The position numbers and the translations under genes are program-made. Below are positions 1 through 64,000 of a stretch of DNA of 64,000 nucleotides, piece after piece; position 1 is the stretch's first letter; each line of letters begins with the position of its first letter. Source of the stretch: Terrisporobacter petrolearius (GTDB lineage: Bacteria; Bacillota; Clostridia; Peptostreptococcales; Peptostreptococcaceae). The DNA lies in assembly GCF_020748185.1 (NCBI RefSeq), contig NZ_JAHZMO010000001.1, forward strand, positions 124,001 to 188,000. The letters run 5' to 3'. Below the pieces are notes generated by a model that saw only the letters and a list, made by a program, of their open reading frames with translations, had not been told where the DNA came from and searched no databases.

Positions 1-266
1 TGAAAGAAAGTAATAGAATAAAATCTGTAGTGAACAATCTAAACTTAATAGGAGCTAAAGCTATTGAGCTAGAAGATGGAATGATAATAAAAGGTAAAAC
101 TCCTTTACAAGGTGGCAAAATACAAACGTTTAACGACCACAGAATAGCTATGTCATTTTCCATTGCAAATTTAATTAGTAATAATGAAGTAATTTTAGAT
201 AGTGACAAATGTATTGATATTTCTTTTCCAGGTTACTTTAATTTACTGAAAAAATTATCAAAATAA
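1..266 (+). CDS. aroA: 3-phosphoshikimate 1-carboxyvinyltransferase (EPSP synthase), C-terminal fragment
   Basis: The reading frame is already open at base 3 and ends at a TAA at 264-266, so only about the last 87 residues are present. Two EPSP synthase signatures are visible: KESNRI at the very start (family K-E-S/T-D/N-R-I) and the block GGKIQTFNDHRIAMS, which carries the DHR-A-M segment of the second domain. The protein ends PGYFNLLKKL, as is usual for the family. The enzyme transfers enolpyruvyl from PEP to shikimate-3-phosphate in aromatic amino acid synthesis. The rest of the gene, and any shikimate operon, lies upstream of the window. Confidence 0.93.
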   Translation, partial: KESNRIKSVVNNLNLIGAKAIELEDGMIIKGKTPLQGGKIQTFNDHRIAMSFSIANLISNNEVILDSDKCIDISFPGYFNLLKKLSK

Positions 267-276
267 TCATTATGGT

Positions 277-305
277 TTGATTTTACATAGAAATTTATGT
301 ATAAT
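277..305 (+). promoter_or_regulatory. SigA-type promoter of pduL
   Basis: TTGATT at 277-282 and TATAAT at 300-305 are separated by 17 bases, a near-consensus SigA promoter. It lies between the aroA stop and the pduL ribosome binding site (GGGAGG at 352-357), so pduL is probably transcribed on its own. Confidence 0.6.
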
Positions 306-367
306 TGAATTGCAGATAGTAATTAGAAATAATTATATACAAGAAAATTTTTGGGAGGTTATATTTC

Positions 368-931
368 ATGAAATTACCAATAGCATTATCAAATAAACAT
401 ATACATTTAAGCCAAGCTGATGTTGAAACTTTATTCGGAGCAGGATATGAATTAACTCATAAAAAGGATTTATCTCAACCAGGACAATACGCATGTGAAG
501 AAATGGTAGAAGTAGTAGGACCTAAAGGATCAACTAAAATGAGAGTTTTAGGACCAACAAGACCAGAATCTCAAGTAGAAGTATCTTTAGCAGATGCTAG
601 AGGACTAGGTTTAGCTGTTCCAGTTAGACAATCAGGAGATGTTGAAGGAACTCCAGGATGTAAATTAGTAGGACCAAAAGGTGAAGTTGAATTAGGAAGA
701 GGAGTTATTGTAGCTTCTAGACATATACATATGAGCTTAGAAGATGCTGAAAAATTCGGAGTTAAAGATAAAGATATAGTTTCAGTTCAAACTGAAGGAG
801 AAAGAGCACTTTTATTCAACAATGTATTAGTTAGAGCTAATGCTGCTTTCGCATTAGAAATGCATGTTGACTTAGAAGAAGGAAATGCTGCAGGAGTTAA
901 AAACGGAGAATTAGTAGAATTAGTTAAATAA
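368..931 (+). CDS. pduL: Phosphate propanoyltransferase / PduL-type phosphotransacylase
   Basis: A 187-residue protein. PduL enzymes interconvert acyl-CoA and acyl-phosphate and are unrelated to the Pta family. Two similar beta-barrel halves can be seen, each with a metal-binding His motif: SNKHIHLS near residues 8-15 and ASRHIHMS near 118-125, plus a late His in EMHVDLE. The N-terminus starts directly at the catalytic domain and lacks the extra encapsulation peptide of microcompartment PduL proteins. The start is supported by GGGAGG ten bases upstream. It is a single gene with its own promoter and terminator and has no microcompartment genes around it, so it is probably a housekeeping acetate/propionate-forming transacylase. 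Confidence 0.9.
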   Translation: MKLPIALSNKHIHLSQADVETLFGAGYELTHKKDLSQPGQYACEEMVEVVGPKGSTKMRVLGPTRPESQVEVSLADARGLGLAVPVRQSGDVEGTPGCKLVGPKGEVELGRGVIVASRHIHMSLEDAEKFGVKDKDIVSVQTEGERALLFNNVLVRANAAFALEMHVDLEEGNAAGVKNGELVELVK

Positions 932-945
932 TTATCAAATATTAA

Positions 946-977
946 AAAGATATGTATTTTTATACATATCTTTTTTT
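946..977 (+). terminator. Rho-independent terminator of pduL
   Basis: An 11-bp perfect stem (946-956 with 963-973) with a 6-base loop, followed by a run of T to 977. Confidence 0.85.
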
Positions 978-1376
978 GTGAAATAAAAATAAAATTTTAT
1001 TTTTATAAAATATTTACATATAAAAATGTTTAAACTAAGTAAAATAAATAATTTTTAAAATAAAATTGGCTATTTTTATATTTAATCAGTGAAATAAAAA
1101 TATTGGTTAAATAATTTAACAAATAATTTTATTTTATTCAAAAACACTTTTTTTTCATTTATTGTTAAAAACATACTTTCTTTTTTTAAGAAAAAAAATA
1201 ATTATATGTAAATATAATTGTGAAAATAAAGGAAACTCTTCTTTAAAAAAAGAATTATATGTGCTAACATAATAATGAAAGTATATTTATTAACAGCAAA
1301 ATACATTGTAAATGTAGTAATACATATTTATGACGTATACAGGAAATATTACATAATATAAAGGAGTTATATAATA
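978..1376. other. AT-rich intergenic region upstream of deoC
   Basis: About 400 bases with no open reading frame of note and extremely high A+T. I see only short A/T hairpins (for example TTCTTTTTTTAAGAA around 1178-1192 and TTCTTTAAAAAAAGAA around 1238-1253) and a ribosome binding site AAGGAG just before deoC. No convincing -35/-10 pair could be chosen in such AT-rich sequence. Confidence 0.5.
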
Positions 1377-2051
1377 ATGAAACAAAATATTGCTAATATG
1401 ATTGATCACACAGTACTTAAAGCTTTTTCAAGCAAAGAAGATGTTATAAAAGTTTGCAAAGAAGCTAAAGAACATGGATTCTTTTCAGTTTGTATAAACC
1501 CAACACATATAGAGCTTGCCAAACAAGAACTAGAAGGAAGCAAAGTAAAAGTTTGTACAGTAATAGGTTTCCCTTTAGGTGCAAACACTAGTGAAGTAAA
1601 AGCTTTTGAAACAAAAGATTCTATATCAAAAGGTGCTCATGAAGTAGATATGGTTATAAATATAGGTGCATTAAAAGACAAAAACTATGACCTTGTTTAT
1701 AAAGATATAAAAGCAGTCGTAGATGCAGCTAACAAAGAAGCATTAGTAAAAGTAATAATAGAAACTTGCTATTTAACTGATGAAGAAAAGAAAATAGCAT
1801 GTGAGTTATCAGTTAAAGCTGGAGCAGATTATGTTAAAACATCAACTGGATTTGGAACTGGCGGATCAACTCCTGAAGATATAAAATTAATGAGAGATGT
1901 AGTTGGACCAAATGTTGGAGTTAAAGCATCTGGTGGTGTAAGAACTACAGAAGATGCTATAAAAGTTATAGATGCTGGTGCATCTAGAATAGGAGCTAGT
2001 GCTTCTATATCTATAGCTACTGGTGAAAAAACAGATATTATAGGGTATTAA
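1377..2051 (+). CDS. deoC: Deoxyribose-phosphate aldolase
   Basis: A 224-residue protein of normal family length. DeoC cleaves 2-deoxyribose-5-phosphate into acetaldehyde and glyceraldehyde-3-phosphate in deoxynucleoside catabolism. Visible signatures are [10 protein letters not shown] at the N-terminus, EVDMVINIG near residues 88-96 (catalytic Asp), [10 protein letters not shown] with the conserved Lys, the Schiff-base Lys in [10 protein letters not shown], and the phosphate-binding [10 protein letters not shown]. The start ATG follows AAGGAG. No other deo genes are adjacent; long untranslated gaps on both sides suggest it is monocistronic. Confidence 0.96.
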
Positions 2052-2422
2052 AACTATTAGCTAGAATTTATCTAATTAGCAGACATTTAAAAATATATGA
2101 CAATAATTAAAGCTAAAAATATGTTATGAGGAAATTTTAACCAATAGAAACTAATGTGATTTGACTTATTATTTTATGGGTAATGTATTAAGTGTGACTT
2201 TAAAATAATAATTTTGTATTAAAAATTATTTTTTTGTTCGAATTTTGAAAATTGTCAGAATTATGAAGGACTTTAAATTATTATGCAGAATATTGTTAAT
2301 AAATGTAAAGAGTGTTTTGTAAAACAGACTAACGCTTATAGTAATGACACAATTAATAGTTTTATAAACATGCAAATATAAATTGTATAGTATTTAGGGT
2401 AAAAATAAGGAGGAAACATAAA
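2052..2422. other. Intergenic region upstream of nifJ
   Basis: About 370 bases without a gene. A TATAGT at 2386-2391 could serve as the -10 of the nifJ promoter, but no good -35 is found at the right distance. AAGGAGGAAA at 2407-2416 is the nifJ ribosome binding site. A clear terminator for deoC is not seen. Confidence 0.4.
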
Positions 2423-5400
2423 ATGGCTAAATTTATGAAAACAGTTGATGGAAATACAGCTGCTGCTCATGTTGCTTATGCATTTACAGAAGTTGCTGCT
2501 ATATATCCAATAACACCATCATCAACTATGGCTGAATTAGTTGATGAATGGTCATCTCAAGGAAGAAAAAACGTCTTTGGACAAAAAGTAAAAGTTGTTG
2601 AAATGCAATCTGAAGCAGGAGCTGCAGGAGCATTCCACGGTTCATTACAAGGTGGAGCATTAACTTCAACATTTACAGCTTCTCAAGGTTTATTATTAAT
2701 GGTACCAAATATGTATAAATGCGCTGGAGAATTATTACCAGGTGTATTCCATGTTACTGCTCGTGCACTAGCTGCTCAAGCATTATCAATATTTGGAGAC
2801 CATCAAGACGTTATGGCTGCAAGACAAACAGGTGTTGTTATGCTTGCTTCTGGTTCAGTTCAAGAAGTTGCTGATATAGCTCCAGTTGCACATATGTCTG
2901 CAGTAGAAGGATCATTACCATTTATACATTTCTTTGATGGATTCAGAACTTCACATGAAATTCAAAAAGTTGAATTAATGGAAAATGAAGATTATGAGCA
3001 ATTATTAGACAAAGATGCTGTTCAAGCATTTAGAGATAAGGCTTTATCTCCAAACCATCCAGTTACTAGAGGTACAGCTCAAAACCCTGATATATACTTC
3101 CAAACAAGAGAAGTTTCTAATAAATACTATAATGATATAGTAGGAATAGTTGAAAAAAATATGGCAAGAATGAGCGAAATAACAGGAAGAAAACATAGCT
3201 TATTTGATTACTATGGAGCAGAAGATGCTAAACATGTAGTTGTTGCTATGGGTTCTGTTACAGAAGCTTTAGAAGAAACAATAGACTACTTAAATGCTAA
3301 AGGTGAAAAACTTGGTATGATAAAAGTTCACTTATTCAGACCATTCTCAACTGAACATTTCTTAGCAGCAATGCCTAAGACTGTTGAAAGAGTATGTGTT
3401 CTTGATAGAACTAAAGAGCCAGGTGCTCCAGGTGAACCATTATACTTAGACGTAGTAAATGTACTTGCTAAATCTGATATATCTCCATTAGTAGTAGGTG
3501 GAAGATACGGACTTGGATCAAAAGATACAACTCCAACTGATTTACATGCAGTATTTGAAAACTTAAACATAGAAGAACCTAGAAATGGATTTACTATAGG
3601 TATAGTAGATGATGTAACAAATACATCTTTACCAAAAGCTACACCAATTAAAATAAAAGCTCCAGGAACAGTTAGATGTAAATTCTGGGGATTAGGATCA
3701 GATGGTACTGTTGGTGCTAATAAACAAGCAATAAAAATAATAGGTGACCACACTGACAAATATGCTCAAGCATACTTTGACTACGATTCTAAAAAATCTG
3801 GTGGTATAACAATGTCTCACTTAAGATTTGGTGATACTCCAATCAGATCTACATATCTTTTAGATGAATCTGATTATATAGCTTGTCATAACCAATCATA
3901 TGTTTACAAATATGATTTATTACAAGGACTAAAAAAAGGTGGTACATTCGTACTTAACACTATATGGGATCAAGAAGGATTAGAAGCTCATCTTCCTGCA
4001 GAAATGAAAAAATATATAGCAGAAAATGAAATAGAATTCTATACAATAAATGCTGTTAAAATAGGTCAAGAAATAGGTCTTGGAAATAGAATAAACATGA
4101 TATGTCAATCTGCATTCTTCAAATTAGCTGATATAATACCAGTTGATGATGCTGTTAAATATCTAAAGGATTCTATAGTAAAGGCTTATGGTAAAAAAGG
4201 TGAAAAAATAGTTAACATGAACTACCAAGCTGTTGATGCAGGTATAAACTCATTAGTTAAAGTAGAAGTTCCAGCTTCTTGGGCAAATGCTACTGACGAT
4301 GAAGCAGCAGCAACTTGTGAAGAACCAGCATTCATAAAAGATATATTAAGACCAATGAGTGGACAAAAAGGTAATGATTTACCAGTAAGTACATTCTTAG
4401 GATATGAAGATGGTACATTCCCATGTGGTACTGCAGCTTATGAAAAACGTGGTATAGCTGTAAATGTTCCAGAATGGATTACAGAAAACTGTATACAATG
4501 TAATAGATGTTCATTCATATGTCCTCATGCTTGTATAAGACCAGTTCTTGTAACAGAAGAAGAATTAGCTAATGCTCCAGAGGCATTCAAAACTAAAAAA
4601 GCTATAGGTAAAGGACTTGAAGGATTACAATATAGAATACAAGTATCTCCAATGGACTGTACAGGATGTGGAAACTGTGCTGACGTATGTCCAGCTAAAG
4701 AAAAAGCTTTAGTTATGGAACCTTTCGATACTCAAGAAGTAGAAGCTGAAAACTGGGCTTATGCAGTTGATACTGACAAAGTTGCTCCAAAAGGTGATGT
4801 AATGAACGTAAACTCTGTTAAAGGTTCTCAATTTAGACAACCATTAATGGAATTCTCAGGAGCTTGTGCAGGATGTGGAGAAACTGCATACATCAAACTT
4901 GTAACTCAATTATTTGGAGATAGAATGATGATAGCTAATGCTACGGGATGTTCTTCTATTTGGGGAGGATCTGCTCCATCAACTCCATATACTTGCAACC
5001 ACGAAGGTAAAGGTCCATCTTGGGCAAACTCATTATTCGAAGATAATGCTGAGTATGGATTAGGACAACATTTAGCTGTTGAACAAATAAGAGGTAAATT
5101 AGTTGAAGATATACAAAAACTTGCTGCAAATCCTTGTTGTGAAGAAGGTGCAGTAGTATTCAATAACTGGTTAGAAACTAAAGATAACAGTGAAGCTTCT
5201 GTTAAAGCAAGTAAAGCTGTTGTTGAATTAATAAATAAAGCTGAACCAAAAGATGAAGAAACTAAAGCATTAATTGAATCTGTTAAATCAAGACAAGATT
5301 ACTTGGCTAAGAGATCTCAATGGATACTTGGTGGAGATGGTTGGGCTTATGATATAGGATATGGTGGACTTGATCATGTTCTTGCATCAGGAGAAAATGT

Positions 5401-5956
5401 AAATGTTCTTGTATTTGATACAGAAATTTACTCTAACACTGGTGGTCAATCTTCAAAATCTACTCCAGTTGCTGCTATGGCTAAATTCGCTGCTGCTGGT
5501 AAGAGATCTAGAAAGAAAGACCTTGGTATGATGGCTATGAGTTATGGTAATGTATACGTTGCTCAAGTTGCTATAGGCGCTGATTACAACCAATTTGTAA
5601 AAGCAGTTGTAGAAGCTGAAGCTTATGATGGACCATCTCTAATCATATGCTATGCTCCATGTATATCTCATGGATTAAAAGAAGGTATGGGAAGAAGTGT
5701 AGCTAACGAAGAACAAGCTGTTAAAGCTGGATACTGGCATTTATACAGACATAACCCAACTCTTAGAGCTGAAGGTAAGAATCCATTCTCACTTGACTCT
5801 AAAGAGCCAACAGAAAGCTTCAGAGATTTCTTAATGAAACAAGTAAGATATTCTGCTATAGCTAAACAATTCCCAGATGAAGCAGAACAATTATTCACAA
5901 TGGCTGAAGAATCTGCTAAAGATAGATTAGATAGCTACAAAAGATTAGCTGACTAA
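2423..5956 (+). CDS. nifJ: Pyruvate:ferredoxin (flavodoxin) oxidoreductase, single-chain
   Basis: A 1177-residue protein, the usual length of homodimeric clostridial PFOR. It oxidises pyruvate with CoA to acetyl-CoA and CO2 and reduces ferredoxin, the main energy reaction of pyruvate in anaerobes. In order: N-terminal pyrimidine-binding domain (YPITPSSTMAE), the CoA-binding middle region, two ferredoxin clusters (CIQCNRCSFICPHAC near 690 and CTGCGNCADVCP near 745), the proximal cluster Cys pair CAGCGE near 815, and the TPP domain (GDGWAYDIGYGG near 971 and a later NTGGQSS). It has a strong ribosome binding site and its own terminator. Codon use is that of a highly expressed gene. Confidence 0.98.
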   Translation: MAKFMKTVDGNTAAAHVAYAFTEVAAIYPITPSSTMAELVDEWSSQGRKNVFGQKVKVVEMQSEAGAAGAFHGSLQGGALTSTFTASQGLLLMVPNMYKCAGELLPGVFHVTARALAAQALSIFGDHQDVMAARQTGVVMLASGSVQEVADIAPVAHMSAVEGSLPFIHFFDGFRTSHEIQKVELMENEDYEQLLDKDAVQAFRDKALSPNHPVTRGTAQNPDIYFQTREVSNKYYNDIVGIVEKNMARMSEITGRKHSLFDYYGAEDAKHVVVAMGSVTEALEETIDYLNAKGEKLGMIKVHLFRPFSTEHFLAAMPKTVERVCVLDRTKEPGAPGEPLYLDVVNVLAKSDISPLVVGGRYGLGSKDTTPTDLHAVFENLNIEEPRNGFTIGIVDDVTNTSLPKATPIKIKAPGTVRCKFWGLGSDGTVGANKQAIKIIGDHTDKYAQAYFDYDSKKSGGITMSHLRFGDTPIRSTYLLDESDYIACHNQSYVYKYDLLQGLKKGGTFVLNTIWDQEGLEAHLPAEMKKYIAENEIEFYTINAVKIGQEIGLGNRINMICQSAFFKLADIIPVDDAVKYLKDSIVKAYGKKGEKIVNMNYQAVDAGINSLVKVEVPASWANATDDEAAATCEEPAFIKDILRPMSGQKGNDLPVSTFLGYEDGTFPCGTAAYEKRGIAVNVPEWITENCIQCNRCSFICPHACIRPVLVTEEELANAPEAFKTKKAIGKGLEGLQYRIQVSPMDCTGCGNCADVCPAKEKALVMEPFDTQEVEAENWAYAVDTDKVAPKGDVMNVNSVKGSQFRQPLMEFSGACAGCGETAYIKLVTQLFGDRMMIANATGCSSIWGGSAPSTPYTCNHEGKGPSWANSLFEDNAEYGLGQHLAVEQIRGKLVEDIQKLAANPCCEEGAVVFNNWLETKDNSEASVKASKAVVELINKAEPKDEETKALIESVKSRQDYLAKRSQWILGGDGWAYDIGYGGLDHVLASGENVNVLVFDTEIYSNTGGQSSKSTPVAAMAKFAAAGKRSRKKDLGMMAMSYGNVYVAQVAIGADYNQFVKAVVEAEAYDGPSLIICYAPCISHGLKEGMGRSVANEEQAVKAGYWHLYRHNPTLRAEGKNPFSLDSKEPTESFRDFLMKQVRYSAIAKQFPDEAEQLFTMAEESAKDRLDSYKRLAD

Positions 5957-5991
5957 TATAAATTTAAAATTTAATTAATTTATATAAAAAG

Positions 5992-6024
5992 AAATGGTGG
6001 ATTATTTTAATCCACCATTTTTAT
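5992..6024 (+). terminator. Rho-independent terminator of nifJ
   Basis: A 13-bp perfect stem (5992-6004 with 6008-6020), a 3-base loop and a T-rich tail. Confidence 0.9.
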
Positions 6025-6133
6025 TTGAAAATTATTAAAGAGCAAATCTATGAATTTTAAATAATACAATATTGTAATATTATGCAATTAAAAACTATCA
6101 TATAATATATTTATGATAAAGGGAGGGAATATT

Positions 6134-6958
6134 ATGTGGATTAGAAGTGAATTGAAAGAACGAGGAAAAATTACTTTTAAAAGATTTTATTGGAAAGCAG
6201 TGCTAGTATGCTTTATATGTTTATTATTAAGTGGAGGTTTAGGAAGCGGAGCTGGCAGCCGAGTAAGCGATACTTACGATTCATTTATGCATAATGATTA
6301 TAATTATACAGATGATGATTATTATGGCGATGAAAAATATTATTATGATGAAGATTTAGATCAAGAAGCATCAGATTCTTTTAATGTAGTAGAGGAATTC
6401 TTTGCTAGTGGATTCTTTTTATTATTTATAGGAATATTTATAATTATTTTTATCGTACTATTTATTATTAAACTACTAATTGTTTATCCAATAGAAATAG
6501 GTAAAAATAATTTCTTTATGGGAATCAGAGAAGAAGAAAAAACATTAGATAGCTTAATTTTTATTTATAAAAGTGGTCAACTTAAAAATACTATATTTAC
6601 AATGTTTATGAAAGGTTTATTCCAGTTTTTATGGTCATTGTTATTTGTAATTCCAGGAATAATAAAAGCCTATGAATATAGAATGATACCATATATATTA
6701 TGCGAAAATCCAGATATAAGCAGACAAAGAGCTTTTGAAATAAGTAAAAGAATGATGAAGGGTAATAAGTGGAATACTTTTGTATTGGATTTATCTTTCT
6801 TAGGATGGGAGATATTATCAGGTATTACTATAGGTATACTTGGTATCTTTTATGTTAATCCTTATGTACAAAGTACAAATGCGGAATTATATGCTTATCT
6901 TAGAGAAGATGCTCTTAAAAATGGATATGTTAGTAGTAGTGAATTAATAGGATTCTAA
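6134..6958 (+). CDS. DUF975 family integral membrane protein
   Basis: A 274-residue membrane protein. The ATG at 6134 is chosen over an in-frame ATG at 6113 because AAAGGGAGGG sits just before it. A first hydrophobic segment spans about residues 21-38; then comes an unusual Asp/Tyr-rich stretch (about 48-80), then several more membrane segments (about 93-118, 165-185 and 225-245). The R-x-x-AFEISKRMMKGNKW region and the C-terminal PYVQSTNAELYAYLR segment are typical of the DUF975 family, whose function is unknown. It is followed by an ATPase gene 22 bases later, probably cotranscribed. Confidence 0.8.
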   Translation: MWIRSELKERGKITFKRFYWKAVLVCFICLLLSGGLGSGAGSRVSDTYDSFMHNDYNYTDDDYYGDEKYYYDEDLDQEASDSFNVVEEFFASGFFLLFIGIFIIIFIVLFIIKLLIVYPIEIGKNNFFMGIREEEKTLDSLIFIYKSGQLKNTIFTMFMKGLFQFLWSLLFVIPGIIKAYEYRMIPYILCENPDISRQRAFEISKRMMKGNKWNTFVLDLSFLGWEILSGITIGILGIFYVNPYVQSTNAELYAYLREDALKNGYVSSSELIGF

Positions 6959-6980
6959 TATATTGAAAGGTAAATGTGAA

Positions 6981-7739
6981 ATGGAAGAAATAAATTATAA
7001 TACTTTTATAAGAGAAGTGATAATTAATAAAGAAAAGATGGAAAATATTAATGAATATCCTTTCTCATTGCCTATAATAAAGCATTTAGAAAGATTAAAA
7101 ATGAATCCAAAAGTTACTTTTATTGTAGGAGAAAACGGTAGTGGAAAATCAACTTTATTGGAAGCTATAGCTGTAGCATATGGGTTTAATCCAGAAGGTG
7201 GTACCAAAAACTTTAATTTTTATACAAAAAATAGTCACTCCATACTTTACGAATATATTACCTTAGTAAAAGGAATAAAAATCCCAAAAGATGGATTCTT
7301 CTTGAGAGCAGAGTCGATGTATAATTTGGCTACAAATATAGATGAGCTAGATAGTGTTAGTGGCCTAGGTGCTAAGGTGATTGATTCATATGGAGGCAAA
7401 TCCCTTCATGATCAATCTCATGGAGAATCATTTTTCTCTGTAATGTTAAATAGATTTTCAAAAAATGGTATCTATATTCTTGATGAGCCAGAAGCAGCTC
7501 TGTCTCCATGTAGACAAATGTCAATGCTTACTAGGATAAATGAATTAGTAAAAGAAAATTGTCAATTTATTATAAGTACTCATTCACCCATACTTATGGC
7601 TTATCCTGACTCTACAATATATGAAATTAAAGATAACAAAATTAGAGAAGTAAATGTAGAGGAAACGGATCATTTTCAAATAACAAAATCATTTTTAAAT
7701 AGTAAAGAAAAGTTTTTAAATATTTTATTAAATGACTAA
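6981..7739 (+). CDS. ABC/AAA-type predicted ATPase (COG3910-like)
   Basis: A soluble 252-residue single-domain ATPase. The ATG at 6981 is preferred to an upstream in-frame TTG at 6963 because AAAGG (6966-6970) precedes it. Walker A is GENGSGKST near residues 50-58; the signature-like SHGES lies near 149, followed by Walker B YILDEPEAALS near 165-175 and a late STHSP switch histidine. The family is widespread in bacteria, is related to ABC/SMC heads, and has no established substrate. There is no permease nearby apart from the DUF975 protein. It ends at a shared convergent terminator. Confidence 0.8.
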   Translation: MEEINYNTFIREVIINKEKMENINEYPFSLPIIKHLERLKMNPKVTFIVGENGSGKSTLLEAIAVAYGFNPEGGTKNFNFYTKNSHSILYEYITLVKGIKIPKDGFFLRAESMYNLATNIDELDSVSGLGAKVIDSYGGKSLHDQSHGESFFSVMLNRFSKNGIYILDEPEAALSPCRQMSMLTRINELVKENCQFIISTHSPILMAYPDSTIYEIKDNKIREVNVEETDHFQITKSFLNSKEKFLNILLND

Positions 7740-7750
7740 AATAAAAACTA

Positions 7751-8090
7751 CTATATAATAAAAATACCAACTATATAAGATGATATAGTTGGTATTTTTA
7801 TTTCTAAGATCATTTCTATAAAGTAAGTGATTGACCATATAAGCCAAACTACAATACTAAACTTATGGAATGTTTCTTTTTTATTTTCATCGTTTTTATG
7901 TAATACCCATGTTGCCCAAACAGCATGGAACAACATAAGGACAATTGCTAGAAATTCAGTAATTCCGTGTAACGTTAGTCCCATAGCACTCATCGTATCA
8001 GCACCTGATTTGGCTATTTTACTCATAGTTAACAATTGTATCATATATTAAACCTAGCCAAAATATAATTACATGGTTTTTCTTAGCTTT
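7751..8090 (-). pseudogene. Broken hsmA-like (TIGR03987 family) membrane protein gene
   Basis: On the minus strand, 8044 to 7751 reads as 97 residues including SKIAKSGAD, LHGITEFLAIVLMLFHAVWATWVL and FHKFSIVVWLIW, the C-terminal two thirds of an HsmA-like four-helix membrane protein. The missing upstream part (KAKKNHVIIFWLGLIYDTIV) is present just before it, 8090 to about 8031, but in another frame, and that frame meets stops on both sides. The first helix is absent or unrecognisable. The 3' end also reads through the terminator hairpin. In C. difficile HsmA acts in haem tolerance. I infer a decaying gene; a sequencing error cannot be excluded for the frame break but would not restore the lost N-terminus. 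Confidence 0.7.
7761..7803. terminator. Bidirectional terminator
   Basis: A 16-bp stem, 7761-7776 with 7783-7798, flanked by A and T runs so that it can work on both strands. It separates the ATPase gene (+) from the hsmA-like remnant and DUF3793 gene (-). The minus-strand reading frame of the remnant runs through it. Confidence 0.88.
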
Positions 8091-8184
8091 TTACGTAATC
8101 AGCCCTTTTTAGTCGCCTGACTATCCTGGATATTGTACCTTTAGCTAAGTACGTTTTTTGTCAATAACTTATATTTAGATTATT

Positions 8185-8733
8185 TTAACTATGAATTAAC
8201 ATTTCTAATGAATAATTATTCTCATAAAGATAAGTAAATAGTTGAGTATATTTTTTAAAAATTTTAAATTTATTGCTACAAAATTCAACATCATTATAAA
8301 CTTTCCAACAACCACAAATTTTAAAATTATTTCCTTTATATTTAATAAAATCTTTTACATCATTTAAAGGATAGCCTAAAAAAACGCCAACTTCATGAGG
8401 TGTTTTATGAAAAAGTTCAAATCTGTATTTTAAGTGGTAAATGTAGCTATCCATATTAATATCTTTATATCCATAAGTACTTAAAAAATCTGTAACGCTT
8501 TTATCTTTTAAAGCATTGAGAAGCAGTTTTGATCTATAAATGTAAATTAAATCATATTTTTCGCAAGTATAAATAATCTCTAAGTATACGTCTAAAGAAT
8601 TTAAAAGCCGATTATAATTTATAATTTGAGTATTTATATTAAATTTATTGTCTTTGTAAACCTTAAATAAGCTACCTATTTTTACTCCGGCTAAAGTTGG
8701 TGAAGCATATTTTATTAATAATTTATCTATCAT
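8185..8733 (-). CDS. DUF3793 family protein
   Basis: A 182-residue soluble protein. The C-terminal half carries the features I associate with DUF3793: PHEVGVFLGYPLNDVKDFI, then CGCWKVYND, then a KYTQLFTYLYENNYSLEMLI tail. The function of the family is unknown; members often sit beside iron uptake and flavodoxin genes. AAGGA lies nine bases before the ATG. The gene points away from the DUF2325 gene, and the interval between them holds a perfect Fur box, so iron-controlled expression is likely. The hsmA-like remnant lies downstream on the same strand. Confidence 0.78.
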   Translation of the reverse strand: MIDKLLIKYASPTLAGVKIGSLFKVYKDNKFNINTQIINYNRLLNSLDVYLEIIYTCEKYDLIYIYRSKLLLNALKDKSVTDFLSTYGYKDINMDSYIYHLKYRFELFHKTPHEVGVFLGYPLNDVKDFIKYKGNNFKICGCWKVYNDVEFCSNKFKIFKKYTQLFTYLYENNYSLEMLIHS

Positions 8734-8836
8734 TTAAAATCATTCCTTAAAAGTTATATAGTTTTATTATTCTTATAAAATAGTTAATCTATAAATGTAT
8801 TTTTTATGTAAAATCTGTAAAAATAACCTGTATTTC

Positions 8837-8895
8837 TTGACAGATTGGAAATGAAATGGTATTCTTATTATAAATATTAATGATAATCATTATCA
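8837..8895 (+). promoter_or_regulatory. SigA promoter with Fur box upstream of DUF2325 gene
   Basis: TTGACA at 8837-8842 and TATTCT at 8860-8865 have 17-base spacing. TGATAATCATTATCA at 8881-8895 is a perfect 7-1-7 inverted repeat of the classical Fur operator, placed just after the expected transcription start. It may also serve the divergent DUF3793 gene. Confidence 0.85.
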
Positions 8896-8920
8896 ATTAT
8901 CTAGGGAGGATGGAAGATAA

Positions 8921-9259
8921 ATGACTTTATTGGTAGTAGGTGGAAATGAAAGAATGAAGAGAGATTATATTAATTTAGGAAAAGAAAAAGGATACAAAAC
9001 AAAAGTAATACTAAATATGTCATCAAAAGCTCTTAAGGATTTTGGAAGTCCAAATGCAGTTGTAATGTTTACTTCGACGGTATCTCATAAATTAAAAACT
9101 GTAGTGGAAACTCAAGCTAAGAAAAAAAATATACCTGTGATAAGACATTACAACAACAGTAAAGTATCTTTTTTAGAATGTCTTGATAAAGTAGATGAAT
9201 GTAATGGAGAATGTTCATCATGTAAATATAATTTTAAAAAAACCAAGAACATTATATAA
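8921..9259 (+). CDS. DUF2325 domain protein
   Basis: A 112-residue small protein with a Rossmann-like start (LLVVGGNERMKRDY) and the alternating strand/helix pattern of DUF2325, ending in a Cys cluster CNGECSSCKYN near residues 94-104 that could bind a metal. The start follows GGGAGGATGG. It is directly behind a Fur-box promoter and precedes the feo operon, which suggests a role in iron-limited conditions. The molecular function of the family is not known. Confidence 0.8.
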   Translation: MTLLVVGGNERMKRDYINLGKEKGYKTKVILNMSSKALKDFGSPNAVVMFTSTVSHKLKTVVETQAKKKNIPVIRHYNNSKVSFLECLDKVDECNGECSSCKYNFKKTKNII

Positions 9260-9305
9260 AATACATAAGAAAAACATAAATGCTATTACAGGTATTTTTT
9301 AATAA

Positions 9306-9381
9306 TGATAATTATTTTCACAAAACTGTTGACATGGGAAATATTGAAAGTTATTATTATAGTATATGAAATTAATTATCA
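9306..9381 (+). promoter_or_regulatory. feo operon promoter flanked by two Fur boxes
   Basis: TTGACA at 9329-9334 and TATTAT at 9352-9357 are 17 bases apart. Upstream, TGATAATTATTTTCA (9306-9320) differs from the ideal Fur box at one position. Downstream, TGAAATTAATTATCA (9367-9381) differs at two. The promoter is therefore bracketed by Fur operators, consistent with tight repression of ferrous iron uptake under iron-replete conditions. Confidence 0.85.
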
Positions 9382-9425
9382 ATAAATAGTGAATATCATT
9401 TGAATAAATTTAAGGGGATGGTTAT

Positions 9426-9638
9426 ATGTTATTGTCTATGGTTTCTTTAGGAGAAATTAAAAAAATAAAAGAATTAAGAGGCAAAGATTCAGTAAAAACA
9501 CATTTGCAGAGTCTTGGATTTCTTCCAGGTGAAAAAATTGAGGTAATATCAGACAATCCAAGTGGAATTATATTATTAATTAAAAGTACAAAAATAGCTA
9601 TAAATAAAGCAATGGCAAATAAAATAGTAGTAGAATAG
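9426..9638 (+). CDS. feoA: FeoA-like SH3-domain protein (first copy)
   Basis: A 70-residue FeoA-type SH3 fold (SLGEIKKIKELRG..., HLQSLGFLPGEKIEVIS, the family L-x-x-L/M-G-x-x-P-G-x-x-V/I pattern). FeoA proteins assist FeoB, probably at its cytoplasmic face. AAGGGG lies nine bases before the ATG. It is followed 15 bases later by a second, more canonical feoA. It lacks the RRR/RRL segment seen in the second copy, so the two are diverged and not recent duplicates. Confidence 0.9.
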   Translation: MLLSMVSLGEIKKIKELRGKDSVKTHLQSLGFLPGEKIEVISDNPSGIILLIKSTKIAINKAMANKIVVE

Positions 9639-9653
9639 CAGGAGGAAAGATTA

Positions 9654-9881
9654 ATGAAAACATTAAGAGATTTAAGTCCTGGACAAAAAGGAAAAGTAAC
9701 TAGTTTAGGAGAAAAAGGGCCTTCAAGAAGAAGGCTGATGGATATGGGAATTACACCAGGAGTGGAAATACAAATAGTAAAAGTAGCTCCACTAGGTGAT
9801 CCTATAGAGGTAAATTTAAGAGGATATGAATTAAGTCTAAGAAAAGACGAAGCAAATCAAATAATAGTAAATCAATTATAG
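9654..9881 (+). CDS. feoA: Ferrous iron transport protein A (second copy)
   Basis: A 75-residue canonical FeoA: TLRDLSPGQKGKVTSLGEKGPSRRRLMDMGITPGVEI, then DPIEVNLRGYELSLRKDEANQI. Its ribosome binding site (GGAGGAAAG) immediately follows the first feoA. It is translated together with feoB, whose start is 17 bases downstream. Confidence 0.96.
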   Translation: MKTLRDLSPGQKGKVTSLGEKGPSRRRLMDMGITPGVEIQIVKVAPLGDPIEVNLRGYELSLRKDEANQIIVNQL

Positions 9882-9898
9882 TAAAGAAGGGGAATAAA

Positions 9899-11989
9899 AT
9901 GAGTTCAAATATTGCATTAGCAAAAGATCCAAACTGTTGTAAAACAAAGAGTTTAAATATTGCATTAGCAGGAAATCCAAACTGTGGAAAAACAACTCTT
10001 TTTAATGAAATTACTGGTTCGAAACAACATGTTGGGAACTGGCCAGGAGTTACTGTAGAAAAAAAAGAGGGAAAATATAAAAAAAATAAAGCTATGAATA
10101 TAGTGGATTTGCCAGGAATTTACTCTCTTTCACCCTATTCAGCAGAAGAAATAGTGGCAAGAAATTATATAGTAGAAGAAAAACCAGATGTACTTATAAA
10201 TATAATAGATGCTACAAATATAGAAAGAAATATGTACTTAACACTTCAAATACTAGAAACAGAAATTCCAACTATTGTAGCCCTAAACATGATGGATGAA
10301 GTTGAAAATAGTGGTACTCAAATAGATATCGATAAAATATCAAAACTTTTAGGCGTTAAGGTTGTACCTATAGTGGCGAGAAATGGCAAAAATATAGATT
10401 TGTTAATGGAAGAAGTTAAAAAAACATCAAATGAAAAAAATAAAGATTTGAAAATTTACTCTAAAGATGTTGAGGAATTTTTAGAAGAAATTTTACGTCA
10501 TATTGATGATAATGATAGTCGTTTGATAAACTCTAGATGGAGAAGCATAAAATTATTAGAAGAAGATTCCATAGAAAGTGAAAAACTTCCACAATATAAA
10601 AAAGAAGAAATTCAATCTATTTTAAGTAGAGCTAATGAAAAATTAAATGGAGATGCAGAAGGCGAAATTGCAGATCAAAGATACAAATTCATTTCTAGTG
10701 TAGTAGGAAAAACTGTTAAAAAGAAAGAAAAATTAGATGGTAAAAGAATAGAAACTACATCTGATAAAATAGATAAAATACTAACAAATAGGTTAATAGC
10801 TATACCTGCATTTTTAGCAATAATGTATGGATTATTCTCTATAACCTTTGGTGAAGGACCTTTAGGTATAGGTGTATGGCTTCAAACTATAGTTGTTGAT
10901 TTTTGGGATGGACCATTAACTGAAACAATACTTACGTCATTACAAAATATGGGTGCTAGTGAATGGGCACTATCTTTAGTGGGGGACGGTATTTTAGCAG
11001 GTCTTGGGGGGGTTGTATCATTCTTACCACAAATCCTTGTATTATTCTTACTAATGTCAATTTTAGAAGACAGTGGATATATGGCAAGGGTTGCCTTTGT
11101 CATGGATAAGATCTTTAGAAGATTTGGTTTAAGTGGAAAATCATTTATACCACTACTTATGGGATTTGGGTGTTCAGTACCAGCTCTTATGGCTAGTAGA
11201 ACTTTAGAAAATGAAAAAGATAGAAAAATAACAATGATGATTACTCCATTTATGTCTTGCGGAGCTAAACTACCAATTTATCTAATGTTTGCAGCAACAT
11301 TATTTGCAAATAGCAATCAAACTTTAATTATCTATTCTATTTACATGTTAGGTCTAGTTGTAGCAGTAATATCAGCACTTATACTAAGTAAATTTGTAGT
11401 AAAAGGTGAAGCATCAAACTTTATAATGGAACTTCCTCAATATAGAGTGCCAACTTTAAGAAGTGTATTTATACATGGTTTCGAAAAAGTTAAAGGATTT
11501 GCAATAAAAGCAGGAACAGTTATATTAGCATCTACAATATTGATTTGGTTATTATCAAACTTTAACCTTAGCGGTATGTGTGAAATGGAAGATAGCATAT
11601 TAGCATCAATAGGTAGAAGTATTCAGTGGATATTTGCACCACTTGGATTTGGTAACTGGAAAGCATCAGTAGGAGTAGTAACAGGATGGATAGCTAAAGA
11701 AAATATAGTTTCTACTTTTGGAGTATTATTTGGTGCAAGTGATGCAATCACAGAGGCGGCTATGGAAGGAAGTGCAGCAATTCCAGGTGTGGCAACAGCA
11801 TTTACTAAGGCGGCAGCATTTTCATATATGACATTTAACTTACTTTGTATGCCTTGCTTTGCAGCTGTTGGAGCTATGAAAAAAGAAATGGGATCTTGGA
11901 AAGATACTCTTCATACTGTAGCATTTCAAATGCTAGTGGCTTGGGTAGTTGCATTTTTAGTATATACAATCTGTGGGTTTATTTTTTAA
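9899..11989 (+). CDS. feoB: Ferrous iron transporter FeoB with duplicated N-terminal P-loop segment
   Basis: A 696-residue protein that imports Fe2+ across the membrane, with an N-terminal G domain and C-terminal gate domains. G1 is GNPNCGKTT (residues 25-33), followed by the NWPGVTVEKKEG switch and DLPGIYSL (G3); about eight membrane helices lie beyond residue 300, with the conserved GFGCSVPA and CGAKLPIY gates. Unusually, residues 4-19 (NIALAKDPNCCKTKSL) are a diverged copy of residues 20-35 (NIALAGNPNCGKTTLF). The DNA repeats with a 48-base offset, including a 16-base exact match at 9907-9922 and 9955-9970. The first copy has lost the P-loop Gly and Thr residues. Translation could only skip it by starting elsewhere; GGGG with ATG at 9899 favours its inclusion. 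Confidence 0.97.
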   Translation: MSSNIALAKDPNCCKTKSLNIALAGNPNCGKTTLFNEITGSKQHVGNWPGVTVEKKEGKYKKNKAMNIVDLPGIYSLSPYSAEEIVARNYIVEEKPDVLINIIDATNIERNMYLTLQILETEIPTIVALNMMDEVENSGTQIDIDKISKLLGVKVVPIVARNGKNIDLLMEEVKKTSNEKNKDLKIYSKDVEEFLEEILRHIDDNDSRLINSRWRSIKLLEEDSIESEKLPQYKKEEIQSILSRANEKLNGDAEGEIADQRYKFISSVVGKTVKKKEKLDGKRIETTSDKIDKILTNRLIAIPAFLAIMYGLFSITFGEGPLGIGVWLQTIVVDFWDGPLTETILTSLQNMGASEWALSLVGDGILAGLGGVVSFLPQILVLFLLMSILEDSGYMARVAFVMDKIFRRFGLSGKSFIPLLMGFGCSVPALMASRTLENEKDRKITMMITPFMSCGAKLPIYLMFAATLFANSNQTLIIYSIYMLGLVVAVISALILSKFVVKGEASNFIMELPQYRVPTLRSVFIHGFEKVKGFAIKAGTVILASTILIWLLSNFNLSGMCEMEDSILASIGRSIQWIFAPLGFGNWKASVGVVTGWIAKENIVSTFGVLFGASDAITEAAMEGSAAIPGVATAFTKAAAFSYMTFNLLCMPCFAAVGAMKKEMGSWKDTLHTVAFQMLVAWVVAFLVYTICGFIF

Positions 11990-12005
11990 ATAAAGGAATG
12001 ATATT

Positions 12006-12155
12006 ATGATAAATTACGTAATCGGAATAGGAGCAGCATTGATAGTGATTTTAACGTGCAAAAACTTTATAAAGAATGCTAGAAGTGGAGAATGTAAATG
12101 TTCTAGTGGTTGCAATGGGTGTTCATCTGCAAATCAGTGTAACCATAAACAATAA
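12006..12155 (+). CDS. FeoB-associated Cys-rich membrane peptide
   Basis: A 49-residue peptide with one N-terminal membrane helix (about residues 2-17) and a Cys-rich tail (CKCSSGCNGC...C). Small proteins of this type follow feoB in many Firmicutes and are annotated as FeoB-associated Cys-rich proteins; an iron-handling role is presumed. An AAGGA precedes the ATG, 17 bases after the feoB stop, so it is the last gene of the feo operon before the terminator. Confidence 0.85.
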   Translation: MINYVIGIGAALIVILTCKNFIKNARSGECKCSSGCNGCSSANQCNHKQ

Positions 12156-12180
12156 TTTCTTAAAAATCTAACCTTCCCTA

Positions 12181-12210
12181 AAAAAGAATGAGATAGCTCA
12201 TTCTTTTTTA
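12181..12210 (+). terminator. Rho-independent terminator of the feo operon
   Basis: A 13-bp stem (12181-12193 with 12198-12210) with loop ATAG; the T run is the 3' end of the stem itself. Confidence 0.85.
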
Positions 12211-12303
12211 CATTTAAGGAAATTATAGTTGAATTTACGCTGTTGATAAACTCTGGAATCAAGTTATATCAAGTTATTTAGGGAATGTAAAAAATGTATT
12301 TTT

Positions 12304-12372
12304 GAGCAACGGGGTTGCCTGAAGCGATAGCGAAGGCATCTCGTTGGCGACATGAGCGAAGCGAATTTTTTA
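12304..12372. repeat. GC-rich hairpin element, possible dispersed palindromic repeat or small structured RNA
   Basis: By hand count about 59% G+C over 61 bases, in surroundings that are mostly A/T. Bases 12307-12320 pair with 12334-12346 (two G-T pairs and one bulged base), closing a loop that itself contains GC-GATA-GC. A shorter alternative hairpin, GCAAC with GTTGC, uses 12306-12318. The 3' part has two GCGAA motifs (GAGCGAAGCGAA) followed by a T run at 12366-12371. No start codon with a ribosome binding site is present. It could be a mobile palindromic repeat, a structured RNA, or a second terminator. Confidence 0.5.
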
Positions 12373-12495
12373 TTTGCATAAAAATATATTATTGTAATTT
12401 GGAACAAAATATAAAGAGTAGCTATAAGAAATATTAATATAAAAATATATGTTATAATAATTTAGAGTAAGAAAATTAATAGGGAGGAATTTTAT

Positions 12496-14487
12496 ATGAA
12501 AGAAATATATGAAGTTTCAGATGATTATTTAAATAGTCAGATTAAATATTTGAAATTATTATCTAAACAATACTCAAGCATATCTAAGGCGAGTGCTGAA
12601 ATTATAAATTTAAAAGCAATATTAAATCTTCCTAAGGGAACAGAACATTTTCTATCAGATATTCATGGGGAATATGAGCCTTTTGTTCATGTATTAAAAA
12701 ATGCATCTGGAGTAATAAAAAGAAAAATAGAAGAGCTATTTGGAAATTCTATGATAGAAAGCGAGCGAAGAAGACTGGCCACTCTTGTATATTATCCGGA
12801 ACAAAAGCTAGATCTAATTGAAAAACAAGAAAGTCAAAAAGAAATAGAAGATTTTTATAGAATAAGTATTCATAGATTAATTGAACTTTTAAGATATGCT
12901 TCAAGCAAGTATACAAGATCAAAAGTAAGAAAATTCCTTCCAGAAGATTTTAAATATATTATAGAGGAGTTATTACATCCAGACTCAACGAGTCCTCATA
13001 AAGATGAATATTATAAAAGTATAGTAGATTATATTATTGAAATAGACAGAGCAAGAGTATTTATAATAGAAGTTTCTAAGGCAATACAAAAACTTGTTAT
13101 AGATAGATTACATATAGTTGGAGATATTTATGATAGGGGACCAAGACCTGATATTATTATGGATACTTTGATGAATTACCACAATGTGGATATACAGTGG
13201 GGAAACCATGATATATTATGGATGGGAGCTGCATCAGGACAAAAACTATGTGTAGCCAATGCCATAAGAATATCTGCAAGATATGCTAATTTAGATATAG
13301 TAGAAGATATTTATGGTATTAATATATTACCTTTAGCAACGTTTGCCCTAGAAGTATACAAAGATGATCCATGTACAGAATTTATACCTAAGATGAGTGA
13401 TGATGAGGCTTCTATAACTGAAAAATCATTAATGGCAAAAATGCACAAAGCAATTAGTATAATTCAATTTAAATTAGAAGCAGAAATAATTAAAAGAAGA
13501 CCAGAGTTTGAAATGGATCATAGGTTATTATTAAACAAGGTAAATTACAAAGAGGGAACAATAGAACTAAAGGGTAAAACTTACAAATTAAAAGACATAA
13601 ACTTCCCAACAATAGACCCAAAAGATCCTTATAAACTAACACAAAGAGAAGAAATTGTTATAGAGAAGTTGGCTACATCTTTTGAAAATAGTGACAAACT
13701 TCAAAAACACGTAGGATTTCTATTCTCAAAAGGCAGCATTTATTTAAAAACTAATGGCAATTTACTTGTTCACGGGTGTATACCTTTAACTAATGATGGT
13801 GACTTTATGTCTATGAAAATTGACAATCATGAATATAAAGGAAAAGCATTAATGGACAAGATGGAATCTTATATTAGAAAAGGATATTTCTTTGATAAAA
13901 ATCATCCAGAAAAAGAATATGGAAAAGATATGATGTGGTATTTATGGACAGGCAAATGCTCATCATTATTTGGAAAAGATGATATGACCACGTATGAAAG
14001 ATATTTTATAGAGGAAAAAGAAGCTCAAAGAGAAAATAAAAATCCATATTATACTTTAAGGGAAGAAGATGAAATATTAAAGAGGATCTTTGATGAGTTT
14101 GATTTAGATTTTGAAAGCGGTCACATAATCAATGGCCATGTGCCCGTTAAGAGTAAAAATGGTGAAAGTCCATTAAAAGCAGGTGGAAGAATTTTAGCTA
14201 TTGATGGTGGTTTTTCTAGAGCTTACCAAGGTAAAACAGGAATAGCAGGATATACTTTAATATATAACTCACAAATGATGCAATTAGTATCACATGAGCC
14301 ATTCTCATCAGCAGAAGACTCTATATTTAATGAAAAAGATATATTATCCACGTCAATAATTGTGGAAAATAGAGTAAATAGAATGTTTGTAAGAGATACT
14401 TATGATGGAATGAAAATACAGCAAGAAGTAAATGATTTAAAGATGTTAATAATTGCTTACAAAAAAGGTCTTATTAAAGAAGTTTAG
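12496..14487 (+). CDS. fbp: Fructose-1,6-bisphosphatase, class III
   Basis: A 663-residue protein, the length of the Firmicutes-type (class III) enzyme, which hydrolyses fructose-1,6-bisphosphate in gluconeogenesis. Metallophosphatase motifs are clear: [11 protein letters not shown] (Asp55, His57), [13 protein letters not shown] near 213, WGNHD near 236, then a late NGHVPVK and [18 protein letters not shown] precedes the ATG. It appears monocistronic, ending at a strong terminator. Confidence 0.97.
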
Positions 14488-14504
14488 GTCAAATAGAAAG
14501 TATG

Positions 14505-14550
14505 AATGAGCTATGCTATTAAAAAATTAGTAAATAGCTCATTTTTATTT
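14505..14550 (+). terminator. Rho-independent terminator of fbp
   Basis: A 10-bp perfect stem (14505-14514 with 14534-14543), a 19-base loop and a T-rich tail. Confidence 0.8.
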
Positions 14551-14593
14551 ATAATTAAAATACTAAACCTAAATAAAAAAATAATTTATTGTA

Positions 14594-14622
14594 TAAAGAT
14601 AATTTAGAAATTGACGTATTAT
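14594..14622 (+). promoter_or_regulatory. SigD (FliA)-type promoter of the late flagellar operon
   Basis: TAAA at 14594-14597, 15 bases, then GACGTATTA from 14613. The arrangement matches the other TAAA-N15-nCCG promoters of this locus, with A for the first C. It lies 27 bases before the first gene of the late operon, after the fbp terminator. Confidence 0.65.
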
Positions 14623-14648
14623 AAAAATAAAAAGGTTGAGGAGAATAT

Positions 14649-15302
14649 ATGATTAATAGCATTGACTTATTAAAATACCAGCTAAGTAGTTCTTTGACTG
14701 GTTTAAATAAATGTAGTTGTGAATCTAGTAGTAATTCTTTTGACATGGTAATGATAAGTTTGTTAAAAGCAATCTCTACAACTAATTCACAAAATATAAA
14801 TATAAACCTAAACAATAAAAATCTTGGCAATATATCAGGATTAGAAACATTAAATAGTAGTCAAAATTCAAATAAAATACAAGCAACTAACAAAGATAAA
14901 AGTGTAAATGAAAGAATAGAAAATGCAGTGGAAAAATGTGCTAAGAAGTACGGGGTAAATGAGAATTTGATTAAATCAATAATAAAAGTTGAATCTAATT
15001 TTAATCCTAACTGTGTGTCTGGTGCTGGTGCAAAAGGATTAATGCAGCTAATGCCATTTAACTGTACTGACTTAGGAGTTAAAGATCCATTTAATATTGA
15101 ACAAAATATAGACGGTGGAACAAGACATATAAAAGAATATCTAGATATGTATGGTGGAGATGAACAGATGGCGCTGATGGCTTACAATGGTGGACCGGGA
15201 AGAATGGCTAGCAGAGGAGTTAAATCCATCAATGATTTATATAAAATGCCAAGGGAAACTCAAAACTATGTACCAAAAGTAATGAAGTACTATAAAGGAT
15301 AA
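14649..15302 (+). CDS. Flagellar-locus lytic transglycosylase (SLT domain)
   Basis: A 217-residue protein. After a low-complexity Ser/Asn-rich N-terminal region (about 1-85), residues 90-217 form an SLT domain: catalytic Glu115 in IIKVESNFNP, GAGAKGLMQLMP, and AYNGGPG near 180. Lytic transglycosylases cut peptidoglycan strands. No Sec signal peptide or membrane anchor is visible. As the first gene of the late flagellar operon (the same position as in C. difficile), it probably opens the wall for the rod or hook and may leave through the flagellar export gate. That route is inference. Confidence 0.88.
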   Translation: MINSIDLLKYQLSSSLTGLNKCSCESSSNSFDMVMISLLKAISTTNSQNININLNNKNLGNISGLETLNSSQNSNKIQATNKDKSVNERIENAVEKCAKKYGVNENLIKSIIKVESNFNPNCVSGAGAKGLMQLMPFNCTDLGVKDPFNIEQNIDGGTRHIKEYLDMYGGDEQMALMAYNGGPGRMASRGVKSINDLYKMPRETQNYVPKVMKYYKG

Positions 15303-15331
15303 TTAAAATATTTATAATATAGAGGATAAAT

Positions 15332-15757
15332 ATGAAAGTAGAACAGGTAGGTATAAATAGGAATATTAATACTATAGAAAATAGAGGAAATAAACAAAAA
15401 AGTAGCTTTAATGATAGTTTTAATCTGGAGAATAGATTTAAAAGTAAAGAAGAAATTGAATTGTATATGAAAGAAATAAAATCAATTGGCGAAAAAGTGG
15501 TAGCAAATCAAAACTATAGCGATGTGGTGAATTATAAAAGGGCTATTAAGTCATATTTAAAGTCAGTTGTGGATTATATGTATAGTTTAAATCAAGATTC
15601 TAGTTTTTGGGATGGAAATTATTTCAAAACAGTAAGAATAGTAGATGAAAAATTAGAAAGTATTACTAAAGAATTATTGTACGATCAGAAAGATAATATA
15701 GACTTGGCCACAAAAATAGACGAGATAAATGGGCTTTTAGTCGATATGTATTTATAG
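15332..15757 (+). CDS. YaaR-like (DUF327) protein
   Basis: A 141-residue mostly helical protein. The pattern KEIKSIGEKVVANQNYSDVVNYKRAIKSYLKSVVDYMY..., then KTVRIVDEKLESITKELL..., ending DLATKIDEINGLLVDMYL, fits the DUF327/YaaR family, whose function is unknown. The family is often found with flagellar or chemotaxis genes. It lies between the transglycosylase and the FliN-like gene, in the same operon. Confidence 0.75.
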   Translation: MKVEQVGINRNINTIENRGNKQKSSFNDSFNLENRFKSKEEIELYMKEIKSIGEKVVANQNYSDVVNYKRAIKSYLKSVVDYMYSLNQDSSFWDGNYFKTVRIVDEKLESITKELLYDQKDNIDLATKIDEINGLLVDMYL

Positions 15758-15765
15758 GAGGGCAT

Positions 15766-16071
15766 ATGAATAATATTTATTCAGTAGAATTTGAACAATT
15801 AGTAGAAGGTGAAAAAATACCAACCGATAGTGCTAACCAAATATTCGGTGCACTTATGGATATAACCATATCTATGGGAAGTGCTAAAGAAAAAATTGGT
15901 AAAATTGCAAACTATAAAGTGGGAGACATAATAGTGCTTGATAAGCATGTTGAAGAAACACTTGATATAAATGTCAACGGAAAAATGATAGCAAGTGGAG
16001 AGAGTATAATTATAGAAAATAAATTAGCAGTTAGGCTTTCTCAGATTAAAAGTGTAAATCAAGATATTTAG
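15766..16071 (+). CDS. fliN: FliN/SpoA-domain flagellar switch-like protein (late operon copy)
   Basis: A 101-residue protein dominated by a SpoA (surface presentation of antigens) domain: VGDIIVLDKHVEETLDINVNGKMIASGESIIIENKLAVRLSQI, the C-ring module of FliN/FliM. The start follows AGGAGGGC. It is a second copy, distinct in sequence from the FliN downstream of fliM at 56169. C. difficile has the same arrangement. Whether both enter the C-ring is unknown. Confidence 0.85.
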   Translation: MNNIYSVEFEQLVEGEKIPTDSANQIFGALMDITISMGSAKEKIGKIANYKVGDIIVLDKHVEETLDINVNGKMIASGESIIIENKLAVRLSQIKSVNQDI

Positions 16072-16091
16072 TTAATACAAGGAGGTGCACT

Positions 16092-16367
16092 ATGAAAATT
16101 AATAGTATTAAGTTTACAAATATAGATAATGTTTATAAAACTAAAAAATTAGGAGTTGAAAACATAAATAATAAAAATAATAAATCAGATTCAGTACAAA
16201 TATCAGATTTAGGAAAATATTTAAATGAAGTAAATATAAGCAAAGAAGATGTAAATATGGAAAAAGTCAATGATATAAAAAAACGAATTGAAAATGGAAC
16301 ATATTCAGTAGATTCAAAAGCTTTAGCAAAAAAAATAATAGAAAAGATGGAAGGTGATAATAATTGA
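16092..16367 (+). CDS. flgM: Anti-SigD factor FlgM
   Basis: A 91-residue protein. The N-terminus is disordered and Asn/Lys-rich; the C-terminal part (DSVQISDLGKYL..., VNDIKKRIENGTYSVDSKALAKKIIEKM) is the FlgM sigma-binding pattern. FlgM binds FliA (SigD) and is exported once the hook is finished, releasing late transcription. AAGGAGGTGC precedes the start. It overlaps flgN by four bases. Confidence 0.93.
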   Translation: MKINSIKFTNIDNVYKTKKLGVENINNKNNKSDSVQISDLGKYLNEVNISKEDVNMEKVNDIKKRIENGTYSVDSKALAKKIIEKMEGDNN

Positions 16368-16777
16368 ATTCACAGTTAAAAGTAGTAATATTTGAAGAAA
16401 AAAATATTATTAAAAATTTATTAACTCTTTTAGATGAACAGTATAACCTTATAATAGATAAAGATGTTATAAAAATGGATAAAATTGCGAAAGAATTAGA
16501 TGAATCAGCAAAAAACTTAGCGAGAATAGAAATAAAAAGAAGAAATATTATGGGTAGTGAATCTAGTATGAAAGAAGTTGTTGATGATAGTGATGATGAA
16601 AAAATAAAGCAAGCTTATGAAGAAATACAAGCTACCTTAAAGATGATAGAAATCCAAAAAGAAGCAAATGAAATACTTATAAAGCAAAGATTATTCTTTA
16701 CCCAAAAAATGATAAATTGCATTAAACCTAACAAAGGGATAGGTACATATAATGCTTATGGGCAAGTAGGTAAATAA
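16364..16777 (+). CDS. flgN: FlgN-like export chaperone
   Basis: A 137-residue helical, coiled-coil protein that starts at a TTG overlapping the flgM stop (TTGA). Residues 5-60 (VVIFEEKNIIKNLLTLLDEQYNLIIDKDVIKMDKIAKELDE) match the FlgN helix pattern; Gly-rich and Tyr residues at the end (GIGTYNAYGQVGK) are typical for Firmicutes FlgN. FlgN holds FlgK and FlgL in the cytoplasm for export; flgK and flgL follow directly. Confidence 0.88.
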   Translation: MNSQLKVVIFEEKNIIKNLLTLLDEQYNLIIDKDVIKMDKIAKELDESAKNLARIEIKRRNIMGSESSMKEVVDDSDDEKIKQAYEEIQATLKMIEIQKEANEILIKQRLFFTQKMINCIKPNKGIGTYNAYGQVGK

Positions 16778-16792
16778 GATAGGGGGATATAT

Positions 16793-18100
16793 ATGGCTGG
16801 ATTATTAGGGAGTTTATACTCAGCTAAATCGGGAATGAATGTAAGTCAGGCATCTATACAGACTACATCCCACAATATTAACAATATGAATACACCTGGG
16901 TATACTAGGCAAAGAGTTGAACAAAGCGCAAAAAGTGCTTATAGTAACCCGGGATTTAATAGTAGTCTTGGAGCAGGTCAATTAGGGACAGGTGTAGAGG
17001 CTACTAATATTATGAGGATAAGAAATACTTTTTATGATTATCAGTATAGAAGCGAATCTCATAACTATGGAGAAGTAAGTACTAAATATCAATATTATAC
17101 TAATATGGAAACTATATTTAATGAGCCTTCAGATACGTCGATTTCAGCATCAATAGCCAACTTTTTTTCTAGTTGGCAAGAATTATCAAAGAACCCTACA
17201 GATGTAGGTTCTAAGGATATTATGGTTCAAAATACTAAGTATCTTGCTGATAATATTAGTAACATAAAGAAAAAACTAGATAGTTTGGCACAACAAGCTG
17301 ATAAGAAGTTAAACGAAGATGTTGAAGAAGTAAACAAGATGCTTGAGCAACTAAAAGAATTAGATAAACAGATAAAAATAGTTGAAGGTAGTGGTAAAAC
17401 ACCTAACGACTTGATGGATGAAAGAGATAAGGTTTTAGATGATTTAAGTATGAAGCTAGATATAAATAATGATGATGTTAAACAGCTTTTGGAAAATACA
17501 CATGATGCAAGTGGTAATTTTACACCGCTAACTGTAGATGATATAAAAGCTTTGGGTGATGTTTCAGGAGAAATACAAGGTTCTTTAGATATGATAGAAA
17601 AAATAAATGAATATACGACAAGTTTAAAAGACTTAGCAAAGGGCATAGCTGAAGGTGTTAATAAAGTCCTTTCAGATGGAGGTGCTAAACCATCTGACTT
17701 ATTTATATTTGACGCCGATAAAGATCCAATATTAAGTGTAAATAAAAATTTATCAGATAATCCTAGAGATTTTGAAATTTCAACAGAAACAGCCTTAGCA
17801 ATGTATAAATTAAAGGATGAAAAAATAACTATAGGAGGGGAAACAACTACTATAGATAAATTTTACAACCAAATGATACAAAAACTAGGTAATGAATCAC
17901 AAGAAATAATAAGACAAGAACGTAATCAAAGTAAAATAATTAAAGAAATAGATAATACAAGATTAAATACATCAGGAGTATCTCTGGATGAAGAAATGGT
18001 AAATTTAATACAATTTCAACATGCATATAGTGCTAGTGCCAAGGTGGTATCTACTATAGATAGTCTTTTAGATGTAGTTATAAATGGTCTAAAGAGGTAG
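16793..18100 (+). CDS. flgK: Hook-associated protein 1, FlgK
   Basis: A 435-residue protein. The N-terminal rod/hook motif (SAKSGMNVSQASIQTTSHNINNMNTPGYTRQRVE) and the C-terminal helix (SGVSLDEEMVNLIQFQHAYSASAKVVSTIDSLLDVVI) are both intact. FlgK forms the first junction layer between hook and filament. It is short for FlgK, which points to a reduced middle domain. GGGGG precedes the ATG. Confidence 0.96.
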   Translation: MAGLLGSLYSAKSGMNVSQASIQTTSHNINNMNTPGYTRQRVEQSAKSAYSNPGFNSSLGAGQLGTGVEATNIMRIRNTFYDYQYRSESHNYGEVSTKYQYYTNMETIFNEPSDTSISASIANFFSSWQELSKNPTDVGSKDIMVQNTKYLADNISNIKKKLDSLAQQADKKLNEDVEEVNKMLEQLKELDKQIKIVEGSGKTPNDLMDERDKVLDDLSMKLDINNDDVKQLLENTHDASGNFTPLTVDDIKALGDVSGEIQGSLDMIEKINEYTTSLKDLAKGIAEGVNKVLSDGGAKPSDLFIFDADKDPILSVNKNLSDNPRDFEISTETALAMYKLKDEKITIGGETTTIDKFYNQMIQKLGNESQEIIRQERNQSKIIKEIDNTRLNTSGVSLDEEMVNLIQFQHAYSASAKVVSTIDSLLDVVINGLKR

Positions 18101-18110
18101 GGGGGTAAAT

Positions 18111-19061
18111 ATGAGAATAACAAATACTTCAATGATAAAAAATCACATGTATGATACTCAAGAAAATTTAACTAGAATGAGTAAAATAAATGAGCAGATA
18201 AATTCTAGTAAAATGATAAATAGAGTTTCTGATGATCCACATAAAGCTATAAGGATAATGAACTTAAATAATGAAATAAGATATACAGAAAAATATAACT
18301 ATAATATAGATGAAACTGTAGGTTGGATGAATACAACTGATGGATCTTTAGAGCATTTAGGGAATATGCTTGGAGATATAAAAGAGGATATATTAAAGGT
18401 TGGAAATGGTGTGTATTCTGATGAAGAGTTTAAGGCTATTCAGGCTGAAGTGAATGAAAAAATAAAAGAAATTGCCGATGTAATGAATACTACTTATGGT
18501 GGAAAATATATGTTTGGTGGGACTAATGTAGATGAGCCACCTTTAATAATGGAAGATAAAAATGGTGTAATTACTCTAAAAATCAATCCAAATTCAAATA
18601 TGGGTGATCTAAGAGCTGATATATCTGATGGTATAAATATAGATTATAATATATCAGCTGGTGAGATTTTTAATGGAAAAGATAATAATGGTTCATCAAT
18701 AGATTTTCTTGAAGAAATTAATAATGTGTCTAAACTTATGGATAAAATAGCAAACGGAACTGATGATGAAAAAAGCAAAGCAAAAAAAGAATTATTAGGA
18801 ACGACTAAGGATAATATAGATAATTTGTATAATCATGCACTAGATGAAAGAACTTCTTTAGGTGTTAGAGTAAATACAGCTGAAAAAGTAAAGGGACTTA
18901 ATGAAGAAAACATACTAAATATGAAGGGCGTATTATCTCTAGACCAAGACGTAAATCAAGTTGAGAAATTTATAGAGTTAAAATCAGCTGAATTAGTATA
19001 TCAAGCATCTATAAAAGTAGGGACTACATTAATGCAACCTACTATATTAGATTATCTATAA
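18111..19061 (+). CDS. flgL: Hook-associated protein 3, FlgL
   Basis: A 316-residue flagellin-related protein. The N-terminus MRITNTSMIKNHMYDTQENLTRMSKINEQINS and the ...SDDPHKAIRIMNLNNEI segment are typical of FlgL; the C-terminal helix VEKFIELKSAELVYQASIKVGTTLMQPTILDYL closes the D0/D1 core. It forms the second junction layer. It starts ten bases after flgK. Confidence 0.95.
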   Translation: MRITNTSMIKNHMYDTQENLTRMSKINEQINSSKMINRVSDDPHKAIRIMNLNNEIRYTEKYNYNIDETVGWMNTTDGSLEHLGNMLGDIKEDILKVGNGVYSDEEFKAIQAEVNEKIKEIADVMNTTYGGKYMFGGTNVDEPPLIMEDKNGVITLKINPNSNMGDLRADISDGINIDYNISAGEIFNGKDNNGSSIDFLEEINNVSKLMDKIANGTDDEKSKAKKELLGTTKDNIDNLYNHALDERTSLGVRVNTAEKVKGLNEENILNMKGVLSLDQDVNQVEKFIELKSAELVYQASIKVGTTLMQPTILDYL

Positions 19062-19062
19062 A

Positions 19063-19449
19063 ATGTTGGAGGAATCTATGCAAATATTTTTTGAAAAGGG
19101 AATACCAGGACTTGAAAAATATAGAGAATTTGAAATAAATCAAGTTGAAAGCAATGAAAAATTTAAGCAGATAATATCTATAGAAGATTCAAATATTGGA
19201 TTTATAGCTATATCTCCTTTTGAAATCAAAAAGGATTATGAATTAAACTTAAGTGACGATGTAATAAAAGAATTACAAATAGATAGTCCAAAGGATGTAT
19301 TAGTATTAAGTTTAATAACTCTAGGAAAAACTTTAGAAAAAAGTACAGTTAATTTAAAAGCTCCTGTTATTATAAATATAAAAAATAACAAAGGTAAGCA
19401 ATTAATATTGCAAGATGATAAATATAACATAAAAGAACCTTTAGTATAA
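19063..19449 (+). CDS. fliW: Flagellar assembly factor FliW
   Basis: A 128-residue protein: [68 protein letters not shown], all FliW landmarks. FliW binds either flagellin or CsrA and so couples free flagellin to CsrA activity. A single base separates it from flgL (stop 19059-19061, start 19063). The neighbouring csrA supports the partner-switch role. Confidence 0.95.
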
Positions 19450-19460
19450 GGAGTGGGATG

Positions 19461-19673
19461 ATGTTAGTAATTACTAGGAAAAAGGAAGAATCTTTATTGA
19501 TTGGTGATGATATTGAAATAAAAATAGTCAAAATAGATGACGGAAGTGTAAAAATTGCAATAGATGCCCCAAAGGATAAAATTATACTTAGGAAAGAAGT
19601 ATATGAAAATGTAAGAAAAGAAAATGCTAAAGCAGTTGCAAATACAGATGAAATATTAAAGTTGTTAAAGTAA
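19461..19673 (+). CDS. csrA: Carbon storage regulator CsrA
   Basis: A 70-residue RNA-binding protein beginning [20 protein letters not shown]. Of two adjacent ATG codons (19458 and 19461), the second has better spacing from AAGGAG at 19448 and gives the canonical MLV start. CsrA binds GGA motifs in mRNA leaders; the fliC leader at 22129-22156 carries two. It forms a FliW-CsrA-flagellin control module as in Bacillus subtilis. Confidence 0.96.
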
Positions 19674-19686
19674 GGAAGGAATATTT

Positions 19687-20070
19687 ATGTATACATCAAA
19701 CCCGTATAATACATACAAGCAAAATTCAGTAAACATGGCATCAAAGGAAAAATTACTATTGATGCTATTAGATGGTGCTGTTAAATATACAAAAATAGCA
19801 AAAACAGCAATACAAGAAAAAGACATAGTTAGAGCTCATAAGGAATTGATTCGTGTTCAAGATATATTTCTGGAATTAATGGTTACAATGGATAAAAGTT
19901 CTGGCAAGTATATGGAAGAGTTATATAATTTATATGATTTTATAAAAAATGAACTGGGAAGAGCAAATATAAAAAAAGATGTGAAAATAATCGATAGTTT
20001 ATTACCTATAATAGAAGACGTGCGTGATATGTGGTATGAAGTGGATAAAAAGATAAAAACAGGAAAATAG
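19687..20070 (+). CDS. fliS: Flagellin export chaperone FliS
   Basis: A 127-residue helical protein: NPYNTYKQNSVNMASKEKLLLMLLDGAVKYTKIAKTAIQEKDIVRAHKELIRVQDIFLEL is the FliS signature, with a later LYDFIKNEL segment. FliS caps the flagellin C-terminus before export. Only one fliS is present here, where C. difficile has two in tandem. Confidence 0.95.
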   Translation: MYTSNPYNTYKQNSVNMASKEKLLLMLLDGAVKYTKIAKTAIQEKDIVRAHKELIRVQDIFLELMVTMDKSSGKYMEELYNLYDFIKNELGRANIKKDVKIIDSLLPIIEDVRDMWYEVDKKIKTGK

Positions 20071-20081
20071 GAGGCGATTCT

Positions 20082-21719
20082 ATGTCAAGTGTAAGTGGAA
20101 TAAGATTACCTGGTTTAGCAACAGGTATGGATACTGAAACGATGGTAAAAGAAATGCTTACTGGAGAACAAAATAAAATAGACAAAGCTAAGCAAAAAGA
20201 GCAAACTTTAAAGTGGCAACAAGAAATTTATAGAGAAGTTATAAATGACGTAAAAGGTTTTAATGATAAATATTTTAGCTTCACATCTAAAGACTCTATA
20301 TTGATTAGTAGCGCTTGGAACACATTAAATATAAATAGTTCTAATTCAAATGTGATAACTGCAACAGGGAGTGCAGGAGCCAATACAGTAAATTATAAGT
20401 TTGAAGTAAGTAAACTTGCTACCTCAGGAAAAGCAAGCTCAACAACTGCTAAAGGTGGAAAAATTGAAAAAAATAGTGAGTTGAAAGATTTAGGCCTTGG
20501 TGTAGGAACTACTGAATTTTCTATACGTTATGGAGATAAGGATAATGAAGTAAGTAGTAAAATAACTATAAGAACAGAAGATAAATATAAAGTTGATGAA
20601 AAAGGTAATTTTGTATATGAAAAAGATAAAGATGGAAATAACAAATTAGATGAAAGCGGTCAACCTATAAAAATAGTTGAAGAACCAGCTGATACAATAG
20701 ATACTTTAATAAAAAAAATAAATAACGCTAGTGATGGTAACATAAAAGCATCTTATAGTGAAATGACAGGAGCATTTACAATAGAGTCTACAAAAACTGG
20801 TTCAAACAATGGATTTACAATTGTAGGGTCAGATGGCAAAACATCAAGCGATGCACTAGATTTTTTGGAATTAAGTGGGAAAGATGCAAAGAGTGGTAAA
20901 TTTTTAGGAACTGATTCTGAAGTAAAAGTTTCTTCTCTAGATGATAAATTCAGTAAGGAATTAGTAAATTCAGGAAACTCATTTGCTATAGATGGTATTA
21001 CTTATAATCTACATGGCATTACACAAGCAGGTGAGACAGTAGAGATTACTTCAAAACAAGATGTGCAGCCTGTAGTGGATAAGATGAAAGCCTTTGTAGA
21101 AGACTATAACAAAATAATGGACAAGGTATATGATACTTTAATCCAAAAACCTAATAGAGAATACCCTCCGTTGACTGAATCTCAAAAAAAAGATATGGAT
21201 GAAGATGAGATAAAAAAATGGGAAGAAAAGGCTAAAAAAGGTTTGCTTAGAAATGATTCTGATATGAGAAAATTCATGGATGATATGCAAAAATCTATAT
21301 TTGGAGATAATATGCAAATTCTTAATGAAATGGGATTGAAATCTCACGAAAACTATAACAAAAGAGGCCAAATATCTTTAGATGAGACTAAATTTATAAA
21401 AACATTAGAAAATAATTCGGATAAAGTATATGATATGCTTGCAAAAGGAAGTTCTAGTGTTATGGAAAATATGAAAAGTACCATAGGTAAGTATGTAGGT
21501 AACTCGTCATCTATTTTTGCTAAAAAAGCTGGTCTTGATAAAACTGCATCAGCAACGAATAATTTTTATTCAGAACAATTAAAAAAACAAGCAGATGCTA
21601 TAAAAGAGTTACAAAGAAAAATGAATAATAAAGAAAATGATTTATACAAGAAGTTTGGACTATTAGAGTCAAATATGAATAAATTTAATTCTCAAATGAA
21701 TTATTTCGCACAAATGTAA
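20082..21719 (+). CDS. fliD: Filament cap protein FliD
   Basis: A 545-residue protein with the FliD N-terminus (SGIRLPGLATGMDTETMVKEMLTGEQNKIDKAKQKEQTLKWQQEIYREV) and C-terminus (coiled coil ending FGLLESNMNKFNSQMNYFAQM). It caps the growing filament. The middle contains a charged insert of repeated short Lys/Asp/Gly segments (around residues 175-205). Confidence 0.95.
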   Translation: MSSVSGIRLPGLATGMDTETMVKEMLTGEQNKIDKAKQKEQTLKWQQEIYREVINDVKGFNDKYFSFTSKDSILISSAWNTLNINSSNSNVITATGSAGANTVNYKFEVSKLATSGKASSTTAKGGKIEKNSELKDLGLGVGTTEFSIRYGDKDNEVSSKITIRTEDKYKVDEKGNFVYEKDKDGNNKLDESGQPIKIVEEPADTIDTLIKKINNASDGNIKASYSEMTGAFTIESTKTGSNNGFTIVGSDGKTSSDALDFLELSGKDAKSGKFLGTDSEVKVSSLDDKFSKELVNSGNSFAIDGITYNLHGITQAGETVEITSKQDVQPVVDKMKAFVEDYNKIMDKVYDTLIQKPNREYPPLTESQKKDMDEDEIKKWEEKAKKGLLRNDSDMRKFMDDMQKSIFGDNMQILNEMGLKSHENYNKRGQISLDETKFIKTLENNSDKVYDMLAKGSSSVMENMKSTIGKYVGNSSSIFAKKAGLDKTASATNNFYSEQLKKQADAIKELQRKMNNKENDLYKKFGLLESNMNKFNSQMNYFAQM

Positions 21720-21736
21720 ATTTGGGGGAATGTAAT

Positions 21737-22057
21737 ATGGCAGAAAAAATTAGTTTATATAAAGAAATATCATTACAAATTGTTGAATCATTAGAAAATG
21801 AAGAGATATATATAATAGAAGAATTATTAAATAAAAGGCAAGAAATACTAGACAAGCAAATTGATAATAATGAATTTAAGTTTAAGTTAATTAATGAAGG
21901 AATTATTGACATAGATAGAAAGATAGAAGAACTTTTAAAAGATAGTATGTCAAAAGTAAAGCAAGAAATAAAAGAATATAGACTGTCAAAGCAAGTTAAT
22001 AACTCCTATATGAATTACAATAACAAAAATTTAAATATTTTTAATAAAAAAGTATAA
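21737..22057 (+). CDS. FliT-like flagellar protein
   Basis: A 106-residue helical protein; the ATG at 21737 is chosen over a TTG at 21722 because GGGGG at 21724-21728 precedes it. The pattern LYKEISLQIVESLENEEIYIIEELLNKRQEILD, then helices ending KVKQEIKEYRLSKQVNNSYMNYN, resembles the short FliT-like proteins between fliD and fliC in clostridia. FliT proteins chaperone FliD; this role here is inferred from position and fold pattern. Confidence 0.65.
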   Translation: MAEKISLYKEISLQIVESLENEEIYIIEELLNKRQEILDKQIDNNEFKFKLINEGIIDIDRKIEELLKDSMSKVKQEIKEYRLSKQVNNSYMNYNNKNLNIFNKKV

Positions 22058-22083
22058 AGTATTTTAAAAGTATGCCGGATAAA
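22055..22083 (+). promoter_or_regulatory. SigD-type promoter of fliC
   Basis: TAAA at 22055-22058, 15 bases, then GCCGGATAA from 22074, very close to the classical TAAA-N15-GCCGATAA. It overlaps the end of the FliT-like gene and leaves a leader of roughly 75 bases before fliC. Confidence 0.8.
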
Positions 22084-22095
22084 TATAGTGTAAAC

Positions 22096-22156
22096 AATAC
22101 TTGGCCAAGTATTTGTATAAAAAAATAAGACAAGGATGTCGTAAAAACTAGGGAGA
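22096..22156 (+). promoter_or_regulatory. fliC mRNA leader: palindromic hairpin and CsrA-type GGA sites
   Basis: AATACTTGGCCAAGTATT (22096-22113) is a perfect 18-base palindrome near the expected mRNA 5' end; as RNA it forms a 7-bp stem with a GGCC loop. GACAAGGATGTC (22129-22140) matches the CsrA SELEX-type core ACARGGAUGU with the GGA in a small hairpin loop. A second GGA lies within the ribosome binding site GGGAGA (22151-22156). The order resembles the two-site CsrA control of B. subtilis hag. Confidence 0.65.
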
Positions 22157-22164
22157 GTATAAAA

Positions 22165-22956
22165 ATGAGAATAAACACTAATTTAAATGCTATGATATCA
22201 ACAAATCAAATGGCAAAAAACACTGCTTTAGCAGGAAATTCTATGGAAAAATTATCTACAGGTTTAAGAATAACTAAAGCTGGAGATGATGCTGCAGGAC
22301 TAGCTATATCAGAAAAAATGAGATCTCAAATAAGAGGTATGGAACAAGCTGATAGAAACGTACAAGATGGTGTGTCTATGGTACAAACTGCAGAAGGTGC
22401 ATTAGAAGAAGCAGGAAATATAGTTCAAAGAATGAGAGAGTTAGGGGTACAAGCTGGTAACTCAACATTAGAAAAAGCTGATAGAGATAAAATATCAGTA
22501 GAATTAGGTCAATTAAAAGAAGAAATAGGTAAAATAGGTTCAGATACTAAGTTTAACAATACTGAAGTATTTACAGATACTACAGTAACAATACAAGCTG
22601 GAGCAAATACTGAAACAAGAACGTTTGCAGTAGGAACATTAAATACTAACGTAACTTCAGATGTATCTACAACAGCAGCAGCAGCAACAGTAGTTGATGA
22701 AGCAACTAAAGACTTAGCAAAAATAAATGAATCAAGAGCTAAATTAGGAGCAGTACAAAATAGATTAGAGTATACTTCTTCAAATTTAACAACATCAACA
22801 GAAAACTTATCTGCAGCAGAATCAAGAATAAGAGATGTAGATGTAGCTAAAGAAATGGTTAAGTTATCTAAGTTCAACATATTAACTCAAGCTTCTCAAG
22901 CTATGGTAGCTCAAGCTAAGCAACAACCAGAACAAGTAACTCAATTATTAAGATAA
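22165..22956 (+). CDS. fliC: Flagellin
   Basis: A 263-residue short flagellin, essentially D0 and D1. The N-terminal half (MRINTNLNAMISTNQMAKN..., RITKAGDDAAGLAISEKM, RNVQDGVSMVQTAEGALEE) and the C-terminal half (RAKLGAVQNRLEYT, AAESRIRDVDVAKEM, ending QPEQVTQLLR) are complete. Between them, residues about 135-180 are rich in Thr, Ser and Ala, the expected surface and the likeliest place for O-glycosylation by the adjoining cassette. It has its own SigD promoter and a terminator. Confidence 0.98.
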   Translation: MRINTNLNAMISTNQMAKNTALAGNSMEKLSTGLRITKAGDDAAGLAISEKMRSQIRGMEQADRNVQDGVSMVQTAEGALEEAGNIVQRMRELGVQAGNSTLEKADRDKISVELGQLKEEIGKIGSDTKFNNTEVFTDTTVTIQAGANTETRTFAVGTLNTNVTSDVSTTAAAATVVDEATKDLAKINESRAKLGAVQNRLEYTSSNLTTSTENLSAAESRIRDVDVAKEMVKLSKFNILTQASQAMVAQAKQQPEQVTQLLR

Positions 22957-22982
22957 TTAAATTTGAATTAACTTTAAAACTA

Positions 22983-23018
22983 AGAGGGTAAAGCATATGC
23001 TTTACTCTTTATTTTTAA
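22983..23018 (+). terminator. Rho-independent terminator of fliC
   Basis: GTAAAGCATATGCTTTAC is a perfect palindrome, extended by AGAG/CTCT on the flanks and followed by TTTATTTTT. As no promoter is evident before the next gene, the glycan cassette may depend on read-through of this terminator. Confidence 0.8.
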
Positions 23019-23046
23019 AGTTAATTAGCTTGAAAGGAAGAATAAT

Positions 23047-25281
23047 ATGTTACTAAGTATAGTATTGATGATAAAAAATGAAGAAAAATTTTTAGATAAA
23101 ACATTAAATGCATTAAATAAAATAAGAGAAAAAGTTGAAAGTGAATTAATAATACTTGATACAGGATCTATAGATAAAAGTGTGGAAATAGCTAAATTAT
23201 ACACTGATAAAATTTATTTTGCATCGTGGAATGATAACTTTGGTGACATGAGGAATAAATCAATAAGTTATGCTAATGGTGAATGGGTACTTATTTTAGA
23301 TGCAGATGAAGAGCTTATAGAATGTGAAAAAATGATTGATTTTTTCAAAACATATTTACATGAAAAATATAACTCAGCAGCAATAGAGTTAAAAAATATA
23401 AACTCGGAAGATGGAAAATCTTATAGTAAATCAGCAAATCTAAGGCTATTTAAAAAAGAAGGTTTTAGGTATGAGGGTGCAATACACGAACAACCTATGT
23501 ATAAAGAACCTGTATATAATAACATAGCAGTATTTAATCATTATGGATATTTATATGTAGATGAAGAATTTAAACAAAAAAAACTTAAAAGAAATGAAAA
23601 AATTTTATTAAAAGAATTAGAAGAAAATCCTAATGATCCATATATAAATTTTCAATTAGGTAAAAATTTTATGGCAATAAATAAAAAAGAAGAAGCATTG
23701 TCTTATATGGAAAAATCTATGAGTTTATACAATGAGTGGGAAAATATACCACTATATGCTTATTCTAATTTAGCAAAATTTTATGTTGAATTAAAACAAT
23801 TTGGTAAATGTGAAAAAGTTTGCATGGAATATTTACAAAAAAAGGATGATAAAAATATTGATATATATTATTTCCTGTCAATTAGTCAAAGCTTTTTATA
23901 CAAATATGAAGAAAGTTTAAATAGCTATGAAAGATATATATATTTAGTAGATAATTATGACATATCAACACAAGCAAATAGTATATATGCTGATGGGATT
24001 ACAGTTGGATTAAAAGAATATGCACAAAAAAATATACTTAAAAATTATTACTATTTAGAACAATATGAACAAGTGATTGAAAAATATAAAAATATAGATT
24101 TTGATGAAATGAAAGATATATATGATATTTTATTTGAAAGTTTATATAAGACAGATAAAATAAAGGAAATATTAAATATTTATAATAAGAAAATATCGTC
24201 AATGGTAGATACGAAATATATAGAATCTAGTTTAGAAAAAACAATATTAAAAGTTAAAGAAATAGACAAAATTAAAATATACCAAGTTATATCAAATATA
24301 GAAAATGACTATGGTTTATTAAATAAAGTAAGGCTAGGAGAGAAATTTACAATAAAAGAATTAAATGAATTATTATCAAGTGGAAAACAAGCATACTATG
24401 GTGATGTTATTTATTATGCTCTTAATAATAACCTAGATATATTAGAATTACTACAAAATGTAAGTTATTTATATATGCAAAATTATTTTAATCATGTAAT
24501 TTACAGTAATAGAGATTGTTTACTACAATTATATAACTGGATTTTAGATGAACCTAATACATTAAGTTTAAATAAACTTAATGTATATAGTTGTTTATTG
24601 AAGGTGTTACTAGAAGATGGAAGTTTTGATAATGAAAAGCATGAGAAATTATTTTATATGTATATAACCTATAGATATAATTTTATAAAAGAAATATATA
24701 ATCCTAGTTTATCAGATGAGGAGCTTATAAGGTTATTACAAGATAAAGAAGATGAGTTTGTAATTAAAATTAATTTAGCACAAAAGCTAAAAGATAAAGA
24801 ACCATTAAAATATATACAAGAAATAAGAAAGCTAATTTTAGATAATGAAAAGTATAAAAAAGGAATAGAAATTCTTATTGATAAGTTTAGCAAAAATATT
24901 AATGAAGGTGAAGAAATTAAAAAACTTAAGATACAGTATAAATTACTTATAGAAAATAGCATAAATTCAGGAGATATAAAGAATGCATTAATTATGATAA
25001 ATGAATATGAAAATATGTATTCAGAAGATATTGATATATTAAACATGAGATCTATATTATGTTTATTAAATAATAATTATAAAGAGGCAGAAAGATTATT
25101 AAAAAAATCATTTATCTTAGATTTTACAAATATAAATACGATTTTTAATATAGCTTATTTGAAAGAAGTAAAACATGAAAACAAAGAAGCTATTATGTTT
25201 TACAATAAAATAATAGAGACTAGTGAAGATGAGAGTATGCTTTTAGAAGCTAATGAAAAAATTAAATCTTTAATAGGTTAA
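23047..25281 (+). CDS. GT2 glycosyltransferase with TPR-like repeats
   Basis: A 744-residue protein. Residues 1-100 are a GT-A family 2 domain: MLLSIVLMIKNEEKFLDKTL, LIILDTGSIDKSVEIAK, then the DxD-type LILDADEEL near residues 92-100 and an IHEQPMY acceptor-side motif. From about residue 185 onward the protein is helical and TPR-like (NPNDPYINFQLGKNFMAINKKEEALSYMEKSM and others). Such SunS-like GT2-TPR proteins modify peptides and flagellin. Placed directly after fliC, it is the best candidate for adding the first sugar to flagellin. Confidence 0.82.
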   Translation: MLLSIVLMIKNEEKFLDKTLNALNKIREKVESELIILDTGSIDKSVEIAKLYTDKIYFASWNDNFGDMRNKSISYANGEWVLILDADEELIECEKMIDFFKTYLHEKYNSAAIELKNINSEDGKSYSKSANLRLFKKEGFRYEGAIHEQPMYKEPVYNNIAVFNHYGYLYVDEEFKQKKLKRNEKILLKELEENPNDPYINFQLGKNFMAINKKEEALSYMEKSMSLYNEWENIPLYAYSNLAKFYVELKQFGKCEKVCMEYLQKKDDKNIDIYYFLSISQSFLYKYEESLNSYERYIYLVDNYDISTQANSIYADGITVGLKEYAQKNILKNYYYLEQYEQVIEKYKNIDFDEMKDIYDILFESLYKTDKIKEILNIYNKKISSMVDTKYIESSLEKTILKVKEIDKIKIYQVISNIENDYGLLNKVRLGEKFTIKELNELLSSGKQAYYGDVIYYALNNNLDILELLQNVSYLYMQNYFNHVIYSNRDCLLQLYNWILDEPNTLSLNKLNVYSCLLKVLLEDGSFDNEKHEKLFYMYITYRYNFIKEIYNPSLSDEELIRLLQDKEDEFVIKINLAQKLKDKEPLKYIQEIRKLILDNEKYKKGIEILIDKFSKNINEGEEIKKLKIQYKLLIENSINSGDIKNALIMINEYENMYSEDIDILNMRSILCLLNNNYKEAERLLKKSFILDFTNINTIFNIAYLKEVKHENKEAIMFYNKIIETSEDESMLLEANEKIKSLIG

Positions 25282-25315
25282 AGTATATGCTTAAGAATGG
25301 GTAGGAGAAGTTTAA

Positions 25316-28300
25316 ATGTTAAAAGAAATACATACATATTTAAAGAAGAACAATATAGAAGATGCATTTAACTTAATGAGCAAGTGTGAAAATGAATATA
25401 AAAATAATTCAACATACTGGACATTAAGAGCAGAGCTTTGCATACTTATATCAGAATATGATATAGCGTTGCTTTGTTGTGAAAAAGCAATAAATTTAAA
25501 TAGTAAAAACACGTATGCCATATCCAGTGCTATAACGCTATCTAATTATTTACAAAATCAAGACTTGTATGATAAATACTGTGAAATGCTTTGTGAAGTT
25601 AAAGAATCTCTTTCTGCAATGATGATAAATAATATATTGAATGATTTAGATTTATTGCAAAGTAGGGAGAATATAAATTATATACAAGATGTTTTATCAA
25701 ATAAAAAAGAAAATTTATGTTATATAGTAGATGATATGGTAATGTCTAATAATGAATGCATTCATCTACTATATTTTAAAGAATGCTCCTTAGCAAATGA
25801 AGATGGTAGTATTATAGTACCTTTGAATAAAAATTATATAAAAGCTATTAATACTTTAATTGAATATGATATATCAAGTTTTTCTGTACTTATTAAATAC
25901 TCAGGAGAATTGCACTTAATAAAAATAGAAGAAAAAACATTTGATGAAATAAAAAATGTTGATAGAGAGTCCACTATAGTATTTCATTATCTTAATGAAA
26001 GTGATTCAAATGTATATGCGCTATATAAAAATATACCTGAAAAAATCAAAGGTAAATTTAATACTTTATTGTTAAGAGGTAGTGATGACCTTAATATAAA
26101 AAATATGGCAATAGTACCTCTTATGGCTAAATATAGTGTATCAGGTCATGGATTATTCTTATCTTATCCTTGTCCTGAATTAATGCACAATATAGAAGTT
26201 GGTCATGGAGCAGTTCCTTTTAAATCTTGTGGAGTAATGGATAATATGCCTGGGTTTGCTTTTATGCCTGAACAATATAAAAATGTAGATACTTATTGTG
26301 TTAGTTCTCAATTAGACATGACTCTGTTTGCATCATTTACTCATGTCGCAAAGGACAAATTCTTCATATCGGGTATTCCAAGAACGGATTTTTTATTGAA
26401 TAGTAAAGGAAGAAAAAATCTAGAAAAAATATTAAATATAAAACTTGATAATAAAAAAGTAATATTTAATATGCCTACATTTACAGTTCATGAAAATAGT
26501 GGAAGAGTTGATGGAGATAAAGATTTAAATAGCTTTATTAAAATTAAAGAATTTGATTATGATAAATTTGATGAGTTTTTAGGTGAAAACAATTATATTT
26601 GTATACTAAAAGTTCACCATGGAGAAGAAAAAACTTTATGCAAGAATAGATCCAACAGATTTAAAAATATATATACTGTTTCAAATGAAGATTTAGGGAA
26701 ATTTAATTTAGATTTATATGAAATATTGAATGCAGGAGATTTACTATTGACTGATTACTCTTCTATATATGGGGATTTCTTATTTATGAATAAACCTACA
26801 GTATTTATAAATACAGATATAGATGAATTTTCTAAAAATAGAGGGCTTGCTTTAGAACCATATGATTTTTGGACTGCTGGGCCTAAAGTTCAATATCAAG
26901 AAGAATTGCTCAAAGAAATAAAAACTAGTTTAGATGATAAAAACTATTACTTAGAAAGAAGATGTGAATTAAGAAAAGTTTATCATAAATATTTAGATGG
27001 AAAAGCAAGTGAAAGAATTTGGAATTACTTAGATACAAAATTTTATAGTAAATATTTGAAAGCAAAAATACAAACTTTAATAGAGAATAATTGTATACCT
27101 GAAGCTAAGAAACTATTGGATATGTATATATATTATTATAAATATGACGTTAGCATATATTCAATGGCAGGAATAATTAGTTTAAATGATAACTTAAATC
27201 AAGCTTTGAAAAACTTTCAACGAGGATTAGAATTAGATAGTTCAAATGTAGACTTATTATATAATATGGGATATTTATATACACTTTTAGGAGATAAGAA
27301 ACAAGCTATAGACTATTATGAGAATTGTATATTAACTACGGATGATGAAAATCTAAAAAATGAAATTTATAAAGTAGTTAATTCTATGAGAAAAGAATTA
27401 AACCCTAATACATCAACAATAATTATGCTAGATGAAGATAAAACTATATTAAAAGAACTAAGTAATCTTGGAAATAGCGTAGTAACAGTAGTTGAAAATG
27501 ATGATATTACATCTGAAAATATATATGAAAAAGATGGAATAAAGATTTATGAAGTCAACCCTATTAGAATTAAACAGACATTAAATTACTTAACAAAAAC
27601 AAATGAAAATCCTATAGTACTGTATAGTGATATAAGAAAATCATCCATAGTACACAATGTTAAAGATGAAGCTAAAATATTATATTTTCCAAGCAAAAAC
27701 TATTACGTAGATAAAAGTAACTATTCAAATCATGGTATAGATATGTTTGTTGAAAAAGAAGCTTGTAATAATGCAGACTTGATAATAGCTAGGGACATAA
27801 ATATATATAACTCAAAAAAGATAATAGAAGAAAGAGAAAATGTATATTTAACAGACGGTAGAATTGGTGAAATAGGTGCATTAGATTATATATTAAAGAA
27901 TTATGAAAAAATTGATTTTGAGTCAATAAATTATAATATTAAGTATTGTTTGGAAAATATAGAGGACGAATATATAAGATCATTATATTTGATAGCATCA
28001 GAAAGTGGAAATATACAAAATTGCATAAAAATTATAAAAAATATATATAAAAAATATAATACTGAAGAGATATATCAGTTGTATATAACGTTACTAAGTA
28101 GAATAAAGGACTATATGAATTTAATATCTGTAGCTATACAAAGTGATTATTATGAAGATGTATATAAGTGTGAATTGCTTTATTTGAACTCTATAGAAGA
28201 GTATGAATTGATTGAATTTGTAATTAATATGGTTATTAAAAATTATAAATTTGTAGAACAAATGTCTAATGACAATGCAGATTACAAATTAGCTTTTTAT

Positions 28301-28576
28301 AATTTTGAATTAAATAGATATGTTGTAGCTTTTGATAAATATATTAAAATGTTAAAGGAAAATACTAAGTTATCTAAATCAGCTTTAGTTAATAGAAATA
28401 TATCATATTTGATGTATGCTAGTAATAATAAGGATTATAAAAAATATTACAGTGCTTATGAGGAGTCAATGAAGTGTTTAGAAGAAGACACTACATTTGA
28501 TTTGAATAATAGTGATATATTTGACAATATATTTGAGTGTTTAAAGGATTATATAACCAAAGACAAAAACATATAA
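25316..28576 (+). CDS. Large multidomain protein: TPR, CDP-glycerol glycerophosphotransferase-like, TPR, degenerate GT-like
   Basis: A 1086-residue protein. Residues about 1-90 look TPR-like. About 250-560 match the TagF-type CDP-glycerol glycerophosphotransferase fold: VGHGAVPFKSCG near 294-306, ISGIPRTDFL, and LLLTDYSSIYGDFLFMNKPTVF near 474-495. A second TPR stretch lies around 580-680 (YNMGYLYTLLGDKKQAIDYYENC). Residues about 700-880 resemble a weak Rossmann/GT4-like region (DLIIARDINIYNSKKI) and the rest is helical. A phosphodiester-forming enzyme for a flagellin glycan is plausible, since C. difficile flagellin type A clusters also carry a member of this family. The donor need not be CDP-glycerol. 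Confidence 0.72.
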   Translation: MLKEIHTYLKKNNIEDAFNLMSKCENEYKNNSTYWTLRAELCILISEYDIALLCCEKAINLNSKNTYAISSAITLSNYLQNQDLYDKYCEMLCEVKESLSAMMINNILNDLDLLQSRENINYIQDVLSNKKENLCYIVDDMVMSNNECIHLLYFKECSLANEDGSIIVPLNKNYIKAINTLIEYDISSFSVLIKYSGELHLIKIEEKTFDEIKNVDRESTIVFHYLNESDSNVYALYKNIPEKIKGKFNTLLLRGSDDLNIKNMAIVPLMAKYSVSGHGLFLSYPCPELMHNIEVGHGAVPFKSCGVMDNMPGFAFMPEQYKNVDTYCVSSQLDMTLFASFTHVAKDKFFISGIPRTDFLLNSKGRKNLEKILNIKLDNKKVIFNMPTFTVHENSGRVDGDKDLNSFIKIKEFDYDKFDEFLGENNYICILKVHHGEEKTLCKNRSNRFKNIYTVSNEDLGKFNLDLYEILNAGDLLLTDYSSIYGDFLFMNKPTVFINTDIDEFSKNRGLALEPYDFWTAGPKVQYQEELLKEIKTSLDDKNYYLERRCELRKVYHKYLDGKASERIWNYLDTKFYSKYLKAKIQTLIENNCIPEAKKLLDMYIYYYKYDVSIYSMAGIISLNDNLNQALKNFQRGLELDSSNVDLLYNMGYLYTLLGDKKQAIDYYENCILTTDDENLKNEIYKVVNSMRKELNPNTSTIIMLDEDKTILKELSNLGNSVVTVVENDDITSENIYEKDGIKIYEVNPIRIKQTLNYLTKTNENPIVLYSDIRKSSIVHNVKDEAKILYFPSKNYYVDKSNYSNHGIDMFVEKEACNNADLIIARDINIYNSKKIIEERENVYLTDGRIGEIGALDYILKNYEKIDFESINYNIKYCLENIEDEYIRSLYLIASESGNIQNCIKIIKNIYKKYNTEEIYQLYITLLSRIKDYMNLISVAIQSDYYEDVYKCELLYLNSIEEYELIEFVINMVIKNYKFVEQMSNDNADYKLAFYNFELNRYVVAFDKYIKMLKENTKLSKSALVNRNISYLMYASNNKDYKKYYSAYEESMKCLEEDTTFDLNNSDIFDNIFECLKDYITKDKNI

Positions 28577-28593
28577 GCAAAGGAAGGCGTCTA

Positions 28594-29544
28594 ATGGAAC
28601 AGGAAATAAAGGTAAGTATTAATTGTATAACATATAATCATGAAACGTATATAGAAAAAGCTATACAAAGTTTTCTTATGCAAAAAACAAATTTTAAATA
28701 TGAAATTTTAATACATGATGATGCATCAACAGATTCTACACAAAAAATTATAAAAAAATATGAGAAAGAATATCCTAATATAGTTAAACCGCTACTACAG
28801 AAAGAAAATCAATGGTCAAAGGGAGTGACAAAGATAAACTACTCATTTAACCATACAAGATCTAATGGAAAATATATAGCCATATGCGAAGGCGATGATT
28901 ATTGGTCAGACCCGTATAAATTACAAAAGCAAATAGATTATATGGAGTCTAATCCAAATTGTACTTTGTGTACTCACGCAGTAGCTAGAATAGATACCCA
29001 AAGTGAAAAGATTACAGATATAATTAGACCTAGTAATTCTAATTCCTATATAGATACAAGAGAGTTTATATTAGGGGGAGGGATGTTTATAGGAACTAAT
29101 TCTATTGTATATCGTAAAGAAGCACTGGATAATCCTCCTAAATGGTATTTTGATGCTCCTGTAGGAGATTATCCTTTACAAATTTTTCTCGCAAGCAAAG
29201 GCGATGTTTACTACATAGATGATGTAATGTCTGTGTATAGAGTTAATGTACCTGGATCTTGGAGCAATAGAGTATATTTTTCACCCAAAAGAATAAATCA
29301 TTTTAAAAAAATATCTAAAATGCTTGATGCAATAAACGAATATACAGATTATAAGTACAATAAAGAAATAGAAACTAGAAAAGAAAATAATTTAAAAGAT
29401 GTGATATTTTATGGGTGCAGCATACTTATGGAAAATGGAAGAATTGACAAGATGACAAGTGGTAAATTTAAGAAATTTTATAACATGCTAAGAGATGAAG
29501 AAAAAATAGCACTATATGTGGCAGCTAAAGAAATTAAATTTTAA
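28594..29544 (+). CDS. GT2 family glycosyltransferase
   Basis: A 316-residue protein. The ATG at 28594, preceded by AAGGAAGG, is chosen over an upstream in-frame ATG at 28537 that lies inside the previous gene. The GT-A fold is clear: VSINCITYNHETYIEKAIQSFLMQ, LIHDDASTDSTQKII, and CEGDDYWSDPYKLQKQIDYM (catalytic DDYW) near 90-110. This subgroup is typical of surface-polysaccharide and protein glycosylation loci. It probably adds a second sugar in the flagellin glycan. Confidence 0.88.
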   Translation: MEQEIKVSINCITYNHETYIEKAIQSFLMQKTNFKYEILIHDDASTDSTQKIIKKYEKEYPNIVKPLLQKENQWSKGVTKINYSFNHTRSNGKYIAICEGDDYWSDPYKLQKQIDYMESNPNCTLCTHAVARIDTQSEKITDIIRPSNSNSYIDTREFILGGGMFIGTNSIVYRKEALDNPPKWYFDAPVGDYPLQIFLASKGDVYYIDDVMSVYRVNVPGSWSNRVYFSPKRINHFKKISKMLDAINEYTDYKYNKEIETRKENNLKDVIFYGCSILMENGRIDKMTSGKFKKFYNMLRDEEKIALYVAAKEIKF

Positions 29545-29574
29545 ATACGAGGAAGGTAATGAAAAGGATGGAAT

Positions 29575-31506
29575 ATGAGAGAGAATAGAAAGTGTATACT
29601 TATTTTTTCTGGATATAATCAAAGAGCTGTAATATCTTTTTGTAGAGTGTGTCATCAGTATAATATACCATATAAGATGGTAAGTGCATTTAATGATACA
29701 ATACAACATACCACATACAAAAGAAATATTGTATATAAAAGAAAAAATAGTTCTTTTGATTTAGAACTATTCAAAAATATAAGAGAGATAATTGATGATT
29801 ACAATGAAATTGTTATATTACCTAGTTCTGAGTACATAAATAGATTTATATTAAAAAATAGAACTACATTAGAAAATATGGGTTTTGAGATACCACTAGT
29901 AGAACAAAACTTATATAATTTAATTTCTGATAAATATAGTTTTGGTGAATTATGTATTAAGAATGGAATTAATATCCCTAGAGAAATTAATAGTAAAGAT
30001 GTAGAACAATTTCCTATTGTCGTTAAACCTAAAAAGTATTTTTGTAGAAATAAAAAAATAATATCACCTATAATAATAAAAGATAAATCAGAGCTTGAAG
30101 AAGCTCTAAATAAAATAGATTTAGCCGATATATATATTCAAGAGTTTGTGCAAGGAGAATCATATTATTTATTATATTATTTCTCTCAAAATGCAAAAGT
30201 AGTATCTTTTTCTCAAAAGAATATACTTCAGCAAGATGGAGGTAAATCTATAATTGCAGCAAGAACATCAAAAATACACTTAGAAGATATAGGGAATAAG
30301 TTTATAAATTTATTTGAGAATATATCATATAAAGGTTTAGTTATGGTAGAACTAAAAAAGTATAATAATAAATTTTATATGATAGAAGCTAATCCTAGGT
30401 TATGGGGACCTTCACAATTATTTATAGATTCAAATGTGAATTTATTTGAATTGTTTATAAAAGAGTTAGGATTTAACGTGAATATAGATAAAAAAGATGT
30501 TAATTATAATGCACTATATTTTTGGGAAGGTGGAATAAGCCAATTAGAAAAAGAAGATAGAAATTTAGTTTATTACGGTGAGTTCAAACAAGATGATAAA
30601 ACTGAATATAGAAAATATGACATATATAATAGAACAGATACGAAAGAAATATATAATATGGAAATGAATAAGGAGAAAAAGGTGGATATAAAAGAATTAA
30701 GAAGTCTTTATGAAGATGGATCAAAGCACAGTGTATATCAAAATATACCCCAATTTGTATCTGAGAGAATTGGATATAAGGTACAGTTAGATGAAAACTG
30801 GAGAGGAGATGAAACAAGATTAAAGTACATAGAGAAGTTTTTAAAAAATATAAACTACAATTCAATAGGGGATATAGGGGCTAATACGGGTTATTTTTCA
30901 CTATCTTTGGCAAATGAAATGAAGAATAAAAAAGTGATATCTTATGAAATAAATAAAAATCATGTAGACTTTATAAGTACGATTAAAGAAAATTTCGATT
31001 TAAAAAATATACAAATTATTAATGAAGGTGTCAATTTAGAGAAAGTAGATGATTTAAAAGAATTAGATATATACATGTTGTTAAACGTAATACATCATGC
31101 AGGTGTAGATTTTGATGTAGATTTAGGTGTTAATAATATAAACTTTAAACAATATGCAAAACAATATTTGGAAAAATTGAGGAATAAATGTAGAGTATTA
31201 ATTTTTCAAATGGGATATAACCATGGTGGAAATAAGTTAAATCCTATAGTAAGTCCAAATGAAATTAAAGAAATGTTTGATTATCATCTTCATTTAATTA
31301 GGGAAACAGGATGGAACATTGTAGATGTAGCATATGCAGCTAACAATGATAAACAATATAAATCTTTATTGGAATATGGTATAAGTATTGATAAGCTTAA
31401 TACTTACGACCTAAAATTACTAGATAAATATATAGAAAAATATGATATATGTAATAATAGTGAGTTTTATAAAAGACCAATATTTATATTATGTAAAAAC
31501 ATCTAG
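29575..31506 (+). CDS. ATP-grasp and SAM-methyltransferase fusion protein
   Basis: A 643-residue protein. Residues about 1-330 form a carbamoyl-phosphate-synthase-like ATP-grasp module: LSDKYSFGELCIKNGI..., FPIVVKPKK, IYIQEFVQGESYY, and MIEANPRLWGPSQL near 267-280 (metal-binding Glu and Asn). A charged linker follows. Residues about 385-643 form a class I methyltransferase, with motif I GDIGANTGYFSLSL near 431-444, VISYEINKNHVDF and a LLNVIHHAG segment. ATP-grasp enzymes of this type ligate an amino or carboxyl compound at the cost of ATP. Together the two domains could activate or attach an amino acid and methylate it or its acyl group. The substrate is unknown. Confidence 0.78.
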   Translation: MRENRKCILIFSGYNQRAVISFCRVCHQYNIPYKMVSAFNDTIQHTTYKRNIVYKRKNSSFDLELFKNIREIIDDYNEIVILPSSEYINRFILKNRTTLENMGFEIPLVEQNLYNLISDKYSFGELCIKNGINIPREINSKDVEQFPIVVKPKKYFCRNKKIISPIIIKDKSELEEALNKIDLADIYIQEFVQGESYYLLYYFSQNAKVVSFSQKNILQQDGGKSIIAARTSKIHLEDIGNKFINLFENISYKGLVMVELKKYNNKFYMIEANPRLWGPSQLFIDSNVNLFELFIKELGFNVNIDKKDVNYNALYFWEGGISQLEKEDRNLVYYGEFKQDDKTEYRKYDIYNRTDTKEIYNMEMNKEKKVDIKELRSLYEDGSKHSVYQNIPQFVSERIGYKVQLDENWRGDETRLKYIEKFLKNINYNSIGDIGANTGYFSLSLANEMKNKKVISYEINKNHVDFISTIKENFDLKNIQIINEGVNLEKVDDLKELDIYMLLNVIHHAGVDFDVDLGVNNINFKQYAKQYLEKLRNKCRVLIFQMGYNHGGNKLNPIVSPNEIKEMFDYHLHLIRETGWNIVDVAYAANNDKQYKSLLEYGISIDKLNTYDLKLLDKYIEKYDICNNSEFYKRPIFILCKNI

Positions 31507-31517
31507 GAGAGAGATAT

Positions 31518-32639
31518 ATGATACCTGTTACAAAAACTTATTTACCAGATATAAATAAATATAAAGAGTATATAGATAAAATTTATGAAACGGGCTGGCT
31601 CACTAATAACGGAGATTTAGTTCAAAAATTAGAAATTGAATTAAAAGAATATTTGGGCGTAAAAAATATGATATTGGTAGCGAATGGAACAATGGCACTT
31701 AGTATCGCGTATAAGCTTCTAGGTTTAGAAAAAGAGGTAATAACTACACCTTTTTCCTTTGTAGCTACAACTAGTTCTATAGTTTGGGAGGGGTTAACAC
31801 CAGTTTTTGTAGATATAAATGAAAATAATTATAATATTGATGCTGATAAAATAGAGGAAAAAATAAATGAACATACAACAGGAATAGCTCCAGTTCATGT
31901 GTATGGAAATGCATGTAATATCGAAAAGATAGAAAGCATATCCCAAAAATACAATCTTAAAGTTGTATATGATGCATCCCATTGTTTTGGAGTAAAGTAT
32001 AAAAATAAAAGTATATTAAACTATGGAGATATATCAACAATAAGTTTTCATAGTACAAAATTATTCCATACAATAGAAGGTGGCGCTCTAGTAATAAATG
32101 ATGACAAATTATATGAAAAAGCCAAACAAATGATTAATTTTGGATTTTCTAAAAATGGAGAGATACTAGAAATTGGTATAAATGCTAAGATGAATGAATT
32201 CCAAGCAGCAATGGGATTATGCGTGTTATCAGATATAGATCATATTATAGAGAAAAGAAAACAAAAATATGAATACTATGTAGGAAAATTAAAAAATAAT
32301 GATTATATTAGTTTTCAAGAATTAAATAAAAGCTCAGATATAAATTATTCTTATTTACCTATAGTATTTAAAGATAGTGAAACAATGGTAACAACTCTGA
32401 AAAATATGAATAAGGAAGGAATATTTCCTAGAAGATACTTTTATCCATCATTAAATAAATTAAACTATATTCATTGTGATGAAGTAATGCATAATTCAGA
32501 AGATATATCAGAGAGAATACTATGTTTACCATTATATGATAGTTTGAGAAATATAGATATAGATAAGATAGTAGAAATAATTAAGAAAAGTAATATTCAT
32601 AGTATCAAAGACAGCAAAGATATTAGTATGGAGGAGTAA
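31518..32639 (+). CDS. DegT/DnrJ/EryC1-type sugar aminotransferase
   Basis: A 373-residue PLP enzyme. IPVTKTYLPDINKYKEYIDKIYETGWLTNNG is the family opening; LVANGTMAL binds phosphate, VVYDASHCFGVKY contains the PLP-N1 Asp (Asp152), and Lys181 in SFHSTKLFHTIEGGA is the Schiff-base lysine. With rmlA and rmlB in the same cassette, the likely substrate is dTDP-4-keto-6-deoxyglucose, giving a dTDP-4-amino-4,6-dideoxyhexose as in VioA/FdtB-type enzymes. The stereochemistry, and whether C3 or C4 is aminated, cannot be read from the sequence. Confidence 0.86.
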   Translation: MIPVTKTYLPDINKYKEYIDKIYETGWLTNNGDLVQKLEIELKEYLGVKNMILVANGTMALSIAYKLLGLEKEVITTPFSFVATTSSIVWEGLTPVFVDINENNYNIDADKIEEKINEHTTGIAPVHVYGNACNIEKIESISQKYNLKVVYDASHCFGVKYKNKSILNYGDISTISFHSTKLFHTIEGGALVINDDKLYEKAKQMINFGFSKNGEILEIGINAKMNEFQAAMGLCVLSDIDHIIEKRKQKYEYYVGKLKNNDYISFQELNKSSDINYSYLPIVFKDSETMVTTLKNMNKEGIFPRRYFYPSLNKLNYIHCDEVMHNSEDISERILCLPLYDSLRNIDIDKIVEIIKKSNIHSIKDSKDISMEE

Positions 32640-32640
32640 T

Positions 32641-33591
32641 ATGAACTTAAATGAATTAAGCATGTGCAGGTTAAATATACAATTAACTAAAAAGTGTAAT
32701 CAAAGATGTAAAATGTGTAATAGTTATAATATTAAAGATGAAAAGGAGCTTACGACACAGGAGATCTTTGATATTATATCAAATGTATGTAGTGAAAGAA
32801 AAATTTGTAATATAGCTTTTACAGGAGGGGAACCTACATTAAGAAAGGATATACTTGAGATTGTATCTTTCGCTAAGAAGCATTGTGAAAATGTGTCAAT
32901 AACAACAAATGGAACGTTTATAAAAAAAGAAGAAGATGCATTGAAATTAATTGAAAATGGTGTAAATCGATTTACCATATCATACCATGGCATAGGTAAT
33001 CACTCTCAATTTACAGGTGTTAAAGATAGTGAAAAGGATATTAGAAGAGCCTTAAGTATATTGAGTAATATATCGAACTATAAGGATATTTATGTTAAAG
33101 TTGGTATGTTATTTACAAACGAAACAGTTAATGCTATAGAGGATATGATTAAATATTGTGAAGAATTAAAATTAAAATTATACATAGAATTACCAGATGA
33201 TTCTATTCCTATTTTTGAAAATACACCTAAAGATGAATTTGCAATATCTAATGAAAATATAGATGAAATTGTGCATAATTTGAATGAGTGGAAGTTAGGT
33301 AATAAACCAGTATTATTAACTGACAATTCAATAAAGTATATAAATAAATACCTGAAAAAAGAACCAATAATAGGTGAATGCCCTTTGGGGTATACGGATT
33401 TATATATTGGAAGTAATGGAAATGTTTATAGTGGATGTTGGGCATTAGAACCTATAGGTAATATAAGAAAAGATGAGATAATGAATATTTTAAATGGAGA
33501 AAAATACTTAGAAAATATTGATAAAATGCTAAGAAGACTGTGTCCAGGGTGTACATGTGGGTATATATTTCAATCTAACTTTATTAAGTAA
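32641..33591 (+). CDS. Radical SAM protein with C-terminal Cys cluster
   Basis: A 316-residue protein. The radical SAM [4Fe-4S] motif is CNQRCKMC (Cys19, Cys23, Cys26), followed by FTGGEPTLRKDI (SAM-binding GGE) and SITTNGTFI. The C-terminal part has further Cys in GECPLGY, YSGCWAL and LCPGCTCGY, resembling a SPASM/twitch auxiliary cluster domain with the GNVYSGC and GNI motifs. One base after the aminotransferase, it is part of the glycan cassette. Modification of the sugar, of the attached group, or of the flagellin peptide are all possible. Confidence 0.82.
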   Translation: MNLNELSMCRLNIQLTKKCNQRCKMCNSYNIKDEKELTTQEIFDIISNVCSERKICNIAFTGGEPTLRKDILEIVSFAKKHCENVSITTNGTFIKKEEDALKLIENGVNRFTISYHGIGNHSQFTGVKDSEKDIRRALSILSNISNYKDIYVKVGMLFTNETVNAIEDMIKYCEELKLKLYIELPDDSIPIFENTPKDEFAISNENIDEIVHNLNEWKLGNKPVLLTDNSIKYINKYLKKEPIIGECPLGYTDLYIGSNGNVYSGCWALEPIGNIRKDEIMNILNGEKYLENIDKMLRRLCPGCTCGYIFQSNFIK

Positions 33592-33762
33592 ATTAAGTCA
33601 AATGGAGATATAAATAATGTGTAAAGACTAAGCAGAAAGAAAATTCTTAGAGGATATATAACATCAGTATAATGACAATATTGAATAATGTTAATAAATT
33701 TACATCTTTGAAAAAGTTAGTTATTAAATTTTTGTATTGTATATAGTATAGGAGAAAAGGAA

Positions 33763-34626
33763 ATGAAGGAAATTATATTGGCTGGAGGGTCAGGAACTAG
33801 ATTATATCCTTTGACAAAGGCAATATCAAAACAACTATTGCCAGTGTATGATAAACCAATGATATATTATCCATTATCAGTATTAATGTTAGCTGGAATA
33901 AAAGATATATTAATCATTTCAACACCAAATGATATAGATTTATTTAAAGGTGTATTTGGAGATGGAAGTCATTTGGGAATAAGCATAAAATATAAAATTC
34001 AACAAAAGCCAAAAGGAATTGCAGAGGCGTTTATAATTGCAGAGGAATTTATAGGTTTTGACAAAGTAGCATTAGTATTAGGAGATAATATATTTTATGG
34101 AGCAGGGCTTAGTGGAGTGTTACAAAAAGCAGCAGAAAGTAAAGGGGCGACCATATTTGGTTATCATGTGAATAATCCTAAGGATTTTGGAGTTGTAGAA
34201 TTTGATGAAAATTACAATGTATTATCTATAATAGAAAAGCCAGAATCACCAAAGTCTAATTATGCTGTCCCGGGGCTGTATTTTTTTGACAATGATGTAA
34301 TAGAAATAGCAAAAAATATATTACCTTCACAAAGAGGAGAGTTAGAAATAACATCTATAAATGAAGAGTATTTAAAAAGAAATAAACTTAATGTTATGAT
34401 ATTAGGCAGAGGAACTGCATGGTTTGATACGGGTACACATAGAGGCTTATTAGAAGCATCTAATTTTGTAGAAGCAATACAAACTAGGCAGGGACTATAC
34501 ATATCTTGTATAGAAGAGATTTCGTTTAGAAAAGGATATATAGATAATAGACAATTATTAGATTTAGCAAAGCCACTAATGAAAACTGAATATGGTCAAT
34601 ATCTAGTTGACTTAATAAAATATTAA
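33763..34626 (+). CDS. rmlA: Glucose-1-phosphate thymidylyltransferase
   Basis: A 287-residue enzyme making dTDP-glucose from dTTP and glucose-1-phosphate. [33 protein letters not shown] is the nucleotide-binding signature, and [10 protein letters not shown] holds the catalytic Asp. GAGAAAAGG precedes the ATG. It is followed by a strong terminator before rmlB, which is unusual for a pair that normally shares an operon. Confidence 0.97.
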
Positions 34627-34669
34627 AAATACTAAACTTGTTATTTTATATAATAAGTTTAGTATTTTT
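34627..34669 (+). terminator. Terminator between rmlA and rmlB
   Basis: An 18-bp stem (34627-34644 with 34650-34667, one G-T pair) with a 5-base loop and a T run. It would reduce transcription into rmlB unless that gene has its own promoter in 34670-34740, where I see no strong -35/-10 pair. Confidence 0.8.
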
Positions 34670-34753
34670 ATGACTAACATGTTATAGAAATAAAAATCAA
34701 ACTATGATTTATATTAAACAACAAAGAATTATAAAAGTATAAAAGGAGTTAAA

Positions 34754-35731
34754 ATGAAAAAAATTTTGATAACAGGTGGAGCAGGTTTTATAGGTAGCAA
34801 TTTTATTAGATATATGATAAATAAATATGAAGATTATAATATAGTTAATTTAGATTTATTAACATATGCGGGTAATCTTAATAGTTTAAAAGATTTAGAA
34901 TACAAAAAAAATTATAAATTTGTAAAAGGAGACATAAGTGACAGCGAATTTATACTAAGATTATTTGAAAAAGAAAATTTTGAAATGGTTATAAATTTTG
35001 CTGCAGAATCTCACGTAGATAAATCCATAAGCAATCCAAGTGTATTCATGCAAACAAATATAGTAGGTACTCAAATTTTATTAGAAGCATGCAGAATACA
35101 TGGGGTAAAAAGATATCATCAAGTATCTACTGACGAAGTTTACGGTCAACTGCCATTAGATAAAAAGGAATTGCTATTTACAGAAAATACACCTCTAAAT
35201 CCAAGCTCTCCTTATTCTGCATCTAAGGCATCAGCGGATTTTATAGTGAATTCATATAATAAAACGTATAATATGCATACAACGATTTCTAGATGCTCTA
35301 ATAATTATGGACCATACCAGAATTGTGAAAAACTTATACCTTTAAGTGTTACAAAAGCTTTAAATAATGAAAAAATACCTTTATATGGAAGTGGGATGAA
35401 TATAAGAGATTGGTTACATGTAAATGATCATTGTGAAGCCATAGATTTAATTTTGCATAAAGGGAGAATAGGAGAAGTATACAATATTGGTGGGAATAGT
35501 GAAAAAACAAATCTGGAAGTTGTAAAGTGTATATTAAAAACATTAGGTAAATCTGAAGAACTTATTGCTTATGTGAAAGATAGGGCTGGACATGACTTAA
35601 GATATGCAATAGATTCTAGCAAATTAAAAGATGAATTAGGATGGAAGCCTAGATATACCTTTGAAAATGGAATAATAGAAACAATAGAATGGTATTTGCA
35701 AAATAAGATTTGGTGGAATTCAAATAAATAG
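34754..35731 (+). CDS. rmlB: dTDP-glucose 4,6-dehydratase
   Basis: A 325-residue short-chain dehydrogenase converting dTDP-glucose to dTDP-4-keto-6-deoxyglucose. TGGAGFIGSNFIRY binds NAD; AAESHVDKSI, STDEVYGQL and YSASKAS (catalytic Tyr and Lys) are intact, as is CSNNYGPYQ. AAGGAG precedes the ATG. rmlC and rmlD are absent here, so the product is not obviously meant for rhamnose and fits the adjacent sugar aminotransferase. Confidence 0.97.
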   Translation: MKKILITGGAGFIGSNFIRYMINKYEDYNIVNLDLLTYAGNLNSLKDLEYKKNYKFVKGDISDSEFILRLFEKENFEMVINFAAESHVDKSISNPSVFMQTNIVGTQILLEACRIHGVKRYHQVSTDEVYGQLPLDKKELLFTENTPLNPSSPYSASKASADFIVNSYNKTYNMHTTISRCSNNYGPYQNCEKLIPLSVTKALNNEKIPLYGSGMNIRDWLHVNDHCEAIDLILHKGRIGEVYNIGGNSEKTNLEVVKCILKTLGKSEELIAYVKDRAGHDLRYAIDSSKLKDELGWKPRYTFENGIIETIEWYLQNKIWWNSNK

Positions 35732-35843
35732 TAAATATAAGTATATGACTTTAATTAATAAAATTTATACAAAAGTATATAGTTACAAGTTATAAATAAT
35801 AATTATTAAATATTTACTCTATTTGTAAAATGTATATAAATCA

Positions 35844-35872
35844 TAAAGTTTATGAAAAATATACCGTACTAT
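35844..35872 (+). promoter_or_regulatory. SigD-type promoter of the flagellin-like coiled-coil gene
   Basis: TAAA at 35844-35847, 15 bases, then ACCGTACTA from 35863. It follows the same pattern as the cheA and MCP promoters and sits about 70 bases before the next start codon. Confidence 0.65.
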
Positions 35873-35940
35873 AATGATAGGGAAATTATGGAAAAATAAG
35901 TATATAAATTAATAAATGTTTATAAAAGTGAGGGAAAACT

Positions 35941-36621
35941 ATGATTATAATAGGGGAGAAGGCATATTTAAAAACACATGATAAAAGAGAAATTCAAGAG
36001 CTAGATATTGATAATAAAATCAATAAAACTATAAAAGCACACAATGATGAAATAAAGTCTACTAAAGTTCTAAGAAAAGAATCAAAAACAAGCAATAATG
36101 ACATGTATAACAACCTAAAAAATAAAGCTAGTATATTAAATAGAGATAAAAGAAATATTCAAGATAAAGTATCAGAAATTCAAATCAAGCAGCAAAAAGT
36201 AGAAAATATGGAAGAGTCACTAAATCAAATAAAATCATACTACCTTAGCTCTATAAGAAAAGCGAAACAAGAAGAAGAGAAAGAGAAAGTTAAAGTTAGA
36301 ATAAATAAAATAAAAAAAGAAGTAGATGATTTAAATAGTGAATGTATAACTGAGGTAACAGAGCTAAAAGACTCACAAGATATAATAGATGCTATAGGTG
36401 CAGCTTTAAACAAAATAAATGATATTAAAAATAAGCTTGAACAGTATAAATCAAAATTAATAAATCTTGAATGCTTAGTAGAAAAAAGCAAGAATAAATT
36501 GGATTTAGAAGAAAAAAAAATAGAAATAAATTTAAATGAAAATATAATATCAAATCCACTAGATTTTATAAGTATAAGTGGTGATTTAAATACAGGGATT
36601 GTTGTAGATATTATAATATAA
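35941..36621 (+). CDS. Coiled-coil protein with flagellin-like segments
   Basis: A 226-residue, Lys/Glu/Asn-rich, almost wholly helical protein without signal peptide or membrane segment. Three stretches line up with this organism's FliC in the same order. RNIQDKVSEIQ (71-81) aligns with RNVQDGVSMVQ of FliC 64-74 (7 of 11 identical). VRINKIKKEVDDLNS (119-133) aligns with VELGQLKEEIGKIGS. LNKINDIKNKL (155-165) aligns with LAKINESRAKL. The C-terminus (NPLDFISISGDLNTGIVVDIII) is not flagellin-like. GTGAGGG precedes the ATG. With its SigD-type promoter between the glycan cassette and the early operon, it is probably a diverged flagellin relative or an axial or export-associated protein. I do not recognise a named family. 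Confidence 0.7.
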   Translation: MIIIGEKAYLKTHDKREIQELDIDNKINKTIKAHNDEIKSTKVLRKESKTSNNDMYNNLKNKASILNRDKRNIQDKVSEIQIKQQKVENMEESLNQIKSYYLSSIRKAKQEEEKEKVKVRINKIKKEVDDLNSECITEVTELKDSQDIIDAIGAALNKINDIKNKLEQYKSKLINLECLVEKSKNKLDLEEKKIEINLNENIISNPLDFISISGDLNTGIVVDIII

Positions 36622-36771
36622 AATAAATATAATTTGATTATAAATTATAAAAATTTTTGATTGTCATAATTTAACTTTAATTTTTGAAAAAATAGTATAT
36701 ATTACTATTTTATTTGTAGGTTTTATTGAAAAAAGTTGAAAAATATGATACTTTATACATAAAAGTAATAT

Positions 36772-36875
36772 ATTGGCAAATTTGGAGAAATCCAAAGACG
36801 CAAAGCTAAAGGGGCTACGGTAAAATTAATTATTTAAATAATATAATTTGCTATGCCAGCCAGTTGCCTAAGAAT
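36772..36875 (+). ncRNA. c-di-GMP-I (GEMM-I) riboswitch aptamer
   Basis: The conserved core is complete: GGCAAA (36775), the GGAGAAATCC stem-loop with a GAAA tetraloop-type turn, GACGCAAAGCTA (36798-36809) with the ligand-binding CAAAG, GGGGCTACGG, an AT-rich variable stem, then GCCAGCCAGTTGCC (36855-36868) containing the tetraloop receptor and the P1 strand pairing with GGCAA. The same riboswitch class controls flgB in C. difficile, where c-di-GMP lowers flagellar expression through premature termination. The terminator 100 bases downstream supports an OFF switch here. Confidence 0.95.
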
Positions 36876-36976
36876 TTACATTCTTTGTTATTATAATTAT
36901 CCCTTAATTATTTATATAAGTGTTTTTATGAATTTTTTGTATACTTTAAGGAGATTTTATAATATTTTCGATGGTG

Positions 36977-37007
36977 ACTATCCTTATTATTTGGGATAGT
37001 TTTTTTA
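36977..37007 (+). terminator. Riboswitch-associated terminator
   Basis: ACTATCC (36977-36983) pairs with GGATAGT (36994-37000), 10-base loop, followed by a run of six T. Its position about 100 bases after the aptamer suggests it is the expression platform, though the pairing that links aptamer and terminator could not be resolved by eye. Confidence 0.8.
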
Positions 37008-37012
37008 TTATT

Positions 37013-37039
37013 TAAACTAATATACAGAATACCGATTAT
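37013..37039 (+). promoter_or_regulatory. SigD-like promoter downstream of the riboswitch terminator
   Basis: TAAA at 37013-37016, 14 bases, then ACCGATTAT from 37031. The 14-base spacing is also seen in the first MCP promoter. A transcript starting here would contain neither the aptamer nor the terminator. B. subtilis has a minor SigD promoter ahead of its flgB operon, which makes the idea reasonable, but the site is not proven. Confidence 0.5.
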
Positions 37040-37395
37040 TTTTCGAAAACTTAAATAAAATAGATATTTTTTTATAAAACTTAAGAAATTAAATAAATAA
37101 TTTAAATATAAAAAATGTAAAAAAAATGTAGATATAAAAGTTGTGAAAAAGTCGAAAAAATATATTTTTTTAAAAACAAATAACGAAAAAAAGTGTATAA
37201 TAAAAGAGGCAATAGAAAAAAATGTCAAAAATTCATATTTATGTAAAAATAAAATTACACGGGGGTGCATAAATATAATTATGAATTTAATTCAATTTAC
37301 ATTTGAAATTTAAAAATGTATGTTAAATATTAAGGTGGATAAGTTGAAAAGGATATTAAGGTAGTTGTTCAAATTATGAAATTAGGGAGGTATAT

Positions 37396-37719
37396 ATGGA
37401 AATATACAGTTTGATGAAAATGGGCTTAGATGCGACAGAGTTGAGAAGTAGGGTAATCGCAAATAACATTGCCAATATAAATACTGTAGGCTATGAAAGA
37501 AAATATGTTAATTTTGAAGATACGTTAACAGATAAATTAGAAGATGCCAAAATTGAAGTAAAAACAGAGAAAAACGCATCTATGAGGGAAGATGGAAATA
37601 ATGTTGACCTAGAAAATGAAAAAGTAAATCAAGCTGCCTCGACTCTACAATATAATGCCTTAGTAAGTTTAACTAATACGAAAATTGCAATGACCAAAAG
37701 TATAATTTCGGGGAGGTAA
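37396..37719 (+). CDS. flgB: Flagellar proximal rod protein FlgB
   Basis: A 107-residue rod protein with the motif LRSRVIANNIANINTVGYERKYVNFEDTL near residues 17-45 and a C-terminal helix (QAASTLQYNALVSLTNTKIAMTKSIISGR). First gene of the early operon. GGGAGG precedes the ATG. Slightly short compared with enteric FlgB, as in other clostridia. Confidence 0.95.
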   Translation: MEIYSLMKMGLDATELRSRVIANNIANINTVGYERKYVNFEDTLTDKLEDAKIEVKTEKNASMREDGNNVDLENEKVNQAASTLQYNALVSLTNTKIAMTKSIISGR

Positions 37720-37723
37720 ATAA

Positions 37724-38128
37724 ATGAGTATTTTTAGTGGGATGAGAATCAGTGCCAGTGGTTTATCCGCAGAGCGTATGAGGATGGATGTTATATCTTC
37801 TAATATAGCAAATGTGAAGACAACAAGAACTGAAGATGGGGATGCCTATAAACGTAAAATTGCTACATTTGAAGAAAATTACGATGAAAAACTAGGAATG
37901 CTTGGAGTAAAGACAGCATCAATACAAAATGATAATTCACCTATGAATAGAGTGTATGAGCCAAGTCATCCTGACGCAGATGAAGAGGGGTATGTAGAAT
38001 ATCCAAATGTTGATTTGCTAGTAGAAATGACTGATTTAATATCAGCATCAAGATCATATGAGTCAAATATAGATACATTAAATGCACAAAAAAGTATGAT
38101 TTCAAAAGCTTTAGAAATTGGAAAATAA
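37724..38128 (+). CDS. flgC: Flagellar proximal rod protein FlgC
   Basis: A 134-residue protein: [41 protein letters not shown] at the N-terminus, [45 protein letters not shown] at the C-terminus, both diagnostic for FlgC. Four bases after flgB. Confidence 0.97.
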
Positions 38129-38139
38129 GGGGGGATTAG

Positions 38140-38469
38140 ATGCAGGGTATAGAGAGTATAAATATAAATTCTGATATGTTTTCGAATATAATAGATAACA
38201 ATTATACGAATAAAAATTTAAACAAGGAACAATCAATTGACGACTCAAAAATTAAATTTGGTGATGTTATATCGCAAGCTATTAATAAAGTTAATGGCAC
38301 TCAGGTAGAAGCAAATAATATGGTAGAAGCTCTTATAAAGGGAGAAGATGTTTCTATGCATGATGTGATGTTATCAATGCAGGAATCCCAAATATCAATG
38401 CAACTTATGTTAGAAACAAGAAATAAATTATTTGAGGCCTACAAAGAATTAAACGGAGTGCAGCTGTAG
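38140..38469 (+). CDS. fliE: Hook-basal body protein FliE
   Basis: A 109-residue protein. The C-terminal helices (FGDVISQAINKVNGTQVEANNMVEALIKGEDVSMHDVMLSMQESQISMQLMLETRNKLFEAYKELNGVQL) are typical of FliE, the adaptor between the MS ring and the rod. Confidence 0.95.
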   Translation: MQGIESININSDMFSNIIDNNYTNKNLNKEQSIDDSKIKFGDVISQAINKVNGTQVEANNMVEALIKGEDVSMHDVMLSMQESQISMQLMLETRNKLFEAYKELNGVQL

Positions 38470-38491
38470 CCTATAAATAAGGAGCAAATAC

Positions 38492-40030
38492 ATGGAAATT
38501 AAAGGAATTATAAGTAAAGTAAAAGATACTTTTCAAAAGAAAAAGGAACAATTTAAAGAACTTAAAAAAGAAAAGAAAATAGCAATTGTAGTAGGTGTTA
38601 TAGCTGTTATATTGGCTTTAGCATTTGGAGCTAAGTATGTAAAAGATAGTAAATATCAACTCTTGTTTTCAGGACTAACATCAGAAGATGCAATATCAAT
38701 TACTAAAGAACTTGAAAATCAAGGGGTAGAGATGAAGGTTGAAGGCGATAGTATTTATGTACCAAAGGAACAGGTAGATAAGTTGAGGCTTGAGTTATCA
38801 GGGAGTATTTCAAATGGATCAAAAGGATTTGAATTGATGGATGAAACCTCTTCATTTGGTCTTACAGATGAAGAATTTAGTATTAAGAAGCAAAGAATGG
38901 TTCAAGGAGAAATAGAGAAGACTATAAAAACTTTCCAACAAGTTGAGGATGCTAGAGTTAACATAACCCAAGGTCAAGAATCTGTGTTTTCAGATGAAGG
39001 AACTCCTGGCAGTGCAGCTGTAGCAATAACTTTAAAGGCAGGTCAATCTCTAGAACCATCTCAAATAAAATCCATTATGTCATTAGTTTCTGCAAGTAGC
39101 ACGAATATTCCAAAACAAAATGTAGAAGTAGTGGATCAAAAAATGAATTTATTATCAGATGGTTTATTTGATGATAAAGGTAATGCTTCAAATTCAAATG
39201 GAATAGATGTGGCACTAAAAGCAGAAAAAGAACTAAGTAGAAATCTAGAAAAATCAATTGTTAGTTTACTAGAGCCTATATTTGGAGCAGGAAAGGTTAA
39301 GGCTACAGTAAATGCAGACTTAAACTTTGATAACAAAGAGATAACTGAGACATCAATAAGTCCTAAGACAGTAGTTATGAAGGAAAGTAGAAGTGAAAAT
39401 AAAACTACAGAAGAAGGAAATACAGGCGGCTCAGTAGACAATAATATGAATAACGTGTCAGGTGCTAATGATGGAACTACATCAAGTAAAGATGAAAGCA
39501 TTGAGTATGATACAGGTAAAAAAGAAACAAAAACTACAAAAGCTCAAGGTGAGTTAAATAAAATAACAGCATCTGTTGCAATAGATGGAATATTAACAGA
39601 TGCACAAATAACAAATGTTAATGATATGGTAGCAAATACCATAGGTATGGATGAAAAAAGAGGAGACGATGTAAAGGTCGTAGCAATGGACTTTGGTGCT
39701 AATGCTGATGAAGCATCAGAAGAAAGTGGTATAAGTGATAATATGAAATTATTAGGATTTGTATTATTAGCAGTAGCCTTAGCAGGCGTAGTTGCATTCA
39801 TCGTAATAAACAGAAGTAAAAAGAAAAAAGAAGAAGAATATGAAAATTATGATGATGTAGATGAAATAGAACTAATTAATAGAAAAATAGAAGAAATGGA
39901 AGGTTCTTCAAAATCAGAAAATGAAGATGACGAAGAGGAAAGTATTACATTAGAAGAAGAAGTAAGAAAATACGCTTCAGAAAATCCTGATAGGGTTACA
40001 GATTTAATAAATAGTTGGTTAAATGTATAA
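38492..40030 (+). CDS. fliF: MS-ring protein FliF
   Basis: A 512-residue membrane protein that starts flagellar assembly. One membrane helix lies at about 29-47, the ring-building domain follows (YQLLFSGLTSEDAISITKELENQGVEMKVEGDSIYVPKEQVDKLRLELS; RVNITQGQESVFSDEGTPGSAAVAI), then a Gly/Asn/Ser-rich variable region about 295-345, a second helix at about 412-432, and an acidic cytoplasmic tail ending DRVTDLINSWLN, which binds FliG. Confidence 0.96.
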   Translation: MEIKGIISKVKDTFQKKKEQFKELKKEKKIAIVVGVIAVILALAFGAKYVKDSKYQLLFSGLTSEDAISITKELENQGVEMKVEGDSIYVPKEQVDKLRLELSGSISNGSKGFELMDETSSFGLTDEEFSIKKQRMVQGEIEKTIKTFQQVEDARVNITQGQESVFSDEGTPGSAAVAITLKAGQSLEPSQIKSIMSLVSASSTNIPKQNVEVVDQKMNLLSDGLFDDKGNASNSNGIDVALKAEKELSRNLEKSIVSLLEPIFGAGKVKATVNADLNFDNKEITETSISPKTVVMKESRSENKTTEEGNTGGSVDNNMNNVSGANDGTTSSKDESIEYDTGKKETKTTKAQGELNKITASVAIDGILTDAQITNVNDMVANTIGMDEKRGDDVKVVAMDFGANADEASEESGISDNMKLLGFVLLAVALAGVVAFIVINRSKKKKEEEYENYDDVDEIELINRKIEEMEGSSKSENEDDEEESITLEEEVRKYASENPDRVTDLINSWLNV

Positions 40031-40045
40031 AAGGGTGAGTATATT

Positions 40046-41104
40046 TTGAATACAGAAATTAATAAATCAGAAAATGCCTTCGATTTAGGTAATATACCAA
40101 AAGTAAGGCGTGTAACAGGGGCAAGAAAAGCAGCAATATTATTGATGACTTTAGGTCCAGAAGCTTCAACTGAAGTATTGAAAAATTTATCAGATAAGAA
40201 GATACAAAAAATAGGGGTAGAAATAGCGAATATTAATACCATCAACGCAAGAGAAAGAAGAGAAATATTACAAGAATTTATTGAGCTAAACAAAGGAAAA
40301 GAATATGTAATGGAAGGTGGTATAGAAAGTGCTACATCATTACTTCACGGAGCATTAGGTAGCCAAAGAGCTGGAAAACTGCTTGAAGGGATCAAATATG
40401 ATGCATATACAAAATTGTTTATGGGTGCAAGAAAAGCTGAACCAGAACAAATTTTAGCTTGTATACAAGGAGAAAGTACTCAAACTATAGCTGTGATTTT
40501 AACACATATTCAACCTGATAAAGCAGCTGTAATACTAGCTGAGCTTCCTGAAAAAGTTAAGAATGAAGTATCTTTAAAGATAGGTTCAGCATCTTCTATT
40601 TCTCCAAATGTTATAAAAGCAATAGATAAAGCTGTTGAAAAGAAACTAGCTAATCTAGGTCAAAGAGAGATAGAAAGTAGTGGTGGAGTAGATAGCCTTG
40701 TGAATATACTTGGAAATGTTGATAGAAAAACAGAAAAAAGTATTATCAGGTATATAGAAGATAGAAATGATGAATTAGCAGAAGAAATTAAATCTAACAT
40801 GTTCATATTTGAAGATATCGTTAGACTTGAGAATATTGCAATTCAAAGAATTCTTAAAGAAATTAATGTTAAAGATATTGCCTTTGCTCTTAAAGGTGCA
40901 TCTAAAGATGTTTCAGAAACTATATTCAAAAATCAATCCCATAGAGCATCACAAGCTCTTAGAGAAGAAATTGATTTATTAGGAAAGGTAAAAATATCTC
41001 AAGTGGAAGAAGCGCAACAAAATATAGTTAATACTATAAGACGCCTTGAAGATATGGGAGAAATAAATTTAACTAGAGGCTCAGATGATGAATTTATTGT
41101 GTAA
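40046..41104 (+). CDS. fliG: Motor switch protein FliG
   Basis: A 352-residue C-ring protein. It starts at a TTG seven bases after GGTGAG. The N-domain (ARKAAILLMTLGPEASTEVLKNLSDKKIQKIGVEIA), middle EHPQ-like segment (LTHIQPDKAAVILAELPEKVKNEV) and C-terminal torque helix (LFDDIVRL-type MFIFEDIVRLENIAIQRILKEI; SHRASQALREEIDLLGKVKISQVEEAQQNIVNTIRRLEDMGEI) are all present. Its end overlaps fliH by 20 bases. Confidence 0.97.
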   Translation: MNTEINKSENAFDLGNIPKVRRVTGARKAAILLMTLGPEASTEVLKNLSDKKIQKIGVEIANINTINARERREILQEFIELNKGKEYVMEGGIESATSLLHGALGSQRAGKLLEGIKYDAYTKLFMGARKAEPEQILACIQGESTQTIAVILTHIQPDKAAVILAELPEKVKNEVSLKIGSASSISPNVIKAIDKAVEKKLANLGQREIESSGGVDSLVNILGNVDRKTEKSIIRYIEDRNDELAEEIKSNMFIFEDIVRLENIAIQRILKEINVKDIAFALKGASKDVSETIFKNQSHRASQALREEIDLLGKVKISQVEEAQQNIVNTIRRLEDMGEINLTRGSDDEFIV

Positions 41105-41867
41105 TATTATTAAAGCAGAAGAAGTAGAAATACTTGGTAAAAGAAAAATAAAAGTTAACTCAAATAAATCTAACTTTGAAATTGCAAGTGATGAATTTGA
41201 TATGAAAAGAGAAAATGAAATGACACAAATCAAAGAAGAAGTTGAGTTAAAATTAAAAGAAGCAAAAGAGCAAAGGGAGCAAATTATCAAAAATGCTCAA
41301 TCAGAGGCAGAAATAATTATAGAACAAAGTAAAGAAGAAGTTTCTAATATAGAAAAAAAAGCATATGAAGAAGGACATAAACAAGGACTAAAAAATGGAT
41401 ATGAAGATGGCTATAAAGAAGTATATGAAGAGTATGTTGAAAAAGCCAAAGAAGAAGCCAATAAAATAATTGATAATGCTAATAACATTTTAATTCAATC
41501 TAATCAAGAAATATCAAACTATATGAAAGAAAATAGAAATAAAATCTTAAATATGAGCATTAGTATAGCAGAGCAAGTGTTAAGAGAAAAATTTGAAGAT
41601 GTTTCGGAAATGGATAATTTAATAGGAAATGTTATAGAAGAATATGAACTTAAAGAAAATTTTGTTATAAAAGTCAATCCTACATATAAAGAAAGTTTGG
41701 ATAAACAAGTACTAGAATTAAAAGAATCTTATAAGCTAAGTGGAGATGTATTTGTTCTAGGAGACGAGTCAATCCAAGTTGGAAATGCAATAATAGATAA
41801 TGTTAATGGCAGCTTAATAGTTGGAATTGATGGAGTAATAGAAAAAATAAAAGAGGAATTACTATGA
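41085..41867 (+). CDS. fliH: Flagellar assembly protein FliH
   Basis: A 260-residue protein with a long charged coiled coil (about 45-150) and the FliH/V-ATPase-E-like C-terminus. FliH regulates the FliI ATPase. The ATG at 41085 overlaps fliG and has GAGG at good distance; a TTG at 41097 is an alternative. It overlaps fliI by four bases (ATGA). Confidence 0.88.
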   Translation: MMNLLCNIIKAEEVEILGKRKIKVNSNKSNFEIASDEFDMKRENEMTQIKEEVELKLKEAKEQREQIIKNAQSEAEIIIEQSKEEVSNIEKKAYEEGHKQGLKNGYEDGYKEVYEEYVEKAKEEANKIIDNANNILIQSNQEISNYMKENRNKILNMSISIAEQVLREKFEDVSEMDNLIGNVIEEYELKENFVIKVNPTYKESLDKQVLELKESYKLSGDVFVLGDESIQVGNAIIDNVNGSLIVGIDGVIEKIKEELL

Positions 41868-43171
41868 TTAATATAGAGTTTGAAAAACTTATAAAAAAAA
41901 TTAAAGATATTCCCTCAGTAATATGTGAGGGAAAAGTAAAAAAAATCATAGGGCTTACTCTAGAAGTTGAAGGAGTTAAATGCTTTGTAGGTGAATTGTG
42001 CCACGTTTATAATAATAAGAACGAGCCAATTAACTGTGAAGTTGTTGGATTTAAGGATGGGGATGTAATATTAATGCCCCTTGGAGAGTTAGCAGGAATA
42101 GGTCCAGGGTGTAGGGTTGTAGCTCAAGGAATACCGTTAAGTGTAAGATGTAGTGATGACCTTTTAGGGAAAGTACTAGATGGGTTAGGTAATCCTATAG
42201 ATGAAGAGACAATAATATCAGGCGAAAGGTACAGCTTGCTTAATGAACCACCAGACCCTATGAAGCGACCGAGAATAACAAATATAATGCCAACGGGAAT
42301 AAGAGCTATTGATGGTTTTTTAACTTGTGGGGAAGGTCAACGTATAGGAATATTTGCTGGAAGTGGAGTAGGAAAAAGTACAACTTTAGGAATGATAGCA
42401 AGAACAGCAGAGGCGGATGTAAATGTAATTGCTCTTGTTGGAGAAAGAGGGAGAGAAGTTCTCGATTTTATAGAAAGAGATTTAGGAGAAGAAGGGATGA
42501 AGAAATCAGTAGTAGTTTGTGCTACTTCTGATAAATCACCTTTAGTCAGACTAAAAGGAGCTTTAACTGCAACTGCTATTGCAGAGTATTTCAGAGATCA
42601 AGGGAAAAAAGTAATACTTATGATGGATTCTGTTACTAGGTTTGCAATGGCACAAAGAGAAGTGGGTCTAGCTATAGGAGAACCACCGGCTCAGAAGGGA
42701 TATACCCCTTCAGTATTTGCTATGCTACCAAAATTGATGGAGAGAACAGGAACTTCAGAGAAGGGATCCATAACAGCCTTTTACACAGTTTTGGTAGATG
42801 GTGATGATCTAAATGAACCTATTGCGGATACAGTAAGAGGCATATTAGATGGACATATAGTTTTATCAAGAACATTAGCCCATAAGAATCATTATCCAGC
42901 CATAGATATATTAAATAGTGTAAGCAGACTTATGAAAGAAATATCGGATGATAAGCATAATCAGGCTGCATCTTATGCAAGAGACATACTTGCAACTTAT
43001 AAAGATGCAGAAGATTTAATTAATATTGGAGCATATAAAGAAGGGTCTAATAAAAATATTGATATGGCAATTGAATATATTGATTCTGTCAATGATTTTT
43101 TAAAACAAAATGTAAATGAAAACACATTATTTGAAGATAGTAAAAATTCATTGATAAATATGTTTTCCTAA
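41864..43171 (+). CDS. fliI: Flagellum-specific ATPase FliI
   Basis: A 435-residue F1-beta-like ATPase that powers type III export. Walker A GIFAGSGVGKSTTLGM near 162-177, ALVGERGREVLDFI, Walker B VILMMDSVTRFAMAQREVGLAIGEPPAQKGYTPSVFAMLPKLMERTG, all standard. Confidence 0.98.
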   Translation: MINIEFEKLIKKIKDIPSVICEGKVKKIIGLTLEVEGVKCFVGELCHVYNNKNEPINCEVVGFKDGDVILMPLGELAGIGPGCRVVAQGIPLSVRCSDDLLGKVLDGLGNPIDEETIISGERYSLLNEPPDPMKRPRITNIMPTGIRAIDGFLTCGEGQRIGIFAGSGVGKSTTLGMIARTAEADVNVIALVGERGREVLDFIERDLGEEGMKKSVVVCATSDKSPLVRLKGALTATAIAEYFRDQGKKVILMMDSVTRFAMAQREVGLAIGEPPAQKGYTPSVFAMLPKLMERTGTSEKGSITAFYTVLVDGDDLNEPIADTVRGILDGHIVLSRTLAHKNHYPAIDILNSVSRLMKEISDDKHNQAASYARDILATYKDAEDLINIGAYKEGSNKNIDMAIEYIDSVNDFLKQNVNENTLFEDSKNSLINMFS

Positions 43172-43186
43172 AGGAGAGTAAAGTAG

Positions 43187-43651
43187 TTGAAAAAATTTAA
43201 GTTCAAACTAGAAAAATTACTAGACATAAATATAAAAGAGGAAGATGAAAGTAAGTTAAAATACACGCAGGCTCAAAATGAAAAAAGAATAGTAGAAAAA
43301 AATTTAGAAAGACTTGAAGAAAATTATAAAAAATATTCAGATATTACTAGGGCTAATGATGTAATCTCACAAAAGGTTACAATAAACTATTTATCCACTC
43401 TTACACAGTCTATAAAGTTGACAGATGAAAAACTTAAAGAGGAAGAAAAGAAAGTCATTGAAGCTCAAAATGACCTAATACAAAAACAGATAAAAAGAAA
43501 ATCATTAGAAATTCTTAAAGAAAAAGAAATGGAGAGAGTAAGAAAAGAAGAAGAAAGAATAGAACAAATCAGAAATGACGAGTTTGCTCTCTATGCATAT
43601 ATAAGAAATAATGCAAATGTTTCACAAAAAGGTGGTAAATATGGAATTTAA
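43187..43651 (+). CDS. fliJ: Flagellar export protein FliJ
   Basis: A 154-residue coiled-coil protein beginning at a TTG after AAAGGAGAG. The start KKFKFKLEKLLDINIKEEDESKLKYTQAQNEK is the FliJ pattern. It escapes sequence conservation otherwise; position after fliI and before fliK makes the assignment firm. Confidence 0.9.
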   Translation: MKKFKFKLEKLLDINIKEEDESKLKYTQAQNEKRIVEKNLERLEENYKKYSDITRANDVISQKVTINYLSTLTQSIKLTDEKLKEEEKKVIEAQNDLIQKQIKRKSLEILKEKEMERVRKEEERIEQIRNDEFALYAYIRNNANVSQKGGKYGI

Positions 43652-44864
43652 TTTGAGTTTATCAACAACTGTAGCAGATATTATTAAGTATTTCCAAGGA
43701 AATGGAGAAAATGTCTCAGGGGAAACAGAACAAGGAATATTTGATAACGTATTAGAAGGAATATTTGAAGATGGTGATAAATCGGAGGATATAGACTATA
43801 ACTTGATTCTGAATTTGTTAAATAATCTAAAATTATTTAATAATGAAGAAAGCTTACAACATGTGGATAAAGTTAATATTGACTTAGATAAGGTGGAAAG
43901 TTCAGATAATATTTGTAGTAACGTCAATGAAACAGAACTTAATATAATATCAAATAGTAATAAGACTAACATGAACTTACTAAGTAGTGAAGAAGCAGAA
44001 GTGTTAAAGGATTTGAAGAATAAGTTTGAAATAGTAAACAATGAAACTATTGGAATTGAGTTAAATGATAAAGAAATTGAAGTATTAAAAAAATTAGATA
44101 GTATTATGTCTAATAATAAAATAGAAAATGCTAGTGAAATGCCTGATATAAACAAATTAAGTGATGGTGAAATAGAAAATAGTGAAAATAGAATTAATGA
44201 CAAAACAGTTAATAGTGAAAAGTTTAGTCAACTAGAAACTAGTAATACAACAGATAAACTTAACTTGATTAGAAATAATGAGTTATATGAAAAAAAGGAT
44301 AAAGATAAAGAATTAAACACTTTAGAGAATATTTTAAATGGAGATAATGATAACAATTTTATTTTAAATCATAATCAAGTAATTAATAAAGAGGCAAATT
44401 CCATAAACGCTACTTCGCGACAAGAAGCTCCAATAATTAGACAAGAGTATATTGGAGAAGACATTATTAAAACTGTTAAATATTTAAAAGCTAGTGGGCA
44501 AGAAGAAATAACTATTAAAATAAGTCCAAGAGAGCTAGGTGATATGACTATTAAACTTATTAATAATCATGAGGAAGCTAGTGTTGCCATTGTAATAAGC
44601 AAAAGTGATGTTTTTAATTTAATTAATGAAAACCAAAGTGAGATAGCAAAACATCTAAAAGATTTAGATATTAATGTAAAACAAATTTCAGTTGAAATGA
44701 AAGGTAATACTCAAAATAGTTTCTCTTCAAACTTAAATCAAGAATTTGAGAGAAATAACCAAAGAAATCAACAGGGGCGCAAAAAAAATATCGTTTTTGT
44801 AGATGAATCCACTGAAGAAATTGAAGAAGTGACAATGGAGGATAATGTAAATATTTTAATTTAA
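43641..44864 (+). CDS. fliK: Hook-length control protein FliK
   Basis: A 407-residue protein. ATG at 43641 is chosen (AAAGGTGG upstream) over an in-frame ATG at 43611. It overlaps fliJ by 11 bases. A long Asn/Ser/Glu-rich ruler region is followed by the C-terminal switch domain: GQEEITIKISPRELGDMTIKL near 296-316 and later Ile-rich strands, then a Gln/Arg-rich tail. Confidence 0.9.
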   Translation: MEFNLSLSTTVADIIKYFQGNGENVSGETEQGIFDNVLEGIFEDGDKSEDIDYNLILNLLNNLKLFNNEESLQHVDKVNIDLDKVESSDNICSNVNETELNIISNSNKTNMNLLSSEEAEVLKDLKNKFEIVNNETIGIELNDKEIEVLKKLDSIMSNNKIENASEMPDINKLSDGEIENSENRINDKTVNSEKFSQLETSNTTDKLNLIRNNELYEKKDKDKELNTLENILNGDNDNNFILNHNQVINKEANSINATSRQEAPIIRQEYIGEDIIKTVKYLKASGQEEITIKISPRELGDMTIKLINNHEEASVAIVISKSDVFNLINENQSEIAKHLKDLDINVKQISVEMKGNTQNSFSSNLNQEFERNNQRNQQGRKKNIVFVDESTEEIEEVTMEDNVNILI

Positions 44865-44875
44865 GGGAGCAGTAA

Positions 44876-45382
44876 ATGAGTGATATAGCAGGTATAAATA
44901 AAAATAGCGAAGTAACTGAAAAAGGAACAAAGGTTTTTGACGCAGGTGATAACACAGATAAAGATTTATTTCTAAAATTGTTAGTGGCTCAGATGACAAA
45001 CCAAGATCCGTTTAATACTCAAGATCCAACTCAATATGTAACACAATTAGCACAATTTAATATGCTAGAGCAAACGATGGCTCTTAATGATAATATGGAG
45101 TATTTAATAGGAATGACAAATGGTCTTTTGGTAAATTCAGCAATGGGTTCGGCATCAGCATTAATAGGAAAAGATGTTGAAGTATATGTTCCTAAAGAAG
45201 AAGGATATGATACTACAAAGACAATGTCAGGAAAAGTTGAAAGTGTTCATATAAAAGATGGAGTTGTATATATGAATATAAGAGATTCAGAAAGTGGAAA
45301 ATTGGTAGAAGTTGAATATGGAGCGCTTACTAAAGTGAAGGGTAATGATACAAATATAGAAGAAGATAACAAGGGGGAATAA
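44876..45382 (+). CDS. flgD: Hook capping protein FlgD
   Basis: A 168-residue protein with KDLFLKLLVAQMTNQDPFNTQDPTQYVTQLAQFNMLEQ, the FlgD signature, followed by ASALIGKDVEVYV. FlgD scaffolds hook polymerisation. A short version without much of the Ig-like region, as in other clostridia. Confidence 0.95.
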   Translation: MSDIAGINKNSEVTEKGTKVFDAGDNTDKDLFLKLLVAQMTNQDPFNTQDPTQYVTQLAQFNMLEQTMALNDNMEYLIGMTNGLLVNSAMGSASALIGKDVEVYVPKEEGYDTTKTMSGKVESVHIKDGVVYMNIRDSESGKLVEVEYGALTKVKGNDTNIEEDNKGE

Positions 45383-45387
45383 TTTTA

Positions 45388-46200
45388 ATGTTAAGATCGA
45401 TGTATTCAGGAATAAGTGGTATGAAGGCAAACCAAACTAAAATGGATGTGGTTGGTAATAATGTTGCAAACGTAGGAACTACAGCATTTAAGAAAAGTAA
45501 TGTTAGATTTAGTGATGCACTATATCAAACTTCAATATATGCAAGTTCTCCAGGAACTATAGTTGGTGGAGTAAGTCCAGGGCAAGTAGGTATAGGAACA
45601 AGAGTAAGCGGTATGTTTAAAAACACTGTGCAAGGAAATATACAAACAACTGGTAGAAGTTCTGATTTAGCTATTGATGGAGATGGATATTTTACTGTTC
45701 AAATTGGTCAAAATCAATATGCATATACTAGAGATGGATCTTTTAACATTGATAAAGAAGGTAATTTAGTTACAGCTGATGGATATAAAGTAGTTGGAAC
45801 TGATAAAAAACCTATTCAAATACCTAAAGAACAAAATGGTCAAAAAGTATTATCTTATAATATATCAAGTGAGGGAGAAGTATCATATCTTTTGGCAGAT
45901 GGTAGCAAATATCCACAAGGAGGAACTGGTGCTCAGAAACTAGGAATAGCAGTATTTCAAAATCCGGAAGGTCTTGAAGCATTAAGTAGTAATCTTTATG
46001 GAGTTTCAGCTAACTCTGGAGACCCTATTGTAAATGCAGCTTACGGAAATATAAAACAAGGTGCTATAGAAATGTCAAATGTTGATTTATCAGAAGAATT
46101 TACAGAAATGATAGTAACAACAAGAGCCTTTCAGGCAGCCAGTAAGGTAATAACTACTAGTGATGAGTTATTACAAGAAATTATTAATCTAAAAAGATAG
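45388..46200 (+). CDS. flgE: Flagellar hook protein FlgE (short form)
   Basis: A 270-residue axial protein: LRSMYSGISGMKANQTKMDVVGNNVANVGTTAFKKSNVRFSDAL, GRSSDLAIDGDGYFTV, and C-terminal IEMSNVDLSEEFTEMIVTTRAFQAASKVITTSDELLQEIINLKR. It is much shorter than enteric FlgE, with a reduced central domain. Position after fliK and flgD indicates hook, not rod. Confidence 0.9.
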   Translation: MLRSMYSGISGMKANQTKMDVVGNNVANVGTTAFKKSNVRFSDALYQTSIYASSPGTIVGGVSPGQVGIGTRVSGMFKNTVQGNIQTTGRSSDLAIDGDGYFTVQIGQNQYAYTRDGSFNIDKEGNLVTADGYKVVGTDKKPIQIPKEQNGQKVLSYNISSEGEVSYLLADGSKYPQGGTGAQKLGIAVFQNPEGLEALSSNLYGVSANSGDPIVNAAYGNIKQGAIEMSNVDLSEEFTEMIVTTRAFQAASKVITTSDELLQEIINLKR

Positions 46201-46219
46201 AAAACAGAGGAGGTAAGAC

Positions 46220-47038
46220 ATGAAAAAGTCAGACATATTAACTCCTATTGGTTTTTTATTTGTATTAGCTGTTCTATTCTTTGGAATAGCACAAGATAAA
46301 GCAGGGGTGGGGGCATTTATAGATATGCCATCCTTTGTTATAACAGTAGGAGGTTCATTTGCTGCAGTATTAATTACATTCTCGTTAGACGATCTAAAAC
46401 AGATTCCAGGGTCAATGAAAGTAGCTATGCAAATAAACAGAACTAATAAGGTAGATTTAGTTAGTCAATTTAAGGAATTATCTAGAAAAGTTAGAAAAGA
46501 TGGACTACTATCAATCGAAGATAATGTTGAAGAAATAGAAAATGAATTTATGAAAAACGGATTAGAGCTTGTAATTGATGGTATTGATATGGAAAGTATA
46601 GAAGAAATACTAGAAAACCAGATTAATATATTTGAAAGTAAATATGAAAATAGTTCTAAAATATATAAGTTATGGGGAGCTTTTGCACCAGCAATGGGAA
46701 TGGTTGGTACGTTAATTGGTCTTATACAAATGCTTGCAGGAGGACTTAACGATGCAGCTTCTATTTCATCAGGAATGGCAAAGGCATTAATAACAACTTT
46801 TTACGGTACAATACTTGCAAATACAATCCTTAACCCAATAGGATATAATATACAAACTAAGTGTGAAAAAGAAATTCAGCTTATGGAAATGATAATTTGT
46901 GGAATAGGAAGTATTCAAAATGGTGAAAGTTCAAGAATTATCGAAGAAAAATTATTAACATATTTAAGTGATTCAGAAAAGAAAAATTACTTTAAAAGAG
47001 ATGTTGACGATAGTGAGGTAGATGGAGATGTCGCGTAA
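46220..47038 (+). CDS. motA: Flagellar motor stator protein MotA
   Basis: A 272-residue membrane protein with four helices (about 9-28, 34-52, 150-172 and 183-205). PAMGMVGTLIGLIQML and the cytoplasmic loop (SIEDNVEEIENEFMKNGLELVIDGID) are typical. Forms the proton- or sodium-conducting stator with MotB. Here it lies inside the early flagellar operon. It overlaps motB. Confidence 0.96.
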   Translation: MKKSDILTPIGFLFVLAVLFFGIAQDKAGVGAFIDMPSFVITVGGSFAAVLITFSLDDLKQIPGSMKVAMQINRTNKVDLVSQFKELSRKVRKDGLLSIEDNVEEIENEFMKNGLELVIDGIDMESIEEILENQINIFESKYENSSKIYKLWGAFAPAMGMVGTLIGLIQMLAGGLNDAASISSGMAKALITTFYGTILANTILNPIGYNIQTKCEKEIQLMEMIICGIGSIQNGESSRIIEEKLLTYLSDSEKKNYFKRDVDDSEVDGDVA

Positions 47039-47732
47039 GAAAAAAAAAGGTGATGATATTAACCCTAATGCGTGGTTGGATACCTATGCAGATACAATAA
47101 CACTCCTTCTTACATTTTTTATACTTTTATATTCAATGTCATCTGTTGATGCTAAAAAACTAAACGAATTATCAAATGCATTGCAAAGGTCTTTAAAAGG
47201 TGATGTTAAAGTAGAAGAACTATCGGATATTAAAGAAATAGCTACTAATAATGAAAAAACCTCAGAGCAAATACAAGAAGATTTAGTAAAAAAGGTAAAT
47301 GAAACAATTGAAGCAAATTCCTTTACTGATGTTATTAAAGTTAGAGATGAAGATAGAGGGGTAGTACTTCAACTAGATGAAACAATATTATTTGATCCTG
47401 GTAAAGCAGATTTGATGAAGAAAAGTCAAAATGTATTAAATATGGTTACAAAAATTGTTAAGGATCTACCAAATGATGTACTGATTGAAGGAAATACAGA
47501 TGATATTCCTATGTTTAACAAAGAGTTTCAATCTAACTGGGAATTATCAACTGCAAGAGCAGTAAGTGTTGTAAAGTATTTTGTTTCAGTTAAAAAATTA
47601 GACCCAACAAGATTCTCGGTTAAAGGATATGGTGAGTATAAGCCTTTAGTAGAGAATAACTCTACAAAAAATCGAACAATAAATAGAAGAGTTGATATAT
47701 TAATAGTTAAGGAACAGCAAAAGGAGAAATAA
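47028..47732 (+). CDS. motB: Flagellar motor stator protein MotB
   Basis: A 234-residue protein. Two starts six bases apart are possible (47022 and 47028); the second is better spaced from GAGG at 47015. One membrane helix carries the essential Asp in YADTITLLLTFFILLYSMS; an OmpA-like peptidoglycan-binding domain follows (VLIEGNTDDIPM, NWELSTARAVSVVKYFV, NRRVDILI). Confidence 0.95.
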   Translation: MSRKKKKGDDINPNAWLDTYADTITLLLTFFILLYSMSSVDAKKLNELSNALQRSLKGDVKVEELSDIKEIATNNEKTSEQIQEDLVKKVNETIEANSFTDVIKVRDEDRGVVLQLDETILFDPGKADLMKKSQNVLNMVTKIVKDLPNDVLIEGNTDDIPMFNKEFQSNWELSTARAVSVVKYFVSVKKLDPTRFSVKGYGEYKPLVENNSTKNRTINRRVDILIVKEQQKEK

Positions 47733-47733
47733 A

Positions 47734-48126
47734 ATGGACAATATACTAAAATATATTATAAATTTAATAGTATTTGTACCTTTTACCATTGCTTTAATAA
47801 TAATAACTATAAGACTTAGTAAATCAAGCATTAATGGAATAGCAAAAAACAAATACATAAAAGTTTTAGAAAGAACAAATTTGAATAAAGATACAGAATT
47901 ATATGTTTTAAAAGTAGGTGATGAAGGTTGTGTTATAGTTTCATCACCTACCAAGACAGATACAATAAAAGAGCTTACAAGTCATCAAATAGAAGAAATA
48001 GAAAGAAAACAAGAAGAGGTTAAAATTAATAATAGAAATAATATGAATTTAAAATTAAAAGACATAAAAAAATTTAGATTAAAGGAGATAAAAAATGAAC
48101 GAAATAATACAAATGATTTCAAATAA
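47734..48126 (+). CDS. fliO: FliO/FliZ-like flagellar biosynthesis protein
   Basis: A 130-residue protein with one N-terminal membrane helix (about 9-28) and the segment KVLERTNLNKDTELYVLKVGDEGCVIVSSPTKTDTIKEL, the FliO/FliZ cytoplasmic domain pattern (conserved GD or GDE and hydrophobic strands), then a basic tail. FliO helps FliP fold. Position directly before fliP supports this. It overlaps fliP by 32 bases. Confidence 0.8.
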   Translation: MDNILKYIINLIVFVPFTIALIIITIRLSKSSINGIAKNKYIKVLERTNLNKDTELYVLKVGDEGCVIVSSPTKTDTIKELTSHQIEEIERKQEEVKINNRNNMNLKLKDIKKFRLKEIKNERNNTNDFK

Positions 48127-48763
48127 TCAACAAGAACTCACTCCTTTAATAGAACTATTTATTGTTATGACCCTTATGATGTTTTTGCCAACAATGGTTT
48201 TTATGATGACGAGCTTTATAAGAATCATCATTACATTTTCATTTATTAAGTCGGCTTTAGGTGCTACACAATCTATTCCAAATCAAATATTAATTGGAAT
48301 AGCGTTGTCATTAACAATTTTTATTATGGCTCCTACAATAAACTCCATAAATAATGAAGCGATTAAGCCCTATATGAATGAAGAAATAAAATTTGATGAG
48401 GCAGTAGAAAAGGCACAAATTCCTATTAAAAAATTCTTGCTAAATCAAACAAGAGAAGATGATTTAAAGCTATTTATAGAAGGTGCTGATATAGATAAAA
48501 CTAATTTAAATAGAGAGAATGTACCGCTTAGTGTATTAGTACCAGCATTTGCAATAAGTGAATTAAAAACTGCTTTTCAGATAGGGTTTTTAGTTTATTT
48601 ACCATTTTTACTAATAGACTTGGTAGTTTCAAGTACCCTAATGTCAATGGGGATGTTCATGCTTCCGCCAGCTATGATATCTTTGCCATTTAAATTATTG
48701 TTATTTATTATGGTAGATGGTTGGAATTTATTGATTAAATCTTTGTTATTAAGTTTCAAATAG
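48095..48763 (+). CDS. fliP: Flagellar export gate protein FliP
   Basis: A 222-residue protein with four membrane helices. TSFIRIIITFSFIKSALGATQSIPNQILIGIALSLTIFIMAPT and the C-terminal VPAFAISELKTAFQIGFLVYLPFLLIDLVVSSTLMSMGMFMLPPAMISLPFKLLLFIMVDGW are FliP signatures. It lacks a long signal peptide, as in other clostridia. AAAGGAG precedes the ATG inside fliO. Confidence 0.97.
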   Translation: MNEIIQMISNNQQELTPLIELFIVMTLMMFLPTMVFMMTSFIRIIITFSFIKSALGATQSIPNQILIGIALSLTIFIMAPTINSINNEAIKPYMNEEIKFDEAVEKAQIPIKKFLLNQTREDDLKLFIEGADIDKTNLNRENVPLSVLVPAFAISELKTAFQIGFLVYLPFLLIDLVVSSTLMSMGMFMLPPAMISLPFKLLLFIMVDGWNLLIKSLLLSFK

Positions 48764-48779
48764 TTAGGAGGAAAGTAGT

Positions 48780-49049
48780 ATGTCAGAAAATATGGTAATG
48801 AGTATAGTAAAAGAAGCATTATATACAAGCATGTTAGTTGGGGGACCTATTTTAATTTTATCGTTGCTAGTTGGTTTACTTGTAAGTATATTTCAAGCAA
48901 CGACACAAATTCAGGAGCAAACACTAACATTTGTTCCAAAAGTAATAGTAATAGCATTAACATTGGCACTAGGTGGAAACTGGATGTTAAATGAGATTAT
49001 TAAATTTACAACTAAGATTATGAACATGATAGCTGTTATAAAGGGATAA
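48780..49049 (+). CDS. fliQ: Flagellar export gate protein FliQ
   Basis: An 89-residue protein with two membrane helices: GGPILILSLLVGLLVSIFQATTQIQEQTLTFVPKVIVIALTLALGGNWML is the FliQ signature. Confidence 0.96.
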   Translation: MSENMVMSIVKEALYTSMLVGGPILILSLLVGLLVSIFQATTQIQEQTLTFVPKVIVIALTLALGGNWMLNEIIKFTTKIMNMIAVIKG

Positions 49050-49052
49050 AAA

Positions 49053-50885
49053 ATGTTATTCATATTTATTAGAGTAATAACATTTTTTTCTTCTCTTAAT
49101 ATTTTATTTCCAGCGGGAACCCCAAACACTTTTAAAGTATGCTTTTCAATATTAATGTCTATTATAATATCCTCTGGCGTTAATATTGATGTCAATGTAC
49201 TTAATACATTTGACTTAATTAGATTAGTAGCAATGGAAACTGTAAATGGATTACTTTTAGGTTATATAACAAATTTATGTTTTAATAGCTTGAAAATAGC
49301 CGGTAGTTTAATTGATCAGCAAATAGGCTTGTCAATGAGTAGTATTTACGACCCAAATAGTAAAGAACAAGCAACTTTGATAGAAAATCTTATGTACTGG
49401 ATGGGTATAATTATATTCTTTAGTATGAACGGTCACCACAAATTAATAATAGGCATACAGGAAAGTTTTCATTTAATAAAAATAGGTGAAAATTTAATAC
49501 AAAATAATTTTTACTACATTGTACATGTATTTGTACAGTGCTTTACTATAGGATTTAAAATTGCAGTTCCGGTCATATTATCACTTATATTTACAGATTT
49601 AATAATGGGTCTTATATCTAGAAGTGTACCCCAATTAAATGTAATGATAATAGGAATGCCTTTGAAGATGCTTGTTGGTGTGGTTTTCTTTATGATAGCA
49701 CTTCCGTTTATAATAACAGAAATACATAACTTATTAAATAAAATACCAGATATATTAGATGGAACCCTAAGTATGGTTAATAGTAATATGATGACCTCTA
49801 TGGGGCCAGTAGGTATAGTATTATCAATGGGGAGTGACAAAACAGAAGAGCCCACAGCAAAGAAAAAAAGAGATGCTAGAAAAAAAGGAAATATTGCAAA
49901 AAGTAAAGAGGTAACAACGGCTATAACTCTAGTGGCTATGCTAATAATAATTTTTACTATGTCTGATTATGTAATATTAGAAATTAAAAATTTTATGATT
50001 AACTTATTTAGTAGTAATTTTAGCATGAACTTTGAAGGTGGAGTAATATTAAATTCACTTGGAAGTAAGATTTTACTTTCATTTATGAAAATATTTTTAC
50101 CAATAGGGTTTATCATAATGATATTTGGCGTAATCGGAAATCTTATTCAATCAGGTATGTTATTTACAGGAGAAGGACTTAAACCACAATTTTCAAAGTT
50201 AAATCCAATAAATGGATTTAAAAATATGTTTTCCCTTAAAGCTTTAGGGACTTTAGTTAAAAGTGTAGCTATTATAAGTGTATTATTATATATCGGTTAT
50301 TCTTTTATGAATAAAAACTTTGAAGGAATTATGAAAAGTGCAGATATTTATCTTCCATATCTTTTAAATACAATAATTGAACTTATAAAATCATTACTTG
50401 GAAGAATATGTTTAGCTGTTGTTTTAATAGCAGTAGTAGATTATGGATATCAACGATTTACTCATAATAAAGAGTTAAAAATGACTAAGCAAGAAGTAAA
50501 AGAAGAATATAAACAGATGGAGGGAGATCCTCAAGTAAAAGGAAAAATAAAACAAAAACAAAGAGAAATATCTAATCGTAGAATGATGCAAGCAGTGCCT
50601 AGCGCAACAGTTATTGTAACAAATCCTACACACATATCTATAGCAATTAAGTATGAGAAAGGGATAGATTCTACTCCAAGAGTAGTTGCCAAGGGGGCAG
50701 ATGTTGTAGCATTTAAGATAAGAGAAGTTGCTAAAGAGCATGATATACCAATTATTGAAAATAAACCACTTGCAAGACTTATATATAAAGAGGTTGATAT
50801 AGATAAGGAAATACCAGAAGAAATGTATCAAGCAGTGGCAGAAGTATTGGTTGCAGTTTATAAAATCAAAAACAAATATAAATAG
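49053..50885 (+). CDS. flhB: FliR-FlhB fusion protein
   Basis: A 610-residue natural fusion. Residues 1 to about 255 are FliR (PAGTPNTFKVCFSILMSIIISSGV; SLIDQQIGLSMSSIYDPNSKEQ; PQLNVMIIGMPLKMLVGV). Residues from about 258 are FlhB, beginning GSDKTEEPTAKKKRDARKKGNIAKSKEV, with four helices and the cytoplasmic domain bearing the autocleavage site Asn524-Pro525-Thr-His. The frame is continuous with no stop or start between them. The same fusion is known in C. difficile and other clostridia. It fixes FliR and FlhB at 1:1 in the gate. Confidence 0.95.
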   Translation: MLFIFIRVITFFSSLNILFPAGTPNTFKVCFSILMSIIISSGVNIDVNVLNTFDLIRLVAMETVNGLLLGYITNLCFNSLKIAGSLIDQQIGLSMSSIYDPNSKEQATLIENLMYWMGIIIFFSMNGHHKLIIGIQESFHLIKIGENLIQNNFYYIVHVFVQCFTIGFKIAVPVILSLIFTDLIMGLISRSVPQLNVMIIGMPLKMLVGVVFFMIALPFIITEIHNLLNKIPDILDGTLSMVNSNMMTSMGPVGIVLSMGSDKTEEPTAKKKRDARKKGNIAKSKEVTTAITLVAMLIIIFTMSDYVILEIKNFMINLFSSNFSMNFEGGVILNSLGSKILLSFMKIFLPIGFIIMIFGVIGNLIQSGMLFTGEGLKPQFSKLNPINGFKNMFSLKALGTLVKSVAIISVLLYIGYSFMNKNFEGIMKSADIYLPYLLNTIIELIKSLLGRICLAVVLIAVVDYGYQRFTHNKELKMTKQEVKEEYKQMEGDPQVKGKIKQKQREISNRRMMQAVPSATVIVTNPTHISIAIKYEKGIDSTPRVVAKGADVVAFKIREVAKEHDIPIIENKPLARLIYKEVDIDKEIPEEMYQAVAEVLVAVYKIKNKYK

Positions 50886-50907
50886 TTATTAAAGAGGTTA
50901 AAAATAG

Positions 50908-52962
50908 ATGGAAAAATTAAATTATAATAAACGATTTGACGTAATAGTTGGATTTGGAATAATTGGTATTGTTTTAATGATAATAATACCCTTACCGACA
51001 TTTTTATTAGATATAATGCTAGCAATAAATATATCATTTGCAGTATTAATATTACTATTAACTCTTTTATCAACTGATATATTACAATTATCAATATTTC
51101 CAACAATATTGCTTGTTACCACATTATTTAGAATAGCCCTAAATATATCGTCAACAAGGTTAATATTAGGGCAAGGTTATGCAGGAAATGTAATAGAAGC
51201 CTTTGGTAGTTTCGTTGTTGGGGGAAATTATGTAGTAGGGGTAATTATATTCTTGATTATAGTAATTATCCAAATGGTAGTTATAACTAGTGGATCAAGT
51301 AGAGTATCAGAAGTTTCTGCAAGATTTACATTGGATGCAATGCCAGGTAAACAAATGAGTATAGATGCAGACTTAAATGCTGGAATGATAGATGAGAAGA
51401 CAGCAAGAGAAAGAAGAAGAAAACTACAACAAGAAGCAGGATTTTATGGGGCTATGGATGGTGCTTCAAAATTCGTGAAAGGTGATGCAATAGCAGGAAT
51501 AATTATAACTTTAATAAATGTACTAGCAGGTATGGTAATTGGAGTTATGATGTTAGATATGAGTTTTTCAGATGCGGTCCAGACATATATAAGACTTACA
51601 ATAGGTGATGGACTTGTGAGTCAAATACCAGCATTATTGATATCTGTTTCGGCAGGTATGTTAGTTACGAGAGCCGATAGTGATGAAAACTTTGGTAATT
51701 TATTTGGAAAACAGTTAATGTCTATTCCAAAAGCTATAGGGATGACAGGGGCAGTATTAATCTTAATGGGGTTTATTCCAGGACTTCCTAAACTATCATT
51801 TTTTGCTCTAGGATTAGGAGCAATATTAATTGCATTTTTATTAAATAAAGAGGAAAAAGAAAATCAAAGAGTGTTAGAAAATGAAGTATTAGAAAAAAAT
51901 GATGCACCACCTAGTATAGAAAATGCTGAGGATGTATCTAGCTATATAAATGTTGAGCCAATTGAGGTAGAGATTGGATATGGTTTAATACCACTTGTTG
52001 ATGAATCTAGTGGAGGGGACTTACTTCAAAGAATTATATCAGTAAGAAAGCAATGTGCTATAGATATGGGAATAATAGTTCAGCCAATTAGAATAAGAGA
52101 TAATTTACAACTTAATCCAAATCAATATAGCATAAAGATTAAAGGAAACGTTGTCGCAGTATACAACTTAATGCCTAATATGTTACTTTGTATGAACCCT
52201 ATGGGACTAGCTATGGATATTGATGGAATACAAACAAAAGAACCAACATTTGGAATTGATGCACTGTGGATAAAAAAAGAAAAGGCAGAAGAAGCAGAAT
52301 TATGTGGATTCACTATTGTTGATCCAACAACTATATTAGTTACTCACTTACTTGAAATAATAAAAAGTAAATCTCATGAGTTGGTTGGAAGACAAGAAGT
52401 TAAAGAGATAATAGATGTAACTAAAGAGAGATATAGTGCAGTTGTAGATGAGCTAATACCAGATTTATTGACCTTAGGTGAAGTGCAAAAAGTATTCCAA
52501 AACTTACTTAGAGAGAAAGTAGCCATTAAGGATAGGGTTACGATATTAGAAACACTTGCAGATCATGCAAGAAATACTCGTGATATAGAACTTTTAACAG
52601 AATATGTAAGAATGGCAATGAGTAGAAGTATATGTTCAGATTTAGTGGATGAAAACAATTCTATGACAGTTGCAACACTATCTTTAGAATTAGAAAATAT
52701 GATTAGCAATAATCTACAAAGATCTGTAAATGGAACTTATCCAGCAATTGATCCAGATACAACAAATTATATATTTAAAAATATACAAAATATAACTGAA
52801 GATATAAGTTTCAATAATAGACCTATATTATTGGTATCTCCAAAAATAAGAGCACCATTTAGAAAATTAATAGAAATGGTATTTCCAAACGTAGTAATTT
52901 TATCACTTAATGAAGTACCAAGTGATATACAGATAAAATCTCAAGGAGTAGTTTGTATATAG
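50908..52962 (+). CDS. flhA: Flagellar export gate protein FlhA
   Basis: A 684-residue protein. Eight membrane helices in the first about 320 residues; FHIPEP-type segment RLILGQGYAGNVIEAFGSFVVGGNYVVGVIIFLI and RFTLDAMPGKQMSIDADLNAG are conserved. The cytoplasmic domain (VEVGYGLIPL-type EIGYGLIPLVDESSGGDLLQRI; LTLGEVQKVFQNLLREKVAIKDRVTILETLADHA) binds chaperone-substrate complexes. Confidence 0.97.
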   Translation: MEKLNYNKRFDVIVGFGIIGIVLMIIIPLPTFLLDIMLAINISFAVLILLLTLLSTDILQLSIFPTILLVTTLFRIALNISSTRLILGQGYAGNVIEAFGSFVVGGNYVVGVIIFLIIVIIQMVVITSGSSRVSEVSARFTLDAMPGKQMSIDADLNAGMIDEKTARERRRKLQQEAGFYGAMDGASKFVKGDAIAGIIITLINVLAGMVIGVMMLDMSFSDAVQTYIRLTIGDGLVSQIPALLISVSAGMLVTRADSDENFGNLFGKQLMSIPKAIGMTGAVLILMGFIPGLPKLSFFALGLGAILIAFLLNKEEKENQRVLENEVLEKNDAPPSIENAEDVSSYINVEPIEVEIGYGLIPLVDESSGGDLLQRIISVRKQCAIDMGIIVQPIRIRDNLQLNPNQYSIKIKGNVVAVYNLMPNMLLCMNPMGLAMDIDGIQTKEPTFGIDALWIKKEKAEEAELCGFTIVDPTTILVTHLLEIIKSKSHELVGRQEVKEIIDVTKERYSAVVDELIPDLLTLGEVQKVFQNLLREKVAIKDRVTILETLADHARNTRDIELLTEYVRMAMSRSICSDLVDENNSMTVATLSLELENMISNNLQRSVNGTYPAIDPDTTNYIFKNIQNITEDISFNNRPILLVSPKIRAPFRKLIEMVFPNVVILSLNEVPSDIQIKSQGVVCI

Positions 52963-52980
52963 TTAAGGGGGGAATATATA

Positions 52981-53694
52981 GTGGATACACATGAACAAGA
53001 AGAACTTATTGTAAATAATATGTCTCTTGTGAGGCACATAGCATCAAAATACTACACAAATAGAATTGGAATGGAATATGAAGATTTAGTAAGTTATGGA
53101 GTCATGGGGTTAATTGATGCAAGTACAAAGTTCGATAAAAATAGAGGTGTAAAATTTTCAACATTTGCATCTATTAGAATTTCATCATATATAATTGATG
53201 AAATAAGAAGGCATTCCCCTATTTCTAGAACTTACACAAGTAAAATAAAAGAATATAATAAATGTGTGGAGGATTTACAAAATACCTACTATAGGCAACC
53301 TAGTTTGGAAGAAATATCAAAATATATGGATATATCTATAAAAGAAGCAAATGACATAAAATTGAAGATGATGAACAGAAGTAATGTATCTTTAGACGGA
53401 GTAATATACGAAGATGAAAGTGAAGTTAAACTTATAGATACAATAAAAGAAAAAGAGGAACAATCACCTAGTGCTATTATTGAAAAACAAGAGCTTCAAG
53501 AAGTAATGGCAAGGGCAATAGATAATTTAAAAGAAAAGGATAAATTAGTATTATCCCTTTATTATTATGAAGAGATGACATTAAAAGAAATAGGACTAGT
53601 TTTAGGAGTATCAGAATCAAGGGTATCACAACTAAATACAAGGGCAATTTCAAATTTAAGAGCAGAGATGAAAAGAATAAAATATATAGACTAA
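52981..53694 (+). CDS. fliA: Flagellar sigma factor FliA (SigD)
   Basis: A 237-residue SigD. It starts at GTG after AAGGGGGGAA. Region 2 (LIVNNMSLVRHIASKYY..., EDLVSYGVMGLIDASTKFDKNRGVKFSTFASIRISSYIIDEIRR) and region 4 (LKEKDKLVLSLYYYEEMTLKEIGLVLGVSESRVSQLNTRAISNLRAEM) are complete. Encoded in the early operon, it should follow the riboswitch and drive the TAAA-N15-nCCG promoters in this window. The flhF and flhG genes that normally precede it are not here. Confidence 0.96.
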   Translation: MDTHEQEELIVNNMSLVRHIASKYYTNRIGMEYEDLVSYGVMGLIDASTKFDKNRGVKFSTFASIRISSYIIDEIRRHSPISRTYTSKIKEYNKCVEDLQNTYYRQPSLEEISKYMDISIKEANDIKLKMMNRSNVSLDGVIYEDESEVKLIDTIKEKEEQSPSAIIEKQELQEVMARAIDNLKEKDKLVLSLYYYEEMTLKEIGLVLGVSESRVSQLNTRAISNLRAEMKRIKYID

Positions 53695-53706
53695 GAAAGG
53701 GAAAAT

Positions 53707-54477
53707 ATGTTAAGAGGATTATATACATCAGTATCATCAATGTTAACACTTCAATCTAGACAAGGTATTATTACTAATAATTTAGCTAATATAAATACTA
53801 CAGGATACAAGCAAGAAACTTTACTTGGTAAGAGCTTTGATGAAGTTATGTTATCAAATAATGATAATTACAAAAATGGAAAAGCAAATAAGCAGATATT
53901 AGGAAATATGAGTTTTGGTGTGAGAATTGATGATACATTTACTAACTATAGCCAAGGAACTAATGTCTCAACGGAAAATAATATGGATTTTGCAATAGAA
54001 GGTAATGGATTTTTTGAAGTTATGGATAATCAAAATAATAGGTATTATACAAGAAATGGTGATTTTAGCGTTGATTCACAAGGATACTTAATAACAAGCT
54101 CAGGTCATTATGTTTTAGGAGTTAATAATACAACTGGAGCGACAGAGCGTATCAATGTAGGTAATAATATTATGTCTGTTACTTCCGATAACAGAATTAA
54201 TATTAATGGTCAAGAAAGATATAGATTTAGAGTAGTTGATTTTCAAAACTACGATAACTTAGAGAATGTTGGAAATGGAGTTTATACAGGTACAAATCCA
54301 AGAAATGGCACAAATTTTAATGTAAAGCAAGGTTACTTAGAAAGTTCAAATGTAGATTCTATAAATTCAGCAGCTTTACTTATGGAAACTGTAAATGAAT
54401 TTGAAGCTAACCAAAAAGTAGTGCAAGCGATGGATTCTATACTATATAAAATAGCTAATGAAATAGGAAGAGTATAA
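53707..54477 (+). CDS. flgF: Flagellar distal/proximal rod protein, FlgF/FlgG family
   Basis: A 256-residue axial protein: LRGLYTSVSSMLTLQSRQGIITNNLANINTTGYKQE, then MDFAIEGNGFFEVMDNQNNRYYTRNGDFSVDSQGYLIT, and a C-terminal ESSNVDSINSAALLMETVNEFEANQKVVQAMDSILYKIANEIG. It precedes a second FlgG-like gene; C. difficile names the equivalent flgG1. Either FlgF or a second FlgG. Confidence 0.85.
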   Translation: MLRGLYTSVSSMLTLQSRQGIITNNLANINTTGYKQETLLGKSFDEVMLSNNDNYKNGKANKQILGNMSFGVRIDDTFTNYSQGTNVSTENNMDFAIEGNGFFEVMDNQNNRYYTRNGDFSVDSQGYLITSSGHYVLGVNNTTGATERINVGNNIMSVTSDNRININGQERYRFRVVDFQNYDNLENVGNGVYTGTNPRNGTNFNVKQGYLESSNVDSINSAALLMETVNEFEANQKVVQAMDSILYKIANEIGRV

Positions 54478-54494
54478 GATATGGGGGAAAGAAT

Positions 54495-55256
54495 ATGTAC
54501 AATATATTACGTACTAGCACATCTGGTATGATTGCAAATCAAGAAAAAATAAATATTGCATCTAATAATATAGTAAACTCTCAAACAACAGGTTATAAAA
54601 AATTAGATGTAGGATTTTTAGACTTATATACAAAATCCTTAGAGAGTAATTATAATCCTCATAGTTCAAATGGTAGTTTGACAGGTACAGGGACAAAAAT
54701 AGCAGAAGCAACTAGGAATATGGTTCAAGGTCCTTTGAAAAATACTGGTATAAATACTAATTTAGCAATAGATGGTGAGGGTTATTTTTGCCTGATTCGA
54801 CCTGATGGGAGCCATTGTCTTACAAGAAATGGAGATTTTAGTTTAGATGCAAATGGAACCTTAGTGGATGCAAATGGTAATAGAGTAGATATTACATACG
54901 CTAATGGATACAATAGAGGAAATGTTGATTTATCAGATGGAAAATTAAATATAAATAAAGAAGGACAAATATACCTAGACGACAAAATGGTGGGAAGAAT
55001 TAATTTATATGTTACAGAAGGTACAAATGATTTGATTTCAGTTGGTGATAGTTTATTTGCTTTAAAAGAGGGAGCAAATATGTATGCATATAATGAAGCA
55101 GATATTAGACAGGGACATGTTGAAATGTCTAATGTGAATTTATCAAGTGAAATGACTGACTTAATTACGGTACAAAGAGCCTTTCAATTTAATAGTAAAG
55201 GCATACAGGCTGTAGATGATATGTGGAGTATGATTAATAATCTTCAATCAAGATAA
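54495..55256 (+). CDS. flgG: Flagellar distal rod protein FlgG
   Basis: A 253-residue axial protein: LRTSTSGMIANQEKINIASNNIVNSQTTGYKKLDVGFLDL, INTNLAIDGEGYFCLIRPDGSHCLTRNGDFSLDANGTLVDANGN, and the C-terminal GHVEMSNVNLSSEMTDLITVQRAFQFNSKGIQAVDDMWSMINNL, the FlgG pattern. Confidence 0.9.
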   Translation: MYNILRTSTSGMIANQEKINIASNNIVNSQTTGYKKLDVGFLDLYTKSLESNYNPHSSNGSLTGTGTKIAEATRNMVQGPLKNTGINTNLAIDGEGYFCLIRPDGSHCLTRNGDFSLDANGTLVDANGNRVDITYANGYNRGNVDLSDGKLNINKEGQIYLDDKMVGRINLYVTEGTNDLISVGDSLFALKEGANMYAYNEADIRQGHVEMSNVNLSSEMTDLITVQRAFQFNSKGIQAVDDMWSMINNLQSR

Positions 55257-55277
55257 GAAAGGTAAAAGGAAAATACT

Positions 55278-56165
55278 ATGGTACAGGATATAAAAAAATA
55301 TGATTTTAAAAAACCTCAAAGATATTCTTCCGACAATATGAGATTCGTATCTGTTATCGCAGAGGAATTTTGTAAAAATATTAATATATTTATGAATTAT
55401 GAATTAAAACAAAAAGATATAGTTTGTAAGGTAGAAAAGATAGAACAAACAAACTATGAAGAATTTACAAACATGGTAACTTCTGATTCTGTTATAGTAG
55501 AACATGCAATTCAGCCTTTAGTAAGTGGTCTTATATATCAAATAGATAAAGGTATAGCTCTTACTTTTATAGATTGTATGTTAGGTGGAGATGGTAAATT
55601 TGACGATTATACTAGGGAACTTACAGAAATTGATAAGCAGTTAATTCATCATGCTAGTGAAAATTTTTTGACGAAACTTCATGTAGTTGAAGGATGTGAA
55701 TACAGAGAAGTTTTAGAGGTTCACTTAAACCTTGGCTCTAGTAAAAAATATCCAGTAAGTGAGTCAGTTTTAATTGCTCACATGAAAATGATGCATGATG
55801 ATAAAGAAGTAGGAAAAATGAGATTTTGTAAGCCATATAGCTGTATGGAACCAATATTACCACAATTAGAAACAAAAAAACTTTTTAAAAGTAAAAATAT
55901 TGATTATGACTTTGAATTTACAAATGCAATATATAATAATGTTTACGCTGCTAGTACAGATATTGTAGCCCTATTAGGTAAATCAGAGATTAAGGTTCAG
56001 GAATTACTAGACTTAAACGTTGGAGATGTAATAAAGTTAGATTCCAAAATAGAGGAAGAAATAGAACTTTATATTGCAGGATCAAAATCTTTTAAATGTA
56101 AACCAGGCTTAATAGAAAATAAAAGAGGTGTGGTAATTGTTGATAGCATTGGTAAGGAGGAATAA
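55278..56165 (+). CDS. fliM: Motor switch protein FliM
   Basis: A 295-residue protein. The middle CheC-like domain (VEHAIQPLVSGLIYQIDKGIALTFIDCMLGGDGKFDDYTRELTEIDKQLIHHASENFLTKL, with the G-G and E-x-x-x-x-E-x-x-L motif) and a C-terminal SpoA domain (DLNVGDVIKLDSKIEEEIELYIAGSKSFKCKPGLIENKRGVVIVD) are intact. The N-terminal CheY-binding stretch (LSQxEIDxLL) is not visible, so CheY-P binding may differ. Confidence 0.88.
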   Translation: MVQDIKKYDFKKPQRYSSDNMRFVSVIAEEFCKNINIFMNYELKQKDIVCKVEKIEQTNYEEFTNMVTSDSVIVEHAIQPLVSGLIYQIDKGIALTFIDCMLGGDGKFDDYTRELTEIDKQLIHHASENFLTKLHVVEGCEYREVLEVHLNLGSSKKYPVSESVLIAHMKMMHDDKEVGKMRFCKPYSCMEPILPQLETKKLFKSKNIDYDFEFTNAIYNNVYAASTDIVALLGKSEIKVQELLDLNVGDVIKLDSKIEEEIELYIAGSKSFKCKPGLIENKRGVVIVDSIGKEE

Positions 56166-56168
56166 AGT

Positions 56169-56432
56169 ATGGCAGAAAATTTTGATAGAGTTTTAGATAT
56201 AGAATTAGAGATAAGCACAGTATTAGGAAGAACGAAGATGACATTAAAGGATGTTTTTGAGCTTACAAAAGGATCTTTAATAGAGTTAGATACACTAGAA
56301 AATCAGGAACTTGAGATATTTGTAAATGGAAGAAAAATTGGTTATGGAGAGGCTGTGATCGTAGATCAAAATTTTGGGATAAGAATAACAAGTATTCTAG
56401 GAGAAGAAGAGCTTGTTAAAACTTTAGAATAA
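56169..56432 (+). CDS. fliN: Motor switch protein FliN
   Basis: An 87-residue single SpoA domain: DRVLDIELEISTVLGRTKMTLKDVFELTKGSLIELDTLENQELEIFVNGRKIGYGEAVIVDQNFGIRITSIL, the canonical FliN sequence. Three bases after fliM with AAGGAGGAA in between. This is the C-ring FliN; the copy at 15766 is more diverged. Confidence 0.96.
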   Translation: MAENFDRVLDIELEISTVLGRTKMTLKDVFELTKGSLIELDTLENQELEIFVNGRKIGYGEAVIVDQNFGIRITSILGEEELVKTLE

Positions 56433-56460
56433 TATCTACATAGCAAAGGATGGAAAATTT

Positions 56461-57591
56461 ATGGCGAAAATGTTAAAGAGTAAATATAATAGTACAGGTG
56501 AACGATGTGTAGATGCTTGTTTAAATTATGGAGAACTTAGATATGTTAATAAAGATGGATCGCCTATAAAGATAGAAATACCTTGTGACAAATATGAAGA
56601 AGCTATAAGTGATTTCTTGGAAAGAATTAAAGAGGGTTTGACTGTAGATCCGGATATAGATCCAAGTAAAGTTTTAAAGAGGGGTACTATAACATATAAT
56701 CAAGCAAAAGATATATCATATGAAGGAAAAATTAAGGGAATAGAGATATTTACGATAGATGAAAGTATAGAGTGTGAACATATTCTAGGAATATCTGGTA
56801 GTATAGAGTACGCTTTAGCAATATGGAATGGAGATAGCAAAGAAAGTGCATTAAAAAAATCAATAATAAGAGCCACTACAGTGTATGGTGAAGATTTTAT
56901 AAAGGAGTTAGAGTTAACTGATATAATAGGTGAGGATGAATGTAGTAGATTTTGTGACAAAATTAACTACTTAAAAAAAGTAAATAATTTAGATTTATAT
57001 AAACCATTAGATGTTATGATAGATGATGATATTGGTGAAGATGATGACTTAAAAACAAAGAAAAAACTAATGAAAAATATAAAAACAGCCTCATTAATTG
57101 GAGGATTAACATTAGCAATTATAATAATACAGATAATAACTAATGGTGGCACATTTAAGGATAATCTATATTTATTTTTACCTATTTTTATAATATCTTT
57201 TGCAATGAGTATATTAGTAGTATTTTATTTAAAGATAAGTAAATATATAACTGAGCAATATGCTAAAAATAAAGGCCAAACAATAATGGAAATGTTTAAT
57301 GAAGAGCTGGAAAGAATAACATATGATAATATATTAACGGAAAAAGAATGCAAAGTTATTTTACATAATATAACTAAAGGAGAAATTTCAAAACTATTGT
57401 CAGAAATGAAAGGTAGTGTAAATAAAAAAGTATCATGTAATGCATTAGTAAAAAATGAAACACGATTTGTATTAGATGAAAGAAAAAGTATTATATTGCC
57501 AAGTGAGATTGAAGTTAAAAAATGTATGGAAAAGTTTATGCTTTCGTATAAAGAAAAATTTAGCAAAGAGGAAACTGTAAAAACTACTTAA
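56461..57591 (+). CDS. Unrecognised membrane protein at the end of the early flagellar operon
   Basis: A 376-residue protein of unknown family. Residues 1-190 are soluble and contain HILGISGSIEYALAIWNGDSKESALKKS. An acidic linker (DDDIGEDDDLKTKKK, about 187-202) precedes two membrane helices at about 207-226 and 234-252. The C-terminal about 120 residues are helical and charged. AAAGGATGG precedes the ATG, 28 bases after fliN, and a terminator follows, so it is the last gene of the operon. It may be a flagellar accessory or an unrelated passenger. Confidence 0.6.
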   Translation: MAKMLKSKYNSTGERCVDACLNYGELRYVNKDGSPIKIEIPCDKYEEAISDFLERIKEGLTVDPDIDPSKVLKRGTITYNQAKDISYEGKIKGIEIFTIDESIECEHILGISGSIEYALAIWNGDSKESALKKSIIRATTVYGEDFIKELELTDIIGEDECSRFCDKINYLKKVNNLDLYKPLDVMIDDDIGEDDDLKTKKKLMKNIKTASLIGGLTLAIIIIQIITNGGTFKDNLYLFLPIFIISFAMSILVVFYLKISKYITEQYAKNKGQTIMEMFNEELERITYDNILTEKECKVILHNITKGEISKLLSEMKGSVNKKVSCNALVKNETRFVLDERKSIILPSEIEVKKCMEKFMLSYKEKFSKEETVKTT

Positions 57592-57596
57592 ATAAT

Positions 57597-57640
57597 AAAG
57601 TGTATAAGTAAAGTAAAATTTAACTTATACACTTTTTTAG
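57597..57640 (+). terminator. Terminator of the early flagellar operon
   Basis: A 13-bp perfect stem (57597-57609 with 57623-57635), 13-base loop, then a T run. Confidence 0.88.
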
Positions 57641-57670
57641 TAAAAAAATATTTTTATTGAAAATTGGTGT

Positions 57671-57698
57671 TAAATAAATTGAAAAGTATCCGTAGTAT
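57671..57698 (+). promoter_or_regulatory. SigD-type promoter of the first MCP gene
   Basis: TAAA at 57671-57674, 14 bases, then TCCGTAGTA from 57689. Located about 60 bases before the start codon, just after the operon terminator. Confidence 0.65.
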
Positions 57699-57754
57699 TA
57701 ATAAATAAAATAATAAGGTAAATAAATTTTGACAAGAATTATGGGGGAGAAAAA

Positions 57755-59470
57755 ATGAATAGAAGATTTACAAACTTAAAAATTGGGAAAAAAATGGTTT
57801 TGAGTTTTGGAATGTTATTAATAGCTTTCGCAATTATAGGCACATTATCTTTGAGGAATCTAAGAGTAATAGGGGGACATACAGTTGATTTATTTGAAGG
57901 ACCATATCAATTGACAAATGAAGCAATGGCAATTAGAAGAGGTATTACTTCTGTTGATCAAAATATAGCTTATGCATTGGTTGAAAAAGATATTTCAAAC
58001 TTTGAAGCACCTATTAGTGAATTTTTTAATGGTTTATATGAAAGAATAGAGAAAATAAAAAGTAATCCTAAAGCAGATGTTGACTTAGCTAAAAAATTAG
58101 AAACTTCAGTTGGAAATTTTCAACAAGAATATGAAAAAATAAAGGGCGTTATAAATGATGGGAATACAAAAACAATAAATAAATTAATTGTTGATGAAAA
58201 GAGCGATTATTTTTTAGCTTATATGGATGTGGCAGAAAATGCAGAAAATCTTTACAATAGTGAAATGGAAAAAGGAATTTTATTCAAAGAGAATGTTAAT
58301 AAAAAGGTAAGAAAAGTTTGGACAATATGCGTAGTAATGTCTGTATGTACTATTATAGGTGCTATATTAATAGGTATATATATTACAAGAAAAATAAGAC
58401 AGCCTATTGAAGAATTAGAAATTGCAGCAAATAAAATGTCACTAGGTGATTTTGATATTGAGATAGACTATGAATCAGAAGATGAACTAGGAAGTTTATC
58501 TAATAGTATGTTGAAAATGAGTAATGAAACAAAGGCTATAATTGATGATGTGGTTAATGTACTAAAAGAAATTGCATCAGGTAATTTTGATGTTGAACCT
58601 AAAATAGAATATATTGGCGTATTTAATAATATTGAAAAATCTTTAGCTCACATTACTAATGAATTAAGTGATACAATGTCACAAATAAATGTAGCATCAG
58701 ACCAAGTTCAATCAGCATCAGATCAAGTTGCAAGTGGAGCACAAATGTTATCACAAGGTACTACAGAGCAGGCAGGATCAATAGAAGAGCTATCTGCGAC
58801 TATAGCTGAGATATCAAATCAAGTAAAAGAAACAGCAAAAAATGCACAAGAAGCAAATGTATTGTATACAGATGCAGGTAGAGAAGTAAAAGATGGTAAT
58901 GAAAAGATGAAGAATATGATTGTTGCCATGGATGAAATATCATCTACATCAAATGAAATAGGAAGAATAATAAAAACAATTGATGATATAGCTTTCCAAA
59001 CTAATATATTGGCATTAAATGCAGCGGTAGAAGCAGCTAGGGCAGGAGAAGCAGGTAAGGGATTTGCAGTAGTGGCAGATGAAGTTAGAAATCTAGCAGA
59101 AAAATCAGCACAAGCAGCTAAAAATACTTCAACACTAATAGAGAATTCTATAAATGCAGTTGAAAATGGTACTAGTATAGTTGATAATACATCCCAATCT
59201 TTACAAAGAATATTGGATAAAACTAATAAAGTAGTTTCTTTACTTGATAGAATAGCAAAAGGATCTGAAGAAGAATCAGATGCCATTAATCAAGTTACTT
59301 TAGGATTGGAACAAATTTCAGCAGTAGTTCAAACAAACTCAGCAACAAGTGAGGAAAGTGCGGCTGCAAGTGAAGAACTAAGTGGACAAGCTCAAATATT
59401 AAAATCTTTAATAGATGATTTTAATTTAAAAAACAAAAACGATGATACAGTTTTAGATTTTAATATTTAA
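57755..59470 (+). CDS. Methyl-accepting chemotaxis protein (first of a pair)
   Basis: A 571-residue receptor. Helix 1 spans about 14-32, then a helical extracellular four-helix-bundle sensor (to about 187), helix 2 at about 189-211, HAMP (RKIRQPIEELEIAANKMSLGDFDIEI), and a long cytoplasmic coiled coil with the signalling tip [43 protein letters not shown] near 408-450. There is no CheB/CheR tether pentapeptide. GGGGGAG precedes the ATG. The sensor gives no clue to the ligand. Confidence 0.94.
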   Translation: MNRRFTNLKIGKKMVLSFGMLLIAFAIIGTLSLRNLRVIGGHTVDLFEGPYQLTNEAMAIRRGITSVDQNIAYALVEKDISNFEAPISEFFNGLYERIEKIKSNPKADVDLAKKLETSVGNFQQEYEKIKGVINDGNTKTINKLIVDEKSDYFLAYMDVAENAENLYNSEMEKGILFKENVNKKVRKVWTICVVMSVCTIIGAILIGIYITRKIRQPIEELEIAANKMSLGDFDIEIDYESEDELGSLSNSMLKMSNETKAIIDDVVNVLKEIASGNFDVEPKIEYIGVFNNIEKSLAHITNELSDTMSQINVASDQVQSASDQVASGAQMLSQGTTEQAGSIEELSATIAEISNQVKETAKNAQEANVLYTDAGREVKDGNEKMKNMIVAMDEISSTSNEIGRIIKTIDDIAFQTNILALNAAVEAARAGEAGKGFAVVADEVRNLAEKSAQAAKNTSTLIENSINAVENGTSIVDNTSQSLQRILDKTNKVVSLLDRIAKGSEEESDAINQVTLGLEQISAVVQTNSATSEESAAASEELSGQAQILKSLIDDFNLKNKNDDTVLDFNI

Positions 59471-59512
59471 ATATTATAACTAATTAGAATCTTAAATACA
59501 TTTATTTATAAT

Positions 59513-59556
59513 AAAAAAGCTGGTTTCTTAATTAATGGAGAAATCAGCTTTTTGCG
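59513..59556 (+). terminator. Terminator of the first MCP gene
   Basis: AAAAAGCTG-G-TTTCT pairs with AGAAA-T-CAGCTTTTT (59514-59528 with 59539-59553, one mismatch). T-run included in the stem. Confidence 0.82.
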
Positions 59557-59609
59557 TTGACTTAACAGCCAACAATAAAATTTTTATATATAGTTGTTTA
59601 TTATTTTAA

Positions 59610-59637
59610 TAAAGTAAATTATGATTTTTCCGTATAT
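59610..59637 (+). promoter_or_regulatory. SigD-type promoter of the second MCP gene
   Basis: TAAA at 59610-59613, 15 bases, then TCCGTATAT from 59629, about 50 bases upstream of the start codon. Confidence 0.75.
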
Positions 59638-59685
59638 TATAAAAGGTTTACAATTGTAGAGGAAAAAGTTATGGAGGAATAAATT

Positions 59686-61458
59686 ATGAAACAATTTAGT
59701 TTAAAAGAATTTGATTTTAAAGAGATGAAAATTGGGAAAAGATTGGGAATGGCATTTGCTATTGTACTTATAATGTCGACTTTAGCGTGTCTTTATACTT
59801 TAAACAATTTAAAGAAAGCTGGAGAAATGTCACATAATATTTATGCAGGTCCCTATCAACTCACAAATCAATCTATGGGAATACGTAGAGATTTAGTATC
59901 AATATCAAGACAAATTAATGAGGCGTTTGCGAATAAGGAACATGAAGAGCCAAGAAAAATAATTTTAAATGATTTTGAAAGCATAAGTGAACGAATAGAA
60001 ATAATTAATAATACACCTACAACAAATAGTGTGATAAAAGAAGATGTAAAAAAATTAGAAAAAGAAATAAGCTTAGTTAAAGAAGAATATGAAAAAATTT
60101 ATAAAGCCACACAAAAAGAAAATTTTAGTGGGTTATTAGCTGATATTGATTCTAGTAGATATTCAACTTTATTTAACAGTTGTACTCAAAGTTCTGTTAA
60201 TATTTATGATGAAGCTGAAAAGATAGCTAAAGAATACGATAGTATGGTGTCAAGTAGTATAAAAAAAGCAGCAATAATAGCACTGGTACTTTTATTAATA
60301 GCAGTTGGTATTGGTATAGTAGTATGTATAAAAATTACAAAGAGAATTAAAGAACCAATTGAAGAAATAGAAATAGCTGCAAACAAAATGGCTGAAGGTG
60401 ATTTTAATATAGATATAACTTATGAATCACAAGATGAATTGGGAGTATTATCTGAAAGTATGCGTAAGATGAGTAAGGAAATAAACGTAGTTGTTGAAGA
60501 TGCTGTTGACATATTAAATGAAGTTTCCACAGGTAACTTTAATATAGAACCTAAGGTAAAATATGTTGGAGTATTTAGCCATATTGAAAATTCTTTAAAT
60601 AAAATTACAAATGAGCTAAGTGATACAATGTCACAAATATTTGCAGCATCACAAGAGGTTGAGACAGCATCAGAACAAGTGGCAAGTGGAGCACAAATGT
60701 TATCACAAGGGACAACGGAGCAAGCTGGTGCCATAGAAGAATTATCAGCTACAATAGTTGAAATATCTAATAAAATTAAAAATACAGCAAAAAATGCAGG
60801 GGATGCTAACGAGCTTTCTATAAGTGCAGGACAAGAAGTGGAAGAAGGAAATGGTAAAATGAAGGAAATGGTAAATGCTATGGAAAAAATATCCTTTACA
60901 TCTAATGAAATAGGAAGAATAATAAAAACAATAGATGATATAGCATTCCAAACAAATATATTAGCATTAAATGCAGCGGTTGAAGCAGCAAGAGCAGGTG
61001 AAGCTGGTAAAGGATTTGCAGTGGTAGCAGATGAGGTTAGAAATCTGGCAGCAAAATCAGCAGAAGCAGCAAAAAATACAGCAACATTAATAGAAAATTC
61101 TATAAAGGCAGTGGATAATGGAAGTTTAATAGTTGATAATACAGCAGAGTCACTACAAAGAATAATAGATAAAATTTATCAAGTTATTGTTTTAATAGAT
61201 GATATCGCAAAAGCATCAGATGAAGAAGCAAATGCAATTACTCAAGTAACTTTAGGAGTAGAACAAATTTCACAAGTAGTTCAAACAAACTCAGCAACAA
61301 GTGAGGAAAGTGCAGCCGCAAGTGAAGAATTAAGTGGACAGGCTCAATTATTAAAATCACATATTGATAGATTTAATTTAAAAGAAGATTCTAATTTTCA
61401 GGATACTATAAATTTCCAAGACGATTTAAATATAAATAACAACTCACTAAATTTCTAA
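59686..61458 (+). CDS. Methyl-accepting chemotaxis protein (second of a pair)
   Basis: A 590-residue receptor, clearly a paralogue of the preceding one. An extra N-terminal cytoplasmic segment ([19 protein letters not shown]), helix 1 at about 23-42, a four-helix sensor, helix 2 at about 190-212, HAMP ([26 protein letters not shown]), and an almost identical signalling tip ([44 protein letters not shown]). The two sensors share the GPYQLTNxxMxIRR segment, so they may sense related ligands. Its own SigD-type promoter and GGAGG. Confidence 0.94.
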
Positions 61459-61536
61459 AAATATTTTAGATATTAATATAAAAATTAGAAAACTAAAATT
61501 GATTTAAATACTGATAAAGTAATTTATTTATAAAAC

Positions 61537-61564
61537 TAAAGAATAAAATTGTTTATCCGTATAG
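61537..61564 (+). promoter_or_regulatory. SigD-type promoter of the cheA operon
   Basis: TAAA at 61537-61540, 15 bases, then TCCGTATAG from 61556. It lies 110 bases before the cheA start, in a 216-base gap that otherwise shows no gene and no clear terminator. Confidence 0.75.
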
Positions 61565-61674
61565 TATATAAATGAATTATGAGAAAAGATTATATTTAAT
61601 TTGATTTAATAGTTGTATTAAATAACAATGAAAAAATTAAACCTATTAAATTTTTATTATAAAAGGAGACAGAT

Positions 61675-63831
61675 ATGAGTGGAATAGATTCTATGAATGA
61701 ATTTTATGTGCAAGAAAATATGCAGCTATTAGAGCAATTAGAAGAAATTTTACTTGTAGATCATTCAGATACTGGAGGATTGGCGAAGGAAGAAATAGAA
61801 GAAATTTTTAGGGCTATGCATACGATAAAAGGTTCTTCTGCCATGATGGGATATGATAGTTTAACAACTCTAACACATTGTATAGAAGATGTATTTGATG
61901 AAATACGTAAAGGACTTGAGGTTTCTGCTGAAAAATGGGAACAAATAATAGATGTTGTATTACTAATTATTGATTTTCTTAAAGAAGAAATTTCTAATAT
62001 TCAGCAGGGGTTGCTTCCAGAATCGAGTATAGATGAGCTACACGATAAAGTTTTAAACTTATTGAAAGATAATGAAAAAGACAGTGATGAAAGTACATTA
62101 GATATGGACTTTAATTTAGTTGAAGAAGATATAAATCATCAAACTAAAGAGGATAATGATGAAAGTGAACTAATAGGCAGTGAAAAAAAATATTGCATAA
62201 AAGTGTTATTTGAAAATGGGTGTGGAATGGAAGGTATAAGGGCACTTGGTGTAACAACATCAATAGAAGACTTATGTACTATAAATGAAACTATACCTGC
62301 AGATTTAATGGGAGATTGTGATGAAGAAATAATTAAAGATGGATTTACAATGTATGTAAAAACTGAAAATGATAAATCTGCCTTAGAAAAATGTCTTCAA
62401 GAAACAATGTTTTTAAAGACTTTACAAATTACTGAAGTTTCTAAATCTGCAAATAAAGTAGAAGAAATTGAAGAAGTTGATGAAGTTAATTTAAAGCCTG
62501 ATGAAGAAGTAGAAATTGCTACTGATACTAAAGAGAAAGAAGTAGAAATTGTAGAAAAAAGTACTGAAATAAATAAAATTAATGAAGATTTAAAGAGCAA
62601 TAAAGATAATACTAAAGAAGTTGAAAGTAATAAAAAAGATAAAGTAAGTCATACAAAAAAAGAAAATAAAAATAGCTATTTAACAGTTAATATAGACAAG
62701 ATAGATAGTCTTATGAATTTAGTAGGAGAAATAGTAACAACTGAATCTATGGTTGAAAAACAATCTCAATTAGAAAATTTTGATCCAGATAATTTTGAAA
62801 AACAAGCAAGAAGACTACATCAGTTAACTAATGAATTACAAGATGTTGTCATGTCTATTCGTATGGTACCTATATCATCAACTTTTACTAAAATGCAAAG
62901 AGTAGTAAGAGATATGAGTAAGAAAACTGGTAAAAAGGTTGATTTGGTTTTAATAGGAGAACAAACAGAAGTAGACAAAAATATATTAGAAAATATATCA
63001 GATCCTTTAATGCATATGGTAAGAAATAGTATGGATCACGGTATTGAAACTCCAGAGGAAAGAAAAAACACAACAAAACCAGAAAAAGCAACTGTAACAT
63101 TAGAAGCAAAAAATACTGGTGGAGATATTCTAATAATAATAAAAGATGATGGAAGAGGATTAAATAAAGAAACAATTGTTAATAAAGCAATTGAAAAAGG
63201 AGTAACTAGCAAGAGTATTAATGAAATTAGTGATAAAGAAGCATACAATTTCATATTAGCACCAGGATTTTCTACAAAAGAAGCTGTAACTGAGTATTCA
63301 GGTAGAGGGGTAGGTATGGATGTTGTCTATACAAATATTCGTAAGTTAAGAGGTTCTATTAGTATAGATAGTGAGTATGGAAAAGGAACTACATTTACAA
63401 TACGTATTCCGCTGACATTAGCCATAGTAGATGGTATGAAAATTAAAAATGATGATGAAACATATATTATTCCTTCACTTAACATAAAAGAAGTATTTAG
63501 GTATGGAGCTTATGATATTGTTGAAAACCCAAATGGAGAAGAACATAGTATCATAAGGGGAAATTGTTATAAAATTTGTAGATTATCAAAAATTTTAGGG
63601 TTAAGTGATATAAAAAAAGAAGATGGAATTATGATTTTAGTAGAATCTGAGATGGGTAATATCTGCTTAATTGTAGATAGTATTTTAGGACAGCAACAAG
63701 TTGTAATCAAACCAATACCTACAATACTAACTCAATTTACAGGAGTACAATCCTATTTGGCAGGATGTTCTATTTTAGAAGATGGCTCTATTAGTCTTAT
63801 ACTAGATGTTAATGCTATGATACATAGATAG
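61675..63831 (+). CDS. cheA: Chemotaxis histidine kinase CheA
   Basis: A 718-residue protein. Hpt domain with phospho-accepting His49 (RAMHTIKGSSAMMGYDSL); P2-like region about 175-250; a Glu/Lys-rich linker (about 255-335); dimerisation (SYLTVNIDKIDSLMNLVGEIVTTESMVEKQ); ATPase (DPLMHMVRNSMDHGIETPEERK, DDGRGLNKE, GRGVGMDVVYTNIRKLRG); C-terminal CheW-like domain (LAIVDGMKIKNDDETYIIPSLNIKEVFR). It takes signals from the MCPs and phosphorylates CheY/CheB. AAAGGAGAC precedes the ATG. Confidence 0.97.
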   Translation: MSGIDSMNEFYVQENMQLLEQLEEILLVDHSDTGGLAKEEIEEIFRAMHTIKGSSAMMGYDSLTTLTHCIEDVFDEIRKGLEVSAEKWEQIIDVVLLIIDFLKEEISNIQQGLLPESSIDELHDKVLNLLKDNEKDSDESTLDMDFNLVEEDINHQTKEDNDESELIGSEKKYCIKVLFENGCGMEGIRALGVTTSIEDLCTINETIPADLMGDCDEEIIKDGFTMYVKTENDKSALEKCLQETMFLKTLQITEVSKSANKVEEIEEVDEVNLKPDEEVEIATDTKEKEVEIVEKSTEINKINEDLKSNKDNTKEVESNKKDKVSHTKKENKNSYLTVNIDKIDSLMNLVGEIVTTESMVEKQSQLENFDPDNFEKQARRLHQLTNELQDVVMSIRMVPISSTFTKMQRVVRDMSKKTGKKVDLVLIGEQTEVDKNILENISDPLMHMVRNSMDHGIETPEERKNTTKPEKATVTLEAKNTGGDILIIIKDDGRGLNKETIVNKAIEKGVTSKSINEISDKEAYNFILAPGFSTKEAVTEYSGRGVGMDVVYTNIRKLRGSISIDSEYGKGTTFTIRIPLTLAIVDGMKIKNDDETYIIPSLNIKEVFRYGAYDIVENPNGEEHSIIRGNCYKICRLSKILGLSDIKKEDGIMILVESEMGNICLIVDSILGQQQVVIKPIPTILTQFTGVQSYLAGCSILEDGSISLILDVNAMIHR

Positions 63832-63861
63832 GATATACTAATACAAAAGGAGAAAGAGGAA

Positions 63862-64000
63862 ATGGATAAAAAAATAAAAGTATTAGTAATTGATGATTCG
63901 ATTATATTTAGACGTGTTATATCTAAGTATCTTCAAGAAGATCCAGAGCTAGAAGTAGTAGAAACAGCTAAGGATTCTTATGATGCAAGGGATAAAGTAT
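63862..64000 (+). CDS. cheB: Chemotaxis methylesterase CheB, N-terminal part
   Basis: The first 46 residues of a response regulator receiver domain: KIKVLVIDDSIIFRRVISKYLQEDPELEVVETAKDSYDARDKV, with the acidic DD pair and the FRR-x-I-S-K-x-L-x-x-x-P pattern of CheB (rather than CheY). AAAGGAGAAAGAGG precedes the ATG. It runs off the end of the window, so the esterase domain is not seen. Confidence 0.85.
   Translation, partial: MDKKIKVLVIDDSIIFRRVISKYLQEDPELEVVETAKDSYDARDKV

Follow-up and report, generated by a model that had tools for sequence, protein, structure and literature searches.

A predicted D1-only flagellin-like protein encoded ahead of flgB in Terrisporobacter petrolearius and its possible role as a flagellin mimic

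Between its flagellin-glycosylation genes (rfbB ending at 35731) and its flgB operon (starting at 37396), the flagellar locus of Terrisporobacter petrolearius harbors a gene for a coiled-coil protein of 226 residues, which raises the question of whether this product derives from flagellin and, if so, what function such a relative could perform. The gene, here called FLP, has an ATG start and the ribosome site GTGAGGG, is present in one copy in the T. petrolearius genome, and is separate from the flgL gene of the locus (18111 to 19061). All positions refer to the window, i.e., the entire 64-kb (64,000-nucleotide) stretch of DNA that was analyzed, and the features discussed are collected in Table 1. 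The original prediction, made from the letters of the window, had described a SigD-controlled, flagellin-derived protein sharing collinear segments with the FliC of the same locus. Two further properties of the locus were observed: csrA is located at 19450 to 19680, between fliW and fliS, so that a FliW-CsrA feedback is encoded in the same locus, and fliR and flhB form one fused 610-aa open reading frame (ORF) at 49053 to 50885.

Table 1. Coordinates (window numbering) of FLP, its predicted segments, and neighboring features
Feature	Position	Strand	Evidence
Sigma-D/fliC-type promoter, TAAAG-N15-CCGTACTATA	35844..35873	+	Top matrix score in the 64-kb window
D1-only flagellin-like protein FLP (predicted)	35941..36621	+	ORF list; ten orthologs; dN/dS of 0.24 versus T. 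mayombei
Residues 1-50, lineage-specific N-terminal segment (MIIIGEKAYLKTYD... or MNIDKN.IYQVTLY...) replacing flagellin D0-N/spoke	35941..36090	+	Alignment; local flagellin match begins at column 55
Residues 52-140, helices matching flagellin ND1a/ND1b (RNIQDKVSEIQ..., ...KVKVRINKIKKEVDDL)	36094..36360	+	hhalign columns 55-140; PDB flagellins at profile 36-138
Residues 147-195, helix matching flagellin CD1 (ALNKINDIKNKLEQYKSKL...)	36379..36525	+	47-column ungapped profile match; second-domain PDB matches
Residues 199-226, private conserved tail NPLDFIFIEGDxxTGIIVNI replacing flagellin D0-C	36535..36618	+	Conservation; unmatched elsewhere
Hairpin AAATAGTA/TACTATTT, then T-rich; candidate FLP terminator before the flgB promoter	36689..36711	+	-6.7 kcal/mol, z -2.6
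c-di-GMP-I riboswitch of the flgB operon	36765..36871	+	Rfam RF01051, 70.2 bits; neighbor marking the border, outside FLP
fliC of the same locus (comparison protein)	22165..22956	+	Own promoter at 22055

The relation to flagellin was recovered by several comparisons. The segments RNIQDKVSEIQ of FLP and RNVQDGVSMVQ of FliC are identical at 7 of 11 positions, and BLASTP of FLP against the window FliC returned 65 ungapped columns, 13 of them identical and 36 similar, with an E value of 4e-5 for that single comparison. When a profile of the ten family members was searched against all PDB sequences, the first 14 matches were all flagellins (best E value, 3.9e-5), which aligned in one register at profile positions 36 to 138 (ND1) and 142 to 202 (CD1), with the N- and C-terminal segments in order; flagellins remained the top PDB matches once two diverged members (G024 and G040) had been added. 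The C-terminal half of FLP alone matched CD1 over 47 ungapped columns and ended at the CD1/CD0 border, "AESRI." In profile-profile comparisons (hhalign), flagellin scored 38.9, followed by FlgL in the same register (28.2) and by FliH, the best unrelated coiled coil (24.3), while all other controls, FliJ, FliT, and FliS among them, scored below 19 and reversed controls scored 13 to 14. Six-frame searches of whole genomes returned, after the orthologs, mostly flagellins and FlgL, and in some genomes (G067 and G058) an N-terminal and a C-terminal match to FLP fell within one flagellin. Chance similarity among coiled coils was ruled out by the FliJ, FliH, FliT, and FliS controls and by the reversed-sequence profile, which retrieved no flagellin from the PDB (best E value, 0.053). 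FLP is homologous to flagellin, its two segments representing the ND1 and CD1 helices in order; the profile search, named beforehand as a possible refutation, has borne out both the flagellin derivation and the collinear segments originally claimed. No flagellin model was present among the listed Pfam matches of the ten members at E values of up to 1, which explains why annotation would miss FLP.

What has been retained is predicted to be the three-helix D1 core (ND1a, ND1b, and CD1), making FLP a reduced flagellin paralog. No variable domain lies between the ND1 and CD1 parts, unlike in flagellin, and at neither end of FLP did a local profile match extend into the D0-N or D0-C part of flagellin. 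The original prediction that the N-terminal 60 residues of flagellin are lacking holds insofar as D0-N is absent, but this part is replaced rather than deleted, with approximately 50 unrelated residues preceding the D1 part; the QLLR-type C terminus is absent, as it had noted, and an unrelated tail of 28 residues is found instead. The absence of D0 at both ends also supports its view that the protein would be unable to polymerize like ordinary flagellin. Mean column identity across the last 28 residues is 68%, versus 51% for the whole protein, and NPLDFIFIEGDxxTGIIVNI had no match elsewhere in 18 genomes, the PDB, or Pfam, which rules out the tail as a known module. AlphaFold2, applied to two or three sequences, returned one unbroken helix of approximately 190 residues (pTM, 0.26 to 0.27) that is uninformative as a model, and Foldseek with this low-confidence helix retrieved no match.

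The upstream region of FLP points to expression together with flagellin. Because a scan with the textbook sigma-D consensus (GCCGATAT) was uninformative, reaching significance neither for the promoter of FLP (p = 0.37) nor for that of fliC in the window (p = 0.42), a weight matrix was derived from the fliC promoters of 12 relatives, with Terrisporobacter left out, and both strands of the window were scored. The TAAA-N15-ACCGTA promoter that had been proposed for FLP does start at 35844, and this site ranked first with 22.3 bits, ahead of the window fliC promoter (18.0 bits) and the next match (12.6 bits). A promoter of the form TAAAG-N15-CCGATAT precedes 15 fliC genes of the Peptostreptococcaceae, nine of which are from FLP carriers, and the 12 promoters of the matrix were taken from this set. 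With the same matrix, the T. mayombei gene was found to possess the same site (23.1 bits) and that of G032 a similar one (18.6 bits), weaker fliC-type sites were present before the orthologs of G047, G016, and G009 (p of approximately 0.01), and no fliC-type site was found for four orthologs. Since the 35844 site ranks first in the window, above fliC itself, the predicted sigma-D-type control of FLP is well supported, in agreement with the SigD-type promoter originally assigned. The fourth-best fliC-type match in the window (59610 to 59639, 11.8 bits) lies upstream of the gene for the second chemoreceptor (59686), at a distance of 76 bases.

The c-di-GMP-I riboswitch that borders FLP on its downstream side also precedes flgB in Clostridioides difficile, which in addition possesses a flagellar phase switch at that position; in the window, a search for such a switch before flgB yielded only weak AT-rich inverted repeats. 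The aptamer is followed, upstream of flgB, by a terminator-like hairpin (36976 to 37001), as in C. difficile, and the entire unit (36765 to 37001) is conserved in six relatives. Strong hairpins are found directly behind the FLP orthologs of G047 and G016, similarly to the candidate terminator listed in Table 1, and a separate SigA-like promoter appears, from our reading of the sequence, to precede the flgB riboswitch. Because hairpins stand behind the gene and this promoter before the riboswitch, a single-gene (monocistronic), late FLP transcript is suggested. In C. difficile, fliC and flgM are transcribed from SigD promoters and flgB from a SigA promoter (PMC7438776).

The FLP family was detected in 10 of 71 Peptostreptococcaceae genomes, with members of 215 to 239 aa, and the nine others are 32 to 80% identical to the window protein, the closest named relative being that of Terrisporobacter mayombei (77 to 80%). 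Searches of 394 genomes at the order level and 391 at the class level found no relative besides two matches with E values of approximately 5e-8, one of which is a flagellin, and the viral contigs searched contained none. Within the family Peptostreptococcaceae, FLP is present in 10 of 45 flagellated versus 0 of 26 flagellin-less genomes (Fisher p = 0.011): all ten carriers possess both flagellin and flgB, whereas FLP is missing from 35 flagellated genomes and from each of the three genomes of its genus that have no flagellin. Because of this patchy distribution, FLP is dispensable for flagella in the Peptostreptococcaceae; the flgB-plus-flgC tree is too poorly resolved to separate a single gain followed by losses from repeated gains. 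Relative to T. mayombei, FLP has a dN/dS of 0.24, like fliK (0.25) and flgD (0.21), and is for this reason a real gene under purifying selection, a pseudogene or spurious ORF being ruled out by this ratio and the ten intact orthologs.

A survey of gene neighborhoods in the Peptostreptococcaceae, which the original prediction had advised, placed FLP directly upstream of flgB in eight of the ten carriers; the riboswitch separates the two genes in the window, as it does in six of the other seven carriers with this arrangement. In flagellated relatives without FLP, flgB directly follows glycosylation or other genes, and the gene is absent at this position from flagellated Clostridioides-like relatives (with a 290-aa flagellin), consistent with what had been said of the C. 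difficile locus. The two remaining carriers, G016 and G047 (L036 and L035), harbor FLP outside the flagellar locus, between genes for a YfcC-type transporter and a glutaminase, and the conserved TACCGATATATG element is retained upstream of both relocated genes. The two longer, diverged members (308 and 425 aa; L117:1175-2101 and L116:3079-4356 of G024 and G040), whose ND1-like and CD1-like parts are set apart by a long inserted coiled coil, adjoin a transglycosylase gene within the flagellar locus.

In the established flagellar architecture, axial subunits line and pack the channel wall with paired D0 terminal helices, and a D1 core without D0 has no normal place in the filament wall. Cap, junction, and axial roles, all of which the original prediction had entertained, are weakened by the absence of both D0 segments and appear unlikely, since a protein of this predicted architecture could not take up a normal place in that wall. 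Among the partner types that it had offered, competition for FliS or FliW would be the best fit, in view of a known D1-only protein that looks like flagellin and has just such biochemistry: HP1076 of Helicobacter pylori resembles flagellin D1, binds FliS (Kd of approximately 15 nM) on the surface used by flagellin D1, and competes with flagellin for FliS, this binding being lost without its end segments (PMC7248283). In Bacillus subtilis, FliS contacts the D1 core and D0-C of flagellin, and FliW binds an opposing face (PMC6070490).

It is, on this basis, tentatively proposed, with slightly less than even confidence, that FLP is a non-polymerizing flagellin mimic which acts on FliS or FliW. FLP would be produced late, alongside flagellin, from its sigma-D-type promoter, and would present a flagellin D1 surface while being unable to join the filament. 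As regards its partner, place, and effect, we infer from this combination that FLP may dock on the cytoplasmic proteins which handle flagellin, first FliS, as the protein that contacts D1 and D0-C, and possibly FliW, and that it may compete with or buffer flagellin before export in the manner of HP1076, its conserved tail perhaps providing a second contact or an anchor to the membrane or the secretion gate. One point against mimicry toward FliS is that D0-C, the main FliS-binding part of flagellin, is absent from FLP. We regard as doubtful the more specific proposal that, in a lineage of Gram-positive gut bacteria, a flagellin gene has been converted into one that is co-expressed with flagellin and dedicated to inhibiting or buffering its handling. 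The product, a D1 mimic with a new tail, would occupy FliS (or FliW) and in this way govern how flagellin flows toward the export gate, or release CsrA control.

A secreted or minor structural role ranks second, although we consider it rather unlikely that FLP is exported via the flagellar channel as a non-polymerizing, secreted flagellin-like protein or as a minor component of the filament or junction, as proposed by analogy with Campylobacter FlaC. Export signals are often flexible, and the K/N-rich N-terminal 50 residues of FLP may be so; its late flagellin-like promoter, its flagellin ancestry, and its location between flagellin-glycosylation genes and flgB are likewise in keeping with export. 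Both D0 ends, by which axial proteins pack in the channel wall, are nevertheless absent from FLP, and FlaC itself possesses such ends.

It is less probable still, and in our estimation improbable, that the flagellin-like core is an inherited scaffold and that activity resides in the private tail, acting elsewhere, for example, in flagellin glycosylation or regulation: conservation is highest in the tail, the gene adjoins flagellin-glycosylation genes, and relocation away from the flagellar locus has occurred in two genomes, yet both relocated genes retain a fliC-like CCGATAT -10 element and every carrier is flagellated. Very improbable is an origin of FLP as another kind of coiled-coil flagellar protein (a FliJ-, FlgN-, or FliT-like helper) resembling D1 through helix-bundle convergence, since its high K/E/N content, the weak SMC/Rad50-type matches in single-protein scans, the coiled coil inserted in the diverged members, and the lack of a Pfam flagellin match in all ten members are countered by the ordered, single-register PDB flagellin matches, the failure of the reversed profile to retrieve any, the far lower profile-profile scores of FliJ, FliH, FliT, and FliS, and the predominance of flagellins and FlgL in the six-frame searches.

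To our knowledge, D1-only flagellin look-alikes are represented by one lineage, that of HP1076 in the Epsilonproteobacteria, the role of which is unsettled. Should FLP act as an inhibitor or buffer of flagellin handling, it would be an evolutionary counterpart of HP1076 that arose in parallel and, to the extent of our search, the first such case in the Firmicutes. That a second D1-only family exists, in the Firmicutes, and is under selection and apparently produced alongside flagellin suggests a benefit in imitating the D1 face of flagellin. FLP also offers a testable system, in bacteria which possess FliS and the FliW-CsrA feedback and include closely related carriers and non-carriers, and it marks an annotation gap, as no tested member is recognized by Pfam as a flagellin relative.

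Three other flagellin variants were observed among the genomes searched. The 605-aa flagellin of G049 (L026:1282-3099) carries an apparent zinc-protease motif, HEMTH, in its variable region and is flagellinolysin-like; G020 (L053, G020:C5:54051-54458) encodes a diverged flagellin paralog of 286 aa with a normal-looking N terminus and an aberrant C terminus without QLLR, possibly a non-structural flagellin; and in G043 (G043:C4:163524-173970) five or more nearly identical flagellin genes, of which one appears truncated, stand in tandem upstream of the glycosylation genes.

Compared with known systems, FLP resembles flagellin (FliC/Hag; PF00669, PF00700) in the order and register of its ND1 and CD1 helices and in its fliC-type promoter but differs in its predicted lack of D0-N, D0-C, the QLLR end, the variable domain, and a Pfam match; because neither D0 nor a Pfam flagellin model was recovered, we would not assign it to the flagellin family proper. 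The paired D0 terminal helices of the axial proteins (FlgK, FlgL, FliD, and the rod and hook proteins) are likewise missing, and although the hook-filament junction protein FlgL has D1 helices in common with FLP, FLP is nearer to flagellin. Like FLP, Campylobacter FlaC is a flagellin paralog other than the main filament protein; unlike FLP, it is a flagellin proper. FlaC is secreted and without a role in motility (PMC4863622). HP1076 is both soluble and membrane associated, and its deletion gave no flagellation or motility phenotype (PMC7248283), so that its role, too, is unsettled. The HP1076 entries (3K1H, 3K1I, and 6LEA) were not among the best 60 of the 72 PDB matches of the FLP profile, which indicates only a shared D1 origin; what we put forward, with a confidence just under even, is that FLP works like HP1076, common family membership not being asserted. 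The FLP promoter is predicted to be sigma-D type whereas that of HP1076 is RpoN dependent, and the NPLDFIFIEGD tail is found only in the FLP family. Nevertheless, judging from its sequence and promoter prediction, FLP would share with this FliS partner a short D1-like bundle with short N- and C-terminal extensions and no D0, expression with the flagellar genes, and restriction to one lineage (PDB 3K1H, 3K1I, and 6LEA; PMC7248283).
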